A stretch of DNA of 64,000 bases, from NCBI GenBank assembly GCA_023150615.1, contig JAKLKO010000004.1:1-64000 (forward strand). The letters are read 5' to 3'. The position numbers were made by a program, and so were the translations under genes. Positions 1 to 64,000 of the stretch are shown here, piece after piece. Under the pieces are notes generated by a model. That model ran no database searches. It was not told where the DNA came from and saw only the letters and a program-made list of their open reading frames with translations. Position 1 is the first letter of the stretch; each line of letters begins with the position of its first letter. Source of the stretch: Phycisphaerae bacterium (GTDB lineage Bacteria; Planctomycetota; Phycisphaerae; UBA1845; UTPLA1).

Positions 1-415
1 GGCCGGCCTTCTCATCGGCCGCGTCGAGCACGGCGAATGCGACCGGCCCGCCAAGTTCAAGCTGGCCGACCGTCAGCACTTGATCGGGATCGGCGCGCGG
101 CACCGGCCGTGGTCGCCGCCGCGGAAGCGGCGGCTGTGATGGAACACGTCGCTGCGGTCGCCGGTGTCGGCGCAGGTGTCGTACTCGGCAGTCCGGGTAG
201 CGTGGACGTCTCGCCCGCGCCGCCGCCGAACCAGCTCAGCACAAAGCGGGCCATGTCGTTCAGCTCGGGCTGGATGCATTCCGAGCCGTCGAACTGGTAG
301 CACTCGGTGCCGCGCCGCACATCGACGCCGCCGTAGCTGTCGAGCATCTCGCGCCGGCCGTAGATTCACGAGTTGAGGTGCGTGAAGCGTCACCTCACGC
401 GGGGATGGATAATAC
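1..415 (-). pseudogene. Decayed mobile-element remnant, copy A
   Basis: No intact gene reads through this stretch. On the minus strand a fragment containing MLDSYGGVDVRRGT and MARFVLSWFGG (about 210-347) matches the patch at 7700-7800 nearly residue for residue, but it loses its frame on both sides. Copy A has a glutamine codon (CYQFDGS) where the 7.7 kb copy has a TAG stop, so A keeps the older state there. From 1 to about 120 another minus-strand frame (GQLELGGPVAFAVLD) runs off the window edge. The family of this fragment is not recognised. The repeated mosaic pattern points to debris of an integrated element rather than a working gene. Confidence 0.6.
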
Positions 416-473
416 GCCTGTCGCTGGACTGGCCGGGCCGGATTGCCATCGAATAAATTTTATCAACATTGCC

Positions 474-502
474 TTGACATTGGACTCGACATCGGATACG
501 CT
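474..502 (+). promoter_or_regulatory. Candidate sigma-70 promoter for the 535 gene
   Basis: A consensus -35 box TTGACA (474-479) is followed after 17 bp by a weak -10 box TACGCT (497-502). It lies 33 bp before the ATG at 535, in a locally AT-rich patch (about 451-480) that stands out from the GC-rich surroundings. An AGGAG ribosome site sits just before the ATG. The -10 box matches only three of six consensus bases, so this is a prediction. Confidence 0.45.
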
Positions 503-534
503 CCTGAAAGATCGTCGAATACTAGGAGATCGAC

Positions 535-1071
535 ATGGACTTTCGCGACATCGAGGCCGTCCAGACCATCCTGAAGACGCTCGGGGACTTCGAGCCAACG
601 GAGCAGGAACGCATCCTTCGCTGGGTGGCCGAAAAGCTCGAATTGAAGGGTCTGCGAACCAATCCCGTACGCCCGCCCGCCGGCGCGGCATCGCCGACCT
701 CAAACGGAGGTGCGACCGCTGCCGGTGACGCCCTCCAAGAATTCAGTACAGTGGGCGACCTCATGGCCGCGGTGCATGCCGAGACGGCTGCCGAGCGCGC
801 GCTCGTTGTAGCGACGTTTCTGCAATACCGCACTGGAAAGGGAGCGCTCACGGGGTTCGAGGTGAACAGCGAGTTGAAGCACCTTGGCCACGCCGTGGGG
901 AACATCACCGATACGCTTACCGCCCTCCAAACGGCGAAACCGGCACTCGTGATCCAAGTGCGGAAGAGCGGAACGACGCGCCAGGCGCGCAAGCAGTACA
1001 AGGTCACCGACGCTGGCTATCGGCGCGTCATCCAACTGCTGGAGCAAGGCACCCCAAATGAAGAGTCGTAA
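535..1071 (+). CDS. Hypothetical protein, possible winged-helix C-terminal half
   Basis: 178 residues; the ATG has an AGGAG site 5 bases upstream. The first 45 residues are helical and charged, residues 46-70 are a Pro/Ala/Gly linker, and residues 75-170 look like a compact domain (GFEVNSELKHLGHAVGN, then a basic stretch RKSGTTRQARKQYKVT). The basic wing-like segment followed by an amphipathic helix suggests nucleic-acid binding, but this is inference. I do not recognise a named family. The gene overlaps the next small membrane protein gene by 14 bases, so the two are probably co-translated. It sits beside a restriction-modification unit. Confidence 0.75.
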   Translation: MDFRDIEAVQTILKTLGDFEPTEQERILRWVAEKLELKGLRTNPVRPPAGAASPTSNGGATAAGDALQEFSTVGDLMAAVHAETAAERALVVATFLQYRTGKGALTGFEVNSELKHLGHAVGNITDTLTALQTAKPALVIQVRKSGTTRQARKQYKVTDAGYRRVIQLLEQGTPNEES

Positions 1072-1243
1072 TCGCGCGGCTTCGTGGGCTGGGTTTATGG
1101 TAGTCCTGGCCGGCTCGGGCTCGTTCGTTTTTTCGGCGTGCCGTGGGTCTTACGAGATTGCCACCGCCAGCGCCGCGTTCGCCGCTGTGGGTCTCTACCT
1201 GCTTTTTGGCAAAGACCCGCCGACAACCACACGGCTGCAATAG
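1058..1243 (+). CDS. Small two-helix membrane protein
   Basis: 61 residues starting at an ATG inside the end of the preceding gene (14-base overlap). Two hydrophobic segments (about residues 10-27 and 33-50) are separated by a short loop containing Cys-Arg-Gly, and the tail is short and polar. No family is recognised. The tight overlap suggests it is made together with the upstream putative nucleic-acid-binding protein, as in small toxin-like or anchor-type gene pairs. That role is a guess from layout only. Confidence 0.55.
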   Translation: MKSRNRAASWAGFMVVLAGSGSFVFSACRGSYEIATASAAFAAVGLYLLFGKDPPTTTRLQ

Positions 1244-1257
1244 AGAATTCTGGGCCA

Positions 1258-2136
1258 TCAGTAGGTCAGTAGGAGCCGATCCGCCACGACTTCGCTTTCC
1301 AGCGTTTGCCCGCCCATCTGTAGGCGACGCAGCATCGACCGTCCGCAGTTCACGAGGATTTCGCGATCAAAAAGCCCGTCGGGGATGGGTAGCTTGCACT
1401 CGTGCGTACCCGACCGTTTGGTACCGTCGATGCTCAGCGCCACGTACACGCCGCGTGCCTTGCACTCCCCGATGACCGTCAGCAACTGGCGCAGCCGGAA
1501 GCGCTGGGCTCCGTAGAGGATGGCCTGACTGTGCGTGTACGGCGGGTCGCAGTAGATCAGGTCGCCAGGTCTCACCAGCGCCATCGCCTCCCGGTAATCC
1601 ATGCGGCGGAATTCGGCTCCTTGGGTCCGCCGATACCACTCATCAACCCGTTCGGCGAAAGCTTCCGGAGGGACTGGGTTATGTGGACCGCAGGGCGTGG
1701 ACATGTACCCGTCCGCCTGTCGGAATCGGACGACCCCCGCATAGCAGGACCGGCACAGGAAGAGCAGGTCCGCTCCGTTGGGTTTCCGGTTGTATGAGGC
1801 CTTGATGCGCTCGTACTCGGCGACCTTCTCGCCGCTCATCAGCCGGTTGTACCGCTCCCTGTACCAGTGCTTGAGCGTGCCGGGGTCACGATGAAGCGTC
1901 TGCCAGATTTCAATGAGCGGAGCGAACGTATCTGAGCCAACCGCCCGCTTCGGCTGAAGCGTGGCGAGTACGGCGGCACTGCCCAAAAACGGCTCGTAGT
2001 ACGTGCCGTAATCCGGGGGGAAGTACGAGACGATTTCGTGCGCCATACGCTGCTTGTTGCCGATCCACTTCAGCAGCCCGGTCGTGAAAGGCGCGACCTC
2101 GACACTCCGTCCGTCGCCGAATAGCAGCGTTTGCAT
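1258..2136 (-). CDS. D12-class DNA adenine N6-methyltransferase (type II R-M)
   Basis: 292 residues, typical for the Dam/DpnII-type alpha class. The AdoMet motif X region KWIGNKQR is at 23-30, motif I YEPFLGSAAV is near 47, and the catalytic motif IV DLIYCDPPY ends near residue 200, with a target-recognition segment between, which is the alpha order. It should methylate adenine within the site cut by the nuclease encoded from 2477. The ATG at 2136 was chosen because AGGA lies 7 bases upstream. In-frame starts at 2193 (ATG) and 2217 (TTG) also exist, but they would put the palindrome at 2194-2208 against or inside the gene. It is divergent from the XRE/nuclease pair. The recognition site cannot be read from sequence. 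Confidence 0.93.
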   Translation of the reverse strand: MQTLLFGDGRSVEVAPFTTGLLKWIGNKQRMAHEIVSYFPPDYGTYYEPFLGSAAVLATLQPKRAVGSDTFAPLIEIWQTLHRDPGTLKHWYRERYNRLMSGEKVAEYERIKASYNRKPNGADLLFLCRSCYAGVVRFRQADGYMSTPCGPHNPVPPEAFAERVDEWYRRTQGAEFRRMDYREAMALVRPGDLIYCDPPYTHSQAILYGAQRFRLRQLLTVIGECKARGVYVALSIDGTKRSGTHECKLPIPDGLFDREILVNCGRSMLRRLQMGGQTLESEVVADRLLLTY

Positions 2137-2193
2137 GTCAGCATCCTGTACCAGCGCTCGCTCCTCAGCAAGGAAGCGACCAAGCCGGACCAT

Positions 2194-2208
2194 ATCCCAA
2201 TTTGGGAT
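2194..2208. promoter_or_regulatory. Palindromic operator candidate (C-box-like)
   Basis: A perfect 7-bp inverted repeat with a single central base, ATCCCAATTTGGGAT, lies in the divergent gap between the methylase start (2136) and the XRE start (2238). Control proteins of type II restriction systems commonly bind dyads in this place and regulate both directions. Its position and its contrast with the GC-rich surroundings make it the best candidate operator for the neighbouring XRE protein. The sequence does not match the classic GACT..AGTC C-box. Confidence 0.55.
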
Positions 2209-2237
2209 TCGTGTCAAGAGCGCCTACGCTGACCGCC

Positions 2238-2480
2238 ATGGCGCGTCAGACTCAGGGTGGCGCACGGCAGCGCTTTCTTGCGCTGCTCCGCCGGGTGCGG
2301 ATGGACGCAGGCCTCCGGCAGGCCGACTTGGCCCGCAAGCTCCGGCAGCCGCAGTCGTTTGTGAGCAAGTACGAGTCCGGCGAGCGACGAATCGACGTCC
2401 TCGAACTTCGGGAGATTTGCAGGGTGTTGGGCGTATCGCTCACCGAATTCGTACGCCGCATGGAGAACGACTCGGATTGA
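2238..2480 (+). CDS. XRE-family HTH regulator, likely R-M controller protein
   Basis: 80 residues, the size usual for restriction-modification C proteins. A Cro/C1-type helix-turn-helix fills most of the chain (about 12-66), with the typical core LRQADLARKLRQPQSFVSKY and then GERRIDVLELREIC. The ATG at 2238 follows the palindrome by 29 bp. The gene overlaps the nuclease gene by four bases (TTGA), so translational coupling is likely. Expected role from the family: binds the upstream dyad and delays nuclease expression until the methylase has protected the genome. A generic XRE regulator cannot be excluded. Confidence 0.88.
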   Translation: MARQTQGGARQRFLALLRRVRMDAGLRQADLARKLRQPQSFVSKYESGERRIDVLELREICRVLGVSLTEFVRRMENDSD

Positions 2481-3340
2481 AACCGGACCCGCGCTTCCTG
2501 AACCAGCCGAAGCATTTCTGGGCCAACGTGCGCTCGATCAGCCAGCACGTCGGTTACACTGCACGCGGGACGGGGCAGATTCGCGTTCCAGACTTGGGCA
2601 CGATCGTCAAGGCGCTCGGCGAACTCGAACTCCGCGTGGGCCATGTTGCCGACGAAGTGGGGGCGCCAACGACGCTCGGCGGGTGCCTTGTCGCGTATTT
2701 TGCGTACCGAGCGGACTTGCTGAACAAGTTCATCGAGCCGCGGTTGATGAACGCCGAACAGGCCGCGAAGGCCTTCGCCCGCGTTCAGAAGCAGACCAGA
2801 TCAAAGCTGCCCATCCCGATGAACAAGCAGAAGGGCGACAAGAAAAAGCCCGCGTATCTCACGGCCGTGGTGAACATGCTGATCGACGCCAGCATTGGCG
2901 GCCTGCCCTGCGATTACGACCCGCGCGAGCTGACGACCTTCACGCACATGGGGGCGCCGCTTCGCACGCTGGCACGTCGGATCGACGGTGCGTTTCCTTC
3001 CGCGGTGAATCCGATCGCGGTCTGGGAGATCAAGGAGTACTACCACACGACCACCTTCGGAAGCCGGGTCGCGGACGGCGTCTACGAAACGCTGCTGGAC
3101 GGGATGGAACTTGAGGAGCTGCGGCGATCCGAGAAAGTCGATTGCAGGCACTACCTCATGATCGACGCCCATTATACGTGGTGGGACTGCGGTCGGTCCT
3201 ACCTTTGCCGCATCGTGGATATGTTGCATATGGGCTACGTTGACGAAGTCCTTGTCGGCACCGAGATCCTGCATCGTCTGCCTGCACTGGCGAAAGAATG
3301 GGCGGCGTTGTATCGCGCTCGCGAGAAACCGCGCGATTGA
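2477..3340 (+). CDS. Type II restriction endonuclease, PD-(D/E)xK type
   Basis: About 287 residues. A putative nuclease core is visible: Asp near residue 170, then a hydrophobic beta-strand leading to WEIK (Glu184, Lys186), followed by a Tyr/His-rich helix. This fits the D...(E)xK metal site of restriction enzymes. I chose the TTG at 2477 because it overlaps the XRE stop by four bases; the frame stays open far upstream, but that part lies under the XRE and methylase genes. A GTG at 2528 is an alternative. Placement with a C protein and a divergent methylase strongly supports a restriction role. Specificity is unknown. Confidence 0.8.
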   Translation: MKPDPRFLNQPKHFWANVRSISQHVGYTARGTGQIRVPDLGTIVKALGELELRVGHVADEVGAPTTLGGCLVAYFAYRADLLNKFIEPRLMNAEQAAKAFARVQKQTRSKLPIPMNKQKGDKKKPAYLTAVVNMLIDASIGGLPCDYDPRELTTFTHMGAPLRTLARRIDGAFPSAVNPIAVWEIKEYYHTTTFGSRVADGVYETLLDGMELEELRRSEKVDCRHYLMIDAHYTWWDCGRSYLCRIVDMLHMGYVDEVLVGTEILHRLPALAKEWAALYRAREKPRD

Positions 3341-3358
3341 CGGGCGGGGACGCCCGTC
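3339..3358 (+). terminator. Hairpin at the end of the R-M operon
   Basis: An 8-bp perfect stem (GACGGGCG / CGCCCGTC) with a 4-base GGGA loop overlaps the nuclease stop codon. There is no T-run, so it may slow or stabilise the 3' end rather than terminate by itself. The GNRA-type loop resembles the other small hairpins in this window. Confidence 0.4.
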
Positions 3359-3363
3359 CCACC

Positions 3364-3880
3364 CTTGCTATACGCCGCCCCGCCGCCGACCTGGGTCCAG
3401 GCCCCGTCGGCATCCATCGTGGCCTGCACGGCCGCGTACTGCCAGCGGCGGTGAGCTGCCGGTCTTCGACGTGATCATCGCGAACGCGGCCGTGGCGATC
3501 CCGCCGCCTCCGCCGCCGATGCGCGCGACCGTCCACGCGATCTCGGCGTCCTGGCGCTCGCCCGGCGGCCGGATGCGTTGCAGGTAGTCGAGCATCAGCA
3601 AGGCAGCGCCGAAGTCATCGGCCGTTGCGGCGATGTTGCCCAGGTCGAACGGCGGCGCGACGAACGCCAGCCGCTCGGCCACGGATTCGAGCGTTGCAAG
3701 CCCGCGGTCGATACGGTCGGCGTGCTCGGCGCCGAGCCTGCGCATGGCGATTGCGTCGAGCGGAACCCCCGACAGCCGGGCAAGCTGGCGGTCCAGCAGC
3801 ACCGCCGCGGACATTTCAACATTCGCAACCACGGCCCGCAGCGCCGGCAGCGCGTCAAGCGCCCCGGTCCATCGTCGCAA
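3364..3880 (-). pseudogene. Decayed DnaB/RepA-like helicase core, copy B
   Basis: The minus-strand reading contains NVEMSAAVLLDRQLARLSG and, 70 residues on, AALLMLDYLQRI. These match motif H1a (SLEMS) and the Walker B segment (DYLQ) of the RecA-like core of DnaB and RepA-type helicases. The P-loop that should come just before is absent, because homology stops at about 3880. After about 3560 the reading decays into Gly-rich sequence and changes frame (AAVQATMDADGAWTQVGG in another frame). A 130-base block is shared with the patch at 7505-7630. It is therefore a non-functional fragment, probably from an element that carried its own replication helicase. Confidence 0.65.
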
Positions 3881-3953
3881 CCGCGGCGCTGCGCGCCGCG
3901 GCGCGCGGCCCCGTCACGTCACTGCTTGCCTAGGTCGCTGCGACCGCGATTCC

Positions 3954-4622
3954 GTGCGGGAGAACGCCGACGCTCGCATCGCACGCGCGGTCGCCGGGGA
4001 TGCCCGCGCGCTCGAGGAACTTCTCGCCGAAACTGCGCCCCGTCTTCGGCCCTGCATCGCCAACCGCGTCCCCAGCGCCCTTCAATCCCTGATCGACGCC
4101 GATGACATCGTGCAGGACGCGCAACTCGAAGTCATCCGCCGCATCCGCGGCTTCGAGTCGCGCGGCCGCGATTCCTTCCGCGGCTGGGTCGCCACCATCG
4201 CGCTCAATCGGCTGCGCAGCATGATCAACGCACACCGCGCATCCAAGCGCGGCGGCGGCCTCTGCCATTCCTGCATCGACCAGCGCGATGCCGCAGGTAT
4301 CACCGGATCGGCGCTCGTCACCGCGGCCGGCCCGGACGAGACGCCCGACCAGATCCTTGCGCAGCGGGAGACTGTGGCGGCCGTCACCGACGCGCTGCGG
4401 GCCCTCCCGGCGCACTATCGCGAGGCAATCCGGCTCGTTCAGTTGAAAGGCTGTTCGGTCAAACGCGTCGCGGATCAGATGGGGCGAACCGAACGTGCCA
4501 TCCACGGGCTGATTCGCCGAGGCCTGGCGCTTCTACGCCGGCACCTCGCCGACGAGCGCAGCCGGCTGAAAGCCTGCCACGCAACGGTGACACGTAACGA
4601 TTCCGTTATCGCATGCACTTGA
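3954..4622 (+). CDS. ECF-type RNA polymerase sigma factor
   Basis: 222 residues from a GTG. Region 2 is seen around 30-100 (LIDADDIVQDAQLEVIRRI, then FRGWVATIALNRLRSMI, the helix contacting core and -10 DNA). Region 4 is around 150-205 (ALRALPAHYREAIRLVQ, then the helix-turn-helix CSVKRVADQMGRTERAIHGL). This matches the planctomycete ECF groups that lack an obvious adjacent anti-sigma gene, and none is seen here. The GTG was chosen because no in-frame ATG fits and upstream sequence belongs to the decayed copy B. No Shine-Dalgarno site is evident, so the start is uncertain. It may control genes in or near the island. Confidence 0.88.
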   Translation: MRENADARIARAVAGDARALEELLAETAPRLRPCIANRVPSALQSLIDADDIVQDAQLEVIRRIRGFESRGRDSFRGWVATIALNRLRSMINAHRASKRGGGLCHSCIDQRDAAGITGSALVTAAGPDETPDQILAQRETVAAVTDALRALPAHYREAIRLVQLKGCSVKRVADQMGRTERAIHGLIRRGLALLRRHLADERSRLKACHATVTRNDSVIACT

Positions 4623-4965
4623 GTCGCCATTCGCGCCCGGCGCAAATCCTACATTCGCCGAACCGGCGGCGCTTCACGATCATGCGTGGGCGCTACCCCC
4701 CGTTTCAGGAACCGGCGATCGGCGGTGTGGTCTCGACCGCCTTCAGGATCGGGCGCGCCAGTTGATCGCGCCGCCTCCCGGGCGTCGATCCGCTGCCCGC
4801 CGGCAACCACGTTTTGAGGCCCACGACACGTGATTTCCCGGACCCGACCCGCCCTACATGGTCAAGCGGTCGCCGGCGAAATGGCCGCTTTCGCCCGTTG
4901 ACTGCCCGTTGCCGCACGGGACAATTGCATTATCAGAAACCGATTACGCATCGGTAGGACCGGTC
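4623..4965. other. Gene-free interval
   Basis: No convincing gene, RNA or repeat is seen. Open frames here lack a ribosome site or any recognisable similarity. The 3' end supplies the AGGA site for the next gene. Confidence 0.5.
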
Positions 4966-5580
4966 ATGGTCCGCGATTACATTCCCGCGCCGGACGGCGA
5001 CTTCCACATCTGGCAGAACAACTTTGTGACCTACGCCAGTACGCACCTGGCCGACCTCGGGCTCGTCGCCGGCGACCTGACGCCGGTGACCACCGCGCAG
5101 GCCGTGTGGACCACGAAGTACCCCGCCAATGCGGCCGCGCAGACGGCGGCGCAGGCCGCGCTTCAGGGCAAGGATGACGCCCGCGCCGGCCTGGCGGGCG
5201 CGATTCGCCCTCTGGTCCGCCGGCTCGAGGCCAGCCCCGACGTGGACGACACCGAGCGGGCCGCGCTGGGCATCACCGTGCCCGACCGCGAGGGCTCGCC
5301 CATCGGCGGCGCTCCAACCAGCCGCCCCGTGGTGAACGTGGACACGAGTCAGCGGCTCCAGCACACGCTTCACTTCGCCGACGAGTCGTCGCCCACAAGC
5401 AAGGCCGAGCCGCCGGGCGTGATGGGCGCCGAAGTGTGGGTCAAGGTCGCCGCCGTCGGCCAACCGCCGCCCGCCGACCGTCCCCGGAGGCCGGCGGTCC
5501 ATCGCGGGAAGCCCGGCCCTCATCGCCGGAAGCCCGCGAGCGGTCCCCGGAACCCAGCGAGGCGCCCGCCGAGTCTGTAA
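4966..5580 (+). CDS. Planctomycete conserved hypothetical with eroded C-terminus
   Basis: 204 residues; the ATG at 4966 has AGGA 7 bases upstream. The N-terminal 160 residues (starting MVRDYIPAPDGDFHIWQN, later LVAGDLTPVTTAQ and RLEASPDVDDTERAALGITV) match from memory a conserved hypothetical found widely in planctomycetes and allied phyla. Those proteins usually end in a fibronectin-III-like segment of about 60 residues after a WVKV motif. Here, after WVKVAAVG, the chain turns into Pro/Arg-rich sequence over a 21-bp tandem repeat, and the fibronectin-like part is missing. The N-terminal domain looks intact; the C-terminus is truncated or frameshifted. Function unknown. Confidence 0.72.
   Translation: MVRDYIPAPDGDFHIWQNNFVTYASTHLADLGLVAGDLTPVTTAQAVWTTKYPANAAAQTAAQAALQGKDDARAGLAGAIRPLVRRLEASPDVDDTERAALGITVPDREGSPIGGAPTSRPVVNVDTSQRLQHTLHFADESSPTSKAEPPGVMGAEVWVKVAAVGQPPPADRPRRPAVHRGKPGPHRRKPASGPRNPARRPPSL
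5481..5564 (+). repeat. Four tandem 21-bp repeats
   Basis: Units at 5481, 5502, 5523 and 5544 share the pattern TCNCCGGAAGCCCGCGAGCGG with substitutions. The period is a multiple of three. In the +2 frame it reads as seven-residue units of the type SPEAxxx, acidic and Pro-rich. In the frame of the gene it reads as Arg/Pro/Lys-rich sequence. The repeat begins where homology of the 4966 protein ends, so repeat expansion or a frameshift probably replaced the lost C-terminal domain. Confidence 0.7.
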
Positions 5581-5618
5581 TCGCTGCCGAAGTCAAGCGC
5601 GGGTAGAATGAGGGCGCC

Positions 5619-6572
5619 ATGAGAACACGCGAGCCGAGTTTGTTTGCTGAGCAGGCGCCATCACGGTCGGCGCGCTCCGTTGAAGCGACGCGCATTCCGG
5701 AGCCCCGGCGCTACGAAGGCCCCGCCACGCGTCACTTGCTAAATCTCGGCGATGCGCGGGCGTTGGACTGGGTCGCGGACGGATCCACGCACCTCATCGT
5801 CACGTCGCCGCCCTATTTCAACCTCAAGAAGTACAACGACCATGCAGCCCAGCTCGGTGACATGCACGACTACGACGCGTTCCATGACGAGCTAGACAGG
5901 GTGTGGCGCCACTGCTTTCGCGTGCTCGTGCCCGGAGGGCGATTGGTCTGCAACGTCGGCGACGTGTGCGTAGCTCGCCGTGCCAATCGTGGTAGGCACC
6001 TTGTTCTCCCATTGCACGCGGACATAGCGGTACGGACGCGGCGCATCGGCTTCGACTACCTGACGCCAATTCTGTGGCACAAGATCGCAAACGCGCAATT
6101 CGAAGCTAGCGGAAACGGCGCCGGGTTCCTCGGGAAGCCGTACGAACCAAACGCCATCATTAAGAACGACGTTGAGTACATCCTGATGCTGCGCAAACCC
6201 GGGCAGTATCGCAGGCCGAGCAACGAGCAGCGCGCCACGTCGCGGTTGACGAAGGAAGAGCAGGCGCGGTGGTTTCGTCCGATCTGGAGCGACATCACGG
6301 GTGCCGCGACCCGCGAGCATCCTGCGCCGTTTCCGGTCGAGCTGGCGTATCGACTGGTTCGCATGTTCTCGTTCACTGGGGACACAGTTCTCGACCCCTT
6401 CGCCGGAACCGGCACAACCACTGTCGCCGCGATCCAGTGTGACCGCAACAGCATCGCCAACGAGATCGACTGGGAGTATGTCGGTCTCGCCGAGAAGCGC
6501 ATCCGCGCTGAGATCGCCCAAGGACGCGTGCTCGGTGAGACTCCGACCCTTACCACCCGACACTCCAGGTGA
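5619..6572 (+). CDS. DNA methyltransferase, beta class (type II R-M)
   Basis: 317 residues. Catalytic motif IV TSPPYFNLKKY (62-72) comes before the AdoMet motif I DPFAGTGTT (about 258-266), with a target-recognition region between (WHKIANAQFE, then GFLGKPYEPNAIIKNDVEY). This is the beta-class order. The SPPY form is usual for N4-cytosine enzymes but also occurs in N6-adenine enzymes, so the modified base is undecided. The first 35 residues are a poorly conserved extension, and the real start could be slightly downstream. It is convergent with the nuclease gene, with only 14 bases between the stops, which suggests a compact restriction-modification pair. Confidence 0.92.
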   Translation: MRTREPSLFAEQAPSRSARSVEATRIPEPRRYEGPATRHLLNLGDARALDWVADGSTHLIVTSPPYFNLKKYNDHAAQLGDMHDYDAFHDELDRVWRHCFRVLVPGGRLVCNVGDVCVARRANRGRHLVLPLHADIAVRTRRIGFDYLTPILWHKIANAQFEASGNGAGFLGKPYEPNAIIKNDVEYILMLRKPGQYRRPSNEQRATSRLTKEEQARWFRPIWSDITGAATREHPAPFPVELAYRLVRMFSFTGDTVLDPFAGTGTTTVAAIQCDRNSIANEIDWEYVGLAEKRIRAEIAQGRVLGETPTLTTRHSR

Positions 6573-6586
6573 CTTGCCGGCGCAGC

Positions 6587-7408
6587 TCAATCGCGCCGAA
6601 TGCCGAGCCGGTCCACGAGCAGACCGACGGCGACAGCAGCCTGTTCGTGGGATTGCGAGGCGAAGCACACCGCGTCGATGTACGGCGAGGTGAGGCGATT
6701 CTGAACGTTAACGTGCTCGGCCGTGAACGGGTAGTAGACGACGGCCGCGAACTTGCCTCGCGAGAAAACCGCTTTGAACTTCGCTGCCTTGTTGATTATC
6801 TCGTCGGAGCGCTTGTGGATATCGCGCCGCGCTTCGATGCGTTTGACATCGACCCCGACCTCGATTGGTCCCGTTTCGGGCGCTGCCGCGTCAAGCTCGA
6901 ACGACTCGCCGCCGACCTCGAATCGGCGCTTGCGAAAGGTCAATCGTGAGAGCGCATTGAGCGATTCCAGGACCGCGCGTTCCCAGCGTCCCTTTCTCGC
7001 CCGGATCTCCTTGTCCACGAAGAAGTACCGGTCGAGTTCACTGAGGGCCGGCACCGCAATCTCCTGCGGAAGGAATGATTTGAGGTAGCCGGCGATCGCG
7101 GCGGCTTTAGCTTCGGTTAGCCGCGGGTTATACGTGTCGATCCCTCGAATGTCGAGGTCGCGCTCGATTGCTCGGCCGGCGATGTTGCAGCATGCAAGCA
7201 ACGCCTTGAGGATGCCCGGCTGTGCCTGAATGGCGGCTGCAAGATCCAAGGCCGTCATCGCCGAGAAGTTGATGACCTCGACCTCGCGTCGCTCGATGAA
7301 TGGTTCAAACGCTTGAAGCAGCGCGGCGCGGACGGCCTCCTGGCGCGCAGCAGCATCCGCCTCCACCCACTCCAAGTAATCTGCGTGCGTGTCGTATCCC
7401 TCGGGCAT
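6587..7408 (-). CDS. Putative type II restriction endonuclease, PD-(D/E)xK type
   Basis: 273 residues from the ATG at 7408, which has AGGAG six bases upstream; a longer frame from 7474 lacks this. A plausible nuclease core is FELD (Asp173), then GVDVKRIE (Asp187-x-Lys189), with an acidic/basic helix RSDEIINKAAKFK and a hydrophobic strand AAVVYYP after it. This is the D...DxK spacing of many type II enzymes. No named enzyme family is recognised. The function is inferred from the core and from the tail-to-tail pairing with the methyltransferase at 5619. Confidence 0.72.
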   Translation of the reverse strand: MPEGYDTHADYLEWVEADAAARQEAVRAALLQAFEPFIERREVEVINFSAMTALDLAAAIQAQPGILKALLACCNIAGRAIERDLDIRGIDTYNPRLTEAKAAAIAGYLKSFLPQEIAVPALSELDRYFFVDKEIRARKGRWERAVLESLNALSRLTFRKRRFEVGGESFELDAAAPETGPIEVGVDVKRIEARRDIHKRSDEIINKAAKFKAVFSRGKFAAVVYYPFTAEHVNVQNRLTSPYIDAVCFASQSHEQAAVAVGLLVDRLGIRRD

Positions 7409-7440
7409 CCGCGTCTCCTGCGTGAAACACGACCAGTGTA

Positions 7441-7870
7441 ATTGGCGCCACGAAGATCGCCAGCTCGTCACCAACCACCAGCGTGCTTGCCCCGTGCTCG
7501 CCCGGCGGCCGGATGCGTTGGAGGTAGTCCAGCATCAGTAAGGCGGCGCCGAAGTCATCGGCCGTTGCGGCGAACGCCAGCCGCTCGGCCACGGATTCGA
7601 GCGTTGCAAGCCCGCGGTCGATGCGGTCGGCGTGCTCGGCGCAGGTGTCGTACTTGCCGGTGCAGCAGTCGCCGCCGAACCAGCTCAGCACGAAGCGGGC
7701 CATGTTGACCAGCTCGGGCTGGATTCGTTTCGAGCCGTCGAACTAGTAGTAGTCCGTGCCGCGCCGCACGTCGACGCCGCCGTAGCTGTCGAGCATCTCG
7801 GGCAGGCCGTAGATGTACGGTTTGAAGTCGTGAAGCGTCACCTGACGCGGGGATGGATAGTGGGCCGTGT
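7441..7870 (-). pseudogene. Mosaic mobile-element remnant, copy C
   Basis: On the minus strand this joins two fragments also found separately in copies A and B. From the right come PYIYGLPEMLDSYGGVDVRRG and MARFVLSWFGG (as in A), with an in-frame TAG at GTDYY*FDGS. The reading then passes through the shared GCTCGGCG junction into the helicase piece RIDRGLATLESVAERLAF ... AALLMLDYLQRI (as in B). Relative to B, 30 bases are deleted in frame (10 residues after ERLAF). The A-type and B-type pieces were therefore neighbours in the parent element. No function remains. Confidence 0.65.
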
Positions 7871-7889
7871 GGGGCTTGAATTCCAATGC

Positions 7890-8648
7890 TCAGGGCGCGG
7901 TAGCTTGTTCGAGGATTTCGTCCCAACGCTTCAGCACATCGGCAAGGGTCCGCTTGTCGTCTGTCCAAAGTCCCTCAAGCTCCTTGACTGCCGATTCCAG
8001 TTGAGCATCCGGCAGCGCGTCCATCCGAGCTCGGCGAGCCTCGACGCCGGGTACATACTTGAAAACCAAACCGTTGGCGATTGGGAAGCCCATCGTCCCC
8101 ACGTACGTCTGGCCGGGCGTGTACGTTGAGTTCGCAGTCGCGCTGCCATAGGCGTAGTTTCCGGTTCGGTACGCCGATCCTTGGACGTTGGTTGTTGAAT
8201 AACCCGGTGTCGTATAAACAAACTGTCGTTGTTGCACATCCTGGCGGAACACAAGGACAACGTCCCCGCCCTTTGCAGCGGCCCGCTCGCAGAATGCCGC
8301 CTTCAGCGTCTCGAGGTTCGAGTAGGCATTGCCGCCACCATACATTTCTCCGAGTAGAACATAATCCTGCGATCCCAGTTGCGCCAGCAATGTTTGGCCT
8401 GCGCGGCGCTCCATGTTGTAGCGGTCTCGCATCCCGTTGTGCGGTAGCTTCGCTTGGTCCAAAAGTGCTTTGGCCTCGTCCACAGAGCCAAGCAGTGCGT
8501 TCGCGCTCGGAACAGGTTCGATGCGCGCCTTTACGAATTCATTGTATCTCACGTTGTGCAGCGCACAGCCTGACACACAAAGGAGAGCAACGACGCACGC
8601 CCCGGCGCGTGCGAGCATTCGCGTGTCGGCGGGCTGGAGCAGATTCAT
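7890..8648 (-). CDS. Predicted lipoprotein, hypothetical
   Basis: 252 residues. The N-terminus is a lipoprotein signal: a basic start, a hydrophobic run and lipobox LCVSGC at about 23-28. The mature part has a helical region (SVDEAKALLDQAKLPHNGM), a mixed core, and a low-complexity Tyr/Gly/Thr/Ser stretch (about 150-185) before a helical C-terminus. No family is recognised. It starts one base from the stop of the gene at 8649 and so is last in a three-gene operon. It probably sits in a cell-envelope membrane. Confidence 0.75.
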   Translation of the reverse strand: MNLLQPADTRMLARAGACVVALLCVSGCALHNVRYNEFVKARIEPVPSANALLGSVDEAKALLDQAKLPHNGMRDRYNMERRAGQTLLAQLGSQDYVLLGEMYGGGNAYSNLETLKAAFCERAAAKGGDVVLVFRQDVQQRQFVYTTPGYSTTNVQGSAYRTGNYAYGSATANSTYTPGQTYVGTMGFPIANGLVFKYVPGVEARRARMDALPDAQLESAVKELEGLWTDDKRTLADVLKRWDEILEQATAP

Positions 8649-8945
8649 CTATTCACCGCCTTCCTTAGGCGCAGCCACCTGAGGCACAGCCGCCTGCGCG
8701 GTCTTCAGCGCCTCATCGAACGCCGGATACGAAACCACCGTGATCGGGACGGACTTCCTGCCGCTCAGGATGCTGACAAGGCTCTCGCGAATCACCTTCT
8801 GACCGAGTTCAACCTCTCCGTGTGCGATTGGCCTGTAACTTCCCTTACGAAGCTGGACCTTGTCAAAATGGTATCCAACTGCGGTGGCCATGCAATGCAG
8901 CAGATCGATGAATAGCTCGTCTCGCTTCCGGGCCGAGTCCCTCAT
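8649..8945 (-). CDS. Hypothetical protein, probably C-terminal half of a larger family
   Basis: 98 residues. The segment DELFIDLLHCMATAVGYHFD, then LRKGSYRPIAHGEVELGQ, resembles from memory the C-terminal half of DUF6680-like proteins, which normally carry an N-terminal membrane segment and helical region that are absent here. The ATG overlaps the stop of the truncated Fic gene upstream (ATGA). The pair looks like two gene fragments joined at 8942-8945 by recombination and now read as an operon with the lipoprotein gene. The family assignment needs a profile search. Confidence 0.55.
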   Translation of the reverse strand: MRDSARKRDELFIDLLHCMATAVGYHFDKVQLRKGSYRPIAHGEVELGQKVIRESLVSILSGRKSVPITVVSYPAFDEALKTAQAAVPQVAAPKEGGE

Positions 8946-9190
8946 TTGATCCGGCTCGACGCAACCGCCTCACGCTTCACGTATGGCGCGATCAGAAGTT
9001 CGGGGTTCGGGAGGTAGCGCCCCAGCCCCGAAAGCTCGCTCAACGCCGCATCTGCCTGCGACAGCAGCAGCGCCAGTTCCGAGGTGTATTCGAGCCTCGG
9101 CGGCAGCGGCCGCGGCACAAAGGTCCAATAACCCGTAGCTGTCCTGCGGACGTCGCCGGCCAGGTCGGTCACAAAGCTTTTCGGATCCAT
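8942..9190 (-). pseudogene. Truncated Fic-family protein (N-terminal domain only)
   Basis: 82 residues that match the Fic N-terminal domain (DUF4172/Fic_N type): FVPRPLPPRLEYTSELA, then LSGLGRYLPNPELLIAPYVK and EAVASSRI. In complete Fic AMP-transferases this region is followed at once by EGT, completing the inhibitory S/TxxxE(G/N) motif, and then by about 250 residues with the HxFxDGNGR active site. Here the chain reads SSRIK and stops, with the next gene overlapping. All catalytic parts are missing, so it is a remnant. An ATG and upstream signals survive, so it may still be expressed as a short peptide. Confidence 0.72.
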
Positions 9191-9286
9191 GCTTTAGGCG
9201 CTCTGAAAGGAACTTACAGGGCGCTCGATGCTTTGTAAATATCCGGCGGATTTTTTTAAGGCGCTGGGGACGTTGAAATCGCCTTT

Positions 9287-9677
9287 TCAACCGGCGGGAC
9301 GCTGGCCCCCGTCAAGCGGCGCTTCCTCCCACTGGCTTCGCTCCCACACGACGAATTCGTTGACGTTCCAGGTAAAGAAAAACTGCACGCCGGCGTTGTC
9401 GGCCTTCTGCGCCGCGTCCGGATACAGCCGATCGTCGAACGCGGAGCGGCCCTCGGGCGTGCCGGGCAGCTTCACTTCGCCGCACAGCGCAAGCCGGCCG
9501 CCGGGTTCGAAGAATCTCAGGTCTTTTCTCTTGCGCCGCGCCTGTGCCGAATCCCTCGACGCGGGCTTCGCCGAACGGGAACGCCGCCCGGGCCTGTGCG
9601 AAGAGAACGTTCGCCGCAGACGCAACCTGCCCGCAGAAATCGACTTCGTGAATGGTCGCGGGTGCGGTGCCGCTCAT
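9287..9677 (-). pseudogene. Frameshifted N-terminal remnant of a DNA methylase-like protein
   Basis: Two minus-strand frames join to give one plausible protein start. MSGTAPATIHEVDFCGQVAS lies at 9677-9618, then the reading continues in another frame after about 9525 as LRFFEPGGRLALCGEVKLPG ... NAGVQFFFTWNVNEFVVWER. This resembles from memory the N-terminal region of large N-6 adenine DNA methylases of type IIG or BREX-like kind. It ends abruptly at 9287 without any AdoMet motif. The frame switch and the missing body mark it as a broken gene at the edge of the accessory region. Confidence 0.5.
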
Positions 9678-9774
9678 CTCGCCGTCCGTCGGTGCGCACT
9701 TCGTGCACGTAGACCGCGATTATGAGCGACACAGGACAGGTGTAAAGCGCCGCCCCGCGACAACAACCGTGCCG

Positions 9775-10143
9775 CTATTCCCCAAACTCAAGCTCAAACC
9801 CCACCTTGAACCCCCCCAGCGTCTGGGTGCAATGAACTACCCGCCCGCGCAGCGACAGCGGCTCGCCCGCCACGTTCACCACCAGGTCTGCCCGCAGATC
9901 CATCGGAAGCTCGAACTCCGACCGCACCGTCAGGCCATCGACCGACCCCTCCATCAGCGACAGCGTGCGACGAATCGGCTCGTCCTCGACGCGCGCCAGC
10001 AAGCGCACCGTCCCGACGATCGGATAGCGCCGGTGCTTCCGCCGGACCGGCGGCTCGAACTCCGCCTGCACGACGCTCATCAGCGTCTCGATCCACTTCT
10101 CTCGTGAGACGGCCGCGGCCGACGTGTTCGGGGTCGTTTCCAT
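9775..10143 (-). CDS. PilZ-domain protein
   Basis: About 122 residues. A helical lead (residues 12-30) precedes a PilZ beta-barrel beginning at RRKHRRYP, the RxxxR half of the c-di-GMP site. The second half, normally (D/N)xSxxG, is present as EGSVDG, so the first position is Glu. Binding may be weakened, or the protein may be a non-binding PilZ. In-frame starts at 10158 or 10161 would add five or six residues. It diverges from the CpaE/TadZ gene, consistent with control of surface attachment or pili. Confidence 0.82.
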   Translation of the reverse strand: METTPNTSAAAVSREKWIETLMSVVQAEFEPPVRRKHRRYPIVGTVRLLARVEDEPIRRTLSLMEGSVDGLTVRSEFELPMDLRADLVVNVAGEPLSLRGRVVHCTQTLGGFKVGFELEFGE

Positions 10144-10403
10144 GCCAGGAACCCGCATCACTCCGCATGGGGACTTTCCCGCATTTCATCGGCCGACCCG
10201 GTCCGCGCGCTCAGCCAAGACTCCTTGTCCCCAATCCCCGCGCGATTATCCGGACGATCCGCACTTTCGAGCCCGCCGCTGAATCGCCACCGCGATCCGG
10301 CCGATAGCCTCTTCGCTGCCTCGCACCGCGCGCCGATTTTCGGACGCGCACGCGTCGCGGCCTCGAGACGTCACGGGTCACGAATCGACCGGGGGCTTTC
10401 GGT

Positions 10404-11546
10404 ATGAGTCACGAAGGCGTTTGCCTCCATGCATTGAAGGACGCGGACTCCATCACGCTCGGCGACTATCCCATCGTCGCCCGAACGACGACCCGCCAGG
10501 ACCTGCGCACCGCGCTCAGCTCCAACCGGCCCCGCGTGCTCGTGCTCGACCTCGATCACGCCGAGGCCACCTACACTATCGTCGAAGCCCTCGAAATCTG
10601 CACCGACCTGTGCATCGTCGGCGTCACCGGCGAAACCGACTCCAAGGCCATGATCGCCGCCGTCCGCGCCGGCTGCCGACAACTCTCCGCCAAACCCCTC
10701 GACGCCGATGACCTCATCGCCGCCATCCGACGCGCCCTCAATGAAGCCAGCGACCAGAGCCTCCCCGGCCGCACCATCGGTGTCATCGGCGCCGCCGGCG
10801 GCTGCGGCGCGACGACCATCGCCTGCCACCTCGCCGACAGCCTCGCACGACAGACGAACGCGCCGACCTACATCGCCGACCTCGATCTCGAATTCGGCGG
10901 CGTCGCCCGCGCCTGGGACATCGACGCCGTGCATACCATCGCCGACGTCGCCGGCGCCGGCGCCGTCGATGCCGTCCTGCTCAAAAAGGCCGCCACCGAG
11001 ATGCCGAACCGCGTCTGGGTTCTCGCGCGCCCCCGAACCATCGAAGAAGCCCACGCCGTCGACGATGCCATCGTCGGCCAGTTGCTCCGCACCGCCCGCG
11101 GCCACTTCGCCAGCATCGTCCTCGACCTGCCGCGCAAGCTCGACGCCGTCACCTGGACCGCCGCAGAGCAGTGCGACCGCCTGCTCATCGTCATCCAGCT
11201 CACCGTCCCCGCCGTCGACAACGCCCGCCGCCTCATGGATGTGCTCAACCGCCTCGGCATGCCGGACGACCGCATCGCCATCGTCGCCAACCGCTACCGA
11301 AAGAACATGCACACCGTCACCCCCGACGTCGTCGAAAACACCCTCAAGCGAGAGCTCCTCACCATCATCCCCAACGACTACAAGGCCGTCTCCGAGTCCA
11401 TCGACCTCGGCCGACCCATGGACACGCGCAGTCCCGTCTACTCCGCCATCGCAGAGCTGGGCGGCAAGCTCCTCGGCGCGCCCGGAGTCTCGAAGCCCCG
11501 AGGCTGGCTCGCACGCCTCAGCCGACGCGCGATGCCCGCGCGCTGA
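10404..11546 (+). CDS. CpaE/TadZ-like pilus assembly ATPase
   Basis: 380 residues. The N-terminal 110 residues form a receiver-like fold (VLVLDLDH and later RAGCRQLSAKPLDADDLIAAI). A MinD/ParA-type ATPase domain follows from about 122. The Walker A region reads GAAGGCGATTIA, with the signature lysines of KGGxGKT replaced, as in many TadZ/CpaE proteins. The A' strand is DLDLEFGG and the Walker B-like strand is IVLDLPRKLD. Family role: polar localisation of the Tad/Flp pilus machinery. No other tad genes follow directly. The ATG at 10404 is chosen because the receiver domain begins immediately after it. Confidence 0.85.
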   Translation: MSHEGVCLHALKDADSITLGDYPIVARTTTRQDLRTALSSNRPRVLVLDLDHAEATYTIVEALEICTDLCIVGVTGETDSKAMIAAVRAGCRQLSAKPLDADDLIAAIRRALNEASDQSLPGRTIGVIGAAGGCGATTIACHLADSLARQTNAPTYIADLDLEFGGVARAWDIDAVHTIADVAGAGAVDAVLLKKAATEMPNRVWVLARPRTIEEAHAVDDAIVGQLLRTARGHFASIVLDLPRKLDAVTWTAAEQCDRLLIVIQLTVPAVDNARRLMDVLNRLGMPDDRIAIVANRYRKNMHTVTPDVVENTLKRELLTIIPNDYKAVSESIDLGRPMDTRSPVYSAIAELGGKLLGAPGVSKPRGWLARLSRRAMPAR

Positions 11547-11685
11547 CCTCTCCCCCAAAGGCCGCCGCACCGTCCGATCCAACCCCGGCGCGCGCGGACG
11601 CCTGCTGGGTGGTTCCAATCCCCCGGCCCCGGACGGTATAATGGCTCCACACGGCAAGTCGCTTTCCTGAATCGGAGGATCGGAA

Positions 11686-13146
11686 ATGAAGCCTGCGCGT
11701 CTCTTGCTGGCCGCCGCGGCAATCATCCTGATATCGTTAACCTCCGACTCCCGCGCCGAACAACCGCGCATCGAAGTCTCGCCCGACGGCCACACCGTCA
11801 TCAACCTCGACGAGCAGCCCGCCGACGATGCCCCAAACGTCCGCTTCAACGGCGTCCCCTATCTGCTCACGCCCGACTGGCAAAACTCCCTCCGTCGACA
11901 GGTCGGCGGACTCGCCGTCGGCGACCTCAACGGCGATGGCTGGGCCGACCTCGTCGTCGGCTGCTACACCTCGAACAGCTTCCCGCCGTACAACGAATGG
12001 GAAAACCTGATCTACTACAACGTCGGCGGCGCGCTGGAGGCGAATCCCTCCTGGGTCTCCGCCGACGAGCGGCACACCGGCGACGTCCTCATCGCCGACA
12101 TCAACCGCGATGGATACCCCGACGTCGTATCCGTCAACGGCGGCACTGCGTTCGCACCCAGCGTCATCTACCACGGCAGCGCAACCGGACCCGACATCAA
12201 TCCCGATTGGATTTCATCCACGCCGCAGTCAACCTGGGGCACCGCCGGCGCGGCCTTCGACTTCGACCACGACGGCGACATCGATCTCTTTACCACCAAC
12301 CAGTTCGTCAGCCCGACCCCCACCCGACCCGTCTACGGATTCCGCAACAACGGCGGCGTCCTCGAAACGACTCCCTCGTGGCAGTCCTCCGACGTCGCAA
12401 TCCAGAATGGCCTCGATTTCGGCGACTACGACGGGGATGGCTGGGAGGATCTGGCCGTCGCCAAGTGGGTGAACTACCAATCCTGCATCTACCGTAACGT
12501 CGCGGGCGCCTTGCAGGTGTTCCCGATCTGGTCCACCAGCGTCACCAGCGGCGATCGCGGCGCGCTCTTCGCCGACTTCGACTCGAACGGCTGGCCCGAC
12601 CTGACCCTCGGCCGCTCGCCGACCGTCATGTACCGCAACAACAATGGCACGCTCGCGCACACCTGGACCTCGACGCCCGCCGTCAACTCCAATCCGCAAG
12701 ACCTGCGGACCTTCGACTTCGACCGCGATGGTGACGAGGACCTCGCCGAGATCCAGTTCGGCGGCGGTCGCGTCAACCTCTACCTCAACACCAACGGCGC
12801 CCTCGCCACCACCCCCGCATGGAGCTGGACCTCCACCGCCTCGGGCACCGCGGTCGCCTTCGGAGACATCAACGGCGACCAGTGGCCCGATCTCGTCGTC
12901 GGCTACTCCGGCCAGCCCTGCGTCTACGTCTTCTACGCCCGGATCCCGGCCGTCCTCGGCGACATGAACTGCGACGGAATGCTCAACGCCGACGATGTAC
13001 CCCCCTTCGTCCAGGCCCTCATCGACCCCGTCGGCTACGTCGCCGATCATCCCCAGTGCGACATCAACCGCGGCGACATCAACTCCAGCACCACCGTCGA
13101 CGGCCTCGACATCGACCCGTTTGCCGCCGCGCTCATCGGCCCGTAA
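11686..13146 (+). CDS. Secreted FG-GAP/VCBS propeller protein with dockerin-like tail
   Basis: 486 residues with a signal peptide (about 1-24). At least six FG-GAP/VCBS-type calcium-loop repeats follow, each centred on D(L/I/Y)(N/D)xDGxxD (for example VGDLNGDGWADLVVG and FDFDHDGDIDLFTTN). They probably form a beta-propeller. The last 65 residues form a dockerin-like module: LGDMNCDGMLNADD, a Cys-containing link, then GDINSSTTVDGLDIDPF and a final AALIGP. The ATG has GGAGG 8 bases upstream. It is likely extracellular and may be attached to other proteins or the surface through the tail. Its ligand is unknown. Confidence 0.85.
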   Translation: MKPARLLLAAAAIILISLTSDSRAEQPRIEVSPDGHTVINLDEQPADDAPNVRFNGVPYLLTPDWQNSLRRQVGGLAVGDLNGDGWADLVVGCYTSNSFPPYNEWENLIYYNVGGALEANPSWVSADERHTGDVLIADINRDGYPDVVSVNGGTAFAPSVIYHGSATGPDINPDWISSTPQSTWGTAGAAFDFDHDGDIDLFTTNQFVSPTPTRPVYGFRNNGGVLETTPSWQSSDVAIQNGLDFGDYDGDGWEDLAVAKWVNYQSCIYRNVAGALQVFPIWSTSVTSGDRGALFADFDSNGWPDLTLGRSPTVMYRNNNGTLAHTWTSTPAVNSNPQDLRTFDFDRDGDEDLAEIQFGGGRVNLYLNTNGALATTPAWSWTSTASGTAVAFGDINGDQWPDLVVGYSGQPCVYVFYARIPAVLGDMNCDGMLNADDVPPFVQALIDPVGYVADHPQCDINRGDINSSTTVDGLDIDPFAAALIGP

Positions 13147-13301
13147 ACGGAGTGCTCCAGCCCCGACGCGCGAATTTCCGACGCTCCTCGTCGCATTGAA
13201 ATTTGCCGCCGCGCTCGCCGCGCCAATATGATCCTCCGTTGGTGGAGGGATCCGGGCCGGCCCGCCACGATGCTCGTTCCACTCGCAACGGAGGCGACAG
13301 G

Positions 13302-14798
13302 ATGTTGCTGCGGCGGATCGGGGCGGCCTTGCCCGCCTTCTGCATCTCAACTCTCGCGTTCGCTCAGGCGCCCCCCGGCGGCGGCGGAGTCGGCGGCGAC
13401 TCCATCTCGCCCTTTCAGCCCATCATCTCGGGACCCTACGAAGTCACCGATGCGTACTTCGGCCACGTCACCGGAAACGCGCCCAACCCCGAAACGACCA
13501 ACATGGTCCGCGTCAACGACAGCCTCTACTTCGTCTACCGCCACAACGCCACGACCGGCGCCGACAGCATCTACGTCCGCCGCTTCGACCTGACGCGCTC
13601 AAAATTCGACCGCGCCGTCCTCGTCGACACATCCACCGACGAAGCCGACGGAACCTACCACAGCGAGCCGACCATCCTCCGCGACGGCCTCGGCCAACTG
13701 CACCTCTTCGTCGGCTATGCGCCCGCCCGCTACACGTGCATGGCCGCCGCCGGGCTGGCGCCGCGCTACCGCGTCATCCAGGACCTGAACGCCGGTTTCT
13801 GGGGACCGCCCGCATGCGTCCCCAGCCGCGTTGGCAACCCCTGGTCCCTGCCCTTCCTCGCCGACATCACCGGCGTCTACGACGACCGCGCCGCCGAAAC
13901 GCACTTCGTCGCGCAGGGCGGCGGCATCAGTCATCTCGACGGCGTCGGCGTCGGAGGATTCCCCCGCGTCTACGGGCGCATCTTCGCGAACGGCTCCGTC
14001 AACCAGCCCTATATCCTCGTCAACACCATCAGCCAGACCATCCCCGGCGATCCGTACGCCGCCATCTCCGCCATCCACGCCAAGGGCGAACTCGTCCTCG
14101 GCCGCGAACCCGCCGGCCAACGCTCGCTTCATCTCATCTGGAACCTCCGGAACCTCTGGAATGAAAACGGCGCCGAACACCAGCGAAACTACAACCTCTA
14201 CTACGCCCGATCCCTCGACGCCGGAAACAACTGGCAGAACGTCACCGGCACCGCCAGCTTCAGCAATCTCAACCGCAACCTCTGGGGCAACAGTCGCTAC
14301 CTCGCCTATCAGGGTGACGTCGACCAGGGAAGCGAACGCGCCCTCGGCGTCGACAGCGCGTCACGGCCCGTCCTGATCGTCCTGCGACACAAGCCCGGCA
14401 CGGGCGTCCTCCTCTCAACCGGACACGTCGACGTCCTCGCCACGCCGCGCCCGCAGTACGACCTGAGCTGGCTCCGATGGAACGGCTCCGCCTGGGTCGG
14501 CGGCGTCATCGACGGCGCAAACGACTACTTCTCCGCCCGGCCGCGCGTCTTCGTCGACCGCTCCAATGCCATCTGGGTCTTCGTCGGGACGATCCCCTTC
14601 GGCTCGCCGCGCTACTTCGTCTCGCGCGACTTCGGCCAGACCTGGAGCGGACCCACGAGCTTCCTGCCCCCCAATTCCGGCGCGCTGCGCCTCTACTCCT
14701 ACGCCGACCCCATCGATCCCAACGTCCTCTACATCGCCTACCAGAACTCCGGCACCCGGCGCGTCTATTTCGTCAGCCTCCAGTTGACGCCGCGCTAG
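13302..14798 (+). CDS. Secreted BNR/sialidase-like propeller protein
   Basis: 498 residues from an ATG with GGAGG upstream; a longer frame before it lacks a signal peptide, whereas this start gives one (LRRIGAALPAFCIST, cleaved after about AFAQA). The body has repeated Asp-box/BNR-like and Trp-rich strands (YYARSLDAGNNWQNVTG, then WVFVGT..RYFVSRDFGQTWSGP). The best fit is a BNR-4-type propeller of the kind seen in sialidases and some polysaccharide lyases. Catalytic residues cannot be assigned. There is no dockerin tail, unlike both neighbours. Secreted carbohydrate binding or cleavage is the likely role. Confidence 0.75.
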   Translation: MLLRRIGAALPAFCISTLAFAQAPPGGGGVGGDSISPFQPIISGPYEVTDAYFGHVTGNAPNPETTNMVRVNDSLYFVYRHNATTGADSIYVRRFDLTRSKFDRAVLVDTSTDEADGTYHSEPTILRDGLGQLHLFVGYAPARYTCMAAAGLAPRYRVIQDLNAGFWGPPACVPSRVGNPWSLPFLADITGVYDDRAAETHFVAQGGGISHLDGVGVGGFPRVYGRIFANGSVNQPYILVNTISQTIPGDPYAAISAIHAKGELVLGREPAGQRSLHLIWNLRNLWNENGAEHQRNYNLYYARSLDAGNNWQNVTGTASFSNLNRNLWGNSRYLAYQGDVDQGSERALGVDSASRPVLIVLRHKPGTGVLLSTGHVDVLATPRPQYDLSWLRWNGSAWVGGVIDGANDYFSARPRVFVDRSNAIWVFVGTIPFGSPRYFVSRDFGQTWSGPTSFLPPNSGALRLYSYADPIDPNVLYIAYQNSGTRRVYFVSLQLTPR

Positions 14799-14913
14799 CG
14801 CGGCGGACGCGCGCCCGGGCGTTTGGTCCGGCCGTCCGCATGCGTTACAATGCCAACGGCGAGCGTCGTGTGAGCAACCCCATTTCCGGGGATGACCCGA
14901 AAGGAATGACGAC

Positions 14914-17208
14914 ATGAACCTGCGTCGCCTCGTCGTCGCGGCGGCACTCATCGCCTGCGCCGGCGCCGCCCACCTGCATGCCGAGGACCCCGCCCCCATC
15001 CGCTTCGACGAGCACCGCGTCGTCCGCGTCGATGTCCAGACCAAGCAGCAGCTCGAACGCCTCCTCTCGCTCACCGATGATGTCTGGAGCCATCACCTCC
15101 GGCTTGGCCCGATCGACGTCCGCGTCAGCCCCGCGCAATACGACCGCCTCCGGCAGTCCGGACTCGCCTGCCGTGTCCTCATCCCCGATGTCCAGGCCCT
15201 CATCGACCGCGAGGCGGACCGGCCACGCGGCGTCGGCTTCTTCGACGATTACCACACCTACGCCGACGTCGTCGCCTACATGAACTCGCTTGTCGCGCTC
15301 CGACCCGACCTCGCCCAGACCTTCGTCCTCGGCCAGACGCTCGAGCTGCGCGACATCGTCGGAATCCGCATCACCGGCCCCGGCGGCGGCACGAAGCCCG
15401 GCGCGCTCTTCCACGGCTGCGAGCACGCACGCGAATGGGTCAGCGTCCCCGTCACGCTCTACGTCGCCGACCAGCTCATCCGCAACTACGACACCGATCC
15501 CTACATCCAAGAACTGGTCGACCGCATCGAGTTCTACGTCGTCCCGGTCTTTAACGTCGATGGTTACCTCTATACCTGGTCCAGCAACCGGCTCTGGCGC
15601 AAGAACCGCCGCAACAACGGCGACGGCTCCTTCGGCGTCGACATCAACCGCAACTGGGGCTACCAGTGGGGCGGGGCCGGCGCGAGCCCCACGCCGTCCA
15701 ACGACACCTACCGCGGGCCATCGCCGTTCTCCGAACCCGAAACACAGGTCATGCGCGACTTCATCCTCAGCCACCCCAACATCCGCACCTACAACGACGT
15801 CCACAGCTACTCGCAACTGCTCCTCTGGCCCTGGGGATACACCGCCACCCTCCCCCCCGATCAGGCCGACTTCGATACCATCGGAACCGGAATGGCCAGC
15901 CGCATCTTCGCCGTCCACGGACTGAGCTACACCATCGGCCCAGTCTACGACACCATCTATCCCGCCAGCGGCGTGTCGGTCGACTGGGCCTACGGCGTCG
16001 AGGGCATCTACGCCTTCTCCTTCGAACTGCGCGACACCGGCGCCGACGGCTTCCTCCTGCCTGCATCCCAGATCATCCCCAACGCAGAGGAGATCCTCCC
16101 GGCCCTGCTCTTCCAGGCCGACTGGACCACCGAGCCGCTCAAGATCGACTTCCCGTCCGGACTGCCCAGCCTGCTCGAACCCGCCGTCCCCAACACCCTC
16201 GACGTCCGCGTACGCGACTTCGCCGAAACCGCCCTGACCTCCAGCGCGATGATCCACATCCGAACCGCCCCCACCGACCCCTTCACCCCCTACCCCCTCG
16301 CGCACCTCGGCGGAAGCGACTACGAAGCGACCTTCCCACCGCGCGCCTGCGGCCCCGACACACAGTTCTACATCTCCATCGCGACGCAGCAAGGACACAC
16401 CGTGTACGAACCATCCGACGCCCCCGCTGCCTGGTACAGCGCCCCCGTCGGAACGCTCACCGTCCTCTTCAGCGATGACTTCCAGGCCGATCTCGGCTGG
16501 ACCGTCCAAAACACCAGCCTCTCGACCGGCGCCTGGACGCGCGTCGATCCCGTCGGTACCACCAACAGCGGACAACCCGCGCAGCCCGAAGACGACAACC
16601 CCGCCGGCACCGGCACCTTCTGCTACGTCACCGGCCAGGGAAGCCCCGGCGGCACGGTCGGCGCGGCCGACGTCGACGGCGGGCCGACGCGCCTGCTGTC
16701 GCCCGTCCTCGCGCTGGCCGCCAACCCGAACGCCGACATCAGCTATTCGCGCTGGTTCTACTGCTCCGGCGGAGTGCTCGACAGCCTGATCGTCGAGGTC
16801 TCGAACAACAACGGCGCGAGCTGGTCCGTCGTCGAAACCGTCGCGCCGCAGGCAAACGCGTGGACGACCCGCAGCTTCCGTGTCGCCGACTACGTTGCCC
16901 CGACCGATCAGGTCCGCGTGAGATTCACCGTCGCTGATTCGCCCAACGACTCCCTCACCGAGGCCGCGATCGACGACGTCATCGCCTCCGACCAGGAATG
17001 CACCATCGTGCCCGTGCTCGGCGACGTGAACTGCGACGGCCTGCTCGATTCGCTCGACGCCACGGCGATGGCCGTTGCGCTGACCGACGAAATCGCGTTC
17101 CAAACGACTTATCCGGGCTGCGACATCATGCGCGCCGATATCGATGGAAACCTCGCGCTCGACGGCCGCGACGTCGCCCCCATGAGCGCGCTGCTGATCG
17201 GCCCGTAG
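14914..17208 (+). CDS. Secreted M14 zinc carboxypeptidase with dockerin-like tail
   Basis: 764 residues: signal peptide (1-23), propeptide-like region, then an M14 peptidase domain (about 110-385). Zinc ligands are His171 and Glu174 in CEHAREW and His297 in DVHSYSQ. Substrate contacts include DINRNW near 243, and the catalytic Glu371 lies in FSFELRD. All expected residues are present, so activity is likely. Residues about 500-690 form a jelly-roll or pro-convertase-like beta domain (MAM or CUB-like, uncertain). The C-terminus is dockerin-like (LGDVNCDGLLDSLD, then RADIDGNLALDGRD, ending LLIGP). AAAGGAAT precedes the ATG. Role: extracellular protein degradation. Confidence 0.92.
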   Translation: MNLRRLVVAAALIACAGAAHLHAEDPAPIRFDEHRVVRVDVQTKQQLERLLSLTDDVWSHHLRLGPIDVRVSPAQYDRLRQSGLACRVLIPDVQALIDREADRPRGVGFFDDYHTYADVVAYMNSLVALRPDLAQTFVLGQTLELRDIVGIRITGPGGGTKPGALFHGCEHAREWVSVPVTLYVADQLIRNYDTDPYIQELVDRIEFYVVPVFNVDGYLYTWSSNRLWRKNRRNNGDGSFGVDINRNWGYQWGGAGASPTPSNDTYRGPSPFSEPETQVMRDFILSHPNIRTYNDVHSYSQLLLWPWGYTATLPPDQADFDTIGTGMASRIFAVHGLSYTIGPVYDTIYPASGVSVDWAYGVEGIYAFSFELRDTGADGFLLPASQIIPNAEEILPALLFQADWTTEPLKIDFPSGLPSLLEPAVPNTLDVRVRDFAETALTSSAMIHIRTAPTDPFTPYPLAHLGGSDYEATFPPRACGPDTQFYISIATQQGHTVYEPSDAPAAWYSAPVGTLTVLFSDDFQADLGWTVQNTSLSTGAWTRVDPVGTTNSGQPAQPEDDNPAGTGTFCYVTGQGSPGGTVGAADVDGGPTRLLSPVLALAANPNADISYSRWFYCSGGVLDSLIVEVSNNNGASWSVVETVAPQANAWTTRSFRVADYVAPTDQVRVRFTVADSPNDSLTEAAIDDVIASDQECTIVPVLGDVNCDGLLDSLDATAMAVALTDEIAFQTTYPGCDIMRADIDGNLALDGRDVAPMSALLIGP

Positions 17209-17314
17209 TCCGCGCAACCGCGCGCCATCCCGAATCCCGCCTGGAAAACCGAGGCTTCAGCGTGGGAGCGCGAGGCCAAAGAGCGGGACGGCGAGGCTCT
17301 ACCGCCGAATCGTC

Positions 17315-17334
17315 ATGCCTGCGAAAGCAGGCAT
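17315..17334. repeat. REP-like hairpin with GAAA loop
   Basis: A perfect 8-bp stem ATGCCTGC / GCAGGCAT encloses a GAAA tetraloop and is followed by CCAGACGCC. The same CGTCAT..CCAGACGCC context recurs near 33570, 37988 and 38093, and in degenerate form near 21806. It lies between the convergent genes ending at 17208 and 17366, and may also act as a bidirectional 3' end. Confidence 0.65.
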
Positions 17335-17365
17335 CCAGACGCCTCATCTCGCGCACGGCCTCGAC

Positions 17366-18073
17366 CTACGACCCCCCCGCAGGAGGCGTCGGCCCGACCG
17401 ACTCGCTGCCGTCCGAATTCAGCGGCGCCAGCGGCACGGCCCGCGTGCGCAACCCCAGCCACATCGCCAGCACGAACGCCTCGACGATCAGCCAGTTGAT
17501 GACCAGCAGCCGGACGTTCACGTCGACCGCGCCGCGAATCTCGTAGACCGCGATCCGCGGCTCACCCAGCAGGTTGTCCAGCGCCCCGACGACCTCCGAG
17601 AACACCCGCTCGATCGCGTTCTCGTCGCGCGCGATCCGCACCACCGGCGCGGTCGTCGGTCCCGTCGCGGCCGAGATCGAGGGAAACGTCGTCGGTTTCG
17701 GCGTCGGCGGGGCCTCCGATTCGGCATGCGCGACCGCGGACGGACCCGTCGCCGGCGCAGCGCCGCGCCCCTCGTCTTCGCGCTCCGCGCCCCGTTCGCG
17801 CGGACTCGGCAGGGCGATCTGCTGCGGCGGGTAGGTGCCGTTGAACAGGAACCACGCCAGCCCCACCGCCAGCACCTTTCGCCGCGCCGCACGCCGACTG
17901 CCCAGAAACGCGTCGTAGATCAGCGCGAAGAAGAAGACCAGCAGCAGGATCATCGCCGTCCACGACATCATCGCGTTCGAGGTCATGACGCCGAGGTTCT
18001 GGGCAATCAGCAGCGCCAGAACCACGAGCGTCTGAATCACGAAGGTACCGGGGGAAGATCGTTCGATGGACAT
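17366..18073 (-). CDS. Hypothetical multi-pass membrane protein
   Basis: 235 residues from the ATG at 18073, with GGAG 7 bases upstream; the longer frame upstream lacks a ribosome site. Hydrophobic segments are seen at about 12-32, 38-58, 72-86 and 190-210. Between them lies a long Pro/Ala/Thr/Glu-rich loop (about 90-150), then an amphipathic stretch DENAIERVFSEVVGALDNLL. No family is recognised. It is convergent with the carboxypeptidase gene. Confidence 0.7.
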   Translation of the reverse strand: MSIERSSPGTFVIQTLVVLALLIAQNLGVMTSNAMMSWTAMILLLVFFFALIYDAFLGSRRAARRKVLAVGLAWFLFNGTYPPQQIALPSPRERGAEREDEGRGAAPATGPSAVAHAESEAPPTPKPTTFPSISAATGPTTAPVVRIARDENAIERVFSEVVGALDNLLGEPRIAVYEIRGAVDVNVRLLVINWLIVEAFVLAMWLGLRTRAVPLAPLNSDGSESVGPTPPAGGS

Positions 18074-18590
18074 CGTCCGCTCCGGATGGACCGCGCCGGA
18101 TGTTCGAGCCGTCGAACGTCCGTCGCCGGCCGTCGCGTCGATCGCGCGGTACGACGCTGCGCCAACTCGCCGATCCACCATACTACGGAGGATCGTCCCC
18201 GTTGTTAAGCCCGCCCAATCCGCCCCAGAACCGCCGCATCGACCTGGGCAAAGAGGATCTTCGCCCTACCGGTCAGGCGAGGTTTGCGAAATCTTTTTTG
18301 GATCCAAGCACGGTGTTGACATGGGTCGCATAGGCTGAAGGGCGTCACATCAATCCGCGCTTCGCCGACCTCCCTTGCCACGCCGGATGCCCGCTTCGAA
18401 GCGGGCGCCGGCGTCGCCCCGCGCGGCCCCGACGATCGACGCGCGGCAGGCGACGGGCAGGGACCGTTCCACATTTCAGGTCCGCAGTCCCGCCGACCCC
18501 CATCGCCCGGACCGCGACACACGACCGTCGCCGGCGTCCCTCACCAAATCAGGAATCCCGGACAGAAGCGCCGAACCCGCCACGCAACCG
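18074..18590. other. Gene-free interval
   Basis: About 500 bases between the membrane protein gene start and the end of the GH57-like gene. Short open frames here have no ribosome site or recognisable product. A TTGACA-like hexamer near 18313 has no convincing -10 partner and no gene follows it. No repeat is seen. Confidence 0.45.
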
Positions 18591-21500
18591 CTACGGCCCG
18601 ATCACCGCCGCAACGAACTCCCCCAGGTCCCCGCCATCCACCACGCCGCTTCCATCCATGTCCGCCGCGCGCACGCGCTCGACCGTCAAGTCCAGCCCCA
18701 GCGCCACCGGCGCGAACAGCGGCACGTCCGACACATCCACGCGCCAATCCCCGTTCAGGTCCCCGCGCCGGAACGTCTCGACACGAACGTACTCCGCCGC
18801 GTCGATGTTCCCATCGCCGTTCACCGACGCCGGAACCTGCGCCGATGCGATCAGCCCCGCCCCATCATTCGTCCCGTACGCGCCGAACGCCAGCCACACC
18901 GCCTCCGGCATCGACCCCAGTTCCGCCGCCAGATCGATCGTCCCCTCCAGCACTCCCCCGTTCGCCCCCGTCGCCGACTGCACCGCGACGCCCGCGCCCC
19001 CGTCGAACCAGCCGGTGTAGTTGTTGTTGTTCTCATCCGCGACGAACGCGCTCCAGTTCGCCACCTGACCCGCCTTCGCCCACGGCGCCGCGCGGAGCGA
19101 CCCCGGCGCGCCCGCCACGAAGATGAAATGATCGTTGCCCTCGCCCGCGTCGTTCGAAGAGACGTACAGCGTCGTGCCTCGCACCCCCGCATGCAGCGCC
19201 AGCGCGCCGTTCTGCGAAACCAGCGTCGCATCCGCATCCCGAACACCGTCCATCACCCAGGACGCCACCGTCCCCGTCACCGATACGTGCCAGTCCTGCC
19301 CGTTGTTGTTGTCCCACACCCCCGCGCCGTTGTTGAACGCCACGTCCACCGAACTCGCCGACCCCGGCACCGACACCGATGCCTCCCACCGGCCGCTCGA
19401 ACCGTTGAACATCATCGCCGCATCATTCGGCAACACCGTCTGCCAGTTGTTGAAGCCGATGTGCGCCTTCACCTGCGTGGCACTCGCCAGCGGCCCGCCC
19501 TCCGCATCGTACGAGATCAGCACCGGCTGGCCCGCCACCGCCGGATTCGGCGTCCAGATCACGCGCTCCCCGCCCGGCGGACCGCCGCCCGAGCCATCGC
19601 CGACATACACGTGCTGGATCGGCGTGCGGCGCACCGCACCGCGCGTGTCGATCGCCTCGACGTAATAGTCGACCAGCTTGCTGCGGATCCCCGTGACCTG
19701 CGCCGTGTACTGCGTGGCGATGTGCGTCGGCATCACGAAGAAGTCGATGCTCGGGTCGTTGTACACGTTGCCGCCCGGAAAGGCCCGCGCCGTCATCGCC
19801 AGCGATTGCCACGACCCGACGCCCGATCCGCCCGCGTACGTTCGGTTCGCATCCGTCACCGCCGCGTCGTCGTCGAGCCGGTACTTCAGCATCACCGACG
19901 ACAGCCCCGACACGTCGTACGCGAACGTCCAGATCCAGAAGTCGCCGTCGCTCTGCACCGGCTGGTAGCCGTGCGCCGGTCCGAAGTTCAGCGACCCCGG
20001 ATTGTACGGAAATCGCTGCGGAATCCAGACCGTCGGCGGCGTCTGGTCCGCCGACCCGTCGCCGATCACGCCGTCCGCCAGGCTCACCGCTCGGTTGCAC
20101 GCGATCGTCGGCTTCACCTCGTGATCCAGCGGCGTGCCGTAGTACATGAACCCGCTGTTCAGGCCCGCCAGGAAATAGTGCCATGCCCGCTCGGCCGGCG
20201 TCGTCGTCCCGTCCGGATACAGAATCTTCGCGACGTTCACGCCGCCCGCGATCTGCTCCGCCGTGTCGACGTGGTTCTGCGCCGCCGTGATGATCGCCCA
20301 GTTTCGCTCATCGACGTGCCAGCCGTTGGCGATGTCCACCTGACCGCTCGAGTTCAGCAGCGGCCAGTTCCAGTTCAGAAACGTCGGCGAACCGAAATCC
20401 CCGTCCGCGTTCACCCACGCGCCATCCTCCACGTGCACCACGTCCTCCGCCGGGACCGGATGGTCCGCCAGGTACTGCTCCACCGTTGTCGACACGTAGC
20501 CCGCCGGCGTCGCCACGTTGTTCACGAAGTTCGGCACGGCCTCCATGTAATAGCTGTATCCGCCGCCCCACGCGTTGTCGCCGTCGTGCGCCAGCAGCAC
20601 GAGCTGCGGTCGGTCCGCCGGGTTCTGCGTCGCCAGCGTGTTGAAGCCGTCCAGCCCGATCGGCGCGTAGCCGTCCTGCCAGCCCATCGCCTGGTCCGCC
20701 GGCACGACGACGATCGTCGACGCCGCGCCCGTGTTCGGATCGACGTACCGCGCGCGGTGCGGCGTGTAGGCGTACGGATACGCGTTCACGGGCGCGCAGC
20801 CGCGCGAGATGCTCGTCCGAAGCCAGTTCGACTGTGATGGATTCATCCGATCCGCCGCGTTCGGCGGCTCGCAGTTCACGCCGCCGCTGCCCAGCACCAG
20901 CGGGTAGTTCGCGCACGCCCGCGAGATGTGCTCGTTCGACACCACCACCCACTCGACGCCCTCCGCCGCCAGCGCCGGAATCAGCCGCTCCGAGAACGCC
21001 ATCTCCGACGGAAAGAACCCCCGGCTCCGCGCCGGCGACAGCGTCCACGCATCCCCGTAAATCTCCTTGTAAAGCTGAATCTCCTTCCGCACCGTGCTCT
21101 CGTCGCACAGCGGCAGCAGCGGATGATGAAACGCGAACAACACGATGTCGCAACGCGGCTTGCCGCCCGTCGTCGACCAGCCCCGCGCCTCGCGGAACCC
21201 AGAGTGCCACGCCGATGAGTAACCGAGCTGCCCCGCTGCACCGAGGCTTGTCACGTTCTCGATCAGGCCGCCCGAGAAGCTGACCTGAACGCCCGCCTCC
21301 GGTCGACCGCGAATCAGGTTGATCGAGTCCCGCGGCCGGTGCTGATACGCCGCCACGCGATCGGCCAGCGAGAAGATGCCCCGCAGATCATCCGCCGGAT
21401 GCGCGGCGCCGCCGTCCTTCTGCTGGATTGATTGCCACGCCCGCTCGTAGCGATCCGCGCCGCTCGCCTGCTGTGCCGGCCAGTAGATCGGCTGCTCGAG

Positions 21501-21596
21501 ATGCCACAGGTAGGTGAAGTGAACGCCCTCGCCGAAGGCCGGCGCCGCGCACGCCGCAGCTATCACCGCCACCACCCGTCCGATCCGCTCCGCCAT
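18591..21596 (-). CDS. Secreted GH57-like starch-active enzyme with starch-binding and dockerin-like modules
   Basis: 1001 residues. A signal peptide (1-22) precedes a GH57-like domain beginning HFTYLWHLEQPIYWP, the family's first motif. GFFPSEMAFS near 195-205 is the likely nucleophile-Glu motif, and LLAHDGDNAWGG near 335 the likely acid/base region. A second half includes a CBM25/26-like starch-binding segment (IWTPNPAVAGQPVLISYDAE, then HIGFNNWQTV). The C-terminus is dockerin-like (RRGDLNGDWRVDVSD, then DMDGSGVVDGGD, ending AAVIGP). GAGGAG precedes the ATG. Family knowledge suggests alpha-glucan hydrolysis outside the cell; exact specificity is unknown. Confidence 0.82.
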   Translation of the reverse strand: MAERIGRVVAVIAAACAAPAFGEGVHFTYLWHLEQPIYWPAQQASGADRYERAWQSIQQKDGGAAHPADDLRGIFSLADRVAAYQHRPRDSINLIRGRPEAGVQVSFSGGLIENVTSLGAAGQLGYSSAWHSGFREARGWSTTGGKPRCDIVLFAFHHPLLPLCDESTVRKEIQLYKEIYGDAWTLSPARSRGFFPSEMAFSERLIPALAAEGVEWVVVSNEHISRACANYPLVLGSGGVNCEPPNAADRMNPSQSNWLRTSISRGCAPVNAYPYAYTPHRARYVDPNTGAASTIVVVPADQAMGWQDGYAPIGLDGFNTLATQNPADRPQLVLLAHDGDNAWGGGYSYYMEAVPNFVNNVATPAGYVSTTVEQYLADHPVPAEDVVHVEDGAWVNADGDFGSPTFLNWNWPLLNSSGQVDIANGWHVDERNWAIITAAQNHVDTAEQIAGGVNVAKILYPDGTTTPAERAWHYFLAGLNSGFMYYGTPLDHEVKPTIACNRAVSLADGVIGDGSADQTPPTVWIPQRFPYNPGSLNFGPAHGYQPVQSDGDFWIWTFAYDVSGLSSVMLKYRLDDDAAVTDANRTYAGGSGVGSWQSLAMTARAFPGGNVYNDPSIDFFVMPTHIATQYTAQVTGIRSKLVDYYVEAIDTRGAVRRTPIQHVYVGDGSGGGPPGGERVIWTPNPAVAGQPVLISYDAEGGPLASATQVKAHIGFNNWQTVLPNDAAMMFNGSSGRWEASVSVPGSASSVDVAFNNGAGVWDNNNGQDWHVSVTGTVASWVMDGVRDADATLVSQNGALALHAGVRGTTLYVSSNDAGEGNDHFIFVAGAPGSLRAAPWAKAGQVANWSAFVADENNNNYTGWFDGGAGVAVQSATGANGGVLEGTIDLAAELGSMPEAVWLAFGAYGTNDGAGLIASAQVPASVNGDGNIDAAEYVRVETFRRGDLNGDWRVDVSDVPLFAPVALGLDLTVERVRAADMDGSGVVDGGDLGEFVAAVIGP

Positions 21597-21954
21597 CCGG
21601 CGACTCCTCGTCGCGCCGCAGCTCGCCTCCCAAGGTAAAACAGTTTACCCGCGAATTCCAACGCGATTCAAGTCGTGTTCAACCACCCCCGACCCCCCGC
21701 AGCCCGAAGCGCGATCCGCTTGCATCGCACGGCGACGCCCATGCCGAGCCATTCCGCAGCAAACGCGCACGCCGCGCCCCAACCGTGCAGCCAACGCCGC
21801 CCCTGCGTCACTCCCGCGCAAGCGCAAATCCAGACGCCCCGCGTCGCGCAGGCCTGCGTCCGCCATCCCGCGCATTCGCAACCACAAAGTGGCGCGGGCG
21901 ATTGCAGACGCGCCCACGCCACGAAAACGAAAACACTGCGGCAAGAACCGTCGA
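21597..21954. other. Intergenic region with a degenerate REP-like element
   Basis: No gene is supported. Near 21806-21836 the sequence CGTCACTCCCGCGCAAGCG..AATCCAGACGCC is a decayed form of the GNRA hairpin element found elsewhere in the window. The stem is broken on the right side. The gap lies between the start of the GH57-like gene and the end of the PEP-CTERM gene. Confidence 0.5.
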
Positions 21955-22584
21955 CTACCGCCCGCGGCGAATCAGCAGACTCGCCACCCCCAACAGGCTC
22001 AGCACCCCCGGCTCCGGAAACACGCGGAACCCCAGCTCGAACGGCGCCGACGCCCCGTGCAGTCCGGCCAGATCGACCAGCCGGAACGTGCCGAAGTACG
22101 TCTCGCCGATCTCCGCGCCGGCCACATCGACCGCGTAGATCAGGTCGAGGTGAAACGCGCCCGACAGCGGAGGGGCGTGCGGAAACTCAAAGACCGATCC
22201 ATCGCCCGGCAGCACCTCGACCGCCGTGAACGGATCGAAGAGGTGCAATCCCGCGTCGAACGAGACCCGCTCCAGACCGACACGATGCCCGGACAGCAGC
22301 AGGAAGAGATCCGGCGGCTCGTCCACCGAAACGCTCTCCCATCCCGGTACCGTGTTGACGTAGTAGTCCTCGAACACCCCCTCGCCGGGCAACAGCTCGA
22401 TCTTCTCGCTCCCATCGAGAATCGCCTCGTCGCCGTGGATCTGGAGCACGTGTCCGGCCGTACCGTCCTGGCCGATCTCAAAGTCCGAGTGCATCTCGCC
22501 GGCCCATGCACGCAACGACGTCGAAACCACCGCCAGCAGCGCGACCGCGCCGAAACTCGATACTCGAATGCTCCGTCCGCTCAT
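21955..22584 (-). CDS. PEP-CTERM exported protein
   Basis: 209 residues from the ATG at 22584, with GGAGG upstream. The signal peptide covers about 1-26. The mature beta-rich part is mostly hydrophobic strands without a recognised catalytic motif. The C-terminus carries a textbook PEP-CTERM signal: FPEPG, a short hydrophobic helix (VLSLLGVASLLI) and a basic RRGR end. Such proteins are handled by exosortase-type systems and usually end up on the surface or in the extracellular matrix. It is transcribed with the dockerin-tailed gene at 22622, 37 bases upstream. Confidence 0.82.
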   Translation of the reverse strand: MSGRSIRVSSFGAVALLAVVSTSLRAWAGEMHSDFEIGQDGTAGHVLQIHGDEAILDGSEKIELLPGEGVFEDYYVNTVPGWESVSVDEPPDLFLLLSGHRVGLERVSFDAGLHLFDPFTAVEVLPGDGSVFEFPHAPPLSGAFHLDLIYAVDVAGAEIGETYFGTFRLVDLAGLHGASAPFELGFRVFPEPGVLSLLGVASLLIRRGR

Positions 22585-22621
22585 GACGCCGTACCCTCCG
22601 GAGGCCGCAATCGACCCTCCT

Positions 22622-24454
22622 CTAGAAACCCGGATACACCCCCAGGAACCACCCGATGTCGTCCCCGTTCGGCGATCCACTCTCATCCAAATCACTGCGC
22701 TCCACGTACGCCGGCGTCGTCTCCAGACCCAGAAGCACGTTCACGAACAGGTTCCGGTCCGTCGCGTCCACATCGCCGTCTCCGTCGATGTCCCCCGCCA
22801 CCGCCGCGGGCGGCAGCACGCTCAGACTCAGCACCGCGCTGTCCGACTCGGACGGATAGCTCGCGTCGAAGTCGTGAATGCTGTCGTCGCACGAAATCGT
22901 AACTGAATACGGCGACCCCGGCGCCGTGCCCGCCGCCGGCGTTCCTGAAATCACGCCCGTGCTCGGATCCATCGACAGTCCGCCCGGCAGGCCGGTCGCC
23001 ATCCAGTTCTTGAACGGCGGCGTGCCCTCGGCGCTCAGCGCGAACGAATACGCCTCGCCCTCCTGCGCCGCCGGTAGCGACCCCGTGACGATCTCCAGCG
23101 GCGCCTTGCGAATCCCGAGCATCGCGAAGACCGCGACGCGATGGCTCCCGGTGTAATCCCCGAAGCTGATCCGATTCAAAACCTTGCCCGAATCCACCGG
23201 CGTCGCGGCGCGGAACAGGAAGAAGTTCTCGCCGCCCGCCCCGTCGATCGCCGTGCCCGTGCTCCGCGAAAAACCCGCCGAGCGGTCGCCGTTCCGACCC
23301 ACCGCCGTCCACGGACGCGGCGTCGCCGTCTGCTGCCAGTCCTCGATCGGCCGGTACGGAAGGTAACTGCTGCTGCCCTTGCGGATGTCGACCGTCGCCG
23401 TGGAATTGTCCGCGTACGCGAACGTCACGCTCACGATGTCCGACGTGCTCAGCGCGCCGGCAGCCCCGACCAGGAACTCGACGCTCAGGTACGCATCCGC
23501 CTGGCCCGTCAGCGTCAGGTCGAGCATCCCCGCCATCGACAGCGCGCCGTTGTCCAGCCGCGCGTTGAAGTTCGACCCCGCCAGTCCCGCGCCCCCCGGC
23601 CCGCCGAGCTGAAACCCCGCGAGCAGACCGCCGACCGGCAGACCTGCGCTCGTGCCGTAGTTCCCGTTCAGCACCCACATTCGTCCCCCGCTGTCGAAGG
23701 CCGTCGGCGCGTCCGCCCCGTCGCTGTCCACCACGTCGGCGTTGAACAGTCCGCTCATATCGAGCGGCACGAGCGCCGCGCGGCCCGGAACGCTCGTGAC
23801 GTAGTAGCTGGACGCGTCCGAATCGATCCACGCATCGGACGTGAACTGAACGTCCAGCCGAACCAGCCCCGGCCGGCGCAGAAGGAACAGCGGATGCACG
23901 TGCCCGCCGTTGAACGCGTCGCCGAACGCGTACTCGTCGTTGTCCTCGACCATCCGCGGCGAGCCGAACGGGTTGTAAATCGAAAACTCCGCCGGCGCGG
24001 TGTAGCCCAAGCGCTTCAGCGACACGCTGAAATTCGCCGGCGGCGGATCGAGGTAGTTGAGATTCAGATCGTGCGGCGTCGGATCCGGATCGCACGCCGG
24101 ACTCGCCGGACACGGCGGCGCGGCATAGTCGAACCCCAGCCCGTTCGCCCCGCTCGTGCTGAAGCCGTACCCGCCGAATCGCGGCCGCGCATACGAACTG
24201 ATCAGCGGGATCCGCAGGATCGGGATGATCGCCCCCGGCGGAATCGTCGGACCGTGGCCCGATGCGCCGACCAGCCCGCTGGCCGAGAACAGCTTCAGCG
24301 GCGTCCCGCCCGTCGGACCTTGTCCGATGACGAGGTGATCCTGCGCCTCCGAAACCGGCGCGAGCGACATCGCCCCGGTCAGCACCGCCCCGATGATCAA
24401 ACCGCGCGCCGCGAAGGACCGCACGGCCGCGCCGTACGAATGGATCACGCTCAT
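22622..24454 (-). CDS. Secreted putative-Ig protein with dockerin-like tail
   Basis: 610 residues; signal peptide about 1-37 (long, ending SEAQ). The large N-terminal part has no recognised family. Around residues 455-545 a He_PIG/putative Ig domain is visible (GSLPAAQEGEAYSFALSAEG, then GLSMDPSTGVISGTP). The last 65 residues are dockerin-like (AGDIDGDGDVDATDRNLF, then RSDLDESGSPNGDDIGWF). Unlike three other proteins nearby it ends in VYPGF, not IGP. A GGGGA site lies before the ATG. Its role is probably extracellular binding. Confidence 0.82.
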   Translation of the reverse strand: MSVIHSYGAAVRSFAARGLIIGAVLTGAMSLAPVSEAQDHLVIGQGPTGGTPLKLFSASGLVGASGHGPTIPPGAIIPILRIPLISSYARPRFGGYGFSTSGANGLGFDYAAPPCPASPACDPDPTPHDLNLNYLDPPPANFSVSLKRLGYTAPAEFSIYNPFGSPRMVEDNDEYAFGDAFNGGHVHPLFLLRRPGLVRLDVQFTSDAWIDSDASSYYVTSVPGRAALVPLDMSGLFNADVVDSDGADAPTAFDSGGRMWVLNGNYGTSAGLPVGGLLAGFQLGGPGGAGLAGSNFNARLDNGALSMAGMLDLTLTGQADAYLSVEFLVGAAGALSTSDIVSVTFAYADNSTATVDIRKGSSSYLPYRPIEDWQQTATPRPWTAVGRNGDRSAGFSRSTGTAIDGAGGENFFLFRAATPVDSGKVLNRISFGDYTGSHRVAVFAMLGIRKAPLEIVTGSLPAAQEGEAYSFALSAEGTPPFKNWMATGLPGGLSMDPSTGVISGTPAAGTAPGSPYSVTISCDDSIHDFDASYPSESDSAVLSLSVLPPAAVAGDIDGDGDVDATDRNLFVNVLLGLETTPAYVERSDLDESGSPNGDDIGWFLGVYPGF

Positions 24455-24504
24455 GTCTCAGTCCCCGATTCGTCGCGAGCGTCGAGTCCGACGCCGACGA
24501 CGGC

Positions 24505-25272
24505 TCAATCCAGATCCGGCTTGAACCACCCCTCCGGAGAGTGCGGAAACCCCGGGTCCCACTGATCGACCAGTTTCTTGCCGTCCGACGCGATCAGAAA
24601 CGTCTGATCAAACTTCACCGACGCGGCGTGTGAATCCGCATACACGTAGTTCGCCTGTCCGCGGTGCCGCTCCAGCGCCACGTCGTGCTTCGGCTCCGCG
24701 CCGCCGTAGCCCGTGAACGGATTGACGCCCCACATCTCCGGGTGAACATGGTCCGCGTATACCGGATTGCCGCGGCCGTCCTTCTCCGCCAGCTCGCACA
24801 CGTAGAGCTTCGTGCTCGTGTTCGGAATCCGCGTCGAAACCTCGTACCCGAACGGCGGAATCCCCGATGGATTGTCCGGCTCGTAGTCCGGACTGTTCGG
24901 CCCCATGAAGATGTTCACGCCGTAGCTCGTCACCCGGCGCAACGACGCGCTCGACACATCGAAGTTCGTGCTCTCGTCGCTCGGACAGCGATACACCGCC
25001 TTCGACGACGTGTGCGGCATCAGCGTGTCCAGCCAGGCCGTGCCGGGCTGGTACCCGCCGTGCGCCTGCGACAGCGGAAATCGATCGCCGTTCTGCTGCA
25101 AATACCCCGCCAGGGCCGTGCCGATGTCGTGCAAATGCCCCAGACACTTGGTCGATTGCCCGCGGGCCCGCGCGCTCGACAGCGCCGGCACGACGATGCC
25201 GATCAACATCCCGATGATCGCCACCACCACGAGCAGCTCGATCAGCGTGAATCCACGCCGTTTCATATTCAT
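24505..25272 (-). CDS. Type II secretion-like pseudopilin (DUF1559 type)
   Basis: 255 residues. The N-terminus is a classic prepilin leader and helix: basic MKRRG, cleavage before FTLIELLVVVAIIGMLIGI. The rest resembles planctomycete DUF1559/H-X9-DG proteins, with RCPSDES and a late ANYVYADSHAASVKF in place of the usual HxxxxxxxxDG box. Two close ATGs (25272 and 25266) are possible. Such proteins are numerous in planctomycetes and are thought to be surface or secretion pseudopilins. It follows the secreted protein block and may be co-transcribed with it. Confidence 0.88.
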   Translation of the reverse strand: MNMKRRGFTLIELLVVVAIIGMLIGIVVPALSSARARGQSTKCLGHLHDIGTALAGYLQQNGDRFPLSQAHGGYQPGTAWLDTLMPHTSSKAVYRCPSDESTNFDVSSASLRRVTSYGVNIFMGPNSPDYEPDNPSGIPPFGYEVSTRIPNTSTKLYVCELAEKDGRGNPVYADHVHPEMWGVNPFTGYGGAEPKHDVALERHRGQANYVYADSHAASVKFDQTFLIASDGKKLVDQWDPGFPHSPEGWFKPDLD

Positions 25273-25476
25273 TCTCTCTGATTCTGAGGTTCCGCATCCG
25301 GCGCGATCCGAACCGATCCTCGTCTCGATCCGGCCGGTCGCCGGACAGGACGCCTTCGCTCCGAATCAACGCCGACCGGGTCCGTCATGCCCGGTCGCAA
25401 ACAGGACATGACACGAAACGCGCGCGGCACAAACTGCCGCACGCTCAAAAGCAACCGTACTCAACGACTCGGAACG

Positions 25477-25788
25477 TCAGAAAGGTGGGGCACGCGGCGC
25501 GGCCGTCGCGTGAACGCGGAGCAGGACCGGAACCTGAGATCGACCGATTCGCAGCCGGGCCAGCAGCGGAACAACACTGCACAGCGCCACCGCGACGGTC
25601 GGCAGCAGCGTCCGACCCATCGCGAGGAACAGACAGACCGAGCAATCCCGCTCACCGTGCAGCGCATCGCCATGATGATGCAGCGCCTGCACCGCGCCGG
25701 AAACCGTCGCGAGCAACAGACCCGCCGCCGCAATGGCGACGATCCGACGCCAGACCCGGCCCGAACTGTCGGCTGTAAGCTCCACCAA
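25477..25788 (-). CDS. Small membrane protein with His/Cys cluster
   Basis: About 103 residues from TTG (25788) or GTG (25785). A hydrophobic segment (about 15-35) is followed by ALHHHGDALHGERDCSVCLF, a dense His/Cys patch, and then a second membrane segment. The pattern recalls DUF2946-type small proteins found in metal-handling operons, but this is tentative. Start codons are non-standard and no clear ribosome site is seen. It lies 31 bases after the stop of the nuclease-fold gene on the same strand. Confidence 0.5.
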   Translation of the reverse strand: MVELTADSSGRVWRRIVAIAAAGLLLATVSGAVQALHHHGDALHGERDCSVCLFLAMGRTLLPTVAVALCSVVPLLARLRIGRSQVPVLLRVHATAAPRAPPF

Positions 25789-25819
25789 CCGCTTCTTATA
25801 AGCCGTACCGTTGGCCGAG

Positions 25820-26497
25820 TCAATCCGGCCTGGCGCCCGCGCGCCCCGACTCGACGCGCTTCTCATCTCCGAGCGCCCGATCCCTTCGCGCACGCGCTGA
25901 ACCGTGCCGCGCCCCGACCTCGTCCCCGCCCGCCCCCCAGACGCCGACCTCGCGACGCCGCGCATCGCCCTCGATGCGCCGGAAACGCTCGCCGTACACA
26001 TGCTTGGACGATCGCTCCGACCGGCCGAACCCCGCCGCGAGCAGTTGCTCATTGAACGAAGGCCCGTCGTCCCCGGCATACACATACGCCAGCAGGCGGC
26101 CGTCCGCATCCCGCGTCGGGCCCGACGACGCAAGCGCAATCCCCACCCGCTGACCCGCGAGCATCGACCGCGCGAATTCCGCCGCGCCGCGCAATCCCTC
26201 GACGCCAATCAACCGGACCCGCGTGCGATCCGATCCACCATCCGGCCGATCGATCTCGAGCGTGTCGCCGGACGCGACGTGAATCACGGTCGCCGCCGCG
26301 CCGTCGTAGCGCTGCCGGTCATCGCCGCGATGGCCGAACGCCCCGCCGTGATCCGCGACCGCGACCCCCAGAATCACCAGCAGCGGAATCGTCCGCACCG
26401 CCCGCCGATGACGGTACGCAAAGCCGCGCCATGCGCGCCAGGCCGCCGCCCACCGGCCGCGCGGCGGTTCAGCGTCCGCCGGCGGGCGCGGCGCCAA
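25820..26497 (-). CDS. Thermonuclease-fold (SNase-like) membrane-anchored protein
   Basis: 225 residues from a TTG that overlaps the aspartate kinase 3' end by 29 bases. One membrane segment (about 37-52) is followed by an OB-fold SNase domain: ATVIHVASGDTLEID (Asp21/Thr22 equivalents), RVRLIGVEG (Arg35 equivalent), and DADGRLLAYVY (Arg87 equivalent). The usual DTPE sequence supplying catalytic Glu43 is replaced by VEGL, so nuclease activity is doubtful. The C-terminal 50 residues are Arg/Gly-rich. It may be a nucleic-acid-binding derivative. Confidence 0.75.
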   Translation of the reverse strand: MAPRPPADAEPPRGRWAAAWRAWRGFAYRHRRAVRTIPLLVILGVAVADHGGAFGHRGDDRQRYDGAAATVIHVASGDTLEIDRPDGGSDRTRVRLIGVEGLRGAAEFARSMLAGQRVGIALASSGPTRDADGRLLAYVYAGDDGPSFNEQLLAAGFGRSERSSKHVYGERFRRIEGDARRREVGVWGAGGDEVGARHGSARARRDRALGDEKRVESGRAGARPD

Positions 26498-27707
26498 GCT
26501 GGAACTCCTCGTGAACCGCGCGCAGCGCCAGCTCCCCCTGCTCGCGCCGCACGATGCACCCGATAACGATCTCGCTCGTCGTGATGTTCTCGATCAGCAC
26601 GCCCGCGCGGTCCAGCGCCGCGAACATCCGCGCCGCCACGCCCGCGTGCGAGCGCATCCCGATCCCCACGACGCTCACCTTCGCCACGTCCTGATCGATC
26701 TCCACCGCCCGGAATCCCAACTCGCGCGATAGCCGCTGCACCACATCCCGCGCCTCGCTCATCTCCGCCGCATCGATCGTGAAGCTGATGTTGGTCGTCC
26801 CGTCGCTGCCGTGCGTGTTCTGAATGATGTCGTCGACGATCAGCCCTACCTCGGCGATCGCCGCGAAGGCCCGCGCCGCCACCGCCGATCCCAGCGGCCC
26901 GCCCAGCAGCCCCACGCGCGCCAGGTCGCGCCGCAACGCCGCCCCGCGCACCACCGTCTGCTCCAGCTCCGGACTCTCCTGCACGATCATCGTCCCTTCG
27001 CCCTCGCGCGCGCTGTGGCGCACGTGAACCACCACATTGTAATTCATCGCCAGCTCGATGCTCCGCGAATGCATCACCTGCGCACCCTGCGCCGCCAGCT
27101 CCAGGATCTCCTCGTACACCACCCGATCCAGCTTCCGCGCCGTCGGAACGATCCGCGGATCGGCCGTAAACACCCCGTCCACGTCCGTGTAGATCTCGCA
27201 TGCGTCCGCCTTCAGCACCGCCGCCAGCGCCACCGCCGTCGTGTCCGACCCGCCACGGCCGAGCGTGGTGACGTTCAACTCCTCGTCTACGCCCTGAAAC
27301 CCCGCCACGATGACGACCTGGCCCTCGCTCAGCAGCGATTCGATCCTCCCGCGCTGCGTCACGCCGAGGATCCGCGCCCGGCCGTACGTGCGATCCGTCC
27401 GCAGACCGATCTGCCCACCCGTCAGGCTCACCGCCGGGACCCCCGCGTGATGAATCGCCATCGCCATCAGCGCGATCGAGACCTGCTCACCGGTCGACAG
27501 CAGTTGATCCAGTTCGCGGCGCGACGGCCGCGGCGTAATCTGAAACGCGAGGTTGATCAGCCGGTCCGTCTCATCGCCCATCGCCGAGACGACGACGATG
27601 ACGCGGTGGCCCGCCTGCCGCGCGCGGATCGCCCGCGCCGCCGCGCGGTGAATCCGCGCTGCGTCGGCCACGCTTGATCCGCCGAACTTCTGAACGACCA
27701 GTGCCAC
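26469..27707 (-). CDS. lysC: Aspartate kinase
   Basis: 412 residues, the length of the monofunctional bacterial enzyme. It has the N-terminal KFGGSSVAD phosphate-binding motif, the GxxLTGGQxG-type region, FQGVDEELNVTTLGRGGSD for ATP and aspartate binding, and two C-terminal ACT-like regulatory repeats (GSDGTTNISFTID, then VSVVGIGMRSHAGVAARMF). It catalyses the first step of lysine, threonine and methionine synthesis in the cytoplasm. The start is a GTG at 27707. The ACT repeats suggest feedback control by end products, as is usual for the family. Confidence 0.95.
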   Translation of the reverse strand: MALVVQKFGGSSVADAARIHRAAARAIRARQAGHRVIVVVSAMGDETDRLINLAFQITPRPSRRELDQLLSTGEQVSIALMAMAIHHAGVPAVSLTGGQIGLRTDRTYGRARILGVTQRGRIESLLSEGQVVIVAGFQGVDEELNVTTLGRGGSDTTAVALAAVLKADACEIYTDVDGVFTADPRIVPTARKLDRVVYEEILELAAQGAQVMHSRSIELAMNYNVVVHVRHSAREGEGTMIVQESPELEQTVVRGAALRRDLARVGLLGGPLGSAVAARAFAAIAEVGLIVDDIIQNTHGSDGTTNISFTIDAAEMSEARDVVQRLSRELGFRAVEIDQDVAKVSVVGIGMRSHAGVAARMFAALDRAGVLIENITTSEIVIGCIVRREQGELALRAVHEEFQLGAAPAGGR

Positions 27708-27752
27708 GCGCGAGCGGATTATCCGTCTCGCCTCTCAAAGGTCAACGAGGGC

Positions 27753-28143
27753 CTACCTCGGCCGCGTTACCGATTCCTGCGGACCCGCGCTTCCGAGCAG
27801 GCAATCGCCGAATGGGCCAAGGTCGTAGACCGGCTCGAGCGCCCGATTTCCATCCCTGTCGGTCGCACAGAATCGTGCCGTGCCTGCCTCGGACTCGACC
27901 ACGATCGCCTCGACGAACAGGCCAGCGTCCTGGCCGTCGACCATCGTGCCTTGATTCGTATCGCCTTTGATGCACACCGCCTCGAATGGTCTCATCATCT
28001 CGCGCTCCTCATGCTCGAGGATGTGACAGTTGTACGAGTACCGACCGGTGAAGTTCTCGAAACGGGCGATGATGCGCTTCATCTGGTCCGATGGACCATC
28101 ACCGTGTGACCTGCCCCCAGTTCATGTACCAGTCGCTCAGAGA
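27753..28143 (-). pseudogene. C-terminal remnant of a multicopper oxidase
   Basis: The main frame (27753-28082) begins RIIARFENFTGRYSYNCHIL and continues EHEEREMMRPFEAV, the copper-binding C-terminus of multicopper oxidases (normally HCHILEHED..MMRP). The first His of the HCH ligand set is Asn here. Just upstream, another frame reads DWYMNWGQVTR, which normally runs straight into the RIIARF strand; a stop and about 20 extra bases now separate them. The other cupredoxin domains are absent. It is a relic between aspartate kinase and gspE. Confidence 0.7.
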
Positions 28144-28327
28144 GTCGGGACGATTCCTCGAACCTCCGGGGACGCCACGCGGGCGCCCGCGGGAGGGGAA
28201 GAAGCCGGGGTCCAGCGGCAGCGCCCCTGACCGGCGTCTGGGGGCGGAGCACCCCCTCTCGCCGCGCCACAGCGCCGCGCGCACCGCAACCGCCGCACAA
28301 ACCCGCACCCCGTTATTCAACCGGAAA

Positions 28328-29995
28328 TCAGAGCTTCGTCGCCCGAACGACCTCGTCGATCGTCGTGATCCCCGCCCGCACCTTGCGGAACCCGTCCTCG
28401 CGGAGCAGCACCAGCCCGTGCTTGCGGCCGCACGCGAGGACCTTGCTCGACGACGACCGCTGCAGCACCAGCTCGCGAACCTCCTCGTTCATCACCAGCA
28501 GCTCGAAGATGCCCTTCCGCCCCGCGAAGCCCGTGTTGCGACAGTCGCGACAGCCGCGGCCCCGCCACAACTTCTCCCCCTGCCAGCCGAAGTCCGGCGG
28601 AACCTCCGTCGATTTCGGCATGTAGTCCTCCTTGCACTTCGTGCAGATCACGCGGATCAGCCGCTGCGCCAGCACCGCCTCCAGCGAGCTGGCCACTAGG
28701 AACGGCTCCACCCCCATGTCCAGCAGGCGCGTCGTCGCGCTCGCCGCATCGTTCGTGTGCAGCGTGCTCAGCACGAGGTGCCCCGTCAGCGACGCCTGGA
28801 TCGCCGTCTCGGCCGTCTCCAGATCGCGGATTTCGCCCACCATGATCACGTCCGGATCGTGCCGCAGGAACGACCGCATGCCCCGCGCAAACGTCAGTCC
28901 CGCCTTCAGGTTCACGTTCACCTGGTTGATCCGGTCGAGGTGATACTCCACCGGGTCCTCCACCGTCAGCGTCTTGATCTCGTCCGACGCGATCTGATTC
29001 AGCGCCGCGTACAGCGTCGTCGTCTTTCCCGAACCCGTCGGGCCCGTCACCAGCAGAATCCCATGCGGCTGATTGATGATCTCCGCAAAGTTCGTCAACA
29101 TGTCCGGCCAGAAGCCGAGGTCGTGCAGCGACAGCAGGATCGCCTGCTTATCGAGGATTCGCATGACCACGCCTTCGCCGAACACCATCGGAATGATGCT
29201 GACGCGGATGTCGATCTCCCGCCCGTGCACCTTGATCTTGAAGCTCCCGTCCTGCGGCAGCCGCTTCTCCGCGATATTCAGGTTCGAGAGGATCTTGATG
29301 CGGCTGATGATCGCCGCCTGGAACCGCCGAATCTGCGGCGGCACGTTCGTGTTCTGCAGCACGCCGTCGATGCGGTAGCGGATCTTCAGATCGTTCTCGT
29401 ACGGCTCGATGTGGATGTCGCTTGCCCGCTCGTTGATCGCCTCCAGGAGGATGTCGTTCACCAGCTTGACGACGCTCGCATCCTGCGCCATCTCGGCCAG
29501 GTCGCCCGCGTCCTCGTTCACGTCGCTGACAACCTCGACGCGATCCTCGTCCACGAGCTGGCTGATCGTGTCGCCGCCAACGCCGAAGTAACGTTTGATG
29601 ATCGCGTTGATCTCGCTCTCCGCCGCCAGCACCGGCATCACGTCGAGCCCCGTGATCATCCGCAGCTCGTCGAAGCCGTACAGGTCGAACGGATCGCTCG
29701 TTGCGACGCAGATCTTCCCGTTGCTCTTCTCCAGCGGAATCAACTTCCGCCGGTGCACCAGCTTCGTCGGCATCTGCTTGAGCGTCTCGACGTCGATCTT
29801 CGACTTCGTCAGATCCACCACCGGAAATGCGAGCTGCTCGCCCAGCACCTCCAGCACCGCCCGCTCATCGACGTACCCCAGCCGAACAAGGATGCGGTCC
29901 AGCCGCTCGGTCGGCTCGCGCTTCGCAGACACCGCCTGCTGAAGCTGGTCCTTCGTGATCAGCCCCCGCTCCACCAGTAGATCGCCAAGACTCAC
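28328..29995 (-). CDS. gspE: Type II secretion / type IV pilus assembly ATPase GspE/PilB
   Basis: 555 residues. The N-terminal GSPII_E_N domain (1-150) includes GDLLVERGLITKDQLQQAV. The ATPase core has Walker A GPTGSGKTTTLYA, an Asp box, Walker B DVIMVGEIRD and the His box GHLVLSTLHTND. A tetracysteine zinc finger (CTKC ... CRDC) is in the C-terminal part. All catalytic elements are present. It drives pseudopilus or pilus assembly at the cytoplasmic face of the inner membrane. GTG start at 29995, three bases after the stop of the glycosyltransferase gene. No GspF or GspD lies next to it. Confidence 0.95.
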   Translation of the reverse strand: MSLGDLLVERGLITKDQLQQAVSAKREPTERLDRILVRLGYVDERAVLEVLGEQLAFPVVDLTKSKIDVETLKQMPTKLVHRRKLIPLEKSNGKICVATSDPFDLYGFDELRMITGLDVMPVLAAESEINAIIKRYFGVGGDTISQLVDEDRVEVVSDVNEDAGDLAEMAQDASVVKLVNDILLEAINERASDIHIEPYENDLKIRYRIDGVLQNTNVPPQIRRFQAAIISRIKILSNLNIAEKRLPQDGSFKIKVHGREIDIRVSIIPMVFGEGVVMRILDKQAILLSLHDLGFWPDMLTNFAEIINQPHGILLVTGPTGSGKTTTLYAALNQIASDEIKTLTVEDPVEYHLDRINQVNVNLKAGLTFARGMRSFLRHDPDVIMVGEIRDLETAETAIQASLTGHLVLSTLHTNDAASATTRLLDMGVEPFLVASSLEAVLAQRLIRVICTKCKEDYMPKSTEVPPDFGWQGEKLWRGRGCRDCRNTGFAGRKGIFELLVMNEEVRELVLQRSSSSKVLACGRKHGLVLLREDGFRKVRAGITTIDEVVRATKL

Positions 29996-29998
29996 CCG

Positions 29999-31609
29999 CT
30001 ATGGCCCTCGTCCGTCGTCGGTACCAATTTCTAACCCCTTTTGCTTCAGCGAGTTATCGACAGACCCCACCCGCCAATCGACACCCCGCCGTGATCCTTG
30101 TACCAGCGCCGCCGGCCGCGGTTGCAATCGCAGCACCGCCACCCCGTCCGGCGTGCGGTACACCACCGACCCCGCTCGATACGACTTCAGCGCTGCGCGG
30201 ATCGAATCGTTGATGCCCTGCTCCGGCCGGTATACCAGCACGCTCCGCCGGCCGACCACGTCCGGCAGCCGCACCCGCGCCGGGTCCGCGCCGCGCTCCG
30301 CGAAATGATACCGCAGACACGCCACCAGCGCCGACTGCGCGAACACGTAGTCCGCAGGCGGCTCCAACCCCAGGATCCGCTCCGCAACAGGTCCGTAGTC
30401 CTCCAGCACCGTCGATCGACTCGACGGATACGGCCAGCGTGCCGTCAGCACCGTCGCCGAGCACACGAGCACCCCGACGATCGCCGCGCCGCACGCCCGC
30501 CGCTGCACCATCGCGCCGCTCGCCCGCGACAGCCATTGCGACACCGGCCCGATCAACTGCATCAACCCCGCCGCCGCGAACACGGACGCCGCCGGCAGCA
30601 CGTAGCTCAGCGCCCGCGCCGGCGGATGCGCGCCCGTCACGAAGCAGATCGGCACCGGCGCGAGGATCACCGCCGCCGGAACGATCGTCTCGAACGCCAC
30701 GCGCCGCGCCAGCACGATCGACCCCAGGCACAACAGCCCCGCGTACGGCAGCGTCGGTAGCACGCCGTCGCCCAGCATCTCGATATATCCCGTCAGCCAC
30801 TCCGCAAACGCCGCCGCGCTGTCCGGCGCGGAATACGCACGCATCTGCGGATCGACGGCACGCTCCCATCCCCAGCGCAGCACCATCGGCAGATACAGCA
30901 CCCCCGCGATCGAGATCGCCACCGGACCGACGCTCATCGCCGCCCGAAGCGCCGCCCGCCACGGAACCTCGCGGATCCGCGCCGCCACGACCGTCCCGAT
31001 CGCCAGCCCCATCGCCAGGTACGCGCCCGACAGGATCGTGTACGTCGCCGCCACGACCAGCGCCGTCGCGAACATCCACCAGCCGCGCCGGCCGCTCCGC
31101 AACGCGCGGATCACCGCCCACGTCGACCCCGCCGACAGCACCATCGCCAGCCCGTACCCGCGCGCCTCGATCGAATACCGGATCGCGATCGACGAGCACG
31201 CCGTCAGCACCGCGGCCACCGCCGCCGTGCGACGATCGGTCAACGTCCGCGCCAGCCCGTACGTCGCCGGCACTGCCGCAACGCCGATCACCAGCGCCGG
31301 CAATCGAAACAGCGGGAACCACCAGCCCGTCGCCATCCACGTCGCCCCTGTGATCAGCATGAACAGCACGTGATTGTGGATCCGCGGCGGGTGCGTCAGG
31401 ATCCCGTACAGCGGGCGATCCACGTCGCGGCAGTATTCAAGGTACACGGCCGCCTCGTCGCACTGCACCGGCATCCGAAAGAACAGCCCGCGGATCAGCA
31501 GCGCCAGCGCGGTCACGACGAGCACGATCGCGACGTCGCCCAACACGCGGCCGGACGTCGCCTCCGGCGCGCTGCGCGCGCGATGTCGGGAGCGATGGGG
31601 CATTCCCAT
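29999..31609 (-). CDS. Polytopic GT-C/PMT-like glycosyltransferase
   Basis: About 536 residues with ten or more membrane segments. The first extracytoplasmic loop has the GT-C features: QCDEAAVYLEY supplies the acidic catalytic motif, followed by LTHPPRIHNHVLF. This resembles family 39-type, ArnT-like or dolichyl-phosphate-mannose transferases, which take sugar from a lipid-phosphate donor. The sugar and acceptor are unknown. ATGs at 31609 and 31603 are both possible; no strong ribosome site is seen. It is tightly coupled to gspE downstream. Confidence 0.78.
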   Translation of the reverse strand: MGMPHRSRHRARSAPEATSGRVLGDVAIVLVVTALALLIRGLFFRMPVQCDEAAVYLEYCRDVDRPLYGILTHPPRIHNHVLFMLITGATWMATGWWFPLFRLPALVIGVAAVPATYGLARTLTDRRTAAVAAVLTACSSIAIRYSIEARGYGLAMVLSAGSTWAVIRALRSGRRGWWMFATALVVAATYTILSGAYLAMGLAIGTVVAARIREVPWRAALRAAMSVGPVAISIAGVLYLPMVLRWGWERAVDPQMRAYSAPDSAAAFAEWLTGYIEMLGDGVLPTLPYAGLLCLGSIVLARRVAFETIVPAAVILAPVPICFVTGAHPPARALSYVLPAASVFAAAGLMQLIGPVSQWLSRASGAMVQRRACGAAIVGVLVCSATVLTARWPYPSSRSTVLEDYGPVAERILGLEPPADYVFAQSALVACLRYHFAERGADPARVRLPDVVGRRSVLVYRPEQGINDSIRAALKSYRAGSVVYRTPDGVAVLRLQPRPAALVQGSRRGVDWRVGSVDNSLKQKGLEIGTDDGRGP

Positions 31610-31847
31610 TCGATCGGCCGCGCCGCCGTACGGATCGAGAGCCGCTCGGGCCGATTCCGCGCGAACCACACGCCCCGACCAGAAGTCCCGATAAACCCGA
31701 CCGGATCAGCCCGAAAATCCCCGCCTCGCCGCCGGCGGTCGTGCAACGACACCATGCCGCAATCCGCGTAGAATGCCCCCGCGGCCCGTCGCGCGGCCGA
31801 CTTCGGCCGCCGACGCCGGCCACAGCGGAGAAACGAGGTATCCGATC

Positions 31848-33362
31848 ATGTCGAGTACAACCATCGTCCGAACGTGCGCGTGGATCGCCGCGATCTGCCT
31901 GCTTTGCGCAACTCGCGTGCATGGCAGCGCTGCGGATCTCGCCCGCCGACTCCCGCGCGGCGTCAACTGCGTCGCTTACATCAACGTCAAGTCGCTCCTC
32001 GGCAGCAAGCTCGGCACCGAGGAAAACTGGCGCGCCAAGCTGTCCGACGCCTACGCCATACGGCCGCTCGTCGTCCCGCCCAGCGCACAGCACGTGGTGA
32101 GCGCCTCCCGTATTGCCCCCGGCAATCTTGAACCCCTCTGGGAAGTCTCCGTCATCCAGGTCTCCAGAACGCTCTCCATGGAGCGCATCGCGAAAGAGGC
32201 CAGCGGCTTCCCCGAATCTCTTGGCCGCACCATGGCCGCCTGGACGCCGGCCAACGCCTACTTCGTCCGGCTCGACAGCAAGCTCCTCGGCGTCGTCTAC
32301 CCGGCCGATCGACAGTTCGCCGCGCGCTGGAGCGAACAGCCCGACTCAAGCTCCGAATCGCTCTCTCCCTACCTGCAGGCCGCCATCTCGGAGGTCGGCC
32401 CGAAGACCGGCTACCTCTTCGCGCTCGATCTTCAGGACGCCGTCAGCCCCAAGCGCGTCCGTCGCCGACTCGACATGGAGGAGTTCGACTGCCTGTCGGG
32501 AAAGTCCTTCGACGCGCGAAAAATCAGCGACATCATCGCCAGCCTGAAGGGCCTCAAGCTCACCGTCGAGGTCGACTCCGACATCGACGGCCGCTGCGTG
32601 ATCGAGTTCGGCCATCGCGTCTCGCCGCTCGCCGAGTTTGCCAAACCGCTCGTGCTTGAAGTGCTCGACCAGGCCGGAGCATCGATCGAAGACCTGGGCC
32701 AGTGGACCATCACCGCCAAGGACACGTCGATCCTCGCCGGCGGCAAGCTTTCCACTGAGGGCCTCCGCCGGCTGTGCAGCGTCGTCAATCCCCCCAGTCC
32801 CACACAGACCGACGATGAGTCGGATGCATCCGCGGCCGAAACGCCCGAGCCCGCCGCGGCGGCGTCCATTGCCGCCCAGGCCGCGGCCTCAAAGCGCTAC
32901 TACGGGGCCGTCGCGAAGGTCCTCGACGGCTTCGAAAAACGCGTCCGCACGGCCGAGTCGCTCAGCAAGAGCGCGACGTTCCTGGCCCGCGACGCCCGGA
33001 CCATCAGCCGCCTTCCGATCCTCAACGTCGACCCCGAGCTGATCCGCTGGGGCGCCGACGTCAATTCCAAACTGCTCGACGTCGCCTCGGTACTCGGCGT
33101 CGGAGGTCTCCAGGTCCGCGCGCGGGCCGAAAGCGTCGCGGACGCGCGCTACAACACGGAGCGCTACACGCCTGGCGAAACCGTCATCACCGATCCCAAT
33201 GACGAAGTCGATCGGCGCAACACCGTCCGCCAGCGACGCGCCGCCGTCGCCGAAGAGAAAGCCAAGGCCGTGCAGCAGGCCGTCGCCGCGCTGAAGGACA
33301 TGGAAGCCAGTCGCAGCCGCATCCGCGCCGCCATGACCGCGAGATACAAGATCGAGTTCTAG
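31848..33362 (+). CDS. Secreted hypothetical protein
   Basis: 504 residues; the ATG at 31848 has a GAGG site 9 bases upstream. The signal peptide is about 1-26 (AWIAAICLLCATRVHG). The mature protein is mixed alpha/beta, with a low-complexity Asp/Ser/Ala/Glu/Pro linker (about 325-350) and a C-terminal region rich in charged helices (EEKAKAVQQAVAALKDM). No family is recognised. It is divergent from the glycosyltransferase gene. A large planctomycete-restricted periplasmic protein is the best description. Confidence 0.75.
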   Translation: MSSTTIVRTCAWIAAICLLCATRVHGSAADLARRLPRGVNCVAYINVKSLLGSKLGTEENWRAKLSDAYAIRPLVVPPSAQHVVSASRIAPGNLEPLWEVSVIQVSRTLSMERIAKEASGFPESLGRTMAAWTPANAYFVRLDSKLLGVVYPADRQFAARWSEQPDSSSESLSPYLQAAISEVGPKTGYLFALDLQDAVSPKRVRRRLDMEEFDCLSGKSFDARKISDIIASLKGLKLTVEVDSDIDGRCVIEFGHRVSPLAEFAKPLVLEVLDQAGASIEDLGQWTITAKDTSILAGGKLSTEGLRRLCSVVNPPSPTQTDDESDASAAETPEPAAAASIAAQAAASKRYYGAVAKVLDGFEKRVRTAESLSKSATFLARDARTISRLPILNVDPELIRWGADVNSKLLDVASVLGVGGLQVRARAESVADARYNTERYTPGETVITDPNDEVDRRNTVRQRRAAVAEEKAKAVQQAVAALKDMEASRSRIRAAMTARYKIEF

Positions 33363-33658
33363 TCCGCTGTTCGCAGGCGCCATCGCGGCCGGCGCCCGTG
33401 CCGGCCGTCGTCACGACCGAAGTCTCGTCTCGTCGAATCCTCGGGCGAGCGAGGCACCCGCCGGGAGGACAAGGCTCCTGCATGGGAGGACGAGGCGCCG
33501 GTCGAGCCATCCGCGAGGGCGCGAATCTCCCGCCGAGCCACGCCTGTAACGGCCCGCCCGGGACCGTCCTGCCTGCGAAAGCTGGCCCCCGACTCCGAGC
33601 GCGGGCAGGCATCCAGACGCCCCGCCTCGCGCAACGCGCCCCCTCGCGCCGGCCCCCG
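33363..33658. repeat. Intergenic region with a split REP-like element
   Basis: No gene is supported. At 33563-33620 the hairpin element appears with its halves apart: GTCCTGCCTGCGAAAGC, then about 25 unrelated bases, then GGGCAGGCATCCAGACGCC. It looks like a GNRA-loop element interrupted by an insertion. The interval lies between convergent genes. Confidence 0.5.
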
Positions 33659-35851
33659 TCAATACACGAACAACATCTCGCGGTACTTCGGCAGTGGCCA
33701 GTACCGGTCATCGACGATCATCTCCAGCTCGTCCGCCACCGTCCGCACGGCCGTCATCGCCGGGATCACTTCGTCGCGATAGTACTTCGCGCGCTTCTGC
33801 TCATCGTGCGACTCCGCGTCCGGTCGCGCCCGCCGCGCATCCAGATCGTCGATCGCCGTCTTCAGCCGTGAGACCTTTTCCACCAGCTCGGCCAGCAGCT
33901 TCTCCTGCCCGGCCTGCGGCACGGACCCGACCGACTTCGTCTCCGCGATCGTCCGCGCCACGTCCGCCTGATACCGCAGGCACGCCGGCAGAAGCATCGT
34001 CCGCGCGATGTCGCTCGTCAGCAGCGCCTCAATGTTGAGCGTCTTGCAGTAGTTCTCCACCATGATCGTGAAGTTGCTCTTCAGTTCCTCCTCGCTGTAC
34101 ACGCCATGCTTGCGGAACAGCTCGCGCGTCGCCGGCTCGAGCTGCACCGGCAGCGCATCCACGCACGTCCGCAGGTTCGGAATCCCGCGCCGCTCCGCCT
34201 CCGCGTGCCACTCCTTCGAGTAGTTGTCCCCGTTGAAGATGATCGGCTCGCACTCCCGCAGCGTCTCCGTCAGCACCTTCTGCACCGCCGAGTTGAAGTC
34301 CGTCGTCAGCTTCGCCTTCTCGATCTCCGTCGCCAGCGCGTCCAGCGACTCGGCGATGATGGTGTTCAGGAACGTGTTCGGCCGCGCAATCGACGCGCTC
34401 GATCCCACCGCCCGGAACTCGAACTTGTTCCCCGTGAACGCGAACGGCGACGTGCGGTTCCGGTCCGACGAGTCCTTCGGCAGACGCGGCAGCGCCTGCA
34501 CGCCCACCTCGAGATGCCCGCCCGTGCGGCCCGCCTCACGCCGGCCCGAGATGATCCCCTGCACCACCTCCGTCAGCTTCTCGCCCAGGTACACGCTGAT
34601 GATCGCCGGAGGCGCCTCGTTCGCTCCCAGTCGGTGGTCGTTCCCAGCCGTCGCGATCGCCGCCCGCAGCAGCTTCCCGTGCTTCCAGATCGCCCGCACC
34701 ACCGCCGTCAGGAACACGAGAAACTGCGCGTTCTCGTGCGGCGTCTCGCCCGGATCGAGCAGGTTGTTCCCCGCGTCATCCATCAGCGACCAGTTGTTGT
34801 GCTTCCCGCTCCCGTTGATCCCCGCGAACGGCTTCTCGTGCAGGATGCAGTGCAGCCCGTGCCGCGCCGCCACCTTCCGCAGCGTCTCCATCACGAGCTG
34901 GTTGTGGTCCGCCGCCACGTTCGACGGCTCGAACACCGGCGCAATCTCAAACTGCGCCGGCGCCACCTCGTTGTGACGCGTCTTGATCGGAATCCCCAGC
35001 TTGTACAATTCCCGCTCCGAGTCCATCATGAACGCCAGCACGCGCTCCTTGATCGACCCGAAGTAATGGTCCTCCATCTCCTGGCCCTTCGGCGGCTTCG
35101 CACCGAACAGCGTCCGCCCCGCGTTGATCAGGTCCGGCCGCGCGAGATAGAACCGCCGGTCGATCAGGAAATACTCCTGCTCCGGACCGACCGTCGTCAT
35201 CACGTGGTTCGCCGTCGAATTGCCAAACAGACGCAGCACCCGAACCGCCTGCCGCGACAACGCCTCGATCGACCGCAGCAGCGGCGTCTTCTTGTCCAGC
35301 GCGTGCCCCGTGAAGCTGCAGAACGCCGTCGGAATGCACAGTGTCGCGCCGTTCACCCCCTCGATCAAGAACGCCGGGCTGGTCGGGTCCCACGCCGTGT
35401 AACCCCGCGCCTCAAACGTCGAGCGGATCCCGCCCGACGGAAAGCTCGACGCGTCCGGCTCGCCCTGAATCAGCCGCTTGCCCGAAAACTCGTAGATCGC
35501 GTGCCCGCTGTCCGTCGGCGACAGGAACGCATCGTGCTTCTCCGCCGTCGCTCCGGTCAGCGGATGGAACCAGTGCGTGTAGTGCGTCGCGCCCCGCGCG
35601 ATCGCCCAGTCCTTCATCGCGTTCGCCACGACGTCCGCCACCGTCGGGTCCAGCGTCTCGTGCGACCGGATCGTCCGCAGCAGCCGGGCGAACACGTCCT
35701 TCGGAAGATGCGCCTGCATCACCGACAGGCTGAACACGTTCTGACCGAAGACTTCCGTCACCGGCTGCCGCGGGTTGTCCACCGTCGCCTTCGGGCCGGC
35801 GTCGACGGCGATCGCCTCGATCGCCCGGGTTCGCGCGTTCTGGAAAGTCAT
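33659..35851 (-). CDS. glnN: Glutamine synthetase type III
   Basis: 730 residues, the size typical of GSIII, which is much larger than GSI or GSII. Family signatures include the N-terminal [64 protein letters not shown] (ammonium/glutamate site) and [18 protein letters not shown]. It makes glutamine from glutamate, ammonia and ATP in the cytoplasm. The ATG at 35851 has AGGAG 9 bases upstream; the frame is open further upstream but without homology. A monocistronic unit seems likely. Confidence 0.96.
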
Positions 35852-36178
35852 CGGTTGAGTCTCCTGAAATCCGTCCAATCGCACAGGCCTCGACGGCGGT
35901 CTCACGCCCCCGGGACGCTCCCGGCCGACGCCGGCTCTGGCCTCGTCGACTCGCCGCTGAAACGAAGCGGAGAATATGAGCACATTCTCGGACGACCGGC
36001 AAGCGAATTCCGGCCACTCCGACGGCTCAATAATGGCATCTACGGTCGCCGAGGCCCACGGTTTGAATGAAATCCCGGCCACAGCCGGCCCGGCGGACAA
36101 AGCTCCTCGCTGTCTACGTCTCCCTCGCCGGGTTCGTAGGACGACGACTGCCATTGTTCACCGCTCGGCCCGCCGCCC
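35852..36178. other. Gene-free interval
   Basis: 327 bases holding the upstream region of the glutamine synthetase gene and the 3' side of the HEAT-repeat gene. No gene, strong palindrome or repeat is seen. Confidence 0.45.
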
Positions 36179-37840
36179 TCACGACCCGCCCGTCGCCGCC
36201 TTTGATCTCCGCTCGATCACATCGATCGCGCTCTGCACGATCTGCCGCATCGCCGGCTCGACCTCGCGCTTCTTCGCCCGCCGCAGCGCGGGGATGTCCG
36301 CCCGCGTGCCGATCTGAGCCAGCGCCGCCGCCGCCCGCGATCGCACGGCGTCGCTGCGGTCCCGCAGCACGCGCTCGATCAGCACGATGCGGAACGACTC
36401 CGCCTCCGCCGACGTCGCCGCCACACACGCCGCCACCGCCTGGCACGCCCGCGCCCGCACGTTCGCCTCGCGGTCCGACAACAGCGCCTTCAGCAGCGCT
36501 GCATCCGTCTCCGCGCTCTTCCGCACCGCCAGCGCATACGTCGCCCACGCGCGGACCGTCGCGTCCGAATCCCGCGCCGCCGCTTGCAGGGTCGCCAGGT
36601 TCGCCGGCGATGTGCCGAAACCCAGCGCAAACGCCGCCGTCGCACGCACGCTCGGCTCGCCGCGCTGCAACAGCTCGATCAGCCGCGGCCGGTACCGCTC
36701 CGCGAGCGTGCGGTACACCCCCGCCGACTTCATCCGCTCCGCCTCGTTCGACGAACTCGTCGCCGCCTGCCACCGGATCAGCTCCTTCGCCAGCAGATCC
36801 TTCAGCTCCGCCTCGCTCAGCGGCGGCGGCGTGCGGATCTTCCGGTGAATCTGATCGATGAGCTGGTCAACCGCCGGCGACCACGGACTGTCGCGCCACC
36901 GGCCGAGGAACGCGTCGCAATCGGCCAGCGCCTCCCGCGGCGGCTTGCGATCCCGCGCATCGAGCAGCGCCGTGAACTCGACGAGCTGCTGCCGCAACTG
37001 CCCCGCGCGCTCCTCGTCCAGCAACTCCGACTTCGTCAGCGCCAGATCGACCTTCACGTCGTACTGCTCCGCGTCCGCCCCCTTGCGTCGATACGCCGCC
37101 TGTCCCTGGAACAGCACCAGCTCGCGCCGCGTCGAGGACCACGTCAGGATCGCCGCCCCCGAATCGAACGCGTACCCCAACTCCCCAACCGACCCCGCGA
37201 ACGACCCCTCCACCTGCATCGTGATCGTCAGCAGCGTCTGGCCCTCCTTGCGGAAGATGTCCGCCAGCTCGAACCGCTGCACGCCCCGAAATCCGCTCAG
37301 CGCGATCGTTCGCTCCCACGCATCCTGCTTCTGCCGCCGCCCCTCCGGCCAGTGCGAAAAATCCAGCAGCGCCGCGAGCATCACCTGCTCCGCGCCGCCC
37401 ACCGCCGGCACCAGCAGCGGCGCCTGCCGCGCTGTCTGCGCCTCGGTGTAGAGCCGCGCCGACCCCGCCGCAATCTCCAGCTCCTCCGGCTCCGGCGCGG
37501 GCACGATCCGCTTCTCGCCGTGCAGCAGCGCCAGCACCCGCGCGGGATGGTCGATCGTCATCTGCGCGACCTTGACGTGTCCCGGCTGCGGCTCTTCAAG
37601 ATGAAAGCGGATGTGGTCCGTCCGCCGCGCGTGCGTGCACGTCTCGACGAACGACCCGCGCTGCACCGTCCGCCGCACCGTCCGCTCGATGCGGTACGTC
37701 GCGAAGCGGTTCGGCGTCAGGTCGTTGAGCAGCCGGATCTGACGCTCCCCCGCGCGCAGCGGATGCGCCAGCGCCGCCGACAGCGCGATCGCCGCCAGCG
37801 CCGCCGCGCGCAGACGCCGGGCCGACTTCGTTCCAATCAT
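36179..37840 (-). CDS. Secreted HEAT-repeat protein
   Basis: 553 residues from the ATG at 37840, giving a signal peptide (about 1-30, RAAALAAIALSAALAHPLRA). The N-terminal 300 residues form a beta-rich domain of unknown family, followed by a charged helical linker. The last 170 residues hold four or five HEAT-like units (RATAAFALGFGTS, TVRAWATYALAV, NVRARACQAVAACV, AVRSRAAAALAQIG). HEAT arrays act as protein-binding scaffolds. Planctomycetes encode many such exported repeats. No enzymatic site is seen. Confidence 0.8.
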   Translation of the reverse strand: MIGTKSARRLRAAALAAIALSAALAHPLRAGERQIRLLNDLTPNRFATYRIERTVRRTVQRGSFVETCTHARRTDHIRFHLEEPQPGHVKVAQMTIDHPARVLALLHGEKRIVPAPEPEELEIAAGSARLYTEAQTARQAPLLVPAVGGAEQVMLAALLDFSHWPEGRRQKQDAWERTIALSGFRGVQRFELADIFRKEGQTLLTITMQVEGSFAGSVGELGYAFDSGAAILTWSSTRRELVLFQGQAAYRRKGADAEQYDVKVDLALTKSELLDEERAGQLRQQLVEFTALLDARDRKPPREALADCDAFLGRWRDSPWSPAVDQLIDQIHRKIRTPPPLSEAELKDLLAKELIRWQAATSSSNEAERMKSAGVYRTLAERYRPRLIELLQRGEPSVRATAAFALGFGTSPANLATLQAAARDSDATVRAWATYALAVRKSAETDAALLKALLSDREANVRARACQAVAACVAATSAEAESFRIVLIERVLRDRSDAVRSRAAAALAQIGTRADIPALRRAKKREVEPAMRQIVQSAIDVIERRSKAATGGS

Positions 37841-38347
37841 CACCGGTATTGTACGCCCTTCGCCGCGCCCGCTACGACGCCGACTCCGCCGCCGGCTTGG
37901 AGGCGAGGCGCCCGCGGTGCCGCATTCGGAACGACGGAGCACATCCGGGAGTGCGAGCCTCCTGGCGAGCCGCATCCCCCAAACCGTCATACCTGCGGGA
38001 GCAGGCATCCCGACGTCCCGCCCCGTGTAGGCCCTCGCTCGGCATTCCCGCGCAAGACCTCGGCGACATTCCCTCGCAAGCCCCCCGTCGTCATTCCCGC
38101 GCAAGCGGGAATCCAGATCCCCCGCCGCGCGCATCGACGCGGGCGGTGCCTCGCCGGCCAAGGGATTGCGCACCGCGGATCAACGTCAGACGTGACCCCG
38201 CAGAGTGACAGACGTATGTCACTGACGTAAGTCACTGAATCGCGTACGCCACATCATGAATCGTAACGCGTCGCGGCACATCGCTCGCGTCGCGTCCGGT
38301 CGCAACGCCCGGCGGCCGGGCGAGATGCGGGAAAGGCGATTTCCGAC
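37841..38347. repeat. Intergenic cluster of REP-like hairpins and half-sites
   Basis: No gene is supported in about 500 bases. Two full hairpins are seen: 37988-38010 (ACCTGC-GGGA-GCAGG type, before CATCCCGACG) and 38093-38112 (ATTCCCGC-GCAA-GCGGGAAT, before CCAGAT). Two half-elements (CATTCCCGCGCAAG near 38043 and CATTCCCTCGCAAG near 38068) lie between. Each full stem has a GNRA tetraloop. This is the densest patch of these elements in the window. Confidence 0.6.
38212..38237. repeat. Tandem 13-bp repeat
   Basis: GACGTATGTCACT is followed directly by GACGTAAGTCACT, differing at one base. It sits about 135 bp before the promoter candidate of the PEP-CTERM family. A repeated regulator-binding site is possible, but nothing identifies the regulator. 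Confidence 0.4.
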
Positions 38348-38375
38348 TTGCCTGTCCGGAAATCTGTGCTATATT
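38348..38375 (+). promoter_or_regulatory. Candidate sigma-70 promoter
   Basis: TTGCCT (38348-38353) and TATATT (38370-38375) are spaced by 16 bp, 80 bases before the truncated gene at 38456 and the PEP-CTERM gene at 38719. The -10 box matches five of six consensus bases. It is unusually AT-rich for the region. Confidence 0.5.
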
Positions 38376-38455
38376 GAACAATGAGGGGTCCACTCCGCGT
38401 CTCCCGCGGCACCAAGGCCGGTCGATGCCCCGCGACGGCCCGAACGGGAGGATGT

Positions 38456-38722
38456 ATGGTTGCTCTTGCGCGCCGATCCGCATTCGCGTTCTCGATGACG
38501 GCCGCGGTCTGGCTGGCCGGACTTGCCTCCGCGCGTCCCGGCTCCGCGCAGATCATCGTGGTTGACCGGCCCCCGTCGTTCGGCGGCGGCCCCGCACGGC
38601 CGAAACGGCAATGGAGTTCGCAGATTCTCCGAAATCCGAGCATTTCGACTGTAAGGTTTCGCCGCGTTTCGGGTCTACAGGGTAGGAGGAAGGCCGCGGT
38701 GGCGTGGGAGGGCTTGCCGTGA
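38456..38722 (+). pseudogene. Truncated paralogue of the PEP-CTERM family
   Basis: 88 residues. The first 33 (VALARRSAFAFSMTAAVWLA and on to the AQ cleavage site) are almost identical to the start of the gene at 39643. The next 15 residues (QIIVVDRPPSFGGGP) match the mature start of the 38719 protein. The family domain is then missing and the reading continues as unrelated Arg-rich sequence. A GGGAGG site is kept before the ATG. It is the 5' relic of a duplicated gene and overlaps the start of the next gene by four bases. Confidence 0.65.
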
Positions 38723-39429
38723 AACGTCGTCCTCTGATCCTCTTCGCGGCCCTCGCGGTCTCGCTTGCCGGTCTTGTCGCCGCGCGCAACACGAATGCCC
38801 AGATCATCGTCGATCATCAACCGACGCAAGCCGGTGGCCCGGGCTCGGATACCCAGTACGTCAACATGTTCGGCTTCGAAACGTGGGCGCAGGTCGCGGA
38901 CGACTTCGAACTGAGCGCGCCGGCGACAGCCCATCGACTGATCTGGTACGCCTTCTACGACCGCGACAATCCGCCGAGCACGGAGACCTTTCGGGTCCGG
39001 CTGTACGGGGCACGCCCCGGCGACGGCCTGCCGGACGACGGGAACATCGTGTACGAGCAGTTCTTCCTCGATCCAACACGGGTTGCGACCGGGCGGATTG
39101 TGTTCGTCAGTGTCGATCCCCGCGAATTCCGCTTCGAGATCGATCTGCCGGCGCCCCTGGCCCTTGAAGCCAATTTGCCATACTGGCTTGAAATCGTCCA
39201 GATCGGCGACATCGCCACGGCGCACCGCTGGGAGTACGCCTCCGCTGGACGCACAGGTTTTGCATACAAGCAGCCGGGATTCCCCGATTGGACTCATTCG
39301 GTCATTGGCGCTGACTTGGCGTTTCAACTCTTGGCCATCCCCGAACCAAGCACGTTGTTCTCGGGAGGACTTCTGTCATGCCTGTATTTATCGAAACGTC
39401 GCCGGTCGCGCGTGGCGCGGCGTGACTGA
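38719..39429 (+). CDS. PEP-CTERM exported protein, paralogue 1
   Basis: 236 residues from the GTG at 38719, with GGGAGG 7 bases upstream. The signal peptide is about 1-26 (ending NTNAQ). The mature domain shares its architecture with the protein at 39643: DDFELSAPATAHRLIWYAFY, ETFRVRLYG, YEQFFLDPTRVATGR, YWLEIVQIGD. The C-terminus is IPEPST, a hydrophobic patch and KRRRSR, a PEP-CTERM signal. The role is surface or extracellular; the mature domain is an unrecognised beta-sandwich-like family. Confidence 0.8.
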   Translation: MKRRPLILFAALAVSLAGLVAARNTNAQIIVDHQPTQAGGPGSDTQYVNMFGFETWAQVADDFELSAPATAHRLIWYAFYDRDNPPSTETFRVRLYGARPGDGLPDDGNIVYEQFFLDPTRVATGRIVFVSVDPREFRFEIDLPAPLALEANLPYWLEIVQIGDIATAHRWEYASAGRTGFAYKQPGFPDWTHSVIGADLAFQLLAIPEPSTLFSGGLLSCLYLSKRRRSRVARRD

Positions 39430-39642
39430 CGAACGCATCGTAGCGACCTCGGCGCACTGAATCTCGTCAAACGTTGTGCTATCGGACGGTATGACCCGTC
39501 CCCGGAGGATCCCCATGTCCACTCCCAACCGATCCGCTCGCCAACCAGGAACAATCAAGATTAATGCACCTCAATGTATTATTATCATCGGTAGTATATC
39601 GGTGTTCGCCCTGCACCCCGCGACGGCCCAACGGGAGGATGT

Positions 39643-40359
39643 ATGGTTGCTCCTGCGCGCCGATCTGCTTTCGCGCTCTCGATGACGGCCGCGGTCTGGC
39701 TTGCCGGACTTGCCGCCGCGCGTCCCGCGACCGCGCAGGACGTGCTCCTGCACCGCCAATTGCCGAATCGGCTACACGGATTCTACGGCGATACCGCCTT
39801 CTACGATGACTTTGGCACACTGCGCTCGCAGATCGTCGCCGATCGCTTCCGTCTCAGCGCCGCTAATACGACACACCGCGTCGTCTTTTGGGCGTTCTAT
39901 GGAAATATCTACGAAGACCTTGATCCGGTGCCGCCAACGGTGGAGACGATCCGCGTGCGATTCTACGTCAACGCCGGCGGCGTACCGGGCGAGCTGCGCT
40001 ACGAGGAGGAGTTCCTGAACCCGCCGCGGGTCTTCACGGGGTTTACTGTTTCGGCCGACCCCAGGCGTAAGGAATACCGCTACGACGTGACGCTGTCGGC
40101 CGGGTTCCCGGTTGCGGCGAACACGGACTTCTGGCTCGAGGTCTCGCAGGTCGGCGATCCGTTCAGCACGTTTCGCTGGGAGACCTCAAGCGGCGGTGAG
40201 CTTGCAGTCCAAGCTCCCATGGGCAACCCGTGGACTCTGATTAGTCCGGGTCAGTTGGCCTACGAATTGTGGACACCCGAGCCGACCACGGGCGCTCTGG
40301 GCGTCTTGGCTTGGATGATTGTCGCGCGGCGCACACGGCGCCGCCGGCGCGGTCGATAG
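39643..40359 (+). CDS. PEP-CTERM exported protein, paralogue 2
   Basis: 238 residues; the ATG at 39643 has GGGAGG upstream. The signal peptide is shared with the truncated copy at 38456. The mature part parallels paralogue 1 (DRFRLSAANTTHRVVFWAFY, ETIRVRFYV, YEEEFLNPPRVFTGF, FWLEVSQVGD). It ends in PEPTTGALGVLAWMIVARR and a basic tail. The sequence just upstream (about 39540-39605) is strikingly AT-rich (ATTATTATCATC...GTATAT) and probably holds the promoter. It is probably sorted by an exosortase-like system. Confidence 0.82.
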   Translation: MVAPARRSAFALSMTAAVWLAGLAAARPATAQDVLLHRQLPNRLHGFYGDTAFYDDFGTLRSQIVADRFRLSAANTTHRVVFWAFYGNIYEDLDPVPPTVETIRVRFYVNAGGVPGELRYEEEFLNPPRVFTGFTVSADPRRKEYRYDVTLSAGFPVAANTDFWLEVSQVGDPFSTFRWETSSGGELAVQAPMGNPWTLISPGQLAYELWTPEPTTGALGVLAWMIVARRTRRRRRGR

Positions 40360-40447
40360 ATTCGTGATCTGTTGAAAAAGGTCTGATTTGCAGCTCCGCG
40401 CCGAGTCCGCGCGCCGCCAAAGTGCCACGCCGAAGGAGGTGCGCACC

Positions 40448-43003
40448 ATGTACAACCACGTCACGCCACGAACCCTGACCATCGCAATCGCGCTACTCGG
40501 ACTCGCCGTGTCCGGGGCCTACGCCCAATGCCCCGACGCGGACCCGCCGCAGGGCATTGTCGAGTTTCGCGTCGATGTCGGCGTGCCGGCAGGCCTCGAC
40601 GCGTCGATTGCGATGGATGGCCGGGGACGCTTTGTCGTCGGCTACGAGGAACAGCTGGGGTCACCCCCGCAGCAGCACGACGTCCGCGTCAAGCGCTACC
40701 GCGCCGATGGCACGCCCTGCGAGGCCGGCGCGCCCGCGATCCTCTCGACAGAGTATCTCTGCCAGAGCATCTCGCACGAGACGTCGAACTACGGCGTCTC
40801 GCTGGCGGTCCGTTCTGCCGCAGACGCGAACATCGTCGCGACGTGGACCAGCGGTCTGGCATCCAGTCCTAATTCCTCGTGGCGGCTCGAGCAGCTCTGG
40901 GCATTCGATGATCCGTATCCCGCGCCGGTCGGGCCGCCGCCGCCGTGGGCGACCGGTTGCGGCGCGTTCGGCGACCTCTCCTACAACTCGGCCGGCGTGG
41001 GCGTGGTGTCGAACACCGTTCGCACCTCCGTCGCGTGGGTCAGCGAGATTCCGGACGATCAGGGTCTGCTGACGTGGATCGGCACGCAGTCGTATCAGAC
41101 CCCGACCTTGTTGCGCACGTGTTCCTACCCGGATACCCTCTGCTATTCGGATGACTGGGCGCCCTGCCTCGCGGTGCGGGACGACTCCCGCGCGGCCCTC
41201 GCCTGGGCGGAGCCGTTGTTCAACACGACATTCCAGCCGCCATTTGACATTCGCGTTGCGCAGTTCTCACAAGACGGAACAACCCTTGGACCTACAGGTG
41301 CCGCAGGATTGCAGGCGAATCCCGTCGATGAGGACCCATTCTTGTCCCAGCTCTCCCCCGCCCTTGCCTTCCGCTCCGACAGGCTGGCCGTCGTCTGGCG
41401 TGGACCTGAAAAGCTCCTCTGCCCTCGATCGCGCGAGCACATCTACCTCCGCCTCTTCCGCTGGGGCGGCGACGACAGCCCGCCGACCGATCCCCAGCCC
41501 CTGACCGACGAGATCATCGTCGACAGCGATCCTTACTTTCAAGTCGCCGGTCTGGTCGACGCCAACCCCTCCGTGGCCATCACGCTCGACGAAAACGATG
41601 ACAAGCTCATCGTCGTCTGGAACACCCGAAACCCCATGGGCACGCCCCTCGAACTGGCCGACGATGTCAACGAGATCCACGGCCAGTACTTCCACCTCGA
41701 CGGCACCCGCATCGGCGGCGAGTTCCTCGTCACCGAACAGGTCGGCCGGCTGGCCCGCTCCGGTCAGCACACGGTCGTCTTCGGAAGTGCCGGCCAGGTG
41801 GCGATCGCCTTCACCGCCGGCCAGACGCCAACTGATACCGGTGTGTACGTCACACTCCTGCCGCCCGGTTACGAGAACGAAGTCCCCGCCCTCTGCATCC
41901 CCGGCGACATCAACGGCGATGGCGCCATCAACGGCCTCGACATCCAGCCCTTCGTCAACATCTTCACCGGCACGGTCATGCCCGACCGTCGCGAATCCTG
42001 CGCCATGGACATCGACCGCTCGGGGTCGATCAACGCCGTGGACTGGGTGCTGTTCATTTACCTCCTGCTCCACCTGCCGCCGCCGGAGGCTGATTGCAAC
42101 GGCAACTGTCGGCTCGATTGGATCGACGTGATCGGCTACGGGTCTGCGGATTGCAACGGCGACCTGATCCCCGATGAATGCCAGCTTTGCAATGACTGCC
42201 CCGGCAATCCCCTCTGTCTCGACTGCGACAACGATGGCATCCTGGACCCGTGCGAAGAGGCACGCGGCCCGATCCAGTCCGATTGCAACAATAACGGCAT
42301 CGACGATGCCGAGGACCTCGCCCTAGGCACCAGCGAAGACTGCAACGACAACGACTACCCCGACGAGTGCGAGCCGGATTGCAACTACAACGCCGTCCCC
42401 GATGGCTGCGACATCACCGAGGGCACCAGCGAGGACTGCGACGGCAATGGCACGCCCGATGAGTGCGAGTTCGATTGCAACGAGAACGGCATCCCCGATG
42501 CGTGCGACGTGCTCGGCGGCACGAGTGAGGATTGCAACGCCAACACGCTCCCGGATGAGTGCGACATCGACCTCTACCAGAGCCTCGATTGCAACGAGAA
42601 CCGCGTGCCGGACGAGTGCGACATCGCCCTGGGCACGAGCGCGGACGAAGATGAGAACGGCGTCCTCGATGAGTGCGAGGGCGAGCAGCTCCTCGGCGGC
42701 GGGGAGTCGGGCGAAGGGTCCGCGGCCTCCGGTGCGGGCGAATCCGTCCCGGCCGACGGCTCCGAGGATGGCTCCTCGAGCGGTGCTGATGGTGGTTCAT
42801 CGCTGGGCGAGGGTGCGGACGGCGACGCATCCGGAACCGATGTTGCTGGAGATGATCCGTCACTAACGGGTGGCGCGTCGTTCGACGAACGCCTTGCCGC
42901 CTTCGAGGCCTGGATCATCGAGCAGGACTTCACCGGCCTGTCGGTCCCCGAGCAGATGCGCCGCATTAAGCGCAAGATGCTCGAACTCGACCTCTGGCCG
43001 TAA
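40448..43003 (+). CDS. Large secreted protein with dockerin-like module and DCNxNGIPDECD repeats
   Basis: 851 residues; the ATG has GGAGG 9 bases upstream. The signal peptide ends near AYAQ. Residues 30-475 form a beta-rich domain with several Cys. A dockerin-like module follows (PGDINGDGAINGLDIQPF, then MDIDRSGSINAVDW), then seven or so repeats of about 20 residues built on DCNxNGIPDECDI..GTSED, with calcium-loop-like Asp/Asn and paired Cys. A Gly/Ser/Glu-rich linker (about 740-800) and a helical C-terminus (EQMRRIKRKMLELDLWP) close the chain. The repeats resemble thrombospondin type 3 loops. It is probably a surface or adhesive protein. Confidence 0.85.
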   Translation: MYNHVTPRTLTIAIALLGLAVSGAYAQCPDADPPQGIVEFRVDVGVPAGLDASIAMDGRGRFVVGYEEQLGSPPQQHDVRVKRYRADGTPCEAGAPAILSTEYLCQSISHETSNYGVSLAVRSAADANIVATWTSGLASSPNSSWRLEQLWAFDDPYPAPVGPPPPWATGCGAFGDLSYNSAGVGVVSNTVRTSVAWVSEIPDDQGLLTWIGTQSYQTPTLLRTCSYPDTLCYSDDWAPCLAVRDDSRAALAWAEPLFNTTFQPPFDIRVAQFSQDGTTLGPTGAAGLQANPVDEDPFLSQLSPALAFRSDRLAVVWRGPEKLLCPRSREHIYLRLFRWGGDDSPPTDPQPLTDEIIVDSDPYFQVAGLVDANPSVAITLDENDDKLIVVWNTRNPMGTPLELADDVNEIHGQYFHLDGTRIGGEFLVTEQVGRLARSGQHTVVFGSAGQVAIAFTAGQTPTDTGVYVTLLPPGYENEVPALCIPGDINGDGAINGLDIQPFVNIFTGTVMPDRRESCAMDIDRSGSINAVDWVLFIYLLLHLPPPEADCNGNCRLDWIDVIGYGSADCNGDLIPDECQLCNDCPGNPLCLDCDNDGILDPCEEARGPIQSDCNNNGIDDAEDLALGTSEDCNDNDYPDECEPDCNYNAVPDGCDITEGTSEDCDGNGTPDECEFDCNENGIPDACDVLGGTSEDCNANTLPDECDIDLYQSLDCNENRVPDECDIALGTSADEDENGVLDECEGEQLLGGGESGEGSAASGAGESVPADGSEDGSSSGADGGSSLGEGADGDASGTDVAGDDPSLTGGASFDERLAAFEAWIIEQDFTGLSVPEQMRRIKRKMLELDLWP

Positions 43004-43163
43004 GCGGAGGCGATTAGGCGAAACGCCTCCCATTGCCTAACGGCAGCGCACTGACCCGGAATGCCGGGGTCACGTCGCAGCGCACGCCGGACGGGTGGCC
43101 GCGACGCCAAATCCGTTGCGCCTTCGTGTATCATCGTTCCGCCATGACCCCGAGGAGGCGTCG

Positions 43164-44012
43164 ATGAGCTATTCCGGCAGGCCGGCCGAGTCGTTCGAGT
43201 TCAAGAAGATCCTCTATCGAAAGGAGAACGGCCGGGCGTACGTGACGTTCAACCGCCCCGAGGTGCTCAACGCCGTCGATGGCGAGACGCTGGTCGAGCT
43301 GAACGCGGCATTTCAGGATGCGTCGTGGGATGACGGCGTGGCCGTGCTGGTTCTGACCGGGGCGGGCGATCGTGCGTTCTGCACCGGGGCGGACGTGAAG
43401 GAGCAGGCCGAGGAGTTTGTCGGCCGGCCGGGAGCGTACTGGAAGTGGATGGGCCTTTTCGTCGAGGTGCATGAGCGGCTACGGAACCTCGGGAAGCCGA
43501 CGATTGCGCGGCTGAACGGCATGGTGGTGGGCGGGGGCAACGAGTTCAACCTGTCGTGCGACCTGGCGATCGCGGCCGAGCACGTGACGATCCGGCACGT
43601 GGGCGCTGCGCGGGGCAGCGTGGCGGCGGCGGGGGCGACGCAGTTTCTGCCGCTGCTGCTGGGCGAGCGCCGCGCGCGGGAGATGTTGATGCTGTGCGAG
43701 CCGATCGACGCGCGCAAGGCGCTGGATTGGGGCCTCGTCAACCAGGTGGTGCCGCTGGCGCAGCTCGACGCGGCCGTGGGGCACATGGCCGACAAGCTGG
43801 TGGCCAAGCTGCCGGAGTGCATCCGGTACACGAAGCAGCAGCTCAACTTCTGGCGCGACCTGTCGTGGCACCTGACGATCGGACACGCGCGCGACTGGTT
43901 GAGCATCCACAACCTGTCGCCCGAGGTGGCCGAGGGGATGCGGGCGTTCGTGGAAAAACGGCCGGTAGACTACGACCGAGTCCGATCGAACGAAACGCAT
44001 CGGGAGGAATAG
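43164..44012 (+). CDS. Crotonase-fold enzyme, MenB-like
   Basis: 282 residues; the ATG at 43164 has GAGGAGG 6 bases upstream. The crotonase oxyanion-hole segments FCTGADVKEQAEEF and MVVGGGNEFNLSCDLAIAAE are present, so the first catalytic Glu (NEF) is kept. The second catalytic region reads HVGAARGSVAAAGATQFLP, where hydratases have PExxxGxxPGxGGTQ; the second Glu is Gly. This pattern and REMLMLCEPIDARKALDWGL recall dihydroxynaphthoyl-CoA synthase (MenB) and related ring-forming or ring-opening enzymes. It starts the CoA-ester cluster, one base before the next gene. Confidence 0.88.
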   Translation: MSYSGRPAESFEFKKILYRKENGRAYVTFNRPEVLNAVDGETLVELNAAFQDASWDDGVAVLVLTGAGDRAFCTGADVKEQAEEFVGRPGAYWKWMGLFVEVHERLRNLGKPTIARLNGMVVGGGNEFNLSCDLAIAAEHVTIRHVGAARGSVAAAGATQFLPLLLGERRAREMLMLCEPIDARKALDWGLVNQVVPLAQLDAAVGHMADKLVAKLPECIRYTKQQLNFWRDLSWHLTIGHARDWLSIHNLSPEVAEGMRAFVEKRPVDYDRVRSNETHREE

Positions 44013-44013
44013 G

Positions 44014-44787
44014 ATGTCGGAATCGCTGCTACATTCGAGCGTGGAGGAGCGCGTCGCGGTTGTTCGGCTGAAGCGGCCGAAGGTGCTCAATGCGCTGTCG
44101 CTCGAGATGATGGCGCAGCTCGCGGACGTGCTCGAGCGGCTCGATTCCGATCCGGACGTCCGCTGCATCGTATTGACCGGCGATGAGCGGGCCTTCGCCG
44201 CCGGCGCCGACATCAACGACATGGCCGATGCGTCGGTCGCGACGATGTACGAGCGGAACCAGTTCGCGCGCTGGGAGCGGATCAAGCGCATCCGCACGCC
44301 GATCATCGCGGCCGTCAGCGGCTACTGCCTCGGCGGCGGTTGCGAGCTGGCGATGCACTGCGACATCATCATCGCGTCCGAGACGGCGCGGTTCGCGCAG
44401 CCGGAGATCAACATCGGCGTGATGCCGGGCGCGGGCGGGACGCAGCGTCTGACGCGGGCGCTGGGCAAGTTCCGGGCGATGGAGTTGATCCTGACCGGGC
44501 GGCAGATGACGGCGCGCGAGGCCTACGACGCGGGTCTGGTGACGCGCGTCGTGCCGGTCGAGATCTACCTCGACGAGGCGGTGAAGCTGGCGCGGGAGAT
44601 CGGGCAGAAGGCGCCATTGGCCGTTCGGCTCGCGAAGGAGGCGGTGCTGAAGGCGTGGGAGACGTCGCTGTCGGAGGGGTTGGAGTACGAGCGGAAGTTG
44701 TTCTATCTCCTGTTCGGCACGGAGGATCAGCGCGAAGGGATGAAGGCCTTCCTCGAGAAGCGCCCGGCCGCTTATCGGGGTCGTTGA
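44014..44787 (+). CDS. Enoyl-CoA hydratase (PaaF-like)
   Basis: 257 residues with both catalytic glutamates: GGGCELAMHCDIIIAS and QPEINIGVMPGAGGTQR. The oxyanion-hole segment is FAAGADINDM. This is the classic crotonase layout, so trans-enoyl-CoA hydration is expected. Sequence pattern and neighbours fit the PaaF role (2,3-dehydroadipyl-CoA hydratase), but short-chain enoyl-CoA hydratase is equally possible. AGGAGG precedes the ATG. Its start lies one base after the previous stop, so the two crotonases are co-transcribed. Confidence 0.93.
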   Translation: MSESLLHSSVEERVAVVRLKRPKVLNALSLEMMAQLADVLERLDSDPDVRCIVLTGDERAFAAGADINDMADASVATMYERNQFARWERIKRIRTPIIAAVSGYCLGGGCELAMHCDIIIASETARFAQPEINIGVMPGAGGTQRLTRALGKFRAMELILTGRQMTAREAYDAGLVTRVVPVEIYLDEAVKLAREIGQKAPLAVRLAKEAVLKAWETSLSEGLEYERKLFYLLFGTEDQREGMKAFLEKRPAAYRGR

Positions 44788-44836
44788 ACCTCTCCGGTGT
44801 ATGATGAGCCACACTGATACGGGCGGGCCGAAATCC

Positions 44837-45532
44837 ATGAAGCGAACGATTCGACTTGCGGCGTCGATCGCGGGTCTGGCCGGTACGATTGTCCTGGCCG
44901 GCCCGCCGACGACCATCATCAACTTCGATACGTATCCGGATGGCAGCGCCGTGCAACCCACGGACGCGTTTACAACGCAGTATTCGACCGTGGGCGTCGA
45001 ATTCAACGGCCCCGGTCCGTCGGGAAACTCGTGCTCCATCTCGCCACCCAACCACGCGTACGCCAAACGGATCGTGGCCAGCTTTGTCGATCCGTGCACG
45101 GGCGTCGCGTCGGTCACGAGCTACGCGGGCACGGCACAGGACTCGTGCTGGGTTCCGGGCGAGGGAATCGACATGTTCGCCTACGACCGCGACGGGAACC
45201 AGATCGGGCACGAGTTCAACGCGGGCGGCGGCCATTTCACCGCGTTTTCCTTTCCGCAACCGGTCATCGCACGTCTTGACATGTATTGCATTCTGCAGGG
45301 CATCGACAATCTCGCGTTCATCGCGCCCGTTCCGGTGCTCCGGGGCGATCTGAACTGCGACGGCGCGGTCACGTCGTCCGATGTCGGACCGTTCGTTCTG
45401 GCGTTAATCGACCCGTCGGGCTACGCCGGCGCGTTCCCGTCGTGCGACATTCGCCATGCGGACATGAACTGCGACCGACGCGTGGATGGGCTGGACATTC
45501 AGGGCTATATCGACGCCATCTTCCCTCCCTGA
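44837..45532 (+). CDS. Small secreted protein with dockerin-like tail
   Basis: About 231 residues from the ATG at 44837, with a signal peptide (about 1-22). The first 160 residues form a beta-rich domain with NFDTYPDGSAVQPTDAF and an ITxxF-like core, resembling exported PEP-CTERM or choice-of-anchor domains. The tail is dockerin-like (RGDLNCDGAVTSSD, then HADMNCDRRVDGLDIQGY). No Shine-Dalgarno site is clear. An exported structural protein gene inside a run of cytoplasmic beta-oxidation-type genes is unexpected. It may be an insertion rather than part of the pathway. Confidence 0.75.
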   Translation: MKRTIRLAASIAGLAGTIVLAGPPTTIINFDTYPDGSAVQPTDAFTTQYSTVGVEFNGPGPSGNSCSISPPNHAYAKRIVASFVDPCTGVASVTSYAGTAQDSCWVPGEGIDMFAYDRDGNQIGHEFNAGGGHFTAFSFPQPVIARLDMYCILQGIDNLAFIAPVPVLRGDLNCDGAVTSSDVGPFVLALIDPSGYAGAFPSCDIRHADMNCDRRVDGLDIQGYIDAIFPP

Positions 45533-45584
45533 TGGCGCGGTCCGCCCCTTTGCAAAGAACGCGCCTGCCTTCCACAATGCCGCC

Positions 45585-46373
45585 ATGGAGACCCTTCTTA
45601 TCGGCGACGCCGCGGGCGTCCGTACGATTACCATCAACCGCCCGGACGCGATGAACGCGGTGGACGAGCGCGTCACGAGCGAACTCCAGGACGCGCTCAA
45701 GCAGACCGAGCGCGACCGCTTCATCCGCTGCCTTGTCCTGACTGGCGCCGGCCGGGCGTTCTGTGCGGGCCAGGACCTCAAGAGCGTGCAGGAGCGCACG
45801 GCCGAGGGGCAACCGATCGACTTCGCCGAGACGCTCCGCCGGCGGTATAACCCGATCATCCTCAAGCTTCGGACGGTCGAGATTCCTGTGATCGCGAGCA
45901 TCAACGGTGTGGCGGCCGGTGCGGGCTGGAGCCTGGCGCTGGCGTGCGATCTGCGGATCGCGAGCCGCGCGGCGAAGTTCGTCAGTGCGTTCACGAAGAT
46001 CGGGCTCGTGCCGGATTCGGGCATGACGCTGACGCTGCCGCGCGTGGTGGGGTTGTCGAAGGCGCTGGAGATCGCGTGGCTCGGGGATGCGCTTTCGGCC
46101 GAGGAAGCGCATCGGCTGGGGCTTGTGAACTGGCTGGTGGAGCCGGAAGAACTGGCGAGCCGAACGATGGAACTGGCGCGGCGGCTGGCCGGATCGGCGC
46201 CACGCGGGCTGGGACTGACGAAACGGGCGATGAACGCGGGGATTCTCAATCCGCTGGAGGATCAGCTAAACTACGAAGCCGACCTGCAGGGCATCGCCGG
46301 ACGGACGCAGGATCATCGCGAGGGTGTCGCCGCCTTCATCGAGAAACGGGCCGCGGAGTTCAAAGGTGAATAA
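45585..46373 (+). CDS. paaG: PaaG-like enoyl-CoA isomerase/hydratase
   Basis: 262 residues from the ATG at 45585. The crotonase segments are FCAGQDLKSVQ and GVAAGAGWSLALACDL, followed by SAFTKIGLVPDSGMTLTLPR. The LVPD aspartate and the loss of the hydratase Glu pair are the hallmarks of PaaG (2-(1,2-epoxy-1,2-dihydrophenyl)acetyl-CoA isomerase) and related delta3,delta2-enoyl-CoA isomerases. The PaaG assignment is by these motifs and by paaF/H/J-type neighbours. The ring epoxidase (paaABCDE) and paaZ are not in the window. Confidence 0.87.
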   Translation: METLLIGDAAGVRTITINRPDAMNAVDERVTSELQDALKQTERDRFIRCLVLTGAGRAFCAGQDLKSVQERTAEGQPIDFAETLRRRYNPIILKLRTVEIPVIASINGVAAGAGWSLALACDLRIASRAAKFVSAFTKIGLVPDSGMTLTLPRVVGLSKALEIAWLGDALSAEEAHRLGLVNWLVEPEELASRTMELARRLAGSAPRGLGLTKRAMNAGILNPLEDQLNYEADLQGIAGRTQDHREGVAAFIEKRAAEFKGE

Positions 46374-47655
46374 CGAGAGCGTGGGGCAAGTGACGACCGA
46401 GCGGATCGTCGGTGTGATCGGTGCGGGCACGATGGGCGCGGGGATCGCGCACATCGCGGCGCAGTCGGGCTTCGTCGTTGAGACGCTGGACAGCAGTCCG
46501 GACGTCGTGAGGAAGGCGTACGACGGGATCCGCGAGCGCGTCGATTCGCAGGTGCAGAAGGGCCGGCTGCCGCAGCACGAGCGCGATGCGATCGTTGGGC
46601 GTCTGCGGGTGGCGGAAGGCTTCGGCTGCCTGAAGGGCGCGGAGCTGGTGATCGAGGCTGCGCCGGAGGACCTGGCACTCAAGCGAAAGGTGCTGGCGGA
46701 GGCGGAGGGCGTGCTGGACAACGGCGCGGTGCTGGCGACGAACACCTCGTCGCTTTCGATCGCGAAGCTGTCGGAGGGGCTGCGCCGGCCCGAGCGGTTC
46801 ATCGGCATCCATTTCTTCAACCCGGCGCCGGTGATGAACCTGACGGAGCTGATCCGCGGTCCGCAGACGAGCGATCACACGCTGACGCTCGCCGTTGCGT
46901 TCTCGAACGCGCTGGGCAAGACACCGATCAAGGTCAAGGACAGTCCGGGCTTCGTGGTCAACCGCGTCGCGCGGCCGTTCTACCTGGAGGCGCTGTCGCT
47001 GCTGGAGTCGGGTTTTGCGGACGTGCGGACCATCGATGCGGCGATGCGCGAAGTGGGCGGCTATCGCATGGGGCCGTTTGAGCTGCTCGACCTGATCGGC
47101 CTCGACGTGAACCTGGCCGTGACGACGTCGGTCTACGAGGGATTCAATCGTCCGGCGCGTTTCGCACCGAGCGCAATCCAGAAGCGGCTGGTCGAACAGG
47201 GCCGGCTGGGCCGCAAGACGGGTCGAGGTTTCTACGACTACTCCTCGAATCCGCCGGCGATCGCGTTCGAGACGTCGGCGCGGTCGGCGGATGCGTGGAC
47301 GCCGGGTGCGGCGTTTGCGCAATTCGCGAACGTGCTCGGCAAGCCGGTGGATCGCGCGGCGTACATCTACGCGCGGATCGTCGCTGCGGTGATCAATGAG
47401 GCAGCGCGAGCGGCCGAGACGATCGCGCTGCCGCGCGATGTCGATCTGGGCGCGAAGCTGGGGCTGAACTTCCCCGAGGGGCCGATGGAGCTGGCCGATT
47501 TTGCGGGGTTGGATGTCGTGTTGAAGCTGATGCAGGAGCTGCACGCCAGCGACGCGGCCGGGCGGTACGAGCCAGCGCCGCTGCTGATTCAGCGTGTGCA
47601 GGAGGGCAAGTTGGGGGAGAAAAGCGCCTGCGGGTTCCTGCGGCATTCGTTGTGA
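46366..47655 (+). CDS. paaH: 3-hydroxyacyl-CoA dehydrogenase (PaaH-like)
   Basis: 429 residues from the GTG at 46366 (GGAG 7 bases upstream), overlapping the paaG-like gene by 8 bases. An NAD-binding Rossmann motif GVIGAGTMGAGIAHIAA starts at about 14. The catalytic-His segment FIGIHFFNPAPVM and PGFVVNRVARPF follow, and two 3HCDH C-terminal domains are present (residues 190-285 and 330-425). The two-domain, 430-residue form is more like PaaH/PaaC than short FadB-type enzymes. It should oxidise a 3-hydroxyacyl-CoA such as 3-hydroxyadipyl-CoA. Confidence 0.9.
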   Translation: MNNESVGQVTTERIVGVIGAGTMGAGIAHIAAQSGFVVETLDSSPDVVRKAYDGIRERVDSQVQKGRLPQHERDAIVGRLRVAEGFGCLKGAELVIEAAPEDLALKRKVLAEAEGVLDNGAVLATNTSSLSIAKLSEGLRRPERFIGIHFFNPAPVMNLTELIRGPQTSDHTLTLAVAFSNALGKTPIKVKDSPGFVVNRVARPFYLEALSLLESGFADVRTIDAAMREVGGYRMGPFELLDLIGLDVNLAVTTSVYEGFNRPARFAPSAIQKRLVEQGRLGRKTGRGFYDYSSNPPAIAFETSARSADAWTPGAAFAQFANVLGKPVDRAAYIYARIVAAVINEAARAAETIALPRDVDLGAKLGLNFPEGPMELADFAGLDVVLKLMQELHASDAAGRYEPAPLLIQRVQEGKLGEKSACGFLRHSL

Positions 47656-47813
47656 TCGAGTCCGAGGGATTCGCGTTCGCGATCGGCGGTGACGTGTCAT
47701 CAGAAACGGGACAGTCACGAATGGGGTGGAGCGAAGTCACAACTCATCCGCGTTGAAAGGTCTGGGGTTTTGTCGGCATCGCGCACGGGCCGGGACCGGG
47801 TATACTGCCGGGC

Positions 47814-49019
47814 ATGCGTTGCGCTGCCATTGTCGAGTGCCTTCGGACGCCGATCGGCCGGTATCGCGGCGCGCTGACGGGCGTGCGTCCGGACGACATG
47901 GCGGCGCACGTCATCCGCGCGCTGGTTGAGCGGACGGGGATCGATCCCGCGGCGATCGACGACGTGTACTGGGGTGCGGCGAACCAGGCGGGCGAGGACA
48001 ATCGCAACGCGGCGCGGATGGCCGTGCTGCTGGCGGGACTGCCGGAGACGGTGCCAGGCTGCACGGTGAATCGGCTGTGCGCGAGCGGGTTGGAGGCGGT
48101 CGCGCTGGCGGCTCGGCTGATCGAGGCCGGGCACGGCGACGTGTTCATCGCCGGTGGAGCGGAGTCGATGAGCCGCGCGCCGCTCGTGCTGCCCAAGCCG
48201 GAGGAGGCCTGGGTCCGCGGCAACCAGACGCTTTACGACACGACGCTGGGCTGGCGGATGACGAATCCGCGACTAGCGGCGAAATACCACCCGTACTCGA
48301 TGGGCGAGACGGCGGAGAACGTCGCGGAGAAGTACCGTCTGACGCGCGAGGATCAGGACCGCTTCGCGCTGGCGAGTCAGCAGAAGTGCGCGGCGGCGCA
48401 GGCGGCCGGCCGCCCGGCGGAGGAGATCGTGCCGATCGACGTTCCGGCCGAGCGCGGCAAGACGGTGTCGTTCGCGGTCGATGAACATCCGCGGGGAGAC
48501 ACGACGCTGGAGGGGCTGGCCAAGCTCAAGCCGGCGTTTCGCGAGGGCGGGACGGTCACGGCGGGCAACAGCAGCGGATTGAACGACGGCGCGGCAGCGC
48601 TGCTGGTGGTCGAGGTCGCGACAGCGAATCGGATGGGGCTCCGGCCGCTGGCGTATTGCGGCCCGTCGGCCAGCGCGGGCGTGGACCCGGGCTGCATGGG
48701 CTTGGGGCCGATCCCGGCGACGCGCAAGGCGCTGGCGCGGGCGGGATGGTCGATCGCCGATCTGGGCCTGATCGAGCTGAACGAGGCGTTTGCGAGCCAG
48801 TCGCTGGCGTGCATTCGCGAGTTGGGCCTGCCGGCGGAGCGCGTGAACGTCAACGGCGGGGCAATTGCGCTCGGGCATCCGCTGGGGTGCAGCGGGGCGC
48901 GTCTGGCGACGACCCTGGTTCGCGAGATGGCGCGTCGAGAGGTACGTCGCGGACTGGCGACGCTGTGCATCGGCGTTGGGCAGGGACTGGCGATGCTCTT
49001 TGAGCGCGAGGGGGCGTGA
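47814..49019 (+). CDS. paaJ: Acetyl-CoA acyltransferase / 3-oxoadipyl-CoA thiolase-like
   Basis: 401 residues. It has the thiolase nucleophile [12 protein letters not shown] near residue 90, the active-site His in [16 protein letters not shown] and the general-base Cys in CIGVGQG. The PaaJ/PcaF-type middle [13 protein letters not shown] is present. It should cleave 3-oxoadipyl-CoA or a similar 3-ketoacyl-CoA to acetyl-CoA and a shorter CoA ester. The TGA overlaps the start of the next gene by four bases. A TATACT box lies 7 bases before the ATG without a good -35 partner. Confidence 0.9.
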
Positions 49020-49915
49020 CGATGCGTCCGCGCCGCAAGTTTCCGGCGGCGTGGGCGCTGGCGGCGCTGTGGCCGGCGGTGTGCGGGTGCATTCCGCAGC
49101 GCGTGGCGCTGACGGTGACGGATTCGGCGTCGACGCAGCCGGGCGGCTTTCGCTTCGCGGATTACGCGCTGGCGCTGCGGCGATCGGTCAAGCCTGAGGG
49201 CGTCGATTACCACGCGCTGCTCGCGGACCCTGCGCTGCTCGATCTCTTCCTCGCGCGGCTGGCGTACGACGGCCCGCAGTCGCAACCGGAGCGGTTTGCG
49301 CGTCGCGAGGACCGGCTGGCGTACTGGATCAACGCGTATAACGCGGCCGTGCTGCGCGGAGTTGTACAGCAGTGTGGAAACGGCACCGTGCCGGACTGGC
49401 CGTGGATCAGCCTCGACTACGGCTACCTGTTTCGCGTCGATGGTCGGATGCGCGTGCCGGCGGAGCTGCGGCGCGCGGCGCTGGCGGAGGCGGGCGATGA
49501 CTGGCGGGTGCGGTTCGCGCTGTGCGGCGGACGGCGCGGCGATCCGCCGCTGGCGCGGGAGCCGTTTCAACCCGACGTGCTCGAGTTTCAGATCGACCGG
49601 CAGGTGCGCGACGCTTGGCAGTCGTCGCATTGCACGGTCATCAACCACGGGGACCAGTATCTGCTCCTCAGCGGCGACCTGCTCGAACTGCAATCGCGCC
49701 TGATCGCCGACTTCGAGAAGCGGACCGGGGCCCGCGGGGCGACGATCCTCAACGTGCTGATCGAGCGCGCGACGCGTGAGCACGTCGCCGTGCTCAATTC
49801 GGCGATCGGATACTCGGTGCATCGACTGCCGTTCGACGGGCGCGTGAACCAGGCGCAGACGGCCGGTCAGGCTCCGGGGCTGCTGTCGCGAATCCTGTCG
49901 TCGGTCACGCCCTGA
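49016..49915 (+). CDS. DUF547 lipoprotein
   Basis: 299 residues from the GTG at 49016, or ATG at 49022. The N-terminus has a lipoprotein-type signal ([12 protein letters not shown]). The DUF547 signature is clear: [20 protein letters not shown] near 100, then CALCGG-like and late strand motifs. The biochemical role of DUF547 is not established. The 4-base overlap with the thiolase gene indicates co-translation, though a link to the pathway is unproven. It is convergent with the ACT gene. Confidence 0.85.
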
Positions 49916-50354
49916 GTGCCCGCGGCCGCCGCAGCATGGCGTCCGGGCGTTTCTTGCCCGGGCGATGATTGGCGACCTTGAGGGCGCGTTTCATGTCGGA
50001 GACCTTGAAGACACCGAGGGTCCGTCCGCCGGGGGCGCCGGCGGTGACGTAGGCGTACTTGATGCTGATATGCTCGGCGCCGAACCGCGCGCAGAGGTCG
50101 GCCATCGCGCCGGGTCGGTTGGGAAGCTCGACCATGAGGACGTCGGTTTCGGTCATGGGGATGTTGAGGGATCGAAGCGCGGTCCGCGCCCGTTCGGGAT
50201 CCTCGCAGACAAATCGAAGGACTCCGTGTTCGACGGAGTCCATCAAAGTCAGCGCTGTGACGTTAACGCGGGCCTGAGCAATGGCGTCCGTGATCTTGAC
50301 CAGGACGCCGGGCTTATCGACGAGAAACACCGAGAATTGAGTTCCTGCTCGCAT
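49905..50354 (-). CDS. Double-ACT-domain regulator
   Basis: 149 residues holding two ACT repeats (FLVDKPGVLVKITDAIAQAR, then VELPNRPGAMADLCARFGAE) and a basic tail rich in Arg/Lys. No catalytic domain is attached. Such proteins are often encoded beside phenylacetate- or benzoate-CoA pathway genes, where they probably sense aromatic or amino-acid ligands. The ATG has a GAGGAA site upstream. Its stop overlaps the DUF547 3' end by 11 bases. Confidence 0.85.
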   Translation of the reverse strand: MRAGTQFSVFLVDKPGVLVKITDAIAQARVNVTALTLMDSVEHGVLRFVCEDPERARTALRSLNIPMTETDVLMVELPNRPGAMADLCARFGAEHISIKYAYVTAGAPGGRTLGVFKVSDMKRALKVANHRPGKKRPDAMLRRPRALRA

Positions 50355-50804
50355 CGAAGTCGTTCCTCTCGCGCGGGACCAGGGTTCTTGGGACGGCGCG
50401 TCCGGACGGGCCGCGAGGCCGAGTGATCCGGGCCGCGATCACGATGGTTCAGCCGGGGCGGAGCGTGCACGGATCCGCCGTTCCCCCACGCAAGGCCGGC
50501 CTGCCTGCGTCGATGTGCCATCACCATCAAATTATAGCGGATCGAAAACGCCGCCGGCCCGACATTCGGGGCGACGAACGGACTTTTGCCGCGTCGAGTC
50601 GCCCGGGCGGATGGGGCATCGAGAAACCGGACGGTATTCTCGGTTGGGCCGCGAATGAGGCGGAACCCCTGTGGAAAGTTGGCGATTGCGAGCGGGCGTC
50701 GCGATCGGCACCCCAACGGGCGTGTCGCATGGGGTCCGGCAAGTCGTGTTCGGCCAAGGGCTTGTTTCGCCGGTTGGAGGTCCGGTGCGGCCGGTCGCAC
50801 GAGG
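50355..50804. other. Gene-free interval upstream of rplM
   Basis: About 450 bases with no supported gene. Open frames here lack ribosome sites or similarity. No conserved L13-leader structure is recognised by eye. Confidence 0.45.
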
Positions 50805-50832
50805 TTGACGCGGCCGGTCGGCGCGTTAAACT
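50805..50832 (+). promoter_or_regulatory. Promoter candidate for rplM-rpsI
   Basis: TTGACG (50805-50810), a 16-bp spacer, and TAAACT (50827-50832). Transcription would begin about 40 bases before the rplM ATG at 50883. The strength fits a ribosomal operon. Confidence 0.55.
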
Positions 50833-50882
50833 ACTCTGCTTCGTATTGTTCGAGAGCCGAGGTTCGACGCAAGAGCGGGAAT

Positions 50883-51335
50883 ATGTCGTTCGTCACAGCA
50901 AAGTCATATCTGGCCAAGCCGGGCGAAGTGCCGCGGCGCTGGCACGTGGTGGATGCATCGGGGCTGGTGCTCGGTCGACTGGCGTCGCGGGTCGCGACGG
51001 TGCTGATGGGCAAGCACAAGGCGCGCTACACGCCGCACGTGGACACGGGCGATTTCGTCGTCGTCACGAACGCGGCGAAGGTGAAGATCACCGGGCGCAA
51101 GCTCGACCAGGTCGAGCACGACTACTACACGTACTACGCGGGCGGCCGGAAGGTCATTCCGTTGAAGAAGATGATGGAGACGCATCCGGACCGCGTGATC
51201 AAGCTGGCGGTGCGCCGCATGCTGCCGAAGAGCGCGATGGGCCGTCGGATGCTGACGAAGTTGAAGGTCTACAACGGCACGGAGCATCCCCACCAGGCGC
51301 AGTGCCCGCAGCCGATGACGTTGACGTCGAAGTAG
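50883..51335 (+). CDS. rplM: 50S ribosomal protein L13
   Basis: 150 residues, the usual L13 size. Family signatures are present: RWHVVDASGLVLGRLAS near the start, GDFVVVTNAAKVKITGRK, DYYTYYAGG and the C-terminal LKVYNGTEHPHQAQ. It is an early-assembly protein of the large subunit. The ATG at 50883 was chosen because homology begins at once; upstream frame extensions have none. It is followed 21 bases later by rpsI, the pairing found in most bacteria. Confidence 0.97.
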   Translation: MSFVTAKSYLAKPGEVPRRWHVVDASGLVLGRLASRVATVLMGKHKARYTPHVDTGDFVVVTNAAKVKITGRKLDQVEHDYYTYYAGGRKVIPLKKMMETHPDRVIKLAVRRMLPKSAMGRRMLTKLKVYNGTEHPHQAQCPQPMTLTSK

Positions 51336-51356
51336 CCTGAATCGGGAGAGATTCGC

Positions 51357-51797
51357 GTGTCCGAACAACCGAGCACCACGACGGTGACGAGTGCCTCCGC
51401 TCCGAAGGGCGGCACGTACATCTGGGGGACGGGCCGACGCAAGACGGCGGTGGCCCGCGTCCGCATCCGACCGGGCAGCGGTCAGATCCGCGTCAACAAC
51501 CGCGAGTTCAAGGACTTCTTCCCGCTCGAGGTACTGCAAAACACCTGCCTTGCGCCGCTGCGGGCCGCGGACATGGTGGGCAAGCTCGATGTCTTCATCC
51601 GCGTGCGCGGCGGCGGACCGACGGGCCAGGCCGGCGCGGCATCGCTGGGGATCGCCCGGGCGCTGGTCCGGTACGATTCGGCGACGGAGCCGGCACTGCG
51701 CGATGGTCAGTACCTGACGCGCGACAGCCGGGAGGTCGAGCGGAAGAAGTACGGCCAGGCGGGCGCGCGCCGACGCTTCCAGTTCTCGAAGCGCTGA
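51357..51797 (+). CDS. rpsI: 30S ribosomal protein S9
   Basis: 146 residues with a GTG start and GGGAG upstream. Signatures are WGTGRRKTAVARVRI, LDVFIRVRGGGPTGQAGA and the C-terminal basic tail KYGQAGARRRFQFSKR, which reaches the decoding centre in ribosomes. The first 18 residues are a Ser/Thr-rich lead that is variable in the family. It shares a transcript with rplM. Confidence 0.97.
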   Translation: MSEQPSTTTVTSASAPKGGTYIWGTGRRKTAVARVRIRPGSGQIRVNNREFKDFFPLEVLQNTCLAPLRAADMVGKLDVFIRVRGGGPTGQAGAASLGIARALVRYDSATEPALRDGQYLTRDSREVERKKYGQAGARRRFQFSKR

Positions 51798-51842
51798 TTC
51801 GTTTCATCTTTGCGGGAATCCAGGCGGCGGACGGGGCGTCCG

Positions 51843-52457
51843 TCAGCGCCGGGCGTGCTGCGCGGCAAGCTGGCGGATGACGTCGGGCAGCAGTTCGCGC
51901 TCGAGCGCCTGCACGCGTGCGGCGAGCGTTTCGGGGGTGTCGCCCGGCTCGACGGCGCAGCGCGCCTGCGCGATGATCGGACCGTGGTCGTACTCGTTAT
52001 CGACGAAGTGCACGGTGGCACCGCTCTCGCGCCGTCCGGCCGCGAGGACGGCCTCGTGGACGTGCCGGCCGAAGAAGCCCCTGCCGCCGAAATCGGGCAG
52101 CAGCGCGGGGTGGACGTTTATCACGCGCCCGATCCACCGCGGCGGCAATCGCCAGTAGCACAGCCAGCCGGCCTGGACGCCGAGATCGACGCCGTGCCGT
52201 TCGAGCGCATCGACGACGCGGACGCTGAAGGCGTCGACGTCGGGAGAATCGTGGACGCGGATGATCTGGACCGCGATCCCCGCCGCCCGCGCGCGATCGA
52301 CGGCGCGAACGGCCGGCTGCGATGAGACGACGACGGCGATTTCGCACGGTGCGAGGCGGCCGTCGCGGACGCGCTCGATCAGATTGGCAAGCGTCGTGCC
52401 CTCGCCCGAGACGAGCACGCCGAGTCGGAACGGGCCGGGATCGTGCGGGTCGGTCAT
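51843..52457 (-). CDS. purN: Phosphoribosylglycinamide formyltransferase
   Basis: 204 residues. The ribonucleotide loop is VLVSGEGTTLANLIE (variant of SGxGSNL). The catalytic triad region is RVINVHPALLPDFGGRGFFG (Asn, His) and VDNEYDHGPII (Asp). Transfer of formyl from 10-formyl-THF to GAR in purine synthesis is expected. The ATG at 52457 shares four bases with the stop of the hydrolase gene (ATGA), so the two are translationally coupled. The GTT in place of GSN is a mild deviation. Confidence 0.9.
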   Translation of the reverse strand: MTDPHDPGPFRLGVLVSGEGTTLANLIERVRDGRLAPCEIAVVVSSQPAVRAVDRARAAGIAVQIIRVHDSPDVDAFSVRVVDALERHGVDLGVQAGWLCYWRLPPRWIGRVINVHPALLPDFGGRGFFGRHVHEAVLAAGRRESGATVHFVDNEYDHGPIIAQARCAVEPGDTPETLAARVQALERELLPDVIRQLAAQHARR

Positions 52458-53362
52458 GGCGTCGTTGCATCCTGCCATAGTCCGAGCGGGGCGAGGAACG
52501 CACGGATCTCGCGCCAGTACGCCTGGAGGTCGGTGGGAAAGTCGTTGTGCGCCGCATCCATCTCGACGTAGGTCGATCCAGGGGCGAGCGCGTGCAGCGT
52601 GCGACCATGCGAGACGGGGATGATGTCATCGTGCGTGCCGTGGAAGATCAGGATTGGCCGGCCGAGCGCTGCAATTACGCGATCGGTCCGCATCGGGTGG
52701 CGGCAGAGGAACTCCGGCACGCCGTAGCCGTGGCAGAAGGACGCGACGCTGGTGCACGTCGATTCGAGGATGAGCGCCGCCGGGGCGCGCCGGGCCGCCA
52801 GCGCGCCGACAATGCCGCCGCCGAGCGAGCGGCCGTGGAAGAAGATCTGCTCGCGGCGGACCTCCGGTCGGGCGGCAAGGCGATCATGAAACGCGAGGTA
52901 ATCCGCGACGATCCCCGCCTGGGAGGGTTTACCGCCAGCGCGGCCATAGCCGCGGTACTCGGGCAGCAGGGTGGAGACGCCGGCCGATGCGTAGCGGTGG
53001 GCGAAGTCGGCGACGTCATCGACGATCTCGGCGTTGCCGTGCGCGAAGATGACGGCCGGTCCGGGCGATGACGCGGTCCGGCCGCGGCCGGGGAGGTACC
53101 AGGCCTCGACACGGGTCTCGTCGTCGACGTCAAGCCACCATTGCTCGAAGCGCGTGTTGGCCGGCCGGGACGTAACCGGCGGGTGCGCGAGATCGCGGGG
53201 GAAGATCATTCGGTCCTGCATGACGAAGAGTCCGACGCACCAGGTGACGTAACCGATGAGGGCGAGTCGCAGCAATCGGGCGGCCCGGTGGCCGCGGACC
53301 CGGCGGCGCGCGGGTACTGGCTGCGAGGGCCGGGTGCTCGGGTCGTGCGATTGGTGCGTCAT
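52454..53362 (-). CDS. Membrane-anchored alpha/beta hydrolase (BEM46-like)
   Basis: 302 residues. An N-terminal membrane segment (about 29-48) precedes an alpha/beta-hydrolase fold: oxyanion strand AVIFAHGNAEIVDD, LLPEYRGYGRAGGKP, nucleophile elbow FFHGRSLGGG (Ser), Asp in IFHGTHDDIIPV and His in MDAAHNDF. The triad is complete. This resembles BEM46/YqiA-type hydrolases with unknown natural substrate. It sits upstream of purN with an ATGA overlap. The coupling is probably incidental to purine synthesis. Confidence 0.85.
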   Translation of the reverse strand: MTHQSHDPSTRPSQPVPARRRVRGHRAARLLRLALIGYVTWCVGLFVMQDRMIFPRDLAHPPVTSRPANTRFEQWWLDVDDETRVEAWYLPGRGRTASSPGPAVIFAHGNAEIVDDVADFAHRYASAGVSTLLPEYRGYGRAGGKPSQAGIVADYLAFHDRLAARPEVRREQIFFHGRSLGGGIVGALAARRAPAALILESTCTSVASFCHGYGVPEFLCRHPMRTDRVIAALGRPILIFHGTHDDIIPVSHGRTLHALAPGSTYVEMDAAHNDFPTDLQAYWREIRAFLAPLGLWQDATTP

Positions 53363-53498
53363 GCAGTGCGGGCGTGATCCTATCGGACGTGCCGCTGCGT
53401 GTCAGTCGCGGCGGACAATTGCACCGACGGACGTTGGCAATCGCCGCCGGTTTCCCGATGATAGGGCGAGCGGCGCGCCGGCGCCTCGGGAGCGATTG

Positions 53499-55328
53499 AT
53501 GACGTGGCAGGTCGGATTTACGCTGGCGGTGCTGGCCGTGCTGTTGTACGGGCTGGTGCGATTTCCGCACGTCGTCGATGTCATCTTCCTGGGCGCGCTG
53601 TCGCTGTTCGCGGTCGTGGGGATCATCACGCCGGCCGAGGCCGTGGCGGGCTTCTCGAACGAGGGCATGTTGACGGTCGGGGCGTTGTTCGTCGTGGCGG
53701 CCGGGCTGACGGAGACCGGGGTGATCGGCCGGATCGCGCGACGCGTCATGGCGCATGACACGCGACCGCGCCTGGCGATCGCGCGGACGGCGGTGCCGGT
53801 GGCCGTCATGTCGACGTTTCTGAACAACACGACGGTCGTGGCGATGTGTCTGCCGGTGCTGCTGGACTGGTGCCGAAAGCACCGGATGGCGGCGTCGAAG
53901 CTGCTGATTCCGCTGAGTTATGCGGCGATTCTCGGCGGCGTGTGCACGCTGATCGGCACAAGCACGAACCTGGTCGTCCACGGCATGCTCAAATCGGCGG
54001 GCATGCCGGGCATGGGGATGTGGGAACTGTCGAAGGTCGGCATTCCGGTGGCGGTGGTCGGGACGCTGCTGCTGATCCTGGTCGGGCCGCGCCTGTTGCC
54101 GGATCGGAAGGAGTTTCTCGAACAGATCGGCGAGTCGCGGCGCGAGTTCCTCGTGGAGCTGGTGGTGCGATCGTCGTGTCCGCTGATCGGGCAGTCGATC
54201 GCCGACGCCGGGTTGCGGCATCTTCCCGGGTTGTTCCTCATCGAGATTGAGCGTGACGGCCAGCTCATTGCGCCGGTTGGACCGGAGGAGCGGTTGGAGC
54301 TCGGGGACCGGCTGGTCTTCACGGGCGTTGTCTCGACAATCGTCGATTTGCAGCGGATTCCCGGGCTGGTGCCTGCGACGGATGATCGCGGCCTGCTCAG
54401 TTCGACGGGGCGCAAGGACCTCTGCGAGGCGGTGATCAGCACGTCGAGTCCGCTGATCGGGCAGGGCGTGCGCGAGGCAAACTTCCGCACGATCTACGAC
54501 GCGGCGGTGGTGGCGGTACATCGCAACGGCGAGCGACTGCGGCAGAAGATCGGCGACATCGTGCTTCGGCCGGGCGACACGCTGTTGCTGCTGACCGGCC
54601 CCGGGTTCGCGCGGGCGCATCGAAACAACCCCGACTTCCTGCTGGTCAGTGAGGCGGGGGACGTGACGCCGGAGCGGCACGACCGCGCGTGGCTCGCGGG
54701 GTTTATCACGCTGGCGCTGATCGCGGCGATGACGCTGCCGGACATCGCAGCGTCATTCGGATGGCAATCGCCGCCGGTGAAGAATCTCGACCGTCTGCGC
54801 GTGATCTTCGTGTTTCTCGCGGCCGGGGCGATGGTCGTCACGCGCTGCGTGACGTCGGTCGGCGCGCGGCGGAGCATCGAGTGGCAGGTGCTGCTGGTCA
54901 TCGGGGCGTCGTTCGGACTCGGCAAGGCGCTGGAGCACAGCGGGACGGCGAAGCTGCTGGCCGGGCTGGTGGTTCAGACGGTCGGCGCGTGGGGCCCGCT
55001 GGCGGCGCTGGCGGCGATCTACGCGGTGACGTGGCTGCTGACCGAGTTGATGTCGAACAACGCGGCGGCGGCGCTGATGTTTCCGTTCGCGATCTCGACG
55101 GCACAGCAGTTCAGCGTCGAGCCGCGCGGATTCGCGATAGCGGTGGCGCTGGGCGCCTCGGCCGGGTTTCTGCTACCGGTCGGCTACCAGACGCACCTGA
55201 TGGTCTTCGGTCCGGGCGGGTATCGCTCGTGGGACTTCGTCCGCATCGGCCTGCCGATGGTCCTCGTCTGGTTCGTGGTCTCGATGCTTTGCATTCCGGT
55301 TTACTGGCCGCTGACGCCGGTGCGCTGA
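53499..55328 (+). CDS. SLC13/DASS-type anion transporter with two RCK_C domains
   Basis: 609 residues from the ATG at 53499 (GGGAG upstream); the longer frame has no homology. Membrane segments flank two soluble TrkA_C (RCK_C) domains at about 205-290 and 300-375. Transport signatures include SNEGMLTVGALFVVAAGL, FLNNTTVVAMCLPVL and TLIGTSTNLVVHG in the N-half, and ELMSNNAAAALMFPFA and FLLPVGYQTHLMVFGPGGY in the C-half. Such proteins move sulfate, dicarboxylates or related anions with sodium or protons; the substrate here is unknown. It is divergent from the hydrolase gene. Confidence 0.92.
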   Translation: MTWQVGFTLAVLAVLLYGLVRFPHVVDVIFLGALSLFAVVGIITPAEAVAGFSNEGMLTVGALFVVAAGLTETGVIGRIARRVMAHDTRPRLAIARTAVPVAVMSTFLNNTTVVAMCLPVLLDWCRKHRMAASKLLIPLSYAAILGGVCTLIGTSTNLVVHGMLKSAGMPGMGMWELSKVGIPVAVVGTLLLILVGPRLLPDRKEFLEQIGESRREFLVELVVRSSCPLIGQSIADAGLRHLPGLFLIEIERDGQLIAPVGPEERLELGDRLVFTGVVSTIVDLQRIPGLVPATDDRGLLSSTGRKDLCEAVISTSSPLIGQGVREANFRTIYDAAVVAVHRNGERLRQKIGDIVLRPGDTLLLLTGPGFARAHRNNPDFLLVSEAGDVTPERHDRAWLAGFITLALIAAMTLPDIAASFGWQSPPVKNLDRLRVIFVFLAAGAMVVTRCVTSVGARRSIEWQVLLVIGASFGLGKALEHSGTAKLLAGLVVQTVGAWGPLAALAAIYAVTWLLTELMSNNAAAALMFPFAISTAQQFSVEPRGFAIAVALGASAGFLLPVGYQTHLMVFGPGGYRSWDFVRIGLPMVLVWFVVSMLCIPVYWPLTPVR

Positions 55329-55348
55329 GGAGGACCGGCCGCGCTGCG

Positions 55349-55830
55349 TTACGGATGCAGGAAGCTCAGGTGCAGCTCGGCGTGGCGGAGGTTGATCGCA
55401 ATCCGCTCTTCGTCGGGCATGGGGCCCCACGCGGGGCTGTCGTGTTTCGCCGGTTCGCTGCTTCGCAGACGATCCAGCGCCTTGCGCAGCCGCGCGGCGC
55501 CGTCGGCGGTTGAGAGCGGCTCGGTGCCGAAAGTGCCGCCCTCAACCTTGGGGATCTTCACGCCGGCGGGCATGCCGTTGCGGAGATAGCGCTTCTTGAG
55601 CAGTCGGAGAATAACGCGGACGAACCACGGCGGCGGCTTCATCGGAAAGCCGTCGTAGGCGTAGTTGATCCACGCGGCGACGTGGCCCATCGTCTGGCCG
55701 GCCGTCCAATTGCCCGTGCAGCGGAGCGTTCCGCGCTGATCGGCGGCGACGATGCGGTCGATGTCGGCGAAGACGTCGTCGATGGAATCGAACCGCAGCG
55801 CGCGGCGTTGAGCGGCCTTCGCCGTGTCGA

Positions 55831-55840
<10 letters not shown>
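55349..55840 (-). CDS. DUF1569 (DinB-like) protein
   Basis: 163 residues from the ATG at 55840, with GGAG 7 bases upstream. DUF1569 features: [20 protein letters not shown] (first metal-type His), a middle basic loop, and [13 protein letters not shown] at the C-terminus with the late His residues. DUF1569 belongs to the DinB/YfiT fold of metal-binding four-helix proteins, often acting with thiols. It overlaps the thiC stop by 10 bases and so lies in the thiC operon. Confidence 0.85.
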
Positions 55841-57519
<1,679 letters not shown>

Positions 57520-57537
57520 TGGCAATCCTCTTCCGAT

Positions 57538-57552
57538 GCGTCAGCCTGACGC
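57538..57552. promoter_or_regulatory. Palindrome before thiC
   Basis: GCGTCAGCCTGACGC is a perfect 7-bp inverted repeat about 19 bp before the thiC ATG. It also covers the stop codon of the short upstream gene. A DNA-binding site is more likely than a hairpin because the loop is one base. The regulator is unknown. Confidence 0.4.
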
Positions 57553-57941
57553 GTCGTCAATCCAACGATTGAGTTGCGTTGCGTACGAGTGCTCGATGGT
57601 CTCCCCGGGATCGAGAGACGAGACGAACGTGTACCTCGTGAGATTGCCAGGGAACCCGGGAACGCCCCGGCCTCTTCGCGCGCGCTGCTCATCCGTTCGA
57701 CGTTGCCTGCCGGTCCGACCGGTTGTTCTGGATCGAGGCACAAACCGCAGGTGCAACGGGCGACGCCCGGGGCGAACGAACGAAAGGTCAGCGACTCGGC
57801 GTTTCCGTACGGCGGATCGAGGTACAACGGAACTCCGAAGGAATGGACGTACCCATCATCCGGGCCAAAGCGGGCGCACAACTCGGCCTTGATCGCGTTG
57901 AACCCCGTCATGTAGTCGTCTGACCCGTGCCTTCTGCTCAT
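57541..57941 (-). pseudogene. Frameshifted short hypothetical gene
   Basis: A gene with an ATG at 57941 and GGAG upstream starts MSRRHGSDDYMTGFNAIKAE, runs to about AGAFPG, then appears to switch frame at CCGGGTTCCCTGG (about 57650) into NLTRYTFVSSLDPGETIEHS, ending at 57541. Both halves look protein-like and the two frames meet at FPG. A one-base indel would restore 133 residues. No family is recognised. It could be a true frameshift or a sequencing error. Confidence 0.45.
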
Positions 57942-58371
57942 GGCGCTTCACTCCGGCGGGCGGGCCGGTCGGAGAATCTACGAACCATCGTCCGCGAAGC
58001 AGCAGGTGCAAGGAGAAGGGGACCGAATCTCGACATGCAACGTCGCTTCCCTACGCACCTCGTTCCAGGCGCGGCGCCCGGGCGGACGCCCTCGCCCCGG
58101 CCCTCTCCCGCCGGGAGAGGGGGACTTCGGTGATCAGGTTCGAAGGGTCCCGGCGCTGGCGCCGGATCTCAGCCCGCACGGGCGGGCACCCCTAGCGAAC
58201 GCGCGAATTGTAGCCATCCCGCTCCGCCATCGCAACGCCGGCGCTGCCTCGGCCCGGACGCGACGCCGTTCGATCGGTGTACCGAGCGCGCGACCATAAC
58301 CAATCGGACTCGGCGAATCGGTTGCAAACAGCGCTGCGAGCGGGCGCTGCGAGGCATCGCTGCTCGCGGCG
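57942..58371. other. Gene-free interval
   Basis: About 430 bases without a supported gene. A palindromic CCCTCTCCCGCCGGGAGAGGG near 58102 is a common GC-rich hairpin. A GGTTCGA string near 58138 is not part of any tRNA fold. Confidence 0.4.
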
Positions 58372-59169
58372 TCAGACGACTCGCCCGGCCCGCATGTAGA
58401 TCGGCCAGCGGACCGCGCGGCGCGCGTGCCCATCCGGCCAGGCGGCCGCCAGCTCGTCCGCGATCTCCGCGAACGGGTCACGGCCGTTGCGCTGCTTGAA
58501 TCGCTGCACGGCGGACCAGGTGTCGAGGTAGGCGGCGTACTCGGCGCGGGTCCACTCGGCTCGACCTTCGAAGGACGGCGGTGGGTTCGCGCGATCGACC
58601 GCGCCGGTCAGCCGGGGCACGGCGATCTCGTCGAACGGGAACGGGATGGTCGCGTAGCACTCGTCGATGTAGCGCCGGTCGGGCGGCCAGTACGGTCCGG
58701 TCACATCGCGGTAGTAGCGATCGCAGACGGCGTCGATGACCGGATCGACTCGCGGCAGCGTGTAGCAGATGGCGGCAAGGACCGCGCTGGGTCGCGCGAC
58801 GCGACGCACGTTTTCATAGAACGCGTCGAATCGAAACCAGTGGATCGCCTGCGCGATCGAGATGAGATCGACGCCGCCCTCCGCGAGGTCGCAAGATTCT
58901 GCGAGGGCGACGCGGTACTCGATCCGCGCGTGCGCCATCGCGTGCGCGAGCTGCGCGGCGCTGGCGTCGGTGGCGATGACGCGCCGGAAATGTTCAGCGA
59001 GGCCGATCGCGCACTGGCCGTTGCCGGTGCCGACATCCCATGCGAGTTCGCGACGCGGAGCGACGCCGGCGAGAAACTCGAAGAGCGCCGCCGGGTACCG
59101 CGGCCGGTAGCGCGCATAGCGGTCGGCGTAGGTTGAGAAGTGATCCGGATACGATTCGGGCGAATCCAT
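58372..59169 (-). CDS. Class I SAM-dependent methyltransferase
   Basis: 265 residues. Motif I LAWDVGTGNGQCAIGLAEHF at about 42-61, then VIATDASAAQLAHA and the motif-II region DLISIAQAIHWFRFDAFY. This is the small-molecule methyltransferase type (trans-aconitate-like). The substrate is unknown. It is first of a long minus-strand series with a dienelactone hydrolase and several DinB-fold genes. Confidence 0.85.
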   Translation of the reverse strand: MDSPESYPDHFSTYADRYARYRPRYPAALFEFLAGVAPRRELAWDVGTGNGQCAIGLAEHFRRVIATDASAAQLAHAMAHARIEYRVALAESCDLAEGGVDLISIAQAIHWFRFDAFYENVRRVARPSAVLAAICYTLPRVDPVIDAVCDRYYRDVTGPYWPPDRRYIDECYATIPFPFDEIAVPRLTGAVDRANPPPSFEGRAEWTRAEYAAYLDTWSAVQRFKQRNGRDPFAEIADELAAAWPDGHARRAVRWPIYMRAGRVV

Positions 59170-59199
59170 GTCTCGGTGTCTGGCGCGATCGGGGGCGAC

Positions 59200-60021
59200 T
59201 CACTCGCGGCGCGATTTCAGTGTCCGCTCCAGGAATGCGTCGATCTCCGCCCAGGCCTTCGCGGCCTGCTCCTTGTGGTATCCGCGGGCGTTGTTCTCGT
59301 TGAGGAACGCGTGACCCGCGCCGGGGTAAACGTGGTTATCGGCGCGGACCTTCGCCTCGGCGAGCGCCTTCTTGAACGAATCCACATCGATGCCGCGATC
59401 GGTCTCGCCCCAGATGCCCAGCAGCGGTCCTGCGATGCGGCGAAGCTGCGAGACATCGGTCACCGGACGGCCGTAACAGACGATGGTGCAGGCCAGCTTC
59501 GGCTCGGCGATGGCGAGCTTGAGCGCGTAACCGCCGCCCATACACCAGCCGATCGCGCCGATTCCGCAGCCGCGCGTCCGTTCGCCGCCGGAGAGATACG
59601 CGAACGCGCTGCGGAGGTCCGCGATCGCTCGTTCGTCGGCGAGGCCGCGCATCAGCTCGTGAGCGTGTTCGCGATCCTCGGCGACTTCGCCGCGGTAGAG
59701 ATCGACGGCGAGCGCGACGTAGCCGTTTCGCGCGAAGCGGTCCGCCTGCTGCTTCACCCAGTCGTTCAGGCCCCACCATTCGTGAACGAGGATCAGGCCG
59801 GGCGCGGGCCGGTCCCCCGCCGGCCGCGCGAGGTAGGCGGTCAGCATCGACTTGCCCTGCTCGATCGTGATGGTCTTTGACGTGATGTCGGCGGTGCTCG
59901 TGGTCGGCGGGGCCTTCGCATCCGCGACGATCCGGCCGACGAGCATGACGGCGATCGCGATTCCGAAAGCGAACGACGCGCGCGCGAGCGATCTGCCCGC
60001 TGTTGAATGGAACGGTGTCAT
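59200..60021 (-). CDS. Dienelactone hydrolase-family protein, exported
   Basis: 273 residues from the ATG at 60021 (GGAG 7 bases upstream). The signal-like N-terminus covers about 1-34. The hydrolase fold carries LVHEWWGL (oxyanion Glu), the GWCMGGGYAL nucleophile Cys, GETDRGID (Asp) and GAGHAFLNE (His). The Cys-His-Asp triad is complete, as in dienelactone hydrolases. The natural substrate is unknown. It lies downstream of the DinB gene at 60061. Confidence 0.88.
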   Translation of the reverse strand: MTPFHSTAGRSLARASFAFGIAIAVMLVGRIVADAKAPPTTSTADITSKTITIEQGKSMLTAYLARPAGDRPAPGLILVHEWWGLNDWVKQQADRFARNGYVALAVDLYRGEVAEDREHAHELMRGLADERAIADLRSAFAYLSGGERTRGCGIGAIGWCMGGGYALKLAIAEPKLACTIVCYGRPVTDVSQLRRIAGPLLGIWGETDRGIDVDSFKKALAEAKVRADNHVYPGAGHAFLNENNARGYHKEQAAKAWAEIDAFLERTLKSRRE

Positions 60022-60060
60022 GCCGCAACTCCGATCAGGCGTCGAATCAGCATCCATCAT

Positions 60061-60651
60061 TCAACCGGCCGCGGCCCGCGCGGCCTTCGCGCGTCGGATG
60101 CCGTCGGCGTCCATTGGCGTCGGCTTCGACTTGAGGATCGAGAGGTACTCGCGCCACGGGCCGACGGAATCGGCGTACTGCGTCGCCATCGCCTTGGCGA
60201 TCTGTGCGATGTGGTTCAGGTCATGCGCGGCCCAGGTGGCCAGCAGGTTTTTGAGCGTCACGCGGCCGAGGGCCGGGTGCGTTCCCGGTTTTGCGAGCTG
60301 TTCACCCGTCAGTCGGAGTTCGCGCAGGGCGACGAGGTTGGCGGCGCGGAGCCGCTCGAACTCATCGAGGAGCTGGACCAGCGTCTTGCCGCGCGAATCC
60401 TCGAATTGCGCGTAGCGATCGTACTTGTCGAACGGCCGGTCGGGACCCTGTTCGAGGATGATTCGCGTGCGGGCGAGCCAATCGGCCTTCTCTCCGTGGA
60501 TCAGGTGTCCGACGACGTCGAAGACGGTGAACGTGCCCTCGCCGTAGTCGCGGTGGGTCCAGTGCGGTCCGAGGCCATCGAGCCAGGCGCGGAGCACGTG
60601 CGGCGTGCGTTCGAGTATCTCGATCGCCTCGTCGAGTCGAAATTCGCCCAT
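60061..60651 (-). CDS. DinB-family protein
   Basis: 196 residues; GGAGG precedes the ATG. A four-helix DinB-like layout: TVFDVVGHLIHGEKADWLAR in the first half with the first metal His, and LLATWAAHDLNHIAQIAKAM in the second with a His pair (HDLNH). This is the metal-site arrangement of DinB/YfiT proteins, which often bind thiol cofactors or act as transferases. No partner enzyme is identified. Confidence 0.85.
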   Translation of the reverse strand: MGEFRLDEAIEILERTPHVLRAWLDGLGPHWTHRDYGEGTFTVFDVVGHLIHGEKADWLARTRIILEQGPDRPFDKYDRYAQFEDSRGKTLVQLLDEFERLRAANLVALRELRLTGEQLAKPGTHPALGRVTLKNLLATWAAHDLNHIAQIAKAMATQYADSVGPWREYLSILKSKPTPMDADGIRRAKAARAAAG

Positions 60652-60702
60652 GGTGGCCCTCCTGCGATTGAGGCCGTCGCGTTCACCAGTCGCCGGGCGT
60701 CG

Positions 60703-61203
60703 CTAACCGCCGTGCAGCGACTTCAGCAGCCGGATCTGGCCGGCATGATACACGTCGTGCGCGGCGATGCCGGCAATCAGCGTTCGGTTCGTGATTCGAG
60801 CGCCTTTCGGGACTTCCGACAGGCGTCGAACCGGCAGCGATTCGACGGCGGCGCGCAACGCGCGGTGTTGCTCATCGAGCAGGGCCAGATATCCGCGCCA
60901 TTCCTGGGCGGACAATCGCGGCGGGACCTTGAACCAGTTGCTGCCTGCCAACGGGAATGCCCCGCGCTTTTCGCCGCGGAATCGGCGCCGCGCGGCGTAC
61001 TTCCAGTAGGCGCAGTGCACCGCAATCTCCGCGATGCAGTGCCGACGCGCGTGCGGTCGCCAGGTCGCCTGCGCGGCATCGACGGTCCGCAGCGCGCCGC
61101 GGAGGTTGGGCCCGTGCCACGCCTTGCGATCGTACGCCTCGTCGATCAGGTGCAGCAGGAGATCGATGCTCGCATCGCCAACGGTCGTGCGTTGTTTCGA
61201 CAT
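60703..61203 (-). CDS. DinB-family protein
   Basis: 166 residues from the ATG at 61203. HCIAEIAVHCAYWKYAARRR holds the first His, and GIAAHDVYHAGQIRLL gives the HDVYH pair near the C-terminus. It is shorter than typical DinB proteins but the metal triad is visible. It is transcribed on the same strand as the MddA and other DinB-fold genes. Confidence 0.82.
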   Translation of the reverse strand: MSKQRTTVGDASIDLLLHLIDEAYDRKAWHGPNLRGALRTVDAAQATWRPHARRHCIAEIAVHCAYWKYAARRRFRGEKRGAFPLAGSNWFKVPPRLSAQEWRGYLALLDEQHRALRAAVESLPVRRLSEVPKGARITNRTLIAGIAAHDVYHAGQIRLLKSLHGG

Positions 61204-61254
61204 GTTTCGAGTCCTGATTCGTGATCGCGATGACGCCACGCGCTGCTCGCCGGA

Positions 61255-62037
61255 TCAGGATTCCGGCAACTCGTGCGGGCGGCGCGACTCGGGTGCGGCC
61301 GAGGTCCGGCGCAGGCCGGGGATCGGCAGGATCATGGAGGTGGAGCGCCGGTAGTCGGCGTAGGCCTGTCCGTGCGTCGCGAGCAGGTCGCGTTCTTCGA
61401 TCTGGATGGCGATGAGGATGTAGGTCGTCAGGACGCCGGCGAGCAGCAGGCGTCCGGCGGTCATGGTCGGCGCGGCCCACAGCGCGAGCAGGAAGCCGAG
61501 CATCAGCGGGTGGCGGACCCAGCGATAGAGCGAGTGGACCTGAAAGACGGGCGGCGTGTACGGCCGGCCGATCCAGTACGCCCACGTCTGCCGGAGGCCG
61601 AACAGGTCGAAGTGATCGATCAGGAACGACGAAAGGAGCACGATCGCCCAGCCGGCGGCAAAAACGGCGTGCATGGCGATCCGCGCGGCGGGTGCGTCGA
61701 TTTGCCAGACGACGTGCGGGACGGCCCTCCACTGCGTATAGAGGAGGGCGAGGATGATGCACGTGACCAGCACGAAGGTCGAACGCTCCGCCGCCGGGGG
61801 CACGAGTTGCGTCCAGCGCTGTTTGAACGCGCGTCGGGCCATGACGGTGTGTTGCACACCGAAGGCAAGCAGCAGGAGGGTGTTGGTCACGACGGCGCGC
61901 GTCAGTTCGGCCGGCGGCGTACGGTTGACCGAGCGCGGAACGATCAGGTCGCCGACGAAGCCGACGAGATAGAGCAGGCTGAACAGGAAGATGACATACG
62001 AGCCGACTCCGTAGAGGAGCATGGCGAGTCGTGCCAT
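61255..62037 (-). CDS. mddA: Methanethiol S-methyltransferase (MddA-like)
   Basis: 260 residues with five or six membrane segments, from the ATG at 62037 (AAGGAG 8 bases upstream). Motifs of the isoprenylcysteine-methyltransferase-like NnrU/MddA family: FSLLYLVGFVGDLIVPRSV, FGVQHTVMARRAFKQRWTQ, SSFLIDHFDLFGLRQTW and the C-terminal SAM site WVRHPLMLGFLLALWAAPTM with IEERDL. MddA makes dimethylsulfide from methanethiol. Location is the inner membrane. The assignment is strong by motif order; activity is untested. Confidence 0.88.
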   Translation of the reverse strand: MARLAMLLYGVGSYVIFLFSLLYLVGFVGDLIVPRSVNRTPPAELTRAVVTNTLLLLAFGVQHTVMARRAFKQRWTQLVPPAAERSTFVLVTCIILALLYTQWRAVPHVVWQIDAPAARIAMHAVFAAGWAIVLLSSFLIDHFDLFGLRQTWAYWIGRPYTPPVFQVHSLYRWVRHPLMLGFLLALWAAPTMTAGRLLLAGVLTTYILIAIQIEERDLLATHGQAYADYRRSTSMILPIPGLRRTSAAPESRRPHELPES

Positions 62038-62226
62038 CGCAGGTCTCCTTCGCCGCGCCACGGCGCGATCGCTTGCGTCGCGCGGGCTTGAACGTCGTCC
62101 GCGCGGCGGGCGCAGACGGGCGAGTCTGGGTTTGCCGCCGGTAATCGGCCCGAGTCAGCCCGTGCCGGCGGACGCACGGATCGTAGCGAGATGCGGCGCG
62201 AGCCGCAATTCGTCGCCCGGTGGCGA

Positions 62227-62634
62227 TCAGGGCGACTGGAGTTGTCGCCGCAGCGCGTGCGTATCGCCGAGCACGAACCCGCGGAGGATGAGATTGTTGC
62301 AGATCGTCAATAACGCTAATCCATCGTAGCGGATGGACCGGCCGGTCGGTGGGATGTCCAGGAGCGGGCCGCGATGCGTGCCGGTGTAGGTCAGCCGCAC
62401 GGCGACGCGATCCTCCTCGGCGATCAGCTCCTCGATCGTGTTGTGGAAATCGGGGAATGCGACGCGGACGAGGCGGACGTAGTCGCGGAACTCGGCGCGG
62501 TTGCGGACGGTGATGCCGAGCGAGCCGCGAAACACGACGTGTTCTGCGATCAGTTCGTCGATGGCGGCGTCGTTCCACTCGTTCCAGAGCGATTCGTAGT
62601 AACGTCGGATAAGGGCCTTGTTGGCATCGGACAT
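62227..62634 (-). CDS. SnoaL-like polyketide cyclase-type protein
   Basis: 135 residues from the ATG at 62634, with GGAGG 8 bases upstream. The chain fits the ester-cyclase/SnoaL_2 fold (ALIRRYYESLWNEWNDAAID, then FPDFHNTIEELIAEEDRVAV and THRGPLLDIPPTGRSIRYDG). Such proteins are varied in function and often small binding or isomerising enzymes. The exact role is unknown. Confidence 0.8.
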   Translation of the reverse strand: MSDANKALIRRYYESLWNEWNDAAIDELIAEHVVFRGSLGITVRNRAEFRDYVRLVRVAFPDFHNTIEELIAEEDRVAVRLTYTGTHRGPLLDIPPTGRSIRYDGLALLTICNNLILRGFVLGDTHALRRQLQSP

Positions 62635-62687
62635 GGGCGCGACCTCCTGCGGCGATGCGGGCGCGAGGTTCATCGCGCCGGGAGCGG

Positions 62688-63695
62688 CTACGTTCCGCGC
62701 CGGATCCAGGCGATGTAGTCAATGGTCGGCGGCTGCGCGCCGACGTGCCGCAGCATGTTCAGGGCCTGCGCCCGATGGTGGACGCCATGGTAGCAGAGTT
62801 GGTTGAGCGAAAGACCAAGCGGTACCTCGCGCACGACGCCGGGGCGCGGCGATGCCGTCACGATGCGCGCCAGATCCGCCGGCGTCAGCGACGACAGATG
62901 TGCGTCGCGGTCGGCCGCGGTCTGCCGGAATCGCGCGCGAAGCGACTCGACGCCGAGCGACTCGTCCGGCGCGGGGAACTGGGTCCGCGGTCCGTCGCGC
63001 CAGTTCGCGAGCCACCACTGCTCGGCATCGCGGATGTGGATCATTGTTCGGCGCAGCGATCCCAGCCCCATCGGGAATGCGCGGTCGAGATCGGCGGCTG
63101 ACAGCGGCTGCATCGCGTCGAGCACGGACGCGTTGGCCCAGTCGCCGTACGCGAACAGGGCCTGCACGGTCGCAGGGTCGGGCAGGGCACAGGCCGCCGC
63201 GCCCTGTTCGAGCGCCCTCGCGAGGTAATCGAGCCACGGGACCCGCACGCCAAGCTGCCGCAGCATGTTGAGCGCCTGGGCGCGGTGGTGCGCGCCATGC
63301 GTACAGACGTGCAGGATCAGCTCGCCGAGCGGATGTGAGAATGACTCGCCGCGCGAGGTCGTGTACGAGACGTCACGCGAGAGCGCGTCCGGCGGCAGTC
63401 CGCGGAGCCAGTTCGCCCGCGCCCCGCTGCCCGACTGGAAGGCGTCCGCGAGTTGCGCGATCGAGCCGAGCGATTCGGGCGCAGGCAGGCCGGAGAACTC
63501 GGTCGGGGCCCAGCGCTGATACCAGACGCGCTCGGCCAGGTACAGGTGCCGGATCGTCTCGAGAAGCGAGCCAAGGCCGATCGCGAACGGCCGGCGGAGC
63601 GCATCATCGTTCAGCGGGGCAGAGAGTCTGAGCAGATGATCGCGCGCGAAGTCGAGATAGGCGAAATAGTCGTCGGCGGTCTGGAGGTTCAGCAT
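62688..63695 (-). CDS. Tandem DinB-domain protein
   Basis: 335 residues made of two DinB-fold units. Unit 1 has LLETIRHLYLAERVWYQRW and CTHGAHHRAQALNMLRQLGV; unit 2 has LRRTMIHIRDAEQWWLANW and YHGVHHRAQALNMLRHVGA. Each unit keeps the metal-type His triad, and the HHRAQALNMLR string is repeated exactly. Known DinB proteins often work as dimers, so this looks like a gene fusion of the two halves. Its thiol or substrate partner is unknown. Confidence 0.85.
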   Translation of the reverse strand: MLNLQTADDYFAYLDFARDHLLRLSAPLNDDALRRPFAIGLGSLLETIRHLYLAERVWYQRWAPTEFSGLPAPESLGSIAQLADAFQSGSGARANWLRGLPPDALSRDVSYTTSRGESFSHPLGELILHVCTHGAHHRAQALNMLRQLGVRVPWLDYLARALEQGAAACALPDPATVQALFAYGDWANASVLDAMQPLSAADLDRAFPMGLGSLRRTMIHIRDAEQWWLANWRDGPRTQFPAPDESLGVESLRARFRQTAADRDAHLSSLTPADLARIVTASPRPGVVREVPLGLSLNQLCYHGVHHRAQALNMLRHVGAQPPTIDYIAWIRRGT

Positions 63696-63741
63696 GGGCG
63701 GTTGACTCCGGCCCGGATCGTAACCCGTCGGAGAAGGTGCA

Positions 63742-64000
63742 TCAATAAACCGCGTCGGCCCCGATCTCGATGAGCATGGCGGGATCGATCAGCCGCGCGC
63801 CTTCGACCATCGTGGTGCACGGTGGATTCGCGGCGAACAGTTCGCCGTGGGCGCGGCCGTATTCCTGCCATCGCGAGAGGTCCGTGACGAACATCCGCGT
63901 GCGGACGACGTGTGGCAGGTCCGCGCCGAGCGATCGCAGGGCGCGCTCGACGATCTCGAAACAGCGTCGCGTCTGCGTGCGGGCATCGCCGGGTGCGAAG
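63742..64000 (-). CDS. RidA-like protein, C-terminal part
   Basis: About 86 residues remain, cut by the window edge. The reading has ALRSLGADLPHVVRTRMFVT, then FAANPPCTTMVEGARLIDPA and MLIEIGADAVY, the usual YjgF/RidA C-terminal strands, including the Arg-containing hydrophobic strand and the EIGADA end. RidA proteins deaminate reactive enamines or act as small-molecule chaperones. The N-terminus is outside the window. Confidence 0.85.
   Translation of the reverse strand, partial: FAPGDARTQTRRCFEIVERALRSLGADLPHVVRTRMFVTDLSRWQEYGRAHGELFAANPPCTTMVEGARLIDPAMLIEIGADAVY

Follow-up and report, generated by a model that had tools for sequence, protein, structure and literature searches.

A predicted BclI-family restriction-modification locus in a Phycisphaerae bacterium with a controller and operator unlike those of the prototype

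Introduction

Which restriction-modification (R-M) family does a methylase-controller-nuclease locus of a planctomycete belong to, and how would its small controller act on the genes around it? The locus (positions 1258-3340) lies in the first 64,000 nucleotides of contig JAKLKO010000004.1 (assembly GCA_023150615.1, Phycisphaerae bacterium), hereafter the window, and consists of a methylase gene M (minus strand) and of a controller gene C and a nuclease gene R (both plus strand), all three intact. The original prediction described it as a complete C-protein-controlled type II unit with an unusual operator, a nuclease of a family that could not be named, and a specificity that may be new. Our sequence comparisons suggest a complete type II R-M system of the known BclI kind, whose controller and operator are unlike the prototype's.

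Results and Discussion

Gene inventory and starts

The features of the locus are listed in Table 1. The three intact genes and their Pfam and PADLOC matches bear out the description as a complete unit. The M reading frame reaches TTG 2217 (ORF 1258-2217, minus strand) and contains ATG 2193, which falls within a promoter -10 element; for this reason ATG 2136 (MQTLLFG...) is the most likely start. C is co-directional with R and directly 5' of it. R matched two Pfam domains (DUF7690, E 9.6e-25; DUF7687, E 2.2e-82) and a PADLOC type II restriction enzyme model (REase_II PDLC03423, E 5.9e-61). Its proposed start, a TTG overlapping the C stop codon, was upheld: TTG 2477 shares an alignment column with the ATG, GTG and TTG starts of relatives, a GGAGAA lies upstream, and R of locus L004 likewise begins at a TTG overlapping the C stop.

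Table 1. Features of the R-M locus (coordinates in the window)
Feature	Position	Strand	Support
M, D12/Dam-family N6-adenine DNA methyltransferase	1258..2136	-	PF02086 2e-25; PADLOC MTase_II 5.9e-65; 52% identity to pBcl1 methylase
Methylase promoter P_M: TTGACA (2217-2212), 17-bp spacer, TATGGT (2194-2189)	2189..2217	-	
Operator dyad ATCCCAATTTGGGAT, perfect, centre 2201, fills P_M spacer	2194..2208	.	footprint kept in 54 relatives
Putative controller/nuclease promoter P_C: -35 TTGGGA (2202-2207), 17 bp, -10 TACGCT (2225-2230)	2202..2230	+	
C, 80-aa XRE/HTH_3 controller	2238..2480	+	PF01381 2.7e-14; phmmer 3f6w 8.2e-13, C.BclI 2b5a 1e-7
GGAGAA, ribosome-binding site of R	2462..2467	+	9 nt upstream of TTG 2477; sequence and aligned starts
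R, BclI-family PD-(D/E)XK restriction endonuclease, TTG start overlapping C stop	2477..3340	+	DUF7690 + DUF7687
Catalytic core D170...E184-I-K186 (DGAFPSAVNPIAVWEIK)	2984..3034	+	D 73/74, E 74/74, K 74/74 in relatives

Just 3' of the R-M unit, an ORF at 3633-4622 (plus strand) has an ECF-type sigma factor as its C-terminal part, and its true start is probably further in. Additional genes were observed downstream. An N6_N4 DNA methylase (5619-6572, plus strand; PF01555, 6.5e-40) is convergent with a 295-aa ORF (6587-7474, minus strand), which contains a possible PD-(D/E)XK stretch (ELDAAAPETGPIEVGVDVKR) and had zero Pfam or PADLOC matches. These two genes are a candidate for a second, undescribed R-M pair. 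The pair occurred in 2 of 61 genomes, the other copy being 79% identical and containing one internal TGA. A shorter relative of the 295-aa ORF (59-63% identity, two overlapping matches, L114 and L115) was found at about 7199-7712 of contig C15 in the same genome and is possibly a broken paralogue.

Nuclease family and relation to the BclI system

A scan of bacterial genomes gave 111 relatives of R, 80 of which were kept. The WEIK sequence, noted earlier as the nuclease core, proved to be part of D170-X13-E184-x-K186, in agreement with the D-Xn-(D/E)-x-K pattern of PD-(D/E)XK nucleases. In a comparison of the AlphaFold2 model of R (pLDDT 95.9) with known structures, BstEII was on top (Z 10.6, 159 aligned residues, rmsd 3.3), followed by SgrAI (Z 8.2) and then by BsoBI and PspGI. 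Foldseek with this model returned nothing below E 0.001, and a sequence search of PDB with R gave zero matches; it is the second structural aligner, together with the motif, that points to a PD-(D/E)XK restriction-enzyme fold.

The family of R can be named after all. R is homologous end to end to the gene adjacent to C.BclI on plasmid pBcl1 of [Bacillus] caldolyticus NEB414 (39% identity, 95% coverage, E 6e-62, tblastn). pBcl1 is the plasmid of the BclI producer, and C.BclI has been crystallised. The C gene of pBcl1 matched PDB 2b5a (C.BclI) over residues 1-77 (E 1.2e-46), its full length, and we therefore took this locus as the BclI system. It resembles the window in gene order (M minus, C plus, R plus), in the nuclease core WEIKEYYxTTTFGSR and in an R gene that begins near the C stop; M, divergent to C-R, is homologous to the pBcl1 methylase (D12/Dam class). 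In global alignments, identities between the window and pBcl1 were 52% for M, 43% for R and 26% for C. The recognition helix is HRTYISEVE in C.BclI but PQSFVSKYE in the window controller, and pBcl1 has a classic two-site C-box-like sequence (CACTtaaAGTCtGTaGACTtatAGCC) whereas the window has a single dyad. Judged from these alignments, R and M belong with the BclI system and C does not.

Putative R-M loci on Corynebacterium glutamicum pGA2 and Bacillus methanolicus pBM69 share the three-gene arrangement and the families, but their nucleases are only about 38-39% identical to R (tblastn). In addition, pBM69 has a C.BclI-like helix, and pGA2 has ATTCTAATTTCGAAT plus a divergent C, unlike the window.

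Recognition specificity

BclI cuts TGATCA. Since both enzymes are homologous to BclI's, TGATCA is the leading prediction for M and R and a likelier one than the new specificity considered originally; we regard it as probable that both act on this site. A drift of M and R to another sequence within the BclI lineage, e.g., another GATC-centred or related palindrome, would be in line with the identity of R to the BclI nuclease of only 39-43%, with the weakly conserved N-terminal half of R and with the lack of TGATCA avoidance in the genome sample. It is nevertheless quite unlikely, as M and R diverged together yet retain long identical blocks, namely RFRxxDGYMSTPxGPHNPxxPE in M and WEIKEYYxTTTFGSRxADGVYETxLDG and WWxxGxSYLCRIxDMLHMGxVDEV in R.

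TGATCA occurred 1090 times in the whole genome. In a 464-kb genome sample, 124 sites were observed versus 145.6 expected (ratio 0.85), i.e., no special avoidance, and these counts are neither for nor against TGATCA specificity. CAGCTG was strongly depleted in the same sample (16 observed versus 147.5 expected) and was also low, relative to a reversed control, across other genomes of the taxonomic family. A search with PF09225 for a PvuII nuclease found none, the control for PF09225 being uninformative. Site avoidance was dropped as a read-out of specificity because TGATCA was not avoided, low CAGCTG counts extended to the taxonomic family and a PvuII nuclease was not detected.

Putative operator dyad and promoters

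A perfect 15-bp dyad was found between the divergent genes exactly where it had been predicted. The controller was detectable at 66 of 83 loci, and 54 of these 66, from about 12 phyla, had the dyad in the same place as in the window, with at most 4 mismatches in 14 positions and in most cases 271-279 bp 5' of R. Rarity of the palindrome was rejected as evidence by itself: 1.02 matches with up to 3 mismatches are expected by chance per 64 kb. The perfection of the match is notable, but conservation was taken as the real evidence.

P_M is the only sigma70-like site in 2050-2500 (10 of 12 matches, 0.0 expected in the promoter scan), and both of its hexamers were kept in the 54 relatives. The logo of these 54 loci, aligned on the dyad, shows TTGACA-N17-TATNNT (P_M) around the dyad on the minus strand and, on the plus strand, TTGGGA-N17-TANNNT leading from the right arm. 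In this alignment C begins at around +36 to +40, and in the window the dyad centre lies 37 bp upstream of the C start (2201 versus 2238). From the conserved TTGGGA and TANNNT columns we infer P_C of the window, which is weak (TTGGGA/TACGCT) and was missed by the promoter scanner. Its -35 coincides with the right arm of the dyad. The right arm was more conserved than the left, which its double use as dyad arm and -35 would explain. Transcription from P_C is predicted to start at about the C ATG, giving a leaderless C-R mRNA; such mRNAs occur in other C systems (PMC4824078).

No second dyad was seen at 50 of 62 loci, and one was present in the other 12. In six loci (L031, L034, L044, L055, L062 and L076), the second dyad lay 27-32 bp further downstream, on the side of the C gene, and the switch may exist there in a two-site form. 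R and M were also observed at loci where the controller was undetected (L017, L023, L030, L037, L041, L043, L060, L063, L064, L069, L074 and L075). The dyad was missing in most of these, M was 3' of R in L037 and L064, and the 12 loci may be natural controller-free versions.

Covariation of controller and operator

When dyad base +5 was compared with 80 columns of C, K44, P38 and R50 ranked first, all of which are located in or beside the recognition helix (QPQSFVSKYESGER in the window). Three main kinds of arms were distinguished: ATCC..GGAT paired with the helix PQSFVSKYE..GER (P38/K44), ATTC..GAAT with SQSFVSKYE..GEL (S38/L50), and ATGC..GCAT with PQSFVSRYE (R44), the pairing agreeing at 57 of 58 loci. 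Sites were identified with an arm-agnostic finder, in which palindromy at +/-5 entered the score and protein columns were unused. On the nuclease tree, the arm and helix states changed several times; the number of independent contrasts was small, with 1 and 2 when only well-supported branches are counted and 4 and 3 when the best tree is used. The covariation thus appears as a strong pattern, short of formal proof.

The predicted link between the XRE protein and the dyad is thereby supported by both the phylogenetic footprint and the covariation, and C very probably binds the dyad, because arm position +/-5 tracks recognition-helix residues 44, 38 and 50. That the dyad is a chance palindrome or the site of another regulator is highly improbable: one dyad within 3 mismatches is expected per 64 kb, but its position is kept in 54 loci and its arms covary with recognition-helix residues. 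RptR was considered and rejected, as it binds TAGCTA and is tied to type I systems (PMC12255303).

Regulatory model

The whole model, to which we assign a probability of roughly 0.75, is a horizontally acquired type IIP BclI-family module acting on TGATCA, in which a dyad-bound C represses both promoters. The homology of the genes, the conserved promoters and dyad and the helix-operator covariation were observed; binding, the sign of regulation and specificity are inferred from them. C, as a small XRE dimer, would occupy the one 15-bp dyad that lies between M and C. When the module enters a new host, the strong, unblocked P_M would fire, such that the methylase protects the genome first, while the weak P_C slowly yields the leaderless controller-nuclease mRNA, from which R would be translated via the stop-start overlap. 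Accumulating C would then fill the P_M spacer and shut P_M, and bound C would also cover the P_C -35, which would cap C and R. Repression of the M promoter by C is highly likely; autorepression, which is read from geometry, is likely to a lesser degree.

PvuII-type systems use a two-site C-box with activation followed by repression (PMC6237814, PMC4824078). C could similarly activate P_C from the dyad in the manner of lambda cI, with the positive feedback known from classic C systems. C proteins such as that of EcoRV act as repressors of the methylase and, from the distal site, as activators of C-R (PMC6237814), the weak P_C could need help, and 12 of the 62 relatives contain two dyads. Such activation is unlikely given the geometry, as the predicted start lies about 36 bp 3' of the dyad centre and the right arm is the -35 itself, and the second site is absent at most loci. 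The activator position of lambda cI is at about -42, and the dyad lies further in than this. We prefer repression of both promoters.

Comparison with other controller classes

The operator differs from the classic C-box, as was originally proposed. The C.PvuII/C.BclI type consists of two dimer sites resembling GACT-N3-AGTC, separated by a GT-centred spacer, whereas the window has a single ATCCCAA-T-TTGGGAT. A list of ten C-protein operator motifs was reportedly given by Sorokin et al. in 2009. The C.Csp231I/EcoO109I class (motif 8) also departs from the classic C-box but has paired CTAAG-N5-CTTAG sites and a 98-aa protein (PMC3115060, PMC4824078), unlike the single ATCCC-N5-GGGAT and 80-aa protein of the window. 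C.Kpn2I, too, is an XRE protein that falls outside the main families of C proteins and represses the methylase promoter (PMC6237814); however, it acts as a roadblock bound where its own ORF begins, whereas the site in the window is located about 37 bp upstream, within both promoters, rather than inside the C ORF or where that ORF begins. Novelty is limited to the contrast with the BclI prototype and the described C classes, and the operator class may already be published.

Distribution and implications

Among close relatives, the nuclease family was detected in 4 of 81 genomes searched (including the window's own), and it spans about 12 phyla; of 392 genomes from the phylum, 2 contained the strict operator-plus-promoter pattern, one being the window's. 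Relatives of R were present in four plasmid records (tblastn), and no homologue was found in phage records. The sporadic occurrence and the spread over about 12 phyla suggest a pattern of horizontal transfer.

These data assign the Pfam unknowns DUF7687 and DUF7690 to BclI restriction nucleases, and TGATCA is predicted for a large family in about 12 phyla. We propose only tentatively, at somewhat less than even odds, that the controllers form a widespread undescribed class with one dimer, one 15-bp operator, overlapping divergent promoters, a repression-only timer and a code of residues 38, 44 and 50 versus operator position +/-5 that swaps specificity without cross-talk. If the single-operator, repression-only logic is true, this timing circuit would be simpler than the textbook C-box switch. 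Together, the loci provide naturally occurring controller-operator pairs whose recognition helices and operators change in step; if the code is read correctly, these systems would exchange operator specificity without cross-talk, while the BclI prototype keeps the classic activator-repressor switch.

Follow-up and report, generated by a model that had tools for sequence, protein, structure and literature searches.

What does a crotonase do that keeps only one of the two catalytic glutamates of ordinary enoyl-CoA hydratases and is encoded beside phenylacetate-type (paa-like) genes? We investigated this question for P0001, a gene of a Phycisphaerae bacterium found in a stretch of 64,000 nucleotides, referred to here as the window. 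Our observations of its family, residue conservation, synteny and co-occurrence with PaaA, together with no PaaZ over cut-off, point to P0001 as a candidate oxepin-CoA ring-opening hydrolase of an aerobic phenylacetyl-CoA pathway that has no PaaZ. In that pathway it would replace the PaaZ hydratase domain, a role that we consider fairly probable from sequence comparison.

The reading frame of P0001 is free of internal stops, and a Shine-Dalgarno-like GAGGAGG lies directly 5' of the ATG. Pfam ECH_1 matches the product at 174 bits, which places it in the crotonase superfamily. In an alignment, E127 of the GGGNE motif occupies the first Glu position of ordinary hydratases, and G147, which lies in the segment HVGAARGSVAAAG (residues 145–157), occupies the second. 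We counted these residues in 76 P0001-type rows drawn from a 106-row set. The Glu plus Gly pattern is a conserved trait and not chance, because E127 and G147 are invariant in all 76 rows and S152 is kept in 75 of them; the first Glu kept and the Gly at the second position, as read from the sequence alone, therefore hold for the clade. An AlphaFold2 model built from 57 sequences has a pLDDT of 90.7, and an earlier structure model, with a pLDDT of 75, was set aside. The best structural match of the model has a Z score of 31.9 and an R.M.S.D. of 1.8 over 245 residues, and hydratases, isomerases, MenB, PaaG and 6-oxocamphor hydrolase match at Z scores of 28–32. The predicted structure confirms a crotonase fold, and structural matches do not tell functions apart. 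No structure named Oah or BamA was among the PDB matches listed, and one may exist elsewhere; by sequence, the best PDB matches among those listed were MenB.

P0001 stands at the head of a paa-like cluster, as proposed by the sequence-only reading, with PaaF-, PaaG-, PaaH- and PaaJ-like genes downstream on the same strand. See Table 1 for all features of the window. The PaaG-like protein and E. coli PaaG have Asp at corresponding positions. The small ORF that interrupts the cluster is not thought to belong to the pathway. It is one of two ORFs with dockerin-type matches that flank or interrupt the cluster. Two adjoining paralogous DUF7901-like genes were also observed, as was a DUF547 protein after the thiolase; a DUF547 protein likewise follows PaaJ in another genome (G009, locus L048).

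Table 1. Features of the window, with coordinates, strand and supporting observations.
Feature	Position	Strand	Observations
DUF7901-like gene	38704-39429		Under cut-off; paralogous to the adjoining gene
DUF7901-like gene	39643-40359		Paralogous to the adjoining gene
ORF with dockerin-type match	40388-43003		
P0001 crotonase, candidate oxepin-CoA hydrolase	43164..44012	+	282 aa; groups with Oah/BamA-like ring hydrolases
E127 codon, first catalytic Glu kept (GGGNE)	43542..43544	+	Invariant in 76/76 clade members
G147 codon, replaces second catalytic Glu	43602..43604	+	Invariant in 76/76 clade members
PaaF-like enoyl-CoA hydratase, ordinary two Glu	44014-44787	+	NCBIfam PaaF 327 bits (cut-off 371); PRK05862 348 (cut-off 396); motif
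Small ORF between PaaF and PaaG, interrupts cluster	44801-45532	+	Pfam Dockerin_1 22.5 bits, just under cut-off (22.9)
PaaG-like isomerase, probable start 45585	45585..46373	+	TIGR02280 286 bits (cut-off 345); motif
PaaH-like 3-hydroxyacyl-CoA dehydrogenase, probable start 46366	46366..47655	+	TIGR02279 378 bits (cut-off 669); PRK08268 443.5 (cut-off 508)
PaaJ/PcaF-like 3-oxoadipyl-CoA thiolase	47814..49019	+	TIGR02430 547 bits (cut-off 597)
DUF547 protein	49016-49915		Follows the thiolase

PaaA, B, C and D of this genome are on another contig (C3), accompanied by a TetR regulator and a methylmalonate-semialdehyde-type dehydrogenase, and neither PaaZ nor a MaoC-domain protein was matched over cut-off in the window's genome. 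As the genome encodes PaaF, G, H and J and no PaaZ was found, two steps lack an enzyme, the opening of oxepin-CoA and the oxidation of the semialdehyde; a ring hydrolase plus an aldehyde dehydrogenase fit them. Three observations in this genome count against P0001 as a PaaZ replacement. PaaABCD are on a different contig from P0001, the aldehyde dehydrogenase beside PaaABCD is of the methylmalonate-semialdehyde type (640 bits, cut-off 448.5), and no PaaK was found over cut-off (best 44 bits).

The same genome encodes an Oah-like paralog of P0001 on contig C19, which has 384 residues, is 52% identical to P0001 and carries an insert of about 54 residues that P0001 lacks. It belongs to a reductive benzoyl-CoA type cluster (L009, 1292-16612; contig C19 of G000), which this planctomycete carries in addition to the aerobic PaaABCD. 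The cluster contains a 2-hydroxyglutaryl-CoA-dehydratase-type reductase, an activase, a Dch-like crotonase (Dch is dienoyl-CoA hydratase), a Had-like protein (Had is 6-hydroxycyclohexene-carbonyl-CoA dehydrogenase) and the Oah-like paralog, with a 4-hydroxybenzoyl-CoA-reductase-like protein nearby. The function of this cluster is presumed, as nearly all of its members score under their NCBIfam cut-offs.

We compared P0001 with the known crotonases that it most resembles. BadI (TIGR03210) is its best NCBIfam match, and P0001 was rejected as BadI, scoring 178.6 bits against a cut-off of 467.6 and falling in a separate clade. BadI, or 2-ketocyclohexanecarboxyl-CoA hydrolase, is a ring hydrolase of similar length and also has Gly at the second position. 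However, unlike the Glu of P0001, the residue at the E127 position is Val in four of five BadI or BadI-like plasmid proteins, and only the Rhodococcus BadI-like protein has Glu. P0001 is not MenB either (TIGR01929, 170 bits against a cut-off of 342.7). The sequence-only reading had credited MenB with the same Glu plus Gly pattern, which is incorrect, as all three MenB sequences in the alignment have Val at the E127 position. Both proteins have a GxxxGS motif; MenB closes a ring, whereas our reading of P0001 is ring opening.

P0001 also resembles Oah/BamA, the 6-oxocyclohex-1-ene-1-carbonyl-CoA hydrolase, which opens its ring by water. P0001 was rejected as a member of this family, scoring 162.4 bits to TIGR03200 (cut-off 464.45) and belonging to a type for which none of 73 named loci has a Dch or Had label. 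Characterized Oah is represented here by this TIGR03200 score, and all other comparisons are with Oah-like proteins of Dch-Had clusters. P0001 and those proteins have in common the Glu plus Gly-xxx-GS pattern and a C-terminal NFWxDxxWxxTxGHARDWL-like stretch, and the Glu plus Gly pattern is found in all 15 hydrolases of reductive benzoyl-CoA type clusters. They differ in setting: the P0001 type is found in paa operons, whereas the Oah/BamA-like proteins are found with Dch and Had.

Members of the P0001 clade are 60–83% identical, and relatives occur in metagenome-assembled genomes (MAGs) labelled Planctomycetota, Chloroflexota, Ignavibacteriota, Bacteroidota and Melainabacteria/Cyanobacteriota, with single others. 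Our 106-row tree used 106 of 131 rows, leaving out 13 repeated named loci and 12 of 28 Planctomycetota rows; the truncated G004 gene had been omitted from set A1 (28 of 29 kept). The 69-row tree is that set minus seven outgroups and 30 of the 60 named P0001-type rows. The 46 P0001-type rows of the 69-row tree fall together on a single branch (support 100/100), the proteins of Dch-Had clusters join them, and BadI and MenB lie outside. The trees place P0001 outside the ordinary enoyl-CoA hydratases, which sustains the sequence-only reading on this point. Holding the three annotated BadI with the P0001 type against the Dch-Had group was rejected (p-AU 3.8e-49). An origin of the P0001 type from within the benzoyl-CoA type, as nested in the 69-row tree, was not upheld by the 106-row tree. 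There, with distant outgroups, the benzoyl-CoA group lies on one side of a branch (support 89) and the P0001 type needs two changes; a single clade for the benzoyl-CoA group was not rejected (p-AU 0.145). By these trees, the P0001 type would either descend from the Dch-Had group or be its sister.

Next to which genes are the relatives of P0001 found? Our named loci are the best 80 of at least 569 and comprise 73 of P0001 type (13 repeats included) and seven of benzoyl-CoA type. Neighbors were labelled by best BLAST matches on ORFs from a simple caller, and some contigs are too short to show neighbors; two PaaK labels, in L068 and L115, are weak (68 bits). At least one paa gene lies on the same strand in 42 of these 73 loci (41 without the weak L115 PaaK), and an epoxidase or ligase gene does so in 24 (23 without it). 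By gene, the same-strand neighbors in the 73 loci are PaaF in 35, PaaG in 24, PaaH in 12, PaaK in 13 (one weak), PaaA in 8 and a divergent PaaA-like protein in 5. The seven benzoyl-CoA type loci among the best 80 all have Dch and Had, and none has a paa gene. Counting against a PaaZ-replacement role, 31 of the 73 P0001-type loci have no same-strand paa gene within the stretch. The same is true of 20 of 28 loci in the Planctomycetota set, the window included (21 without a weak PaaK label), leaving eight with a paa gene (seven without that label).

Several neighborhoods are arranged as operons. The planctomycete G017 (L066) has the order FlK-EthD-P0001-PaaF-PaaG-PaaH-PaaJ-PaaA, with a similar one in L056, and in a distant planctomycete (L197) P0001-PaaF-PaaG, PaaJ and PaaA-PaaC follow one another in this order within 13 kb, interspersed with other ORFs. 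Five Chloroflexota loci have P0001-ALDH-PaaA-PaaB-PaaC-EthD, where ALDH is an aldehyde dehydrogenase, and PaaD is labelled in three of them. In two of the five, the P0001 stop and the ALDH start overlap by four bases, and in two another called ORF separates the genes. If PaaZ were split into two proteins, one would expect such an order, with P0001 and an aldehyde dehydrogenase ahead of PaaABC. PaaK lies within 4 kb of P0001 in 12 loci, the majority of them from Melainabacteria or Cyanobacteriota MAGs; in an Obscuribacter locus, PaaK (581 bits to TIGR02155, cut-off 646) adjoins EthD-P0001-PaaF-PaaG.

Other neighbors were also observed. A small EthD-family protein is encoded close to P0001, on its strand, in 39 of the 73 P0001-type loci of the best 80 (for example, L066, 5629-5949), and an FlK-like thioesterase is a neighbor in eight of those 73 and in seven of the 28 Planctomycetota-set loci. 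P0001 operons of Melainabacteria encode PaaA-like proteins that are divergent, scoring 125 bits (L105, 4406-5158) and 118 bits (L169, 11481-12272) against a cut-off of 280. Lokiarchaeota MAGs (loci L163, L164, L167 and L172) have an Oah-Dch-Had gene set.

We then examined co-occurrence across 61 genomes, the window's own and 60 relatives. A full-length P0001-type gene and PaaA occur together in 29 (counting G016, whose PaaA is a 216-bit fragment under cut-off), P0001 alone in none, PaaA alone in five and neither in 27. A naive Fisher test, which ignores kinship, gives p = 2e-12; within families, p is 0.005 for f4 and 0.045 for f8 and is not significant for f1 and f2. PaaZ over cut-off was found in none of the 61 genomes and in none of 24 chosen named genomes. 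P0001 thus co-occurs and is encoded with the phenylacetyl-CoA epoxidase where PaaZ is missing, with exceptions that count against a PaaZ-replacement role. The 24 chosen named genomes, all with P0001, have PaaA over cut-off in 16, only a divergent PaaA (62–124 bits) in six and no PaaA found in two. At the scale of the phylum (149 genomes), P0001 is in three genomes and PaaA in four, with both in two, one of them the window's; one of the three P0001 genomes (G087) is thus without PaaA and two of the four PaaA genomes are without P0001.

We infer the substrate, the reaction, the role of E127 and the dehydrogenase acting in the window's genome as follows. P0001 would add water at the beta-carbon of oxepin-CoA, in a pocket common to Oah/BamA-type ring hydrolases, and E127 would be the one acid/base residue left of the classical pair. 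The hemiketal would collapse and the C–O bond of the seven-membered ring would break, giving 3-oxo-5,6-dehydrosuberyl-CoA semialdehyde. A separate aldehyde dehydrogenase would oxidize the semialdehyde, and PaaJ, PaaG, PaaF and PaaH would complete the route. OAH of Thauera is described as hydrating both a 1-enoyl-CoA and a ketone; where the beta-carbon bears fluorine, the proposal is that the enzyme adds water at this carbon and that the adduct then collapses to a ketone (PMC5742626). As the beta-carbon of oxepin-CoA bears the ring oxygen, OAH-like addition and collapse would open the ring. The PaaZ hydratase domain, an oxepin-CoA hydrolase, has the same proposed reaction and pathway place as candidate P0001 and, in the available part of PMC7497051, is thought to attack the oxepin-CoA beta-carbon. 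However, it has a hot-dog (MaoC) fold and is fused to a dehydrogenase in E. coli, whereas P0001 is a crotonase.

The sequence-only reading had offered ring closure, ring opening or an unusual hydrolysis in place of plain hydration. Ring opening, as against plain hydration, is the best reading; ring closure has no positive support. We considered closure in the form of a tropone-type condensation because of the FlK-like thioesterase neighbors, and found nothing positive. PaaY clears a dead-end CoA ester (available text of PMC7497051), and by analogy the FlK-like thioesterase may do the same.

A crotonase has been proposed for this step before. Price and others (2022) used fitness data to propose H281DRAFT_04594 as the oxepin-CoA hydrolase of Paraburkholderia, and the available text of their paper describes the ring hydrolase of bacteria with a separate semialdehyde dehydrogenase as not identified or only proposed (PMC9007349). 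In H281DRAFT_04594 the residues corresponding to rat E144 and Q162 are Ser and Met (PMC9007349), whereas P0001 has Glu at the E144 position. By sequence, P0001 is a different crotonase from the type proposed in 2022. The model NF046063 (alternative oxepin-CoA hydrolase, oxepin_alt), which by its name we take to represent H281DRAFT_04594, was not among the best 25 of 72 models for P0001; the 25th scored 120.5 bits, so P0001 scores at most about 120 against a cut-off of 300 and was rejected as this type. A literature search, with most subscription papers outside its reach, found no earlier link of an Oah/BadI-type crotonase to oxepin-CoA.

In the main rival explanation, the oxepin ring is opened by a stand-alone hydratase of the MaoC (hot-dog) type, and P0001 does some other work in the pathway, for instance on a by-product or an isomer. 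The hydratase domain of PaaZ itself has the MaoC fold (PMC7497051, available text), MaoC domains over cut-off occur in 22 of 34 PaaA-positive genomes versus 3 of 27 others, and stand-alone PaaZ-hydratase-like proteins (75–89 bits) that could do the same job occur in seven Chloroflexota genomes. However, the window's genome and 11 other P0001 genomes, including G017 with its full operon, have no MaoC domain over cut-off (incomplete assemblies, 75–99.6% complete). Furthermore, a PaaZ-hydratase-like gene is absent from the P0001-type stretches compared, and the four matches lie in three Lokiarchaeota benzoyl-CoA type loci. Overall, MaoC domains over cut-off are found in 25 of the 61 genomes. The five that have PaaA alone are all among them, which would suit a replacement role for P0001, and so are 17 of the 29 P0001 genomes, which counts against it; the two proportions do not differ significantly (p 0.14). 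We consider this explanation unlikely.

It is quite unlikely that P0001 duplicates PaaF or PaaG as a hydratase or isomerase in the lower, beta-oxidation-like steps. The crotonase fold, with Z scores of 28–32 to many hydratases and isomerases, and the one catalytic Glu kept would suit such a role, but PaaF and PaaG are already in the cluster, the second Glu is missing, and W95, Y222, W230 and W235, which are invariant in the P0001 type, differ from the PaaF and PaaG sequences compared. P0001 could also have kept the reaction of Oah/BamA, acting on 6-oxocyclohex-1-ene-1-carbonyl-CoA or a similar alicyclic ring, with its paa linkage reflecting a mixed aromatic pathway; its closest relatives sit in Dch-Had clusters, and one such cluster is present elsewhere in the window's genome, on another contig. 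That cluster, however, owns an Oah-like protein; Dch or Had labels occur in 0 of the 73 named P0001-type loci (best 80 of at least 569), and a Had-like alcohol dehydrogenase is the only such label in the Planctomycetota set, in one of 28 loci, and is also found in L198 (G087, the genome without PaaA). This makes the Oah/BamA reaction very unlikely. An ordinary enoyl-CoA hydratase with a decayed active site, which general crotonase similarity might suggest, is scarcely credible given that 57 alignment columns are invariant among 57 members (seven of them benzoyl-CoA type) and that the P0001 type forms its separate, fully supported branch.

With P0001 read as an oxepin-CoA hydrolase, its family becomes a concrete ring-opening candidate in Planctomycetota, Chloroflexota, Ignavibacteriota, Bacteroidota and Melainabacteria, known mostly from metagenome-assembled genomes. 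Better annotation would follow, because the best model matches, BadI and MenB, fall far under their cut-offs. We lean, at somewhat better than even chances, toward a wider view in which P0001 is the founding member of a family of crotonase-type oxepin-CoA hydrolases that spans at least five phyla and shares its ancestry with the anaerobic benzoyl-CoA hydrolases. Aerobic hybrid and anaerobic pathways would then open their rings with sister enzymes, and P0001 plus the aldehyde dehydrogenase of Chloroflexota would amount to a split PaaZ. If true, one enzyme lineage would serve both aerobic and oxygen-free ring opening.
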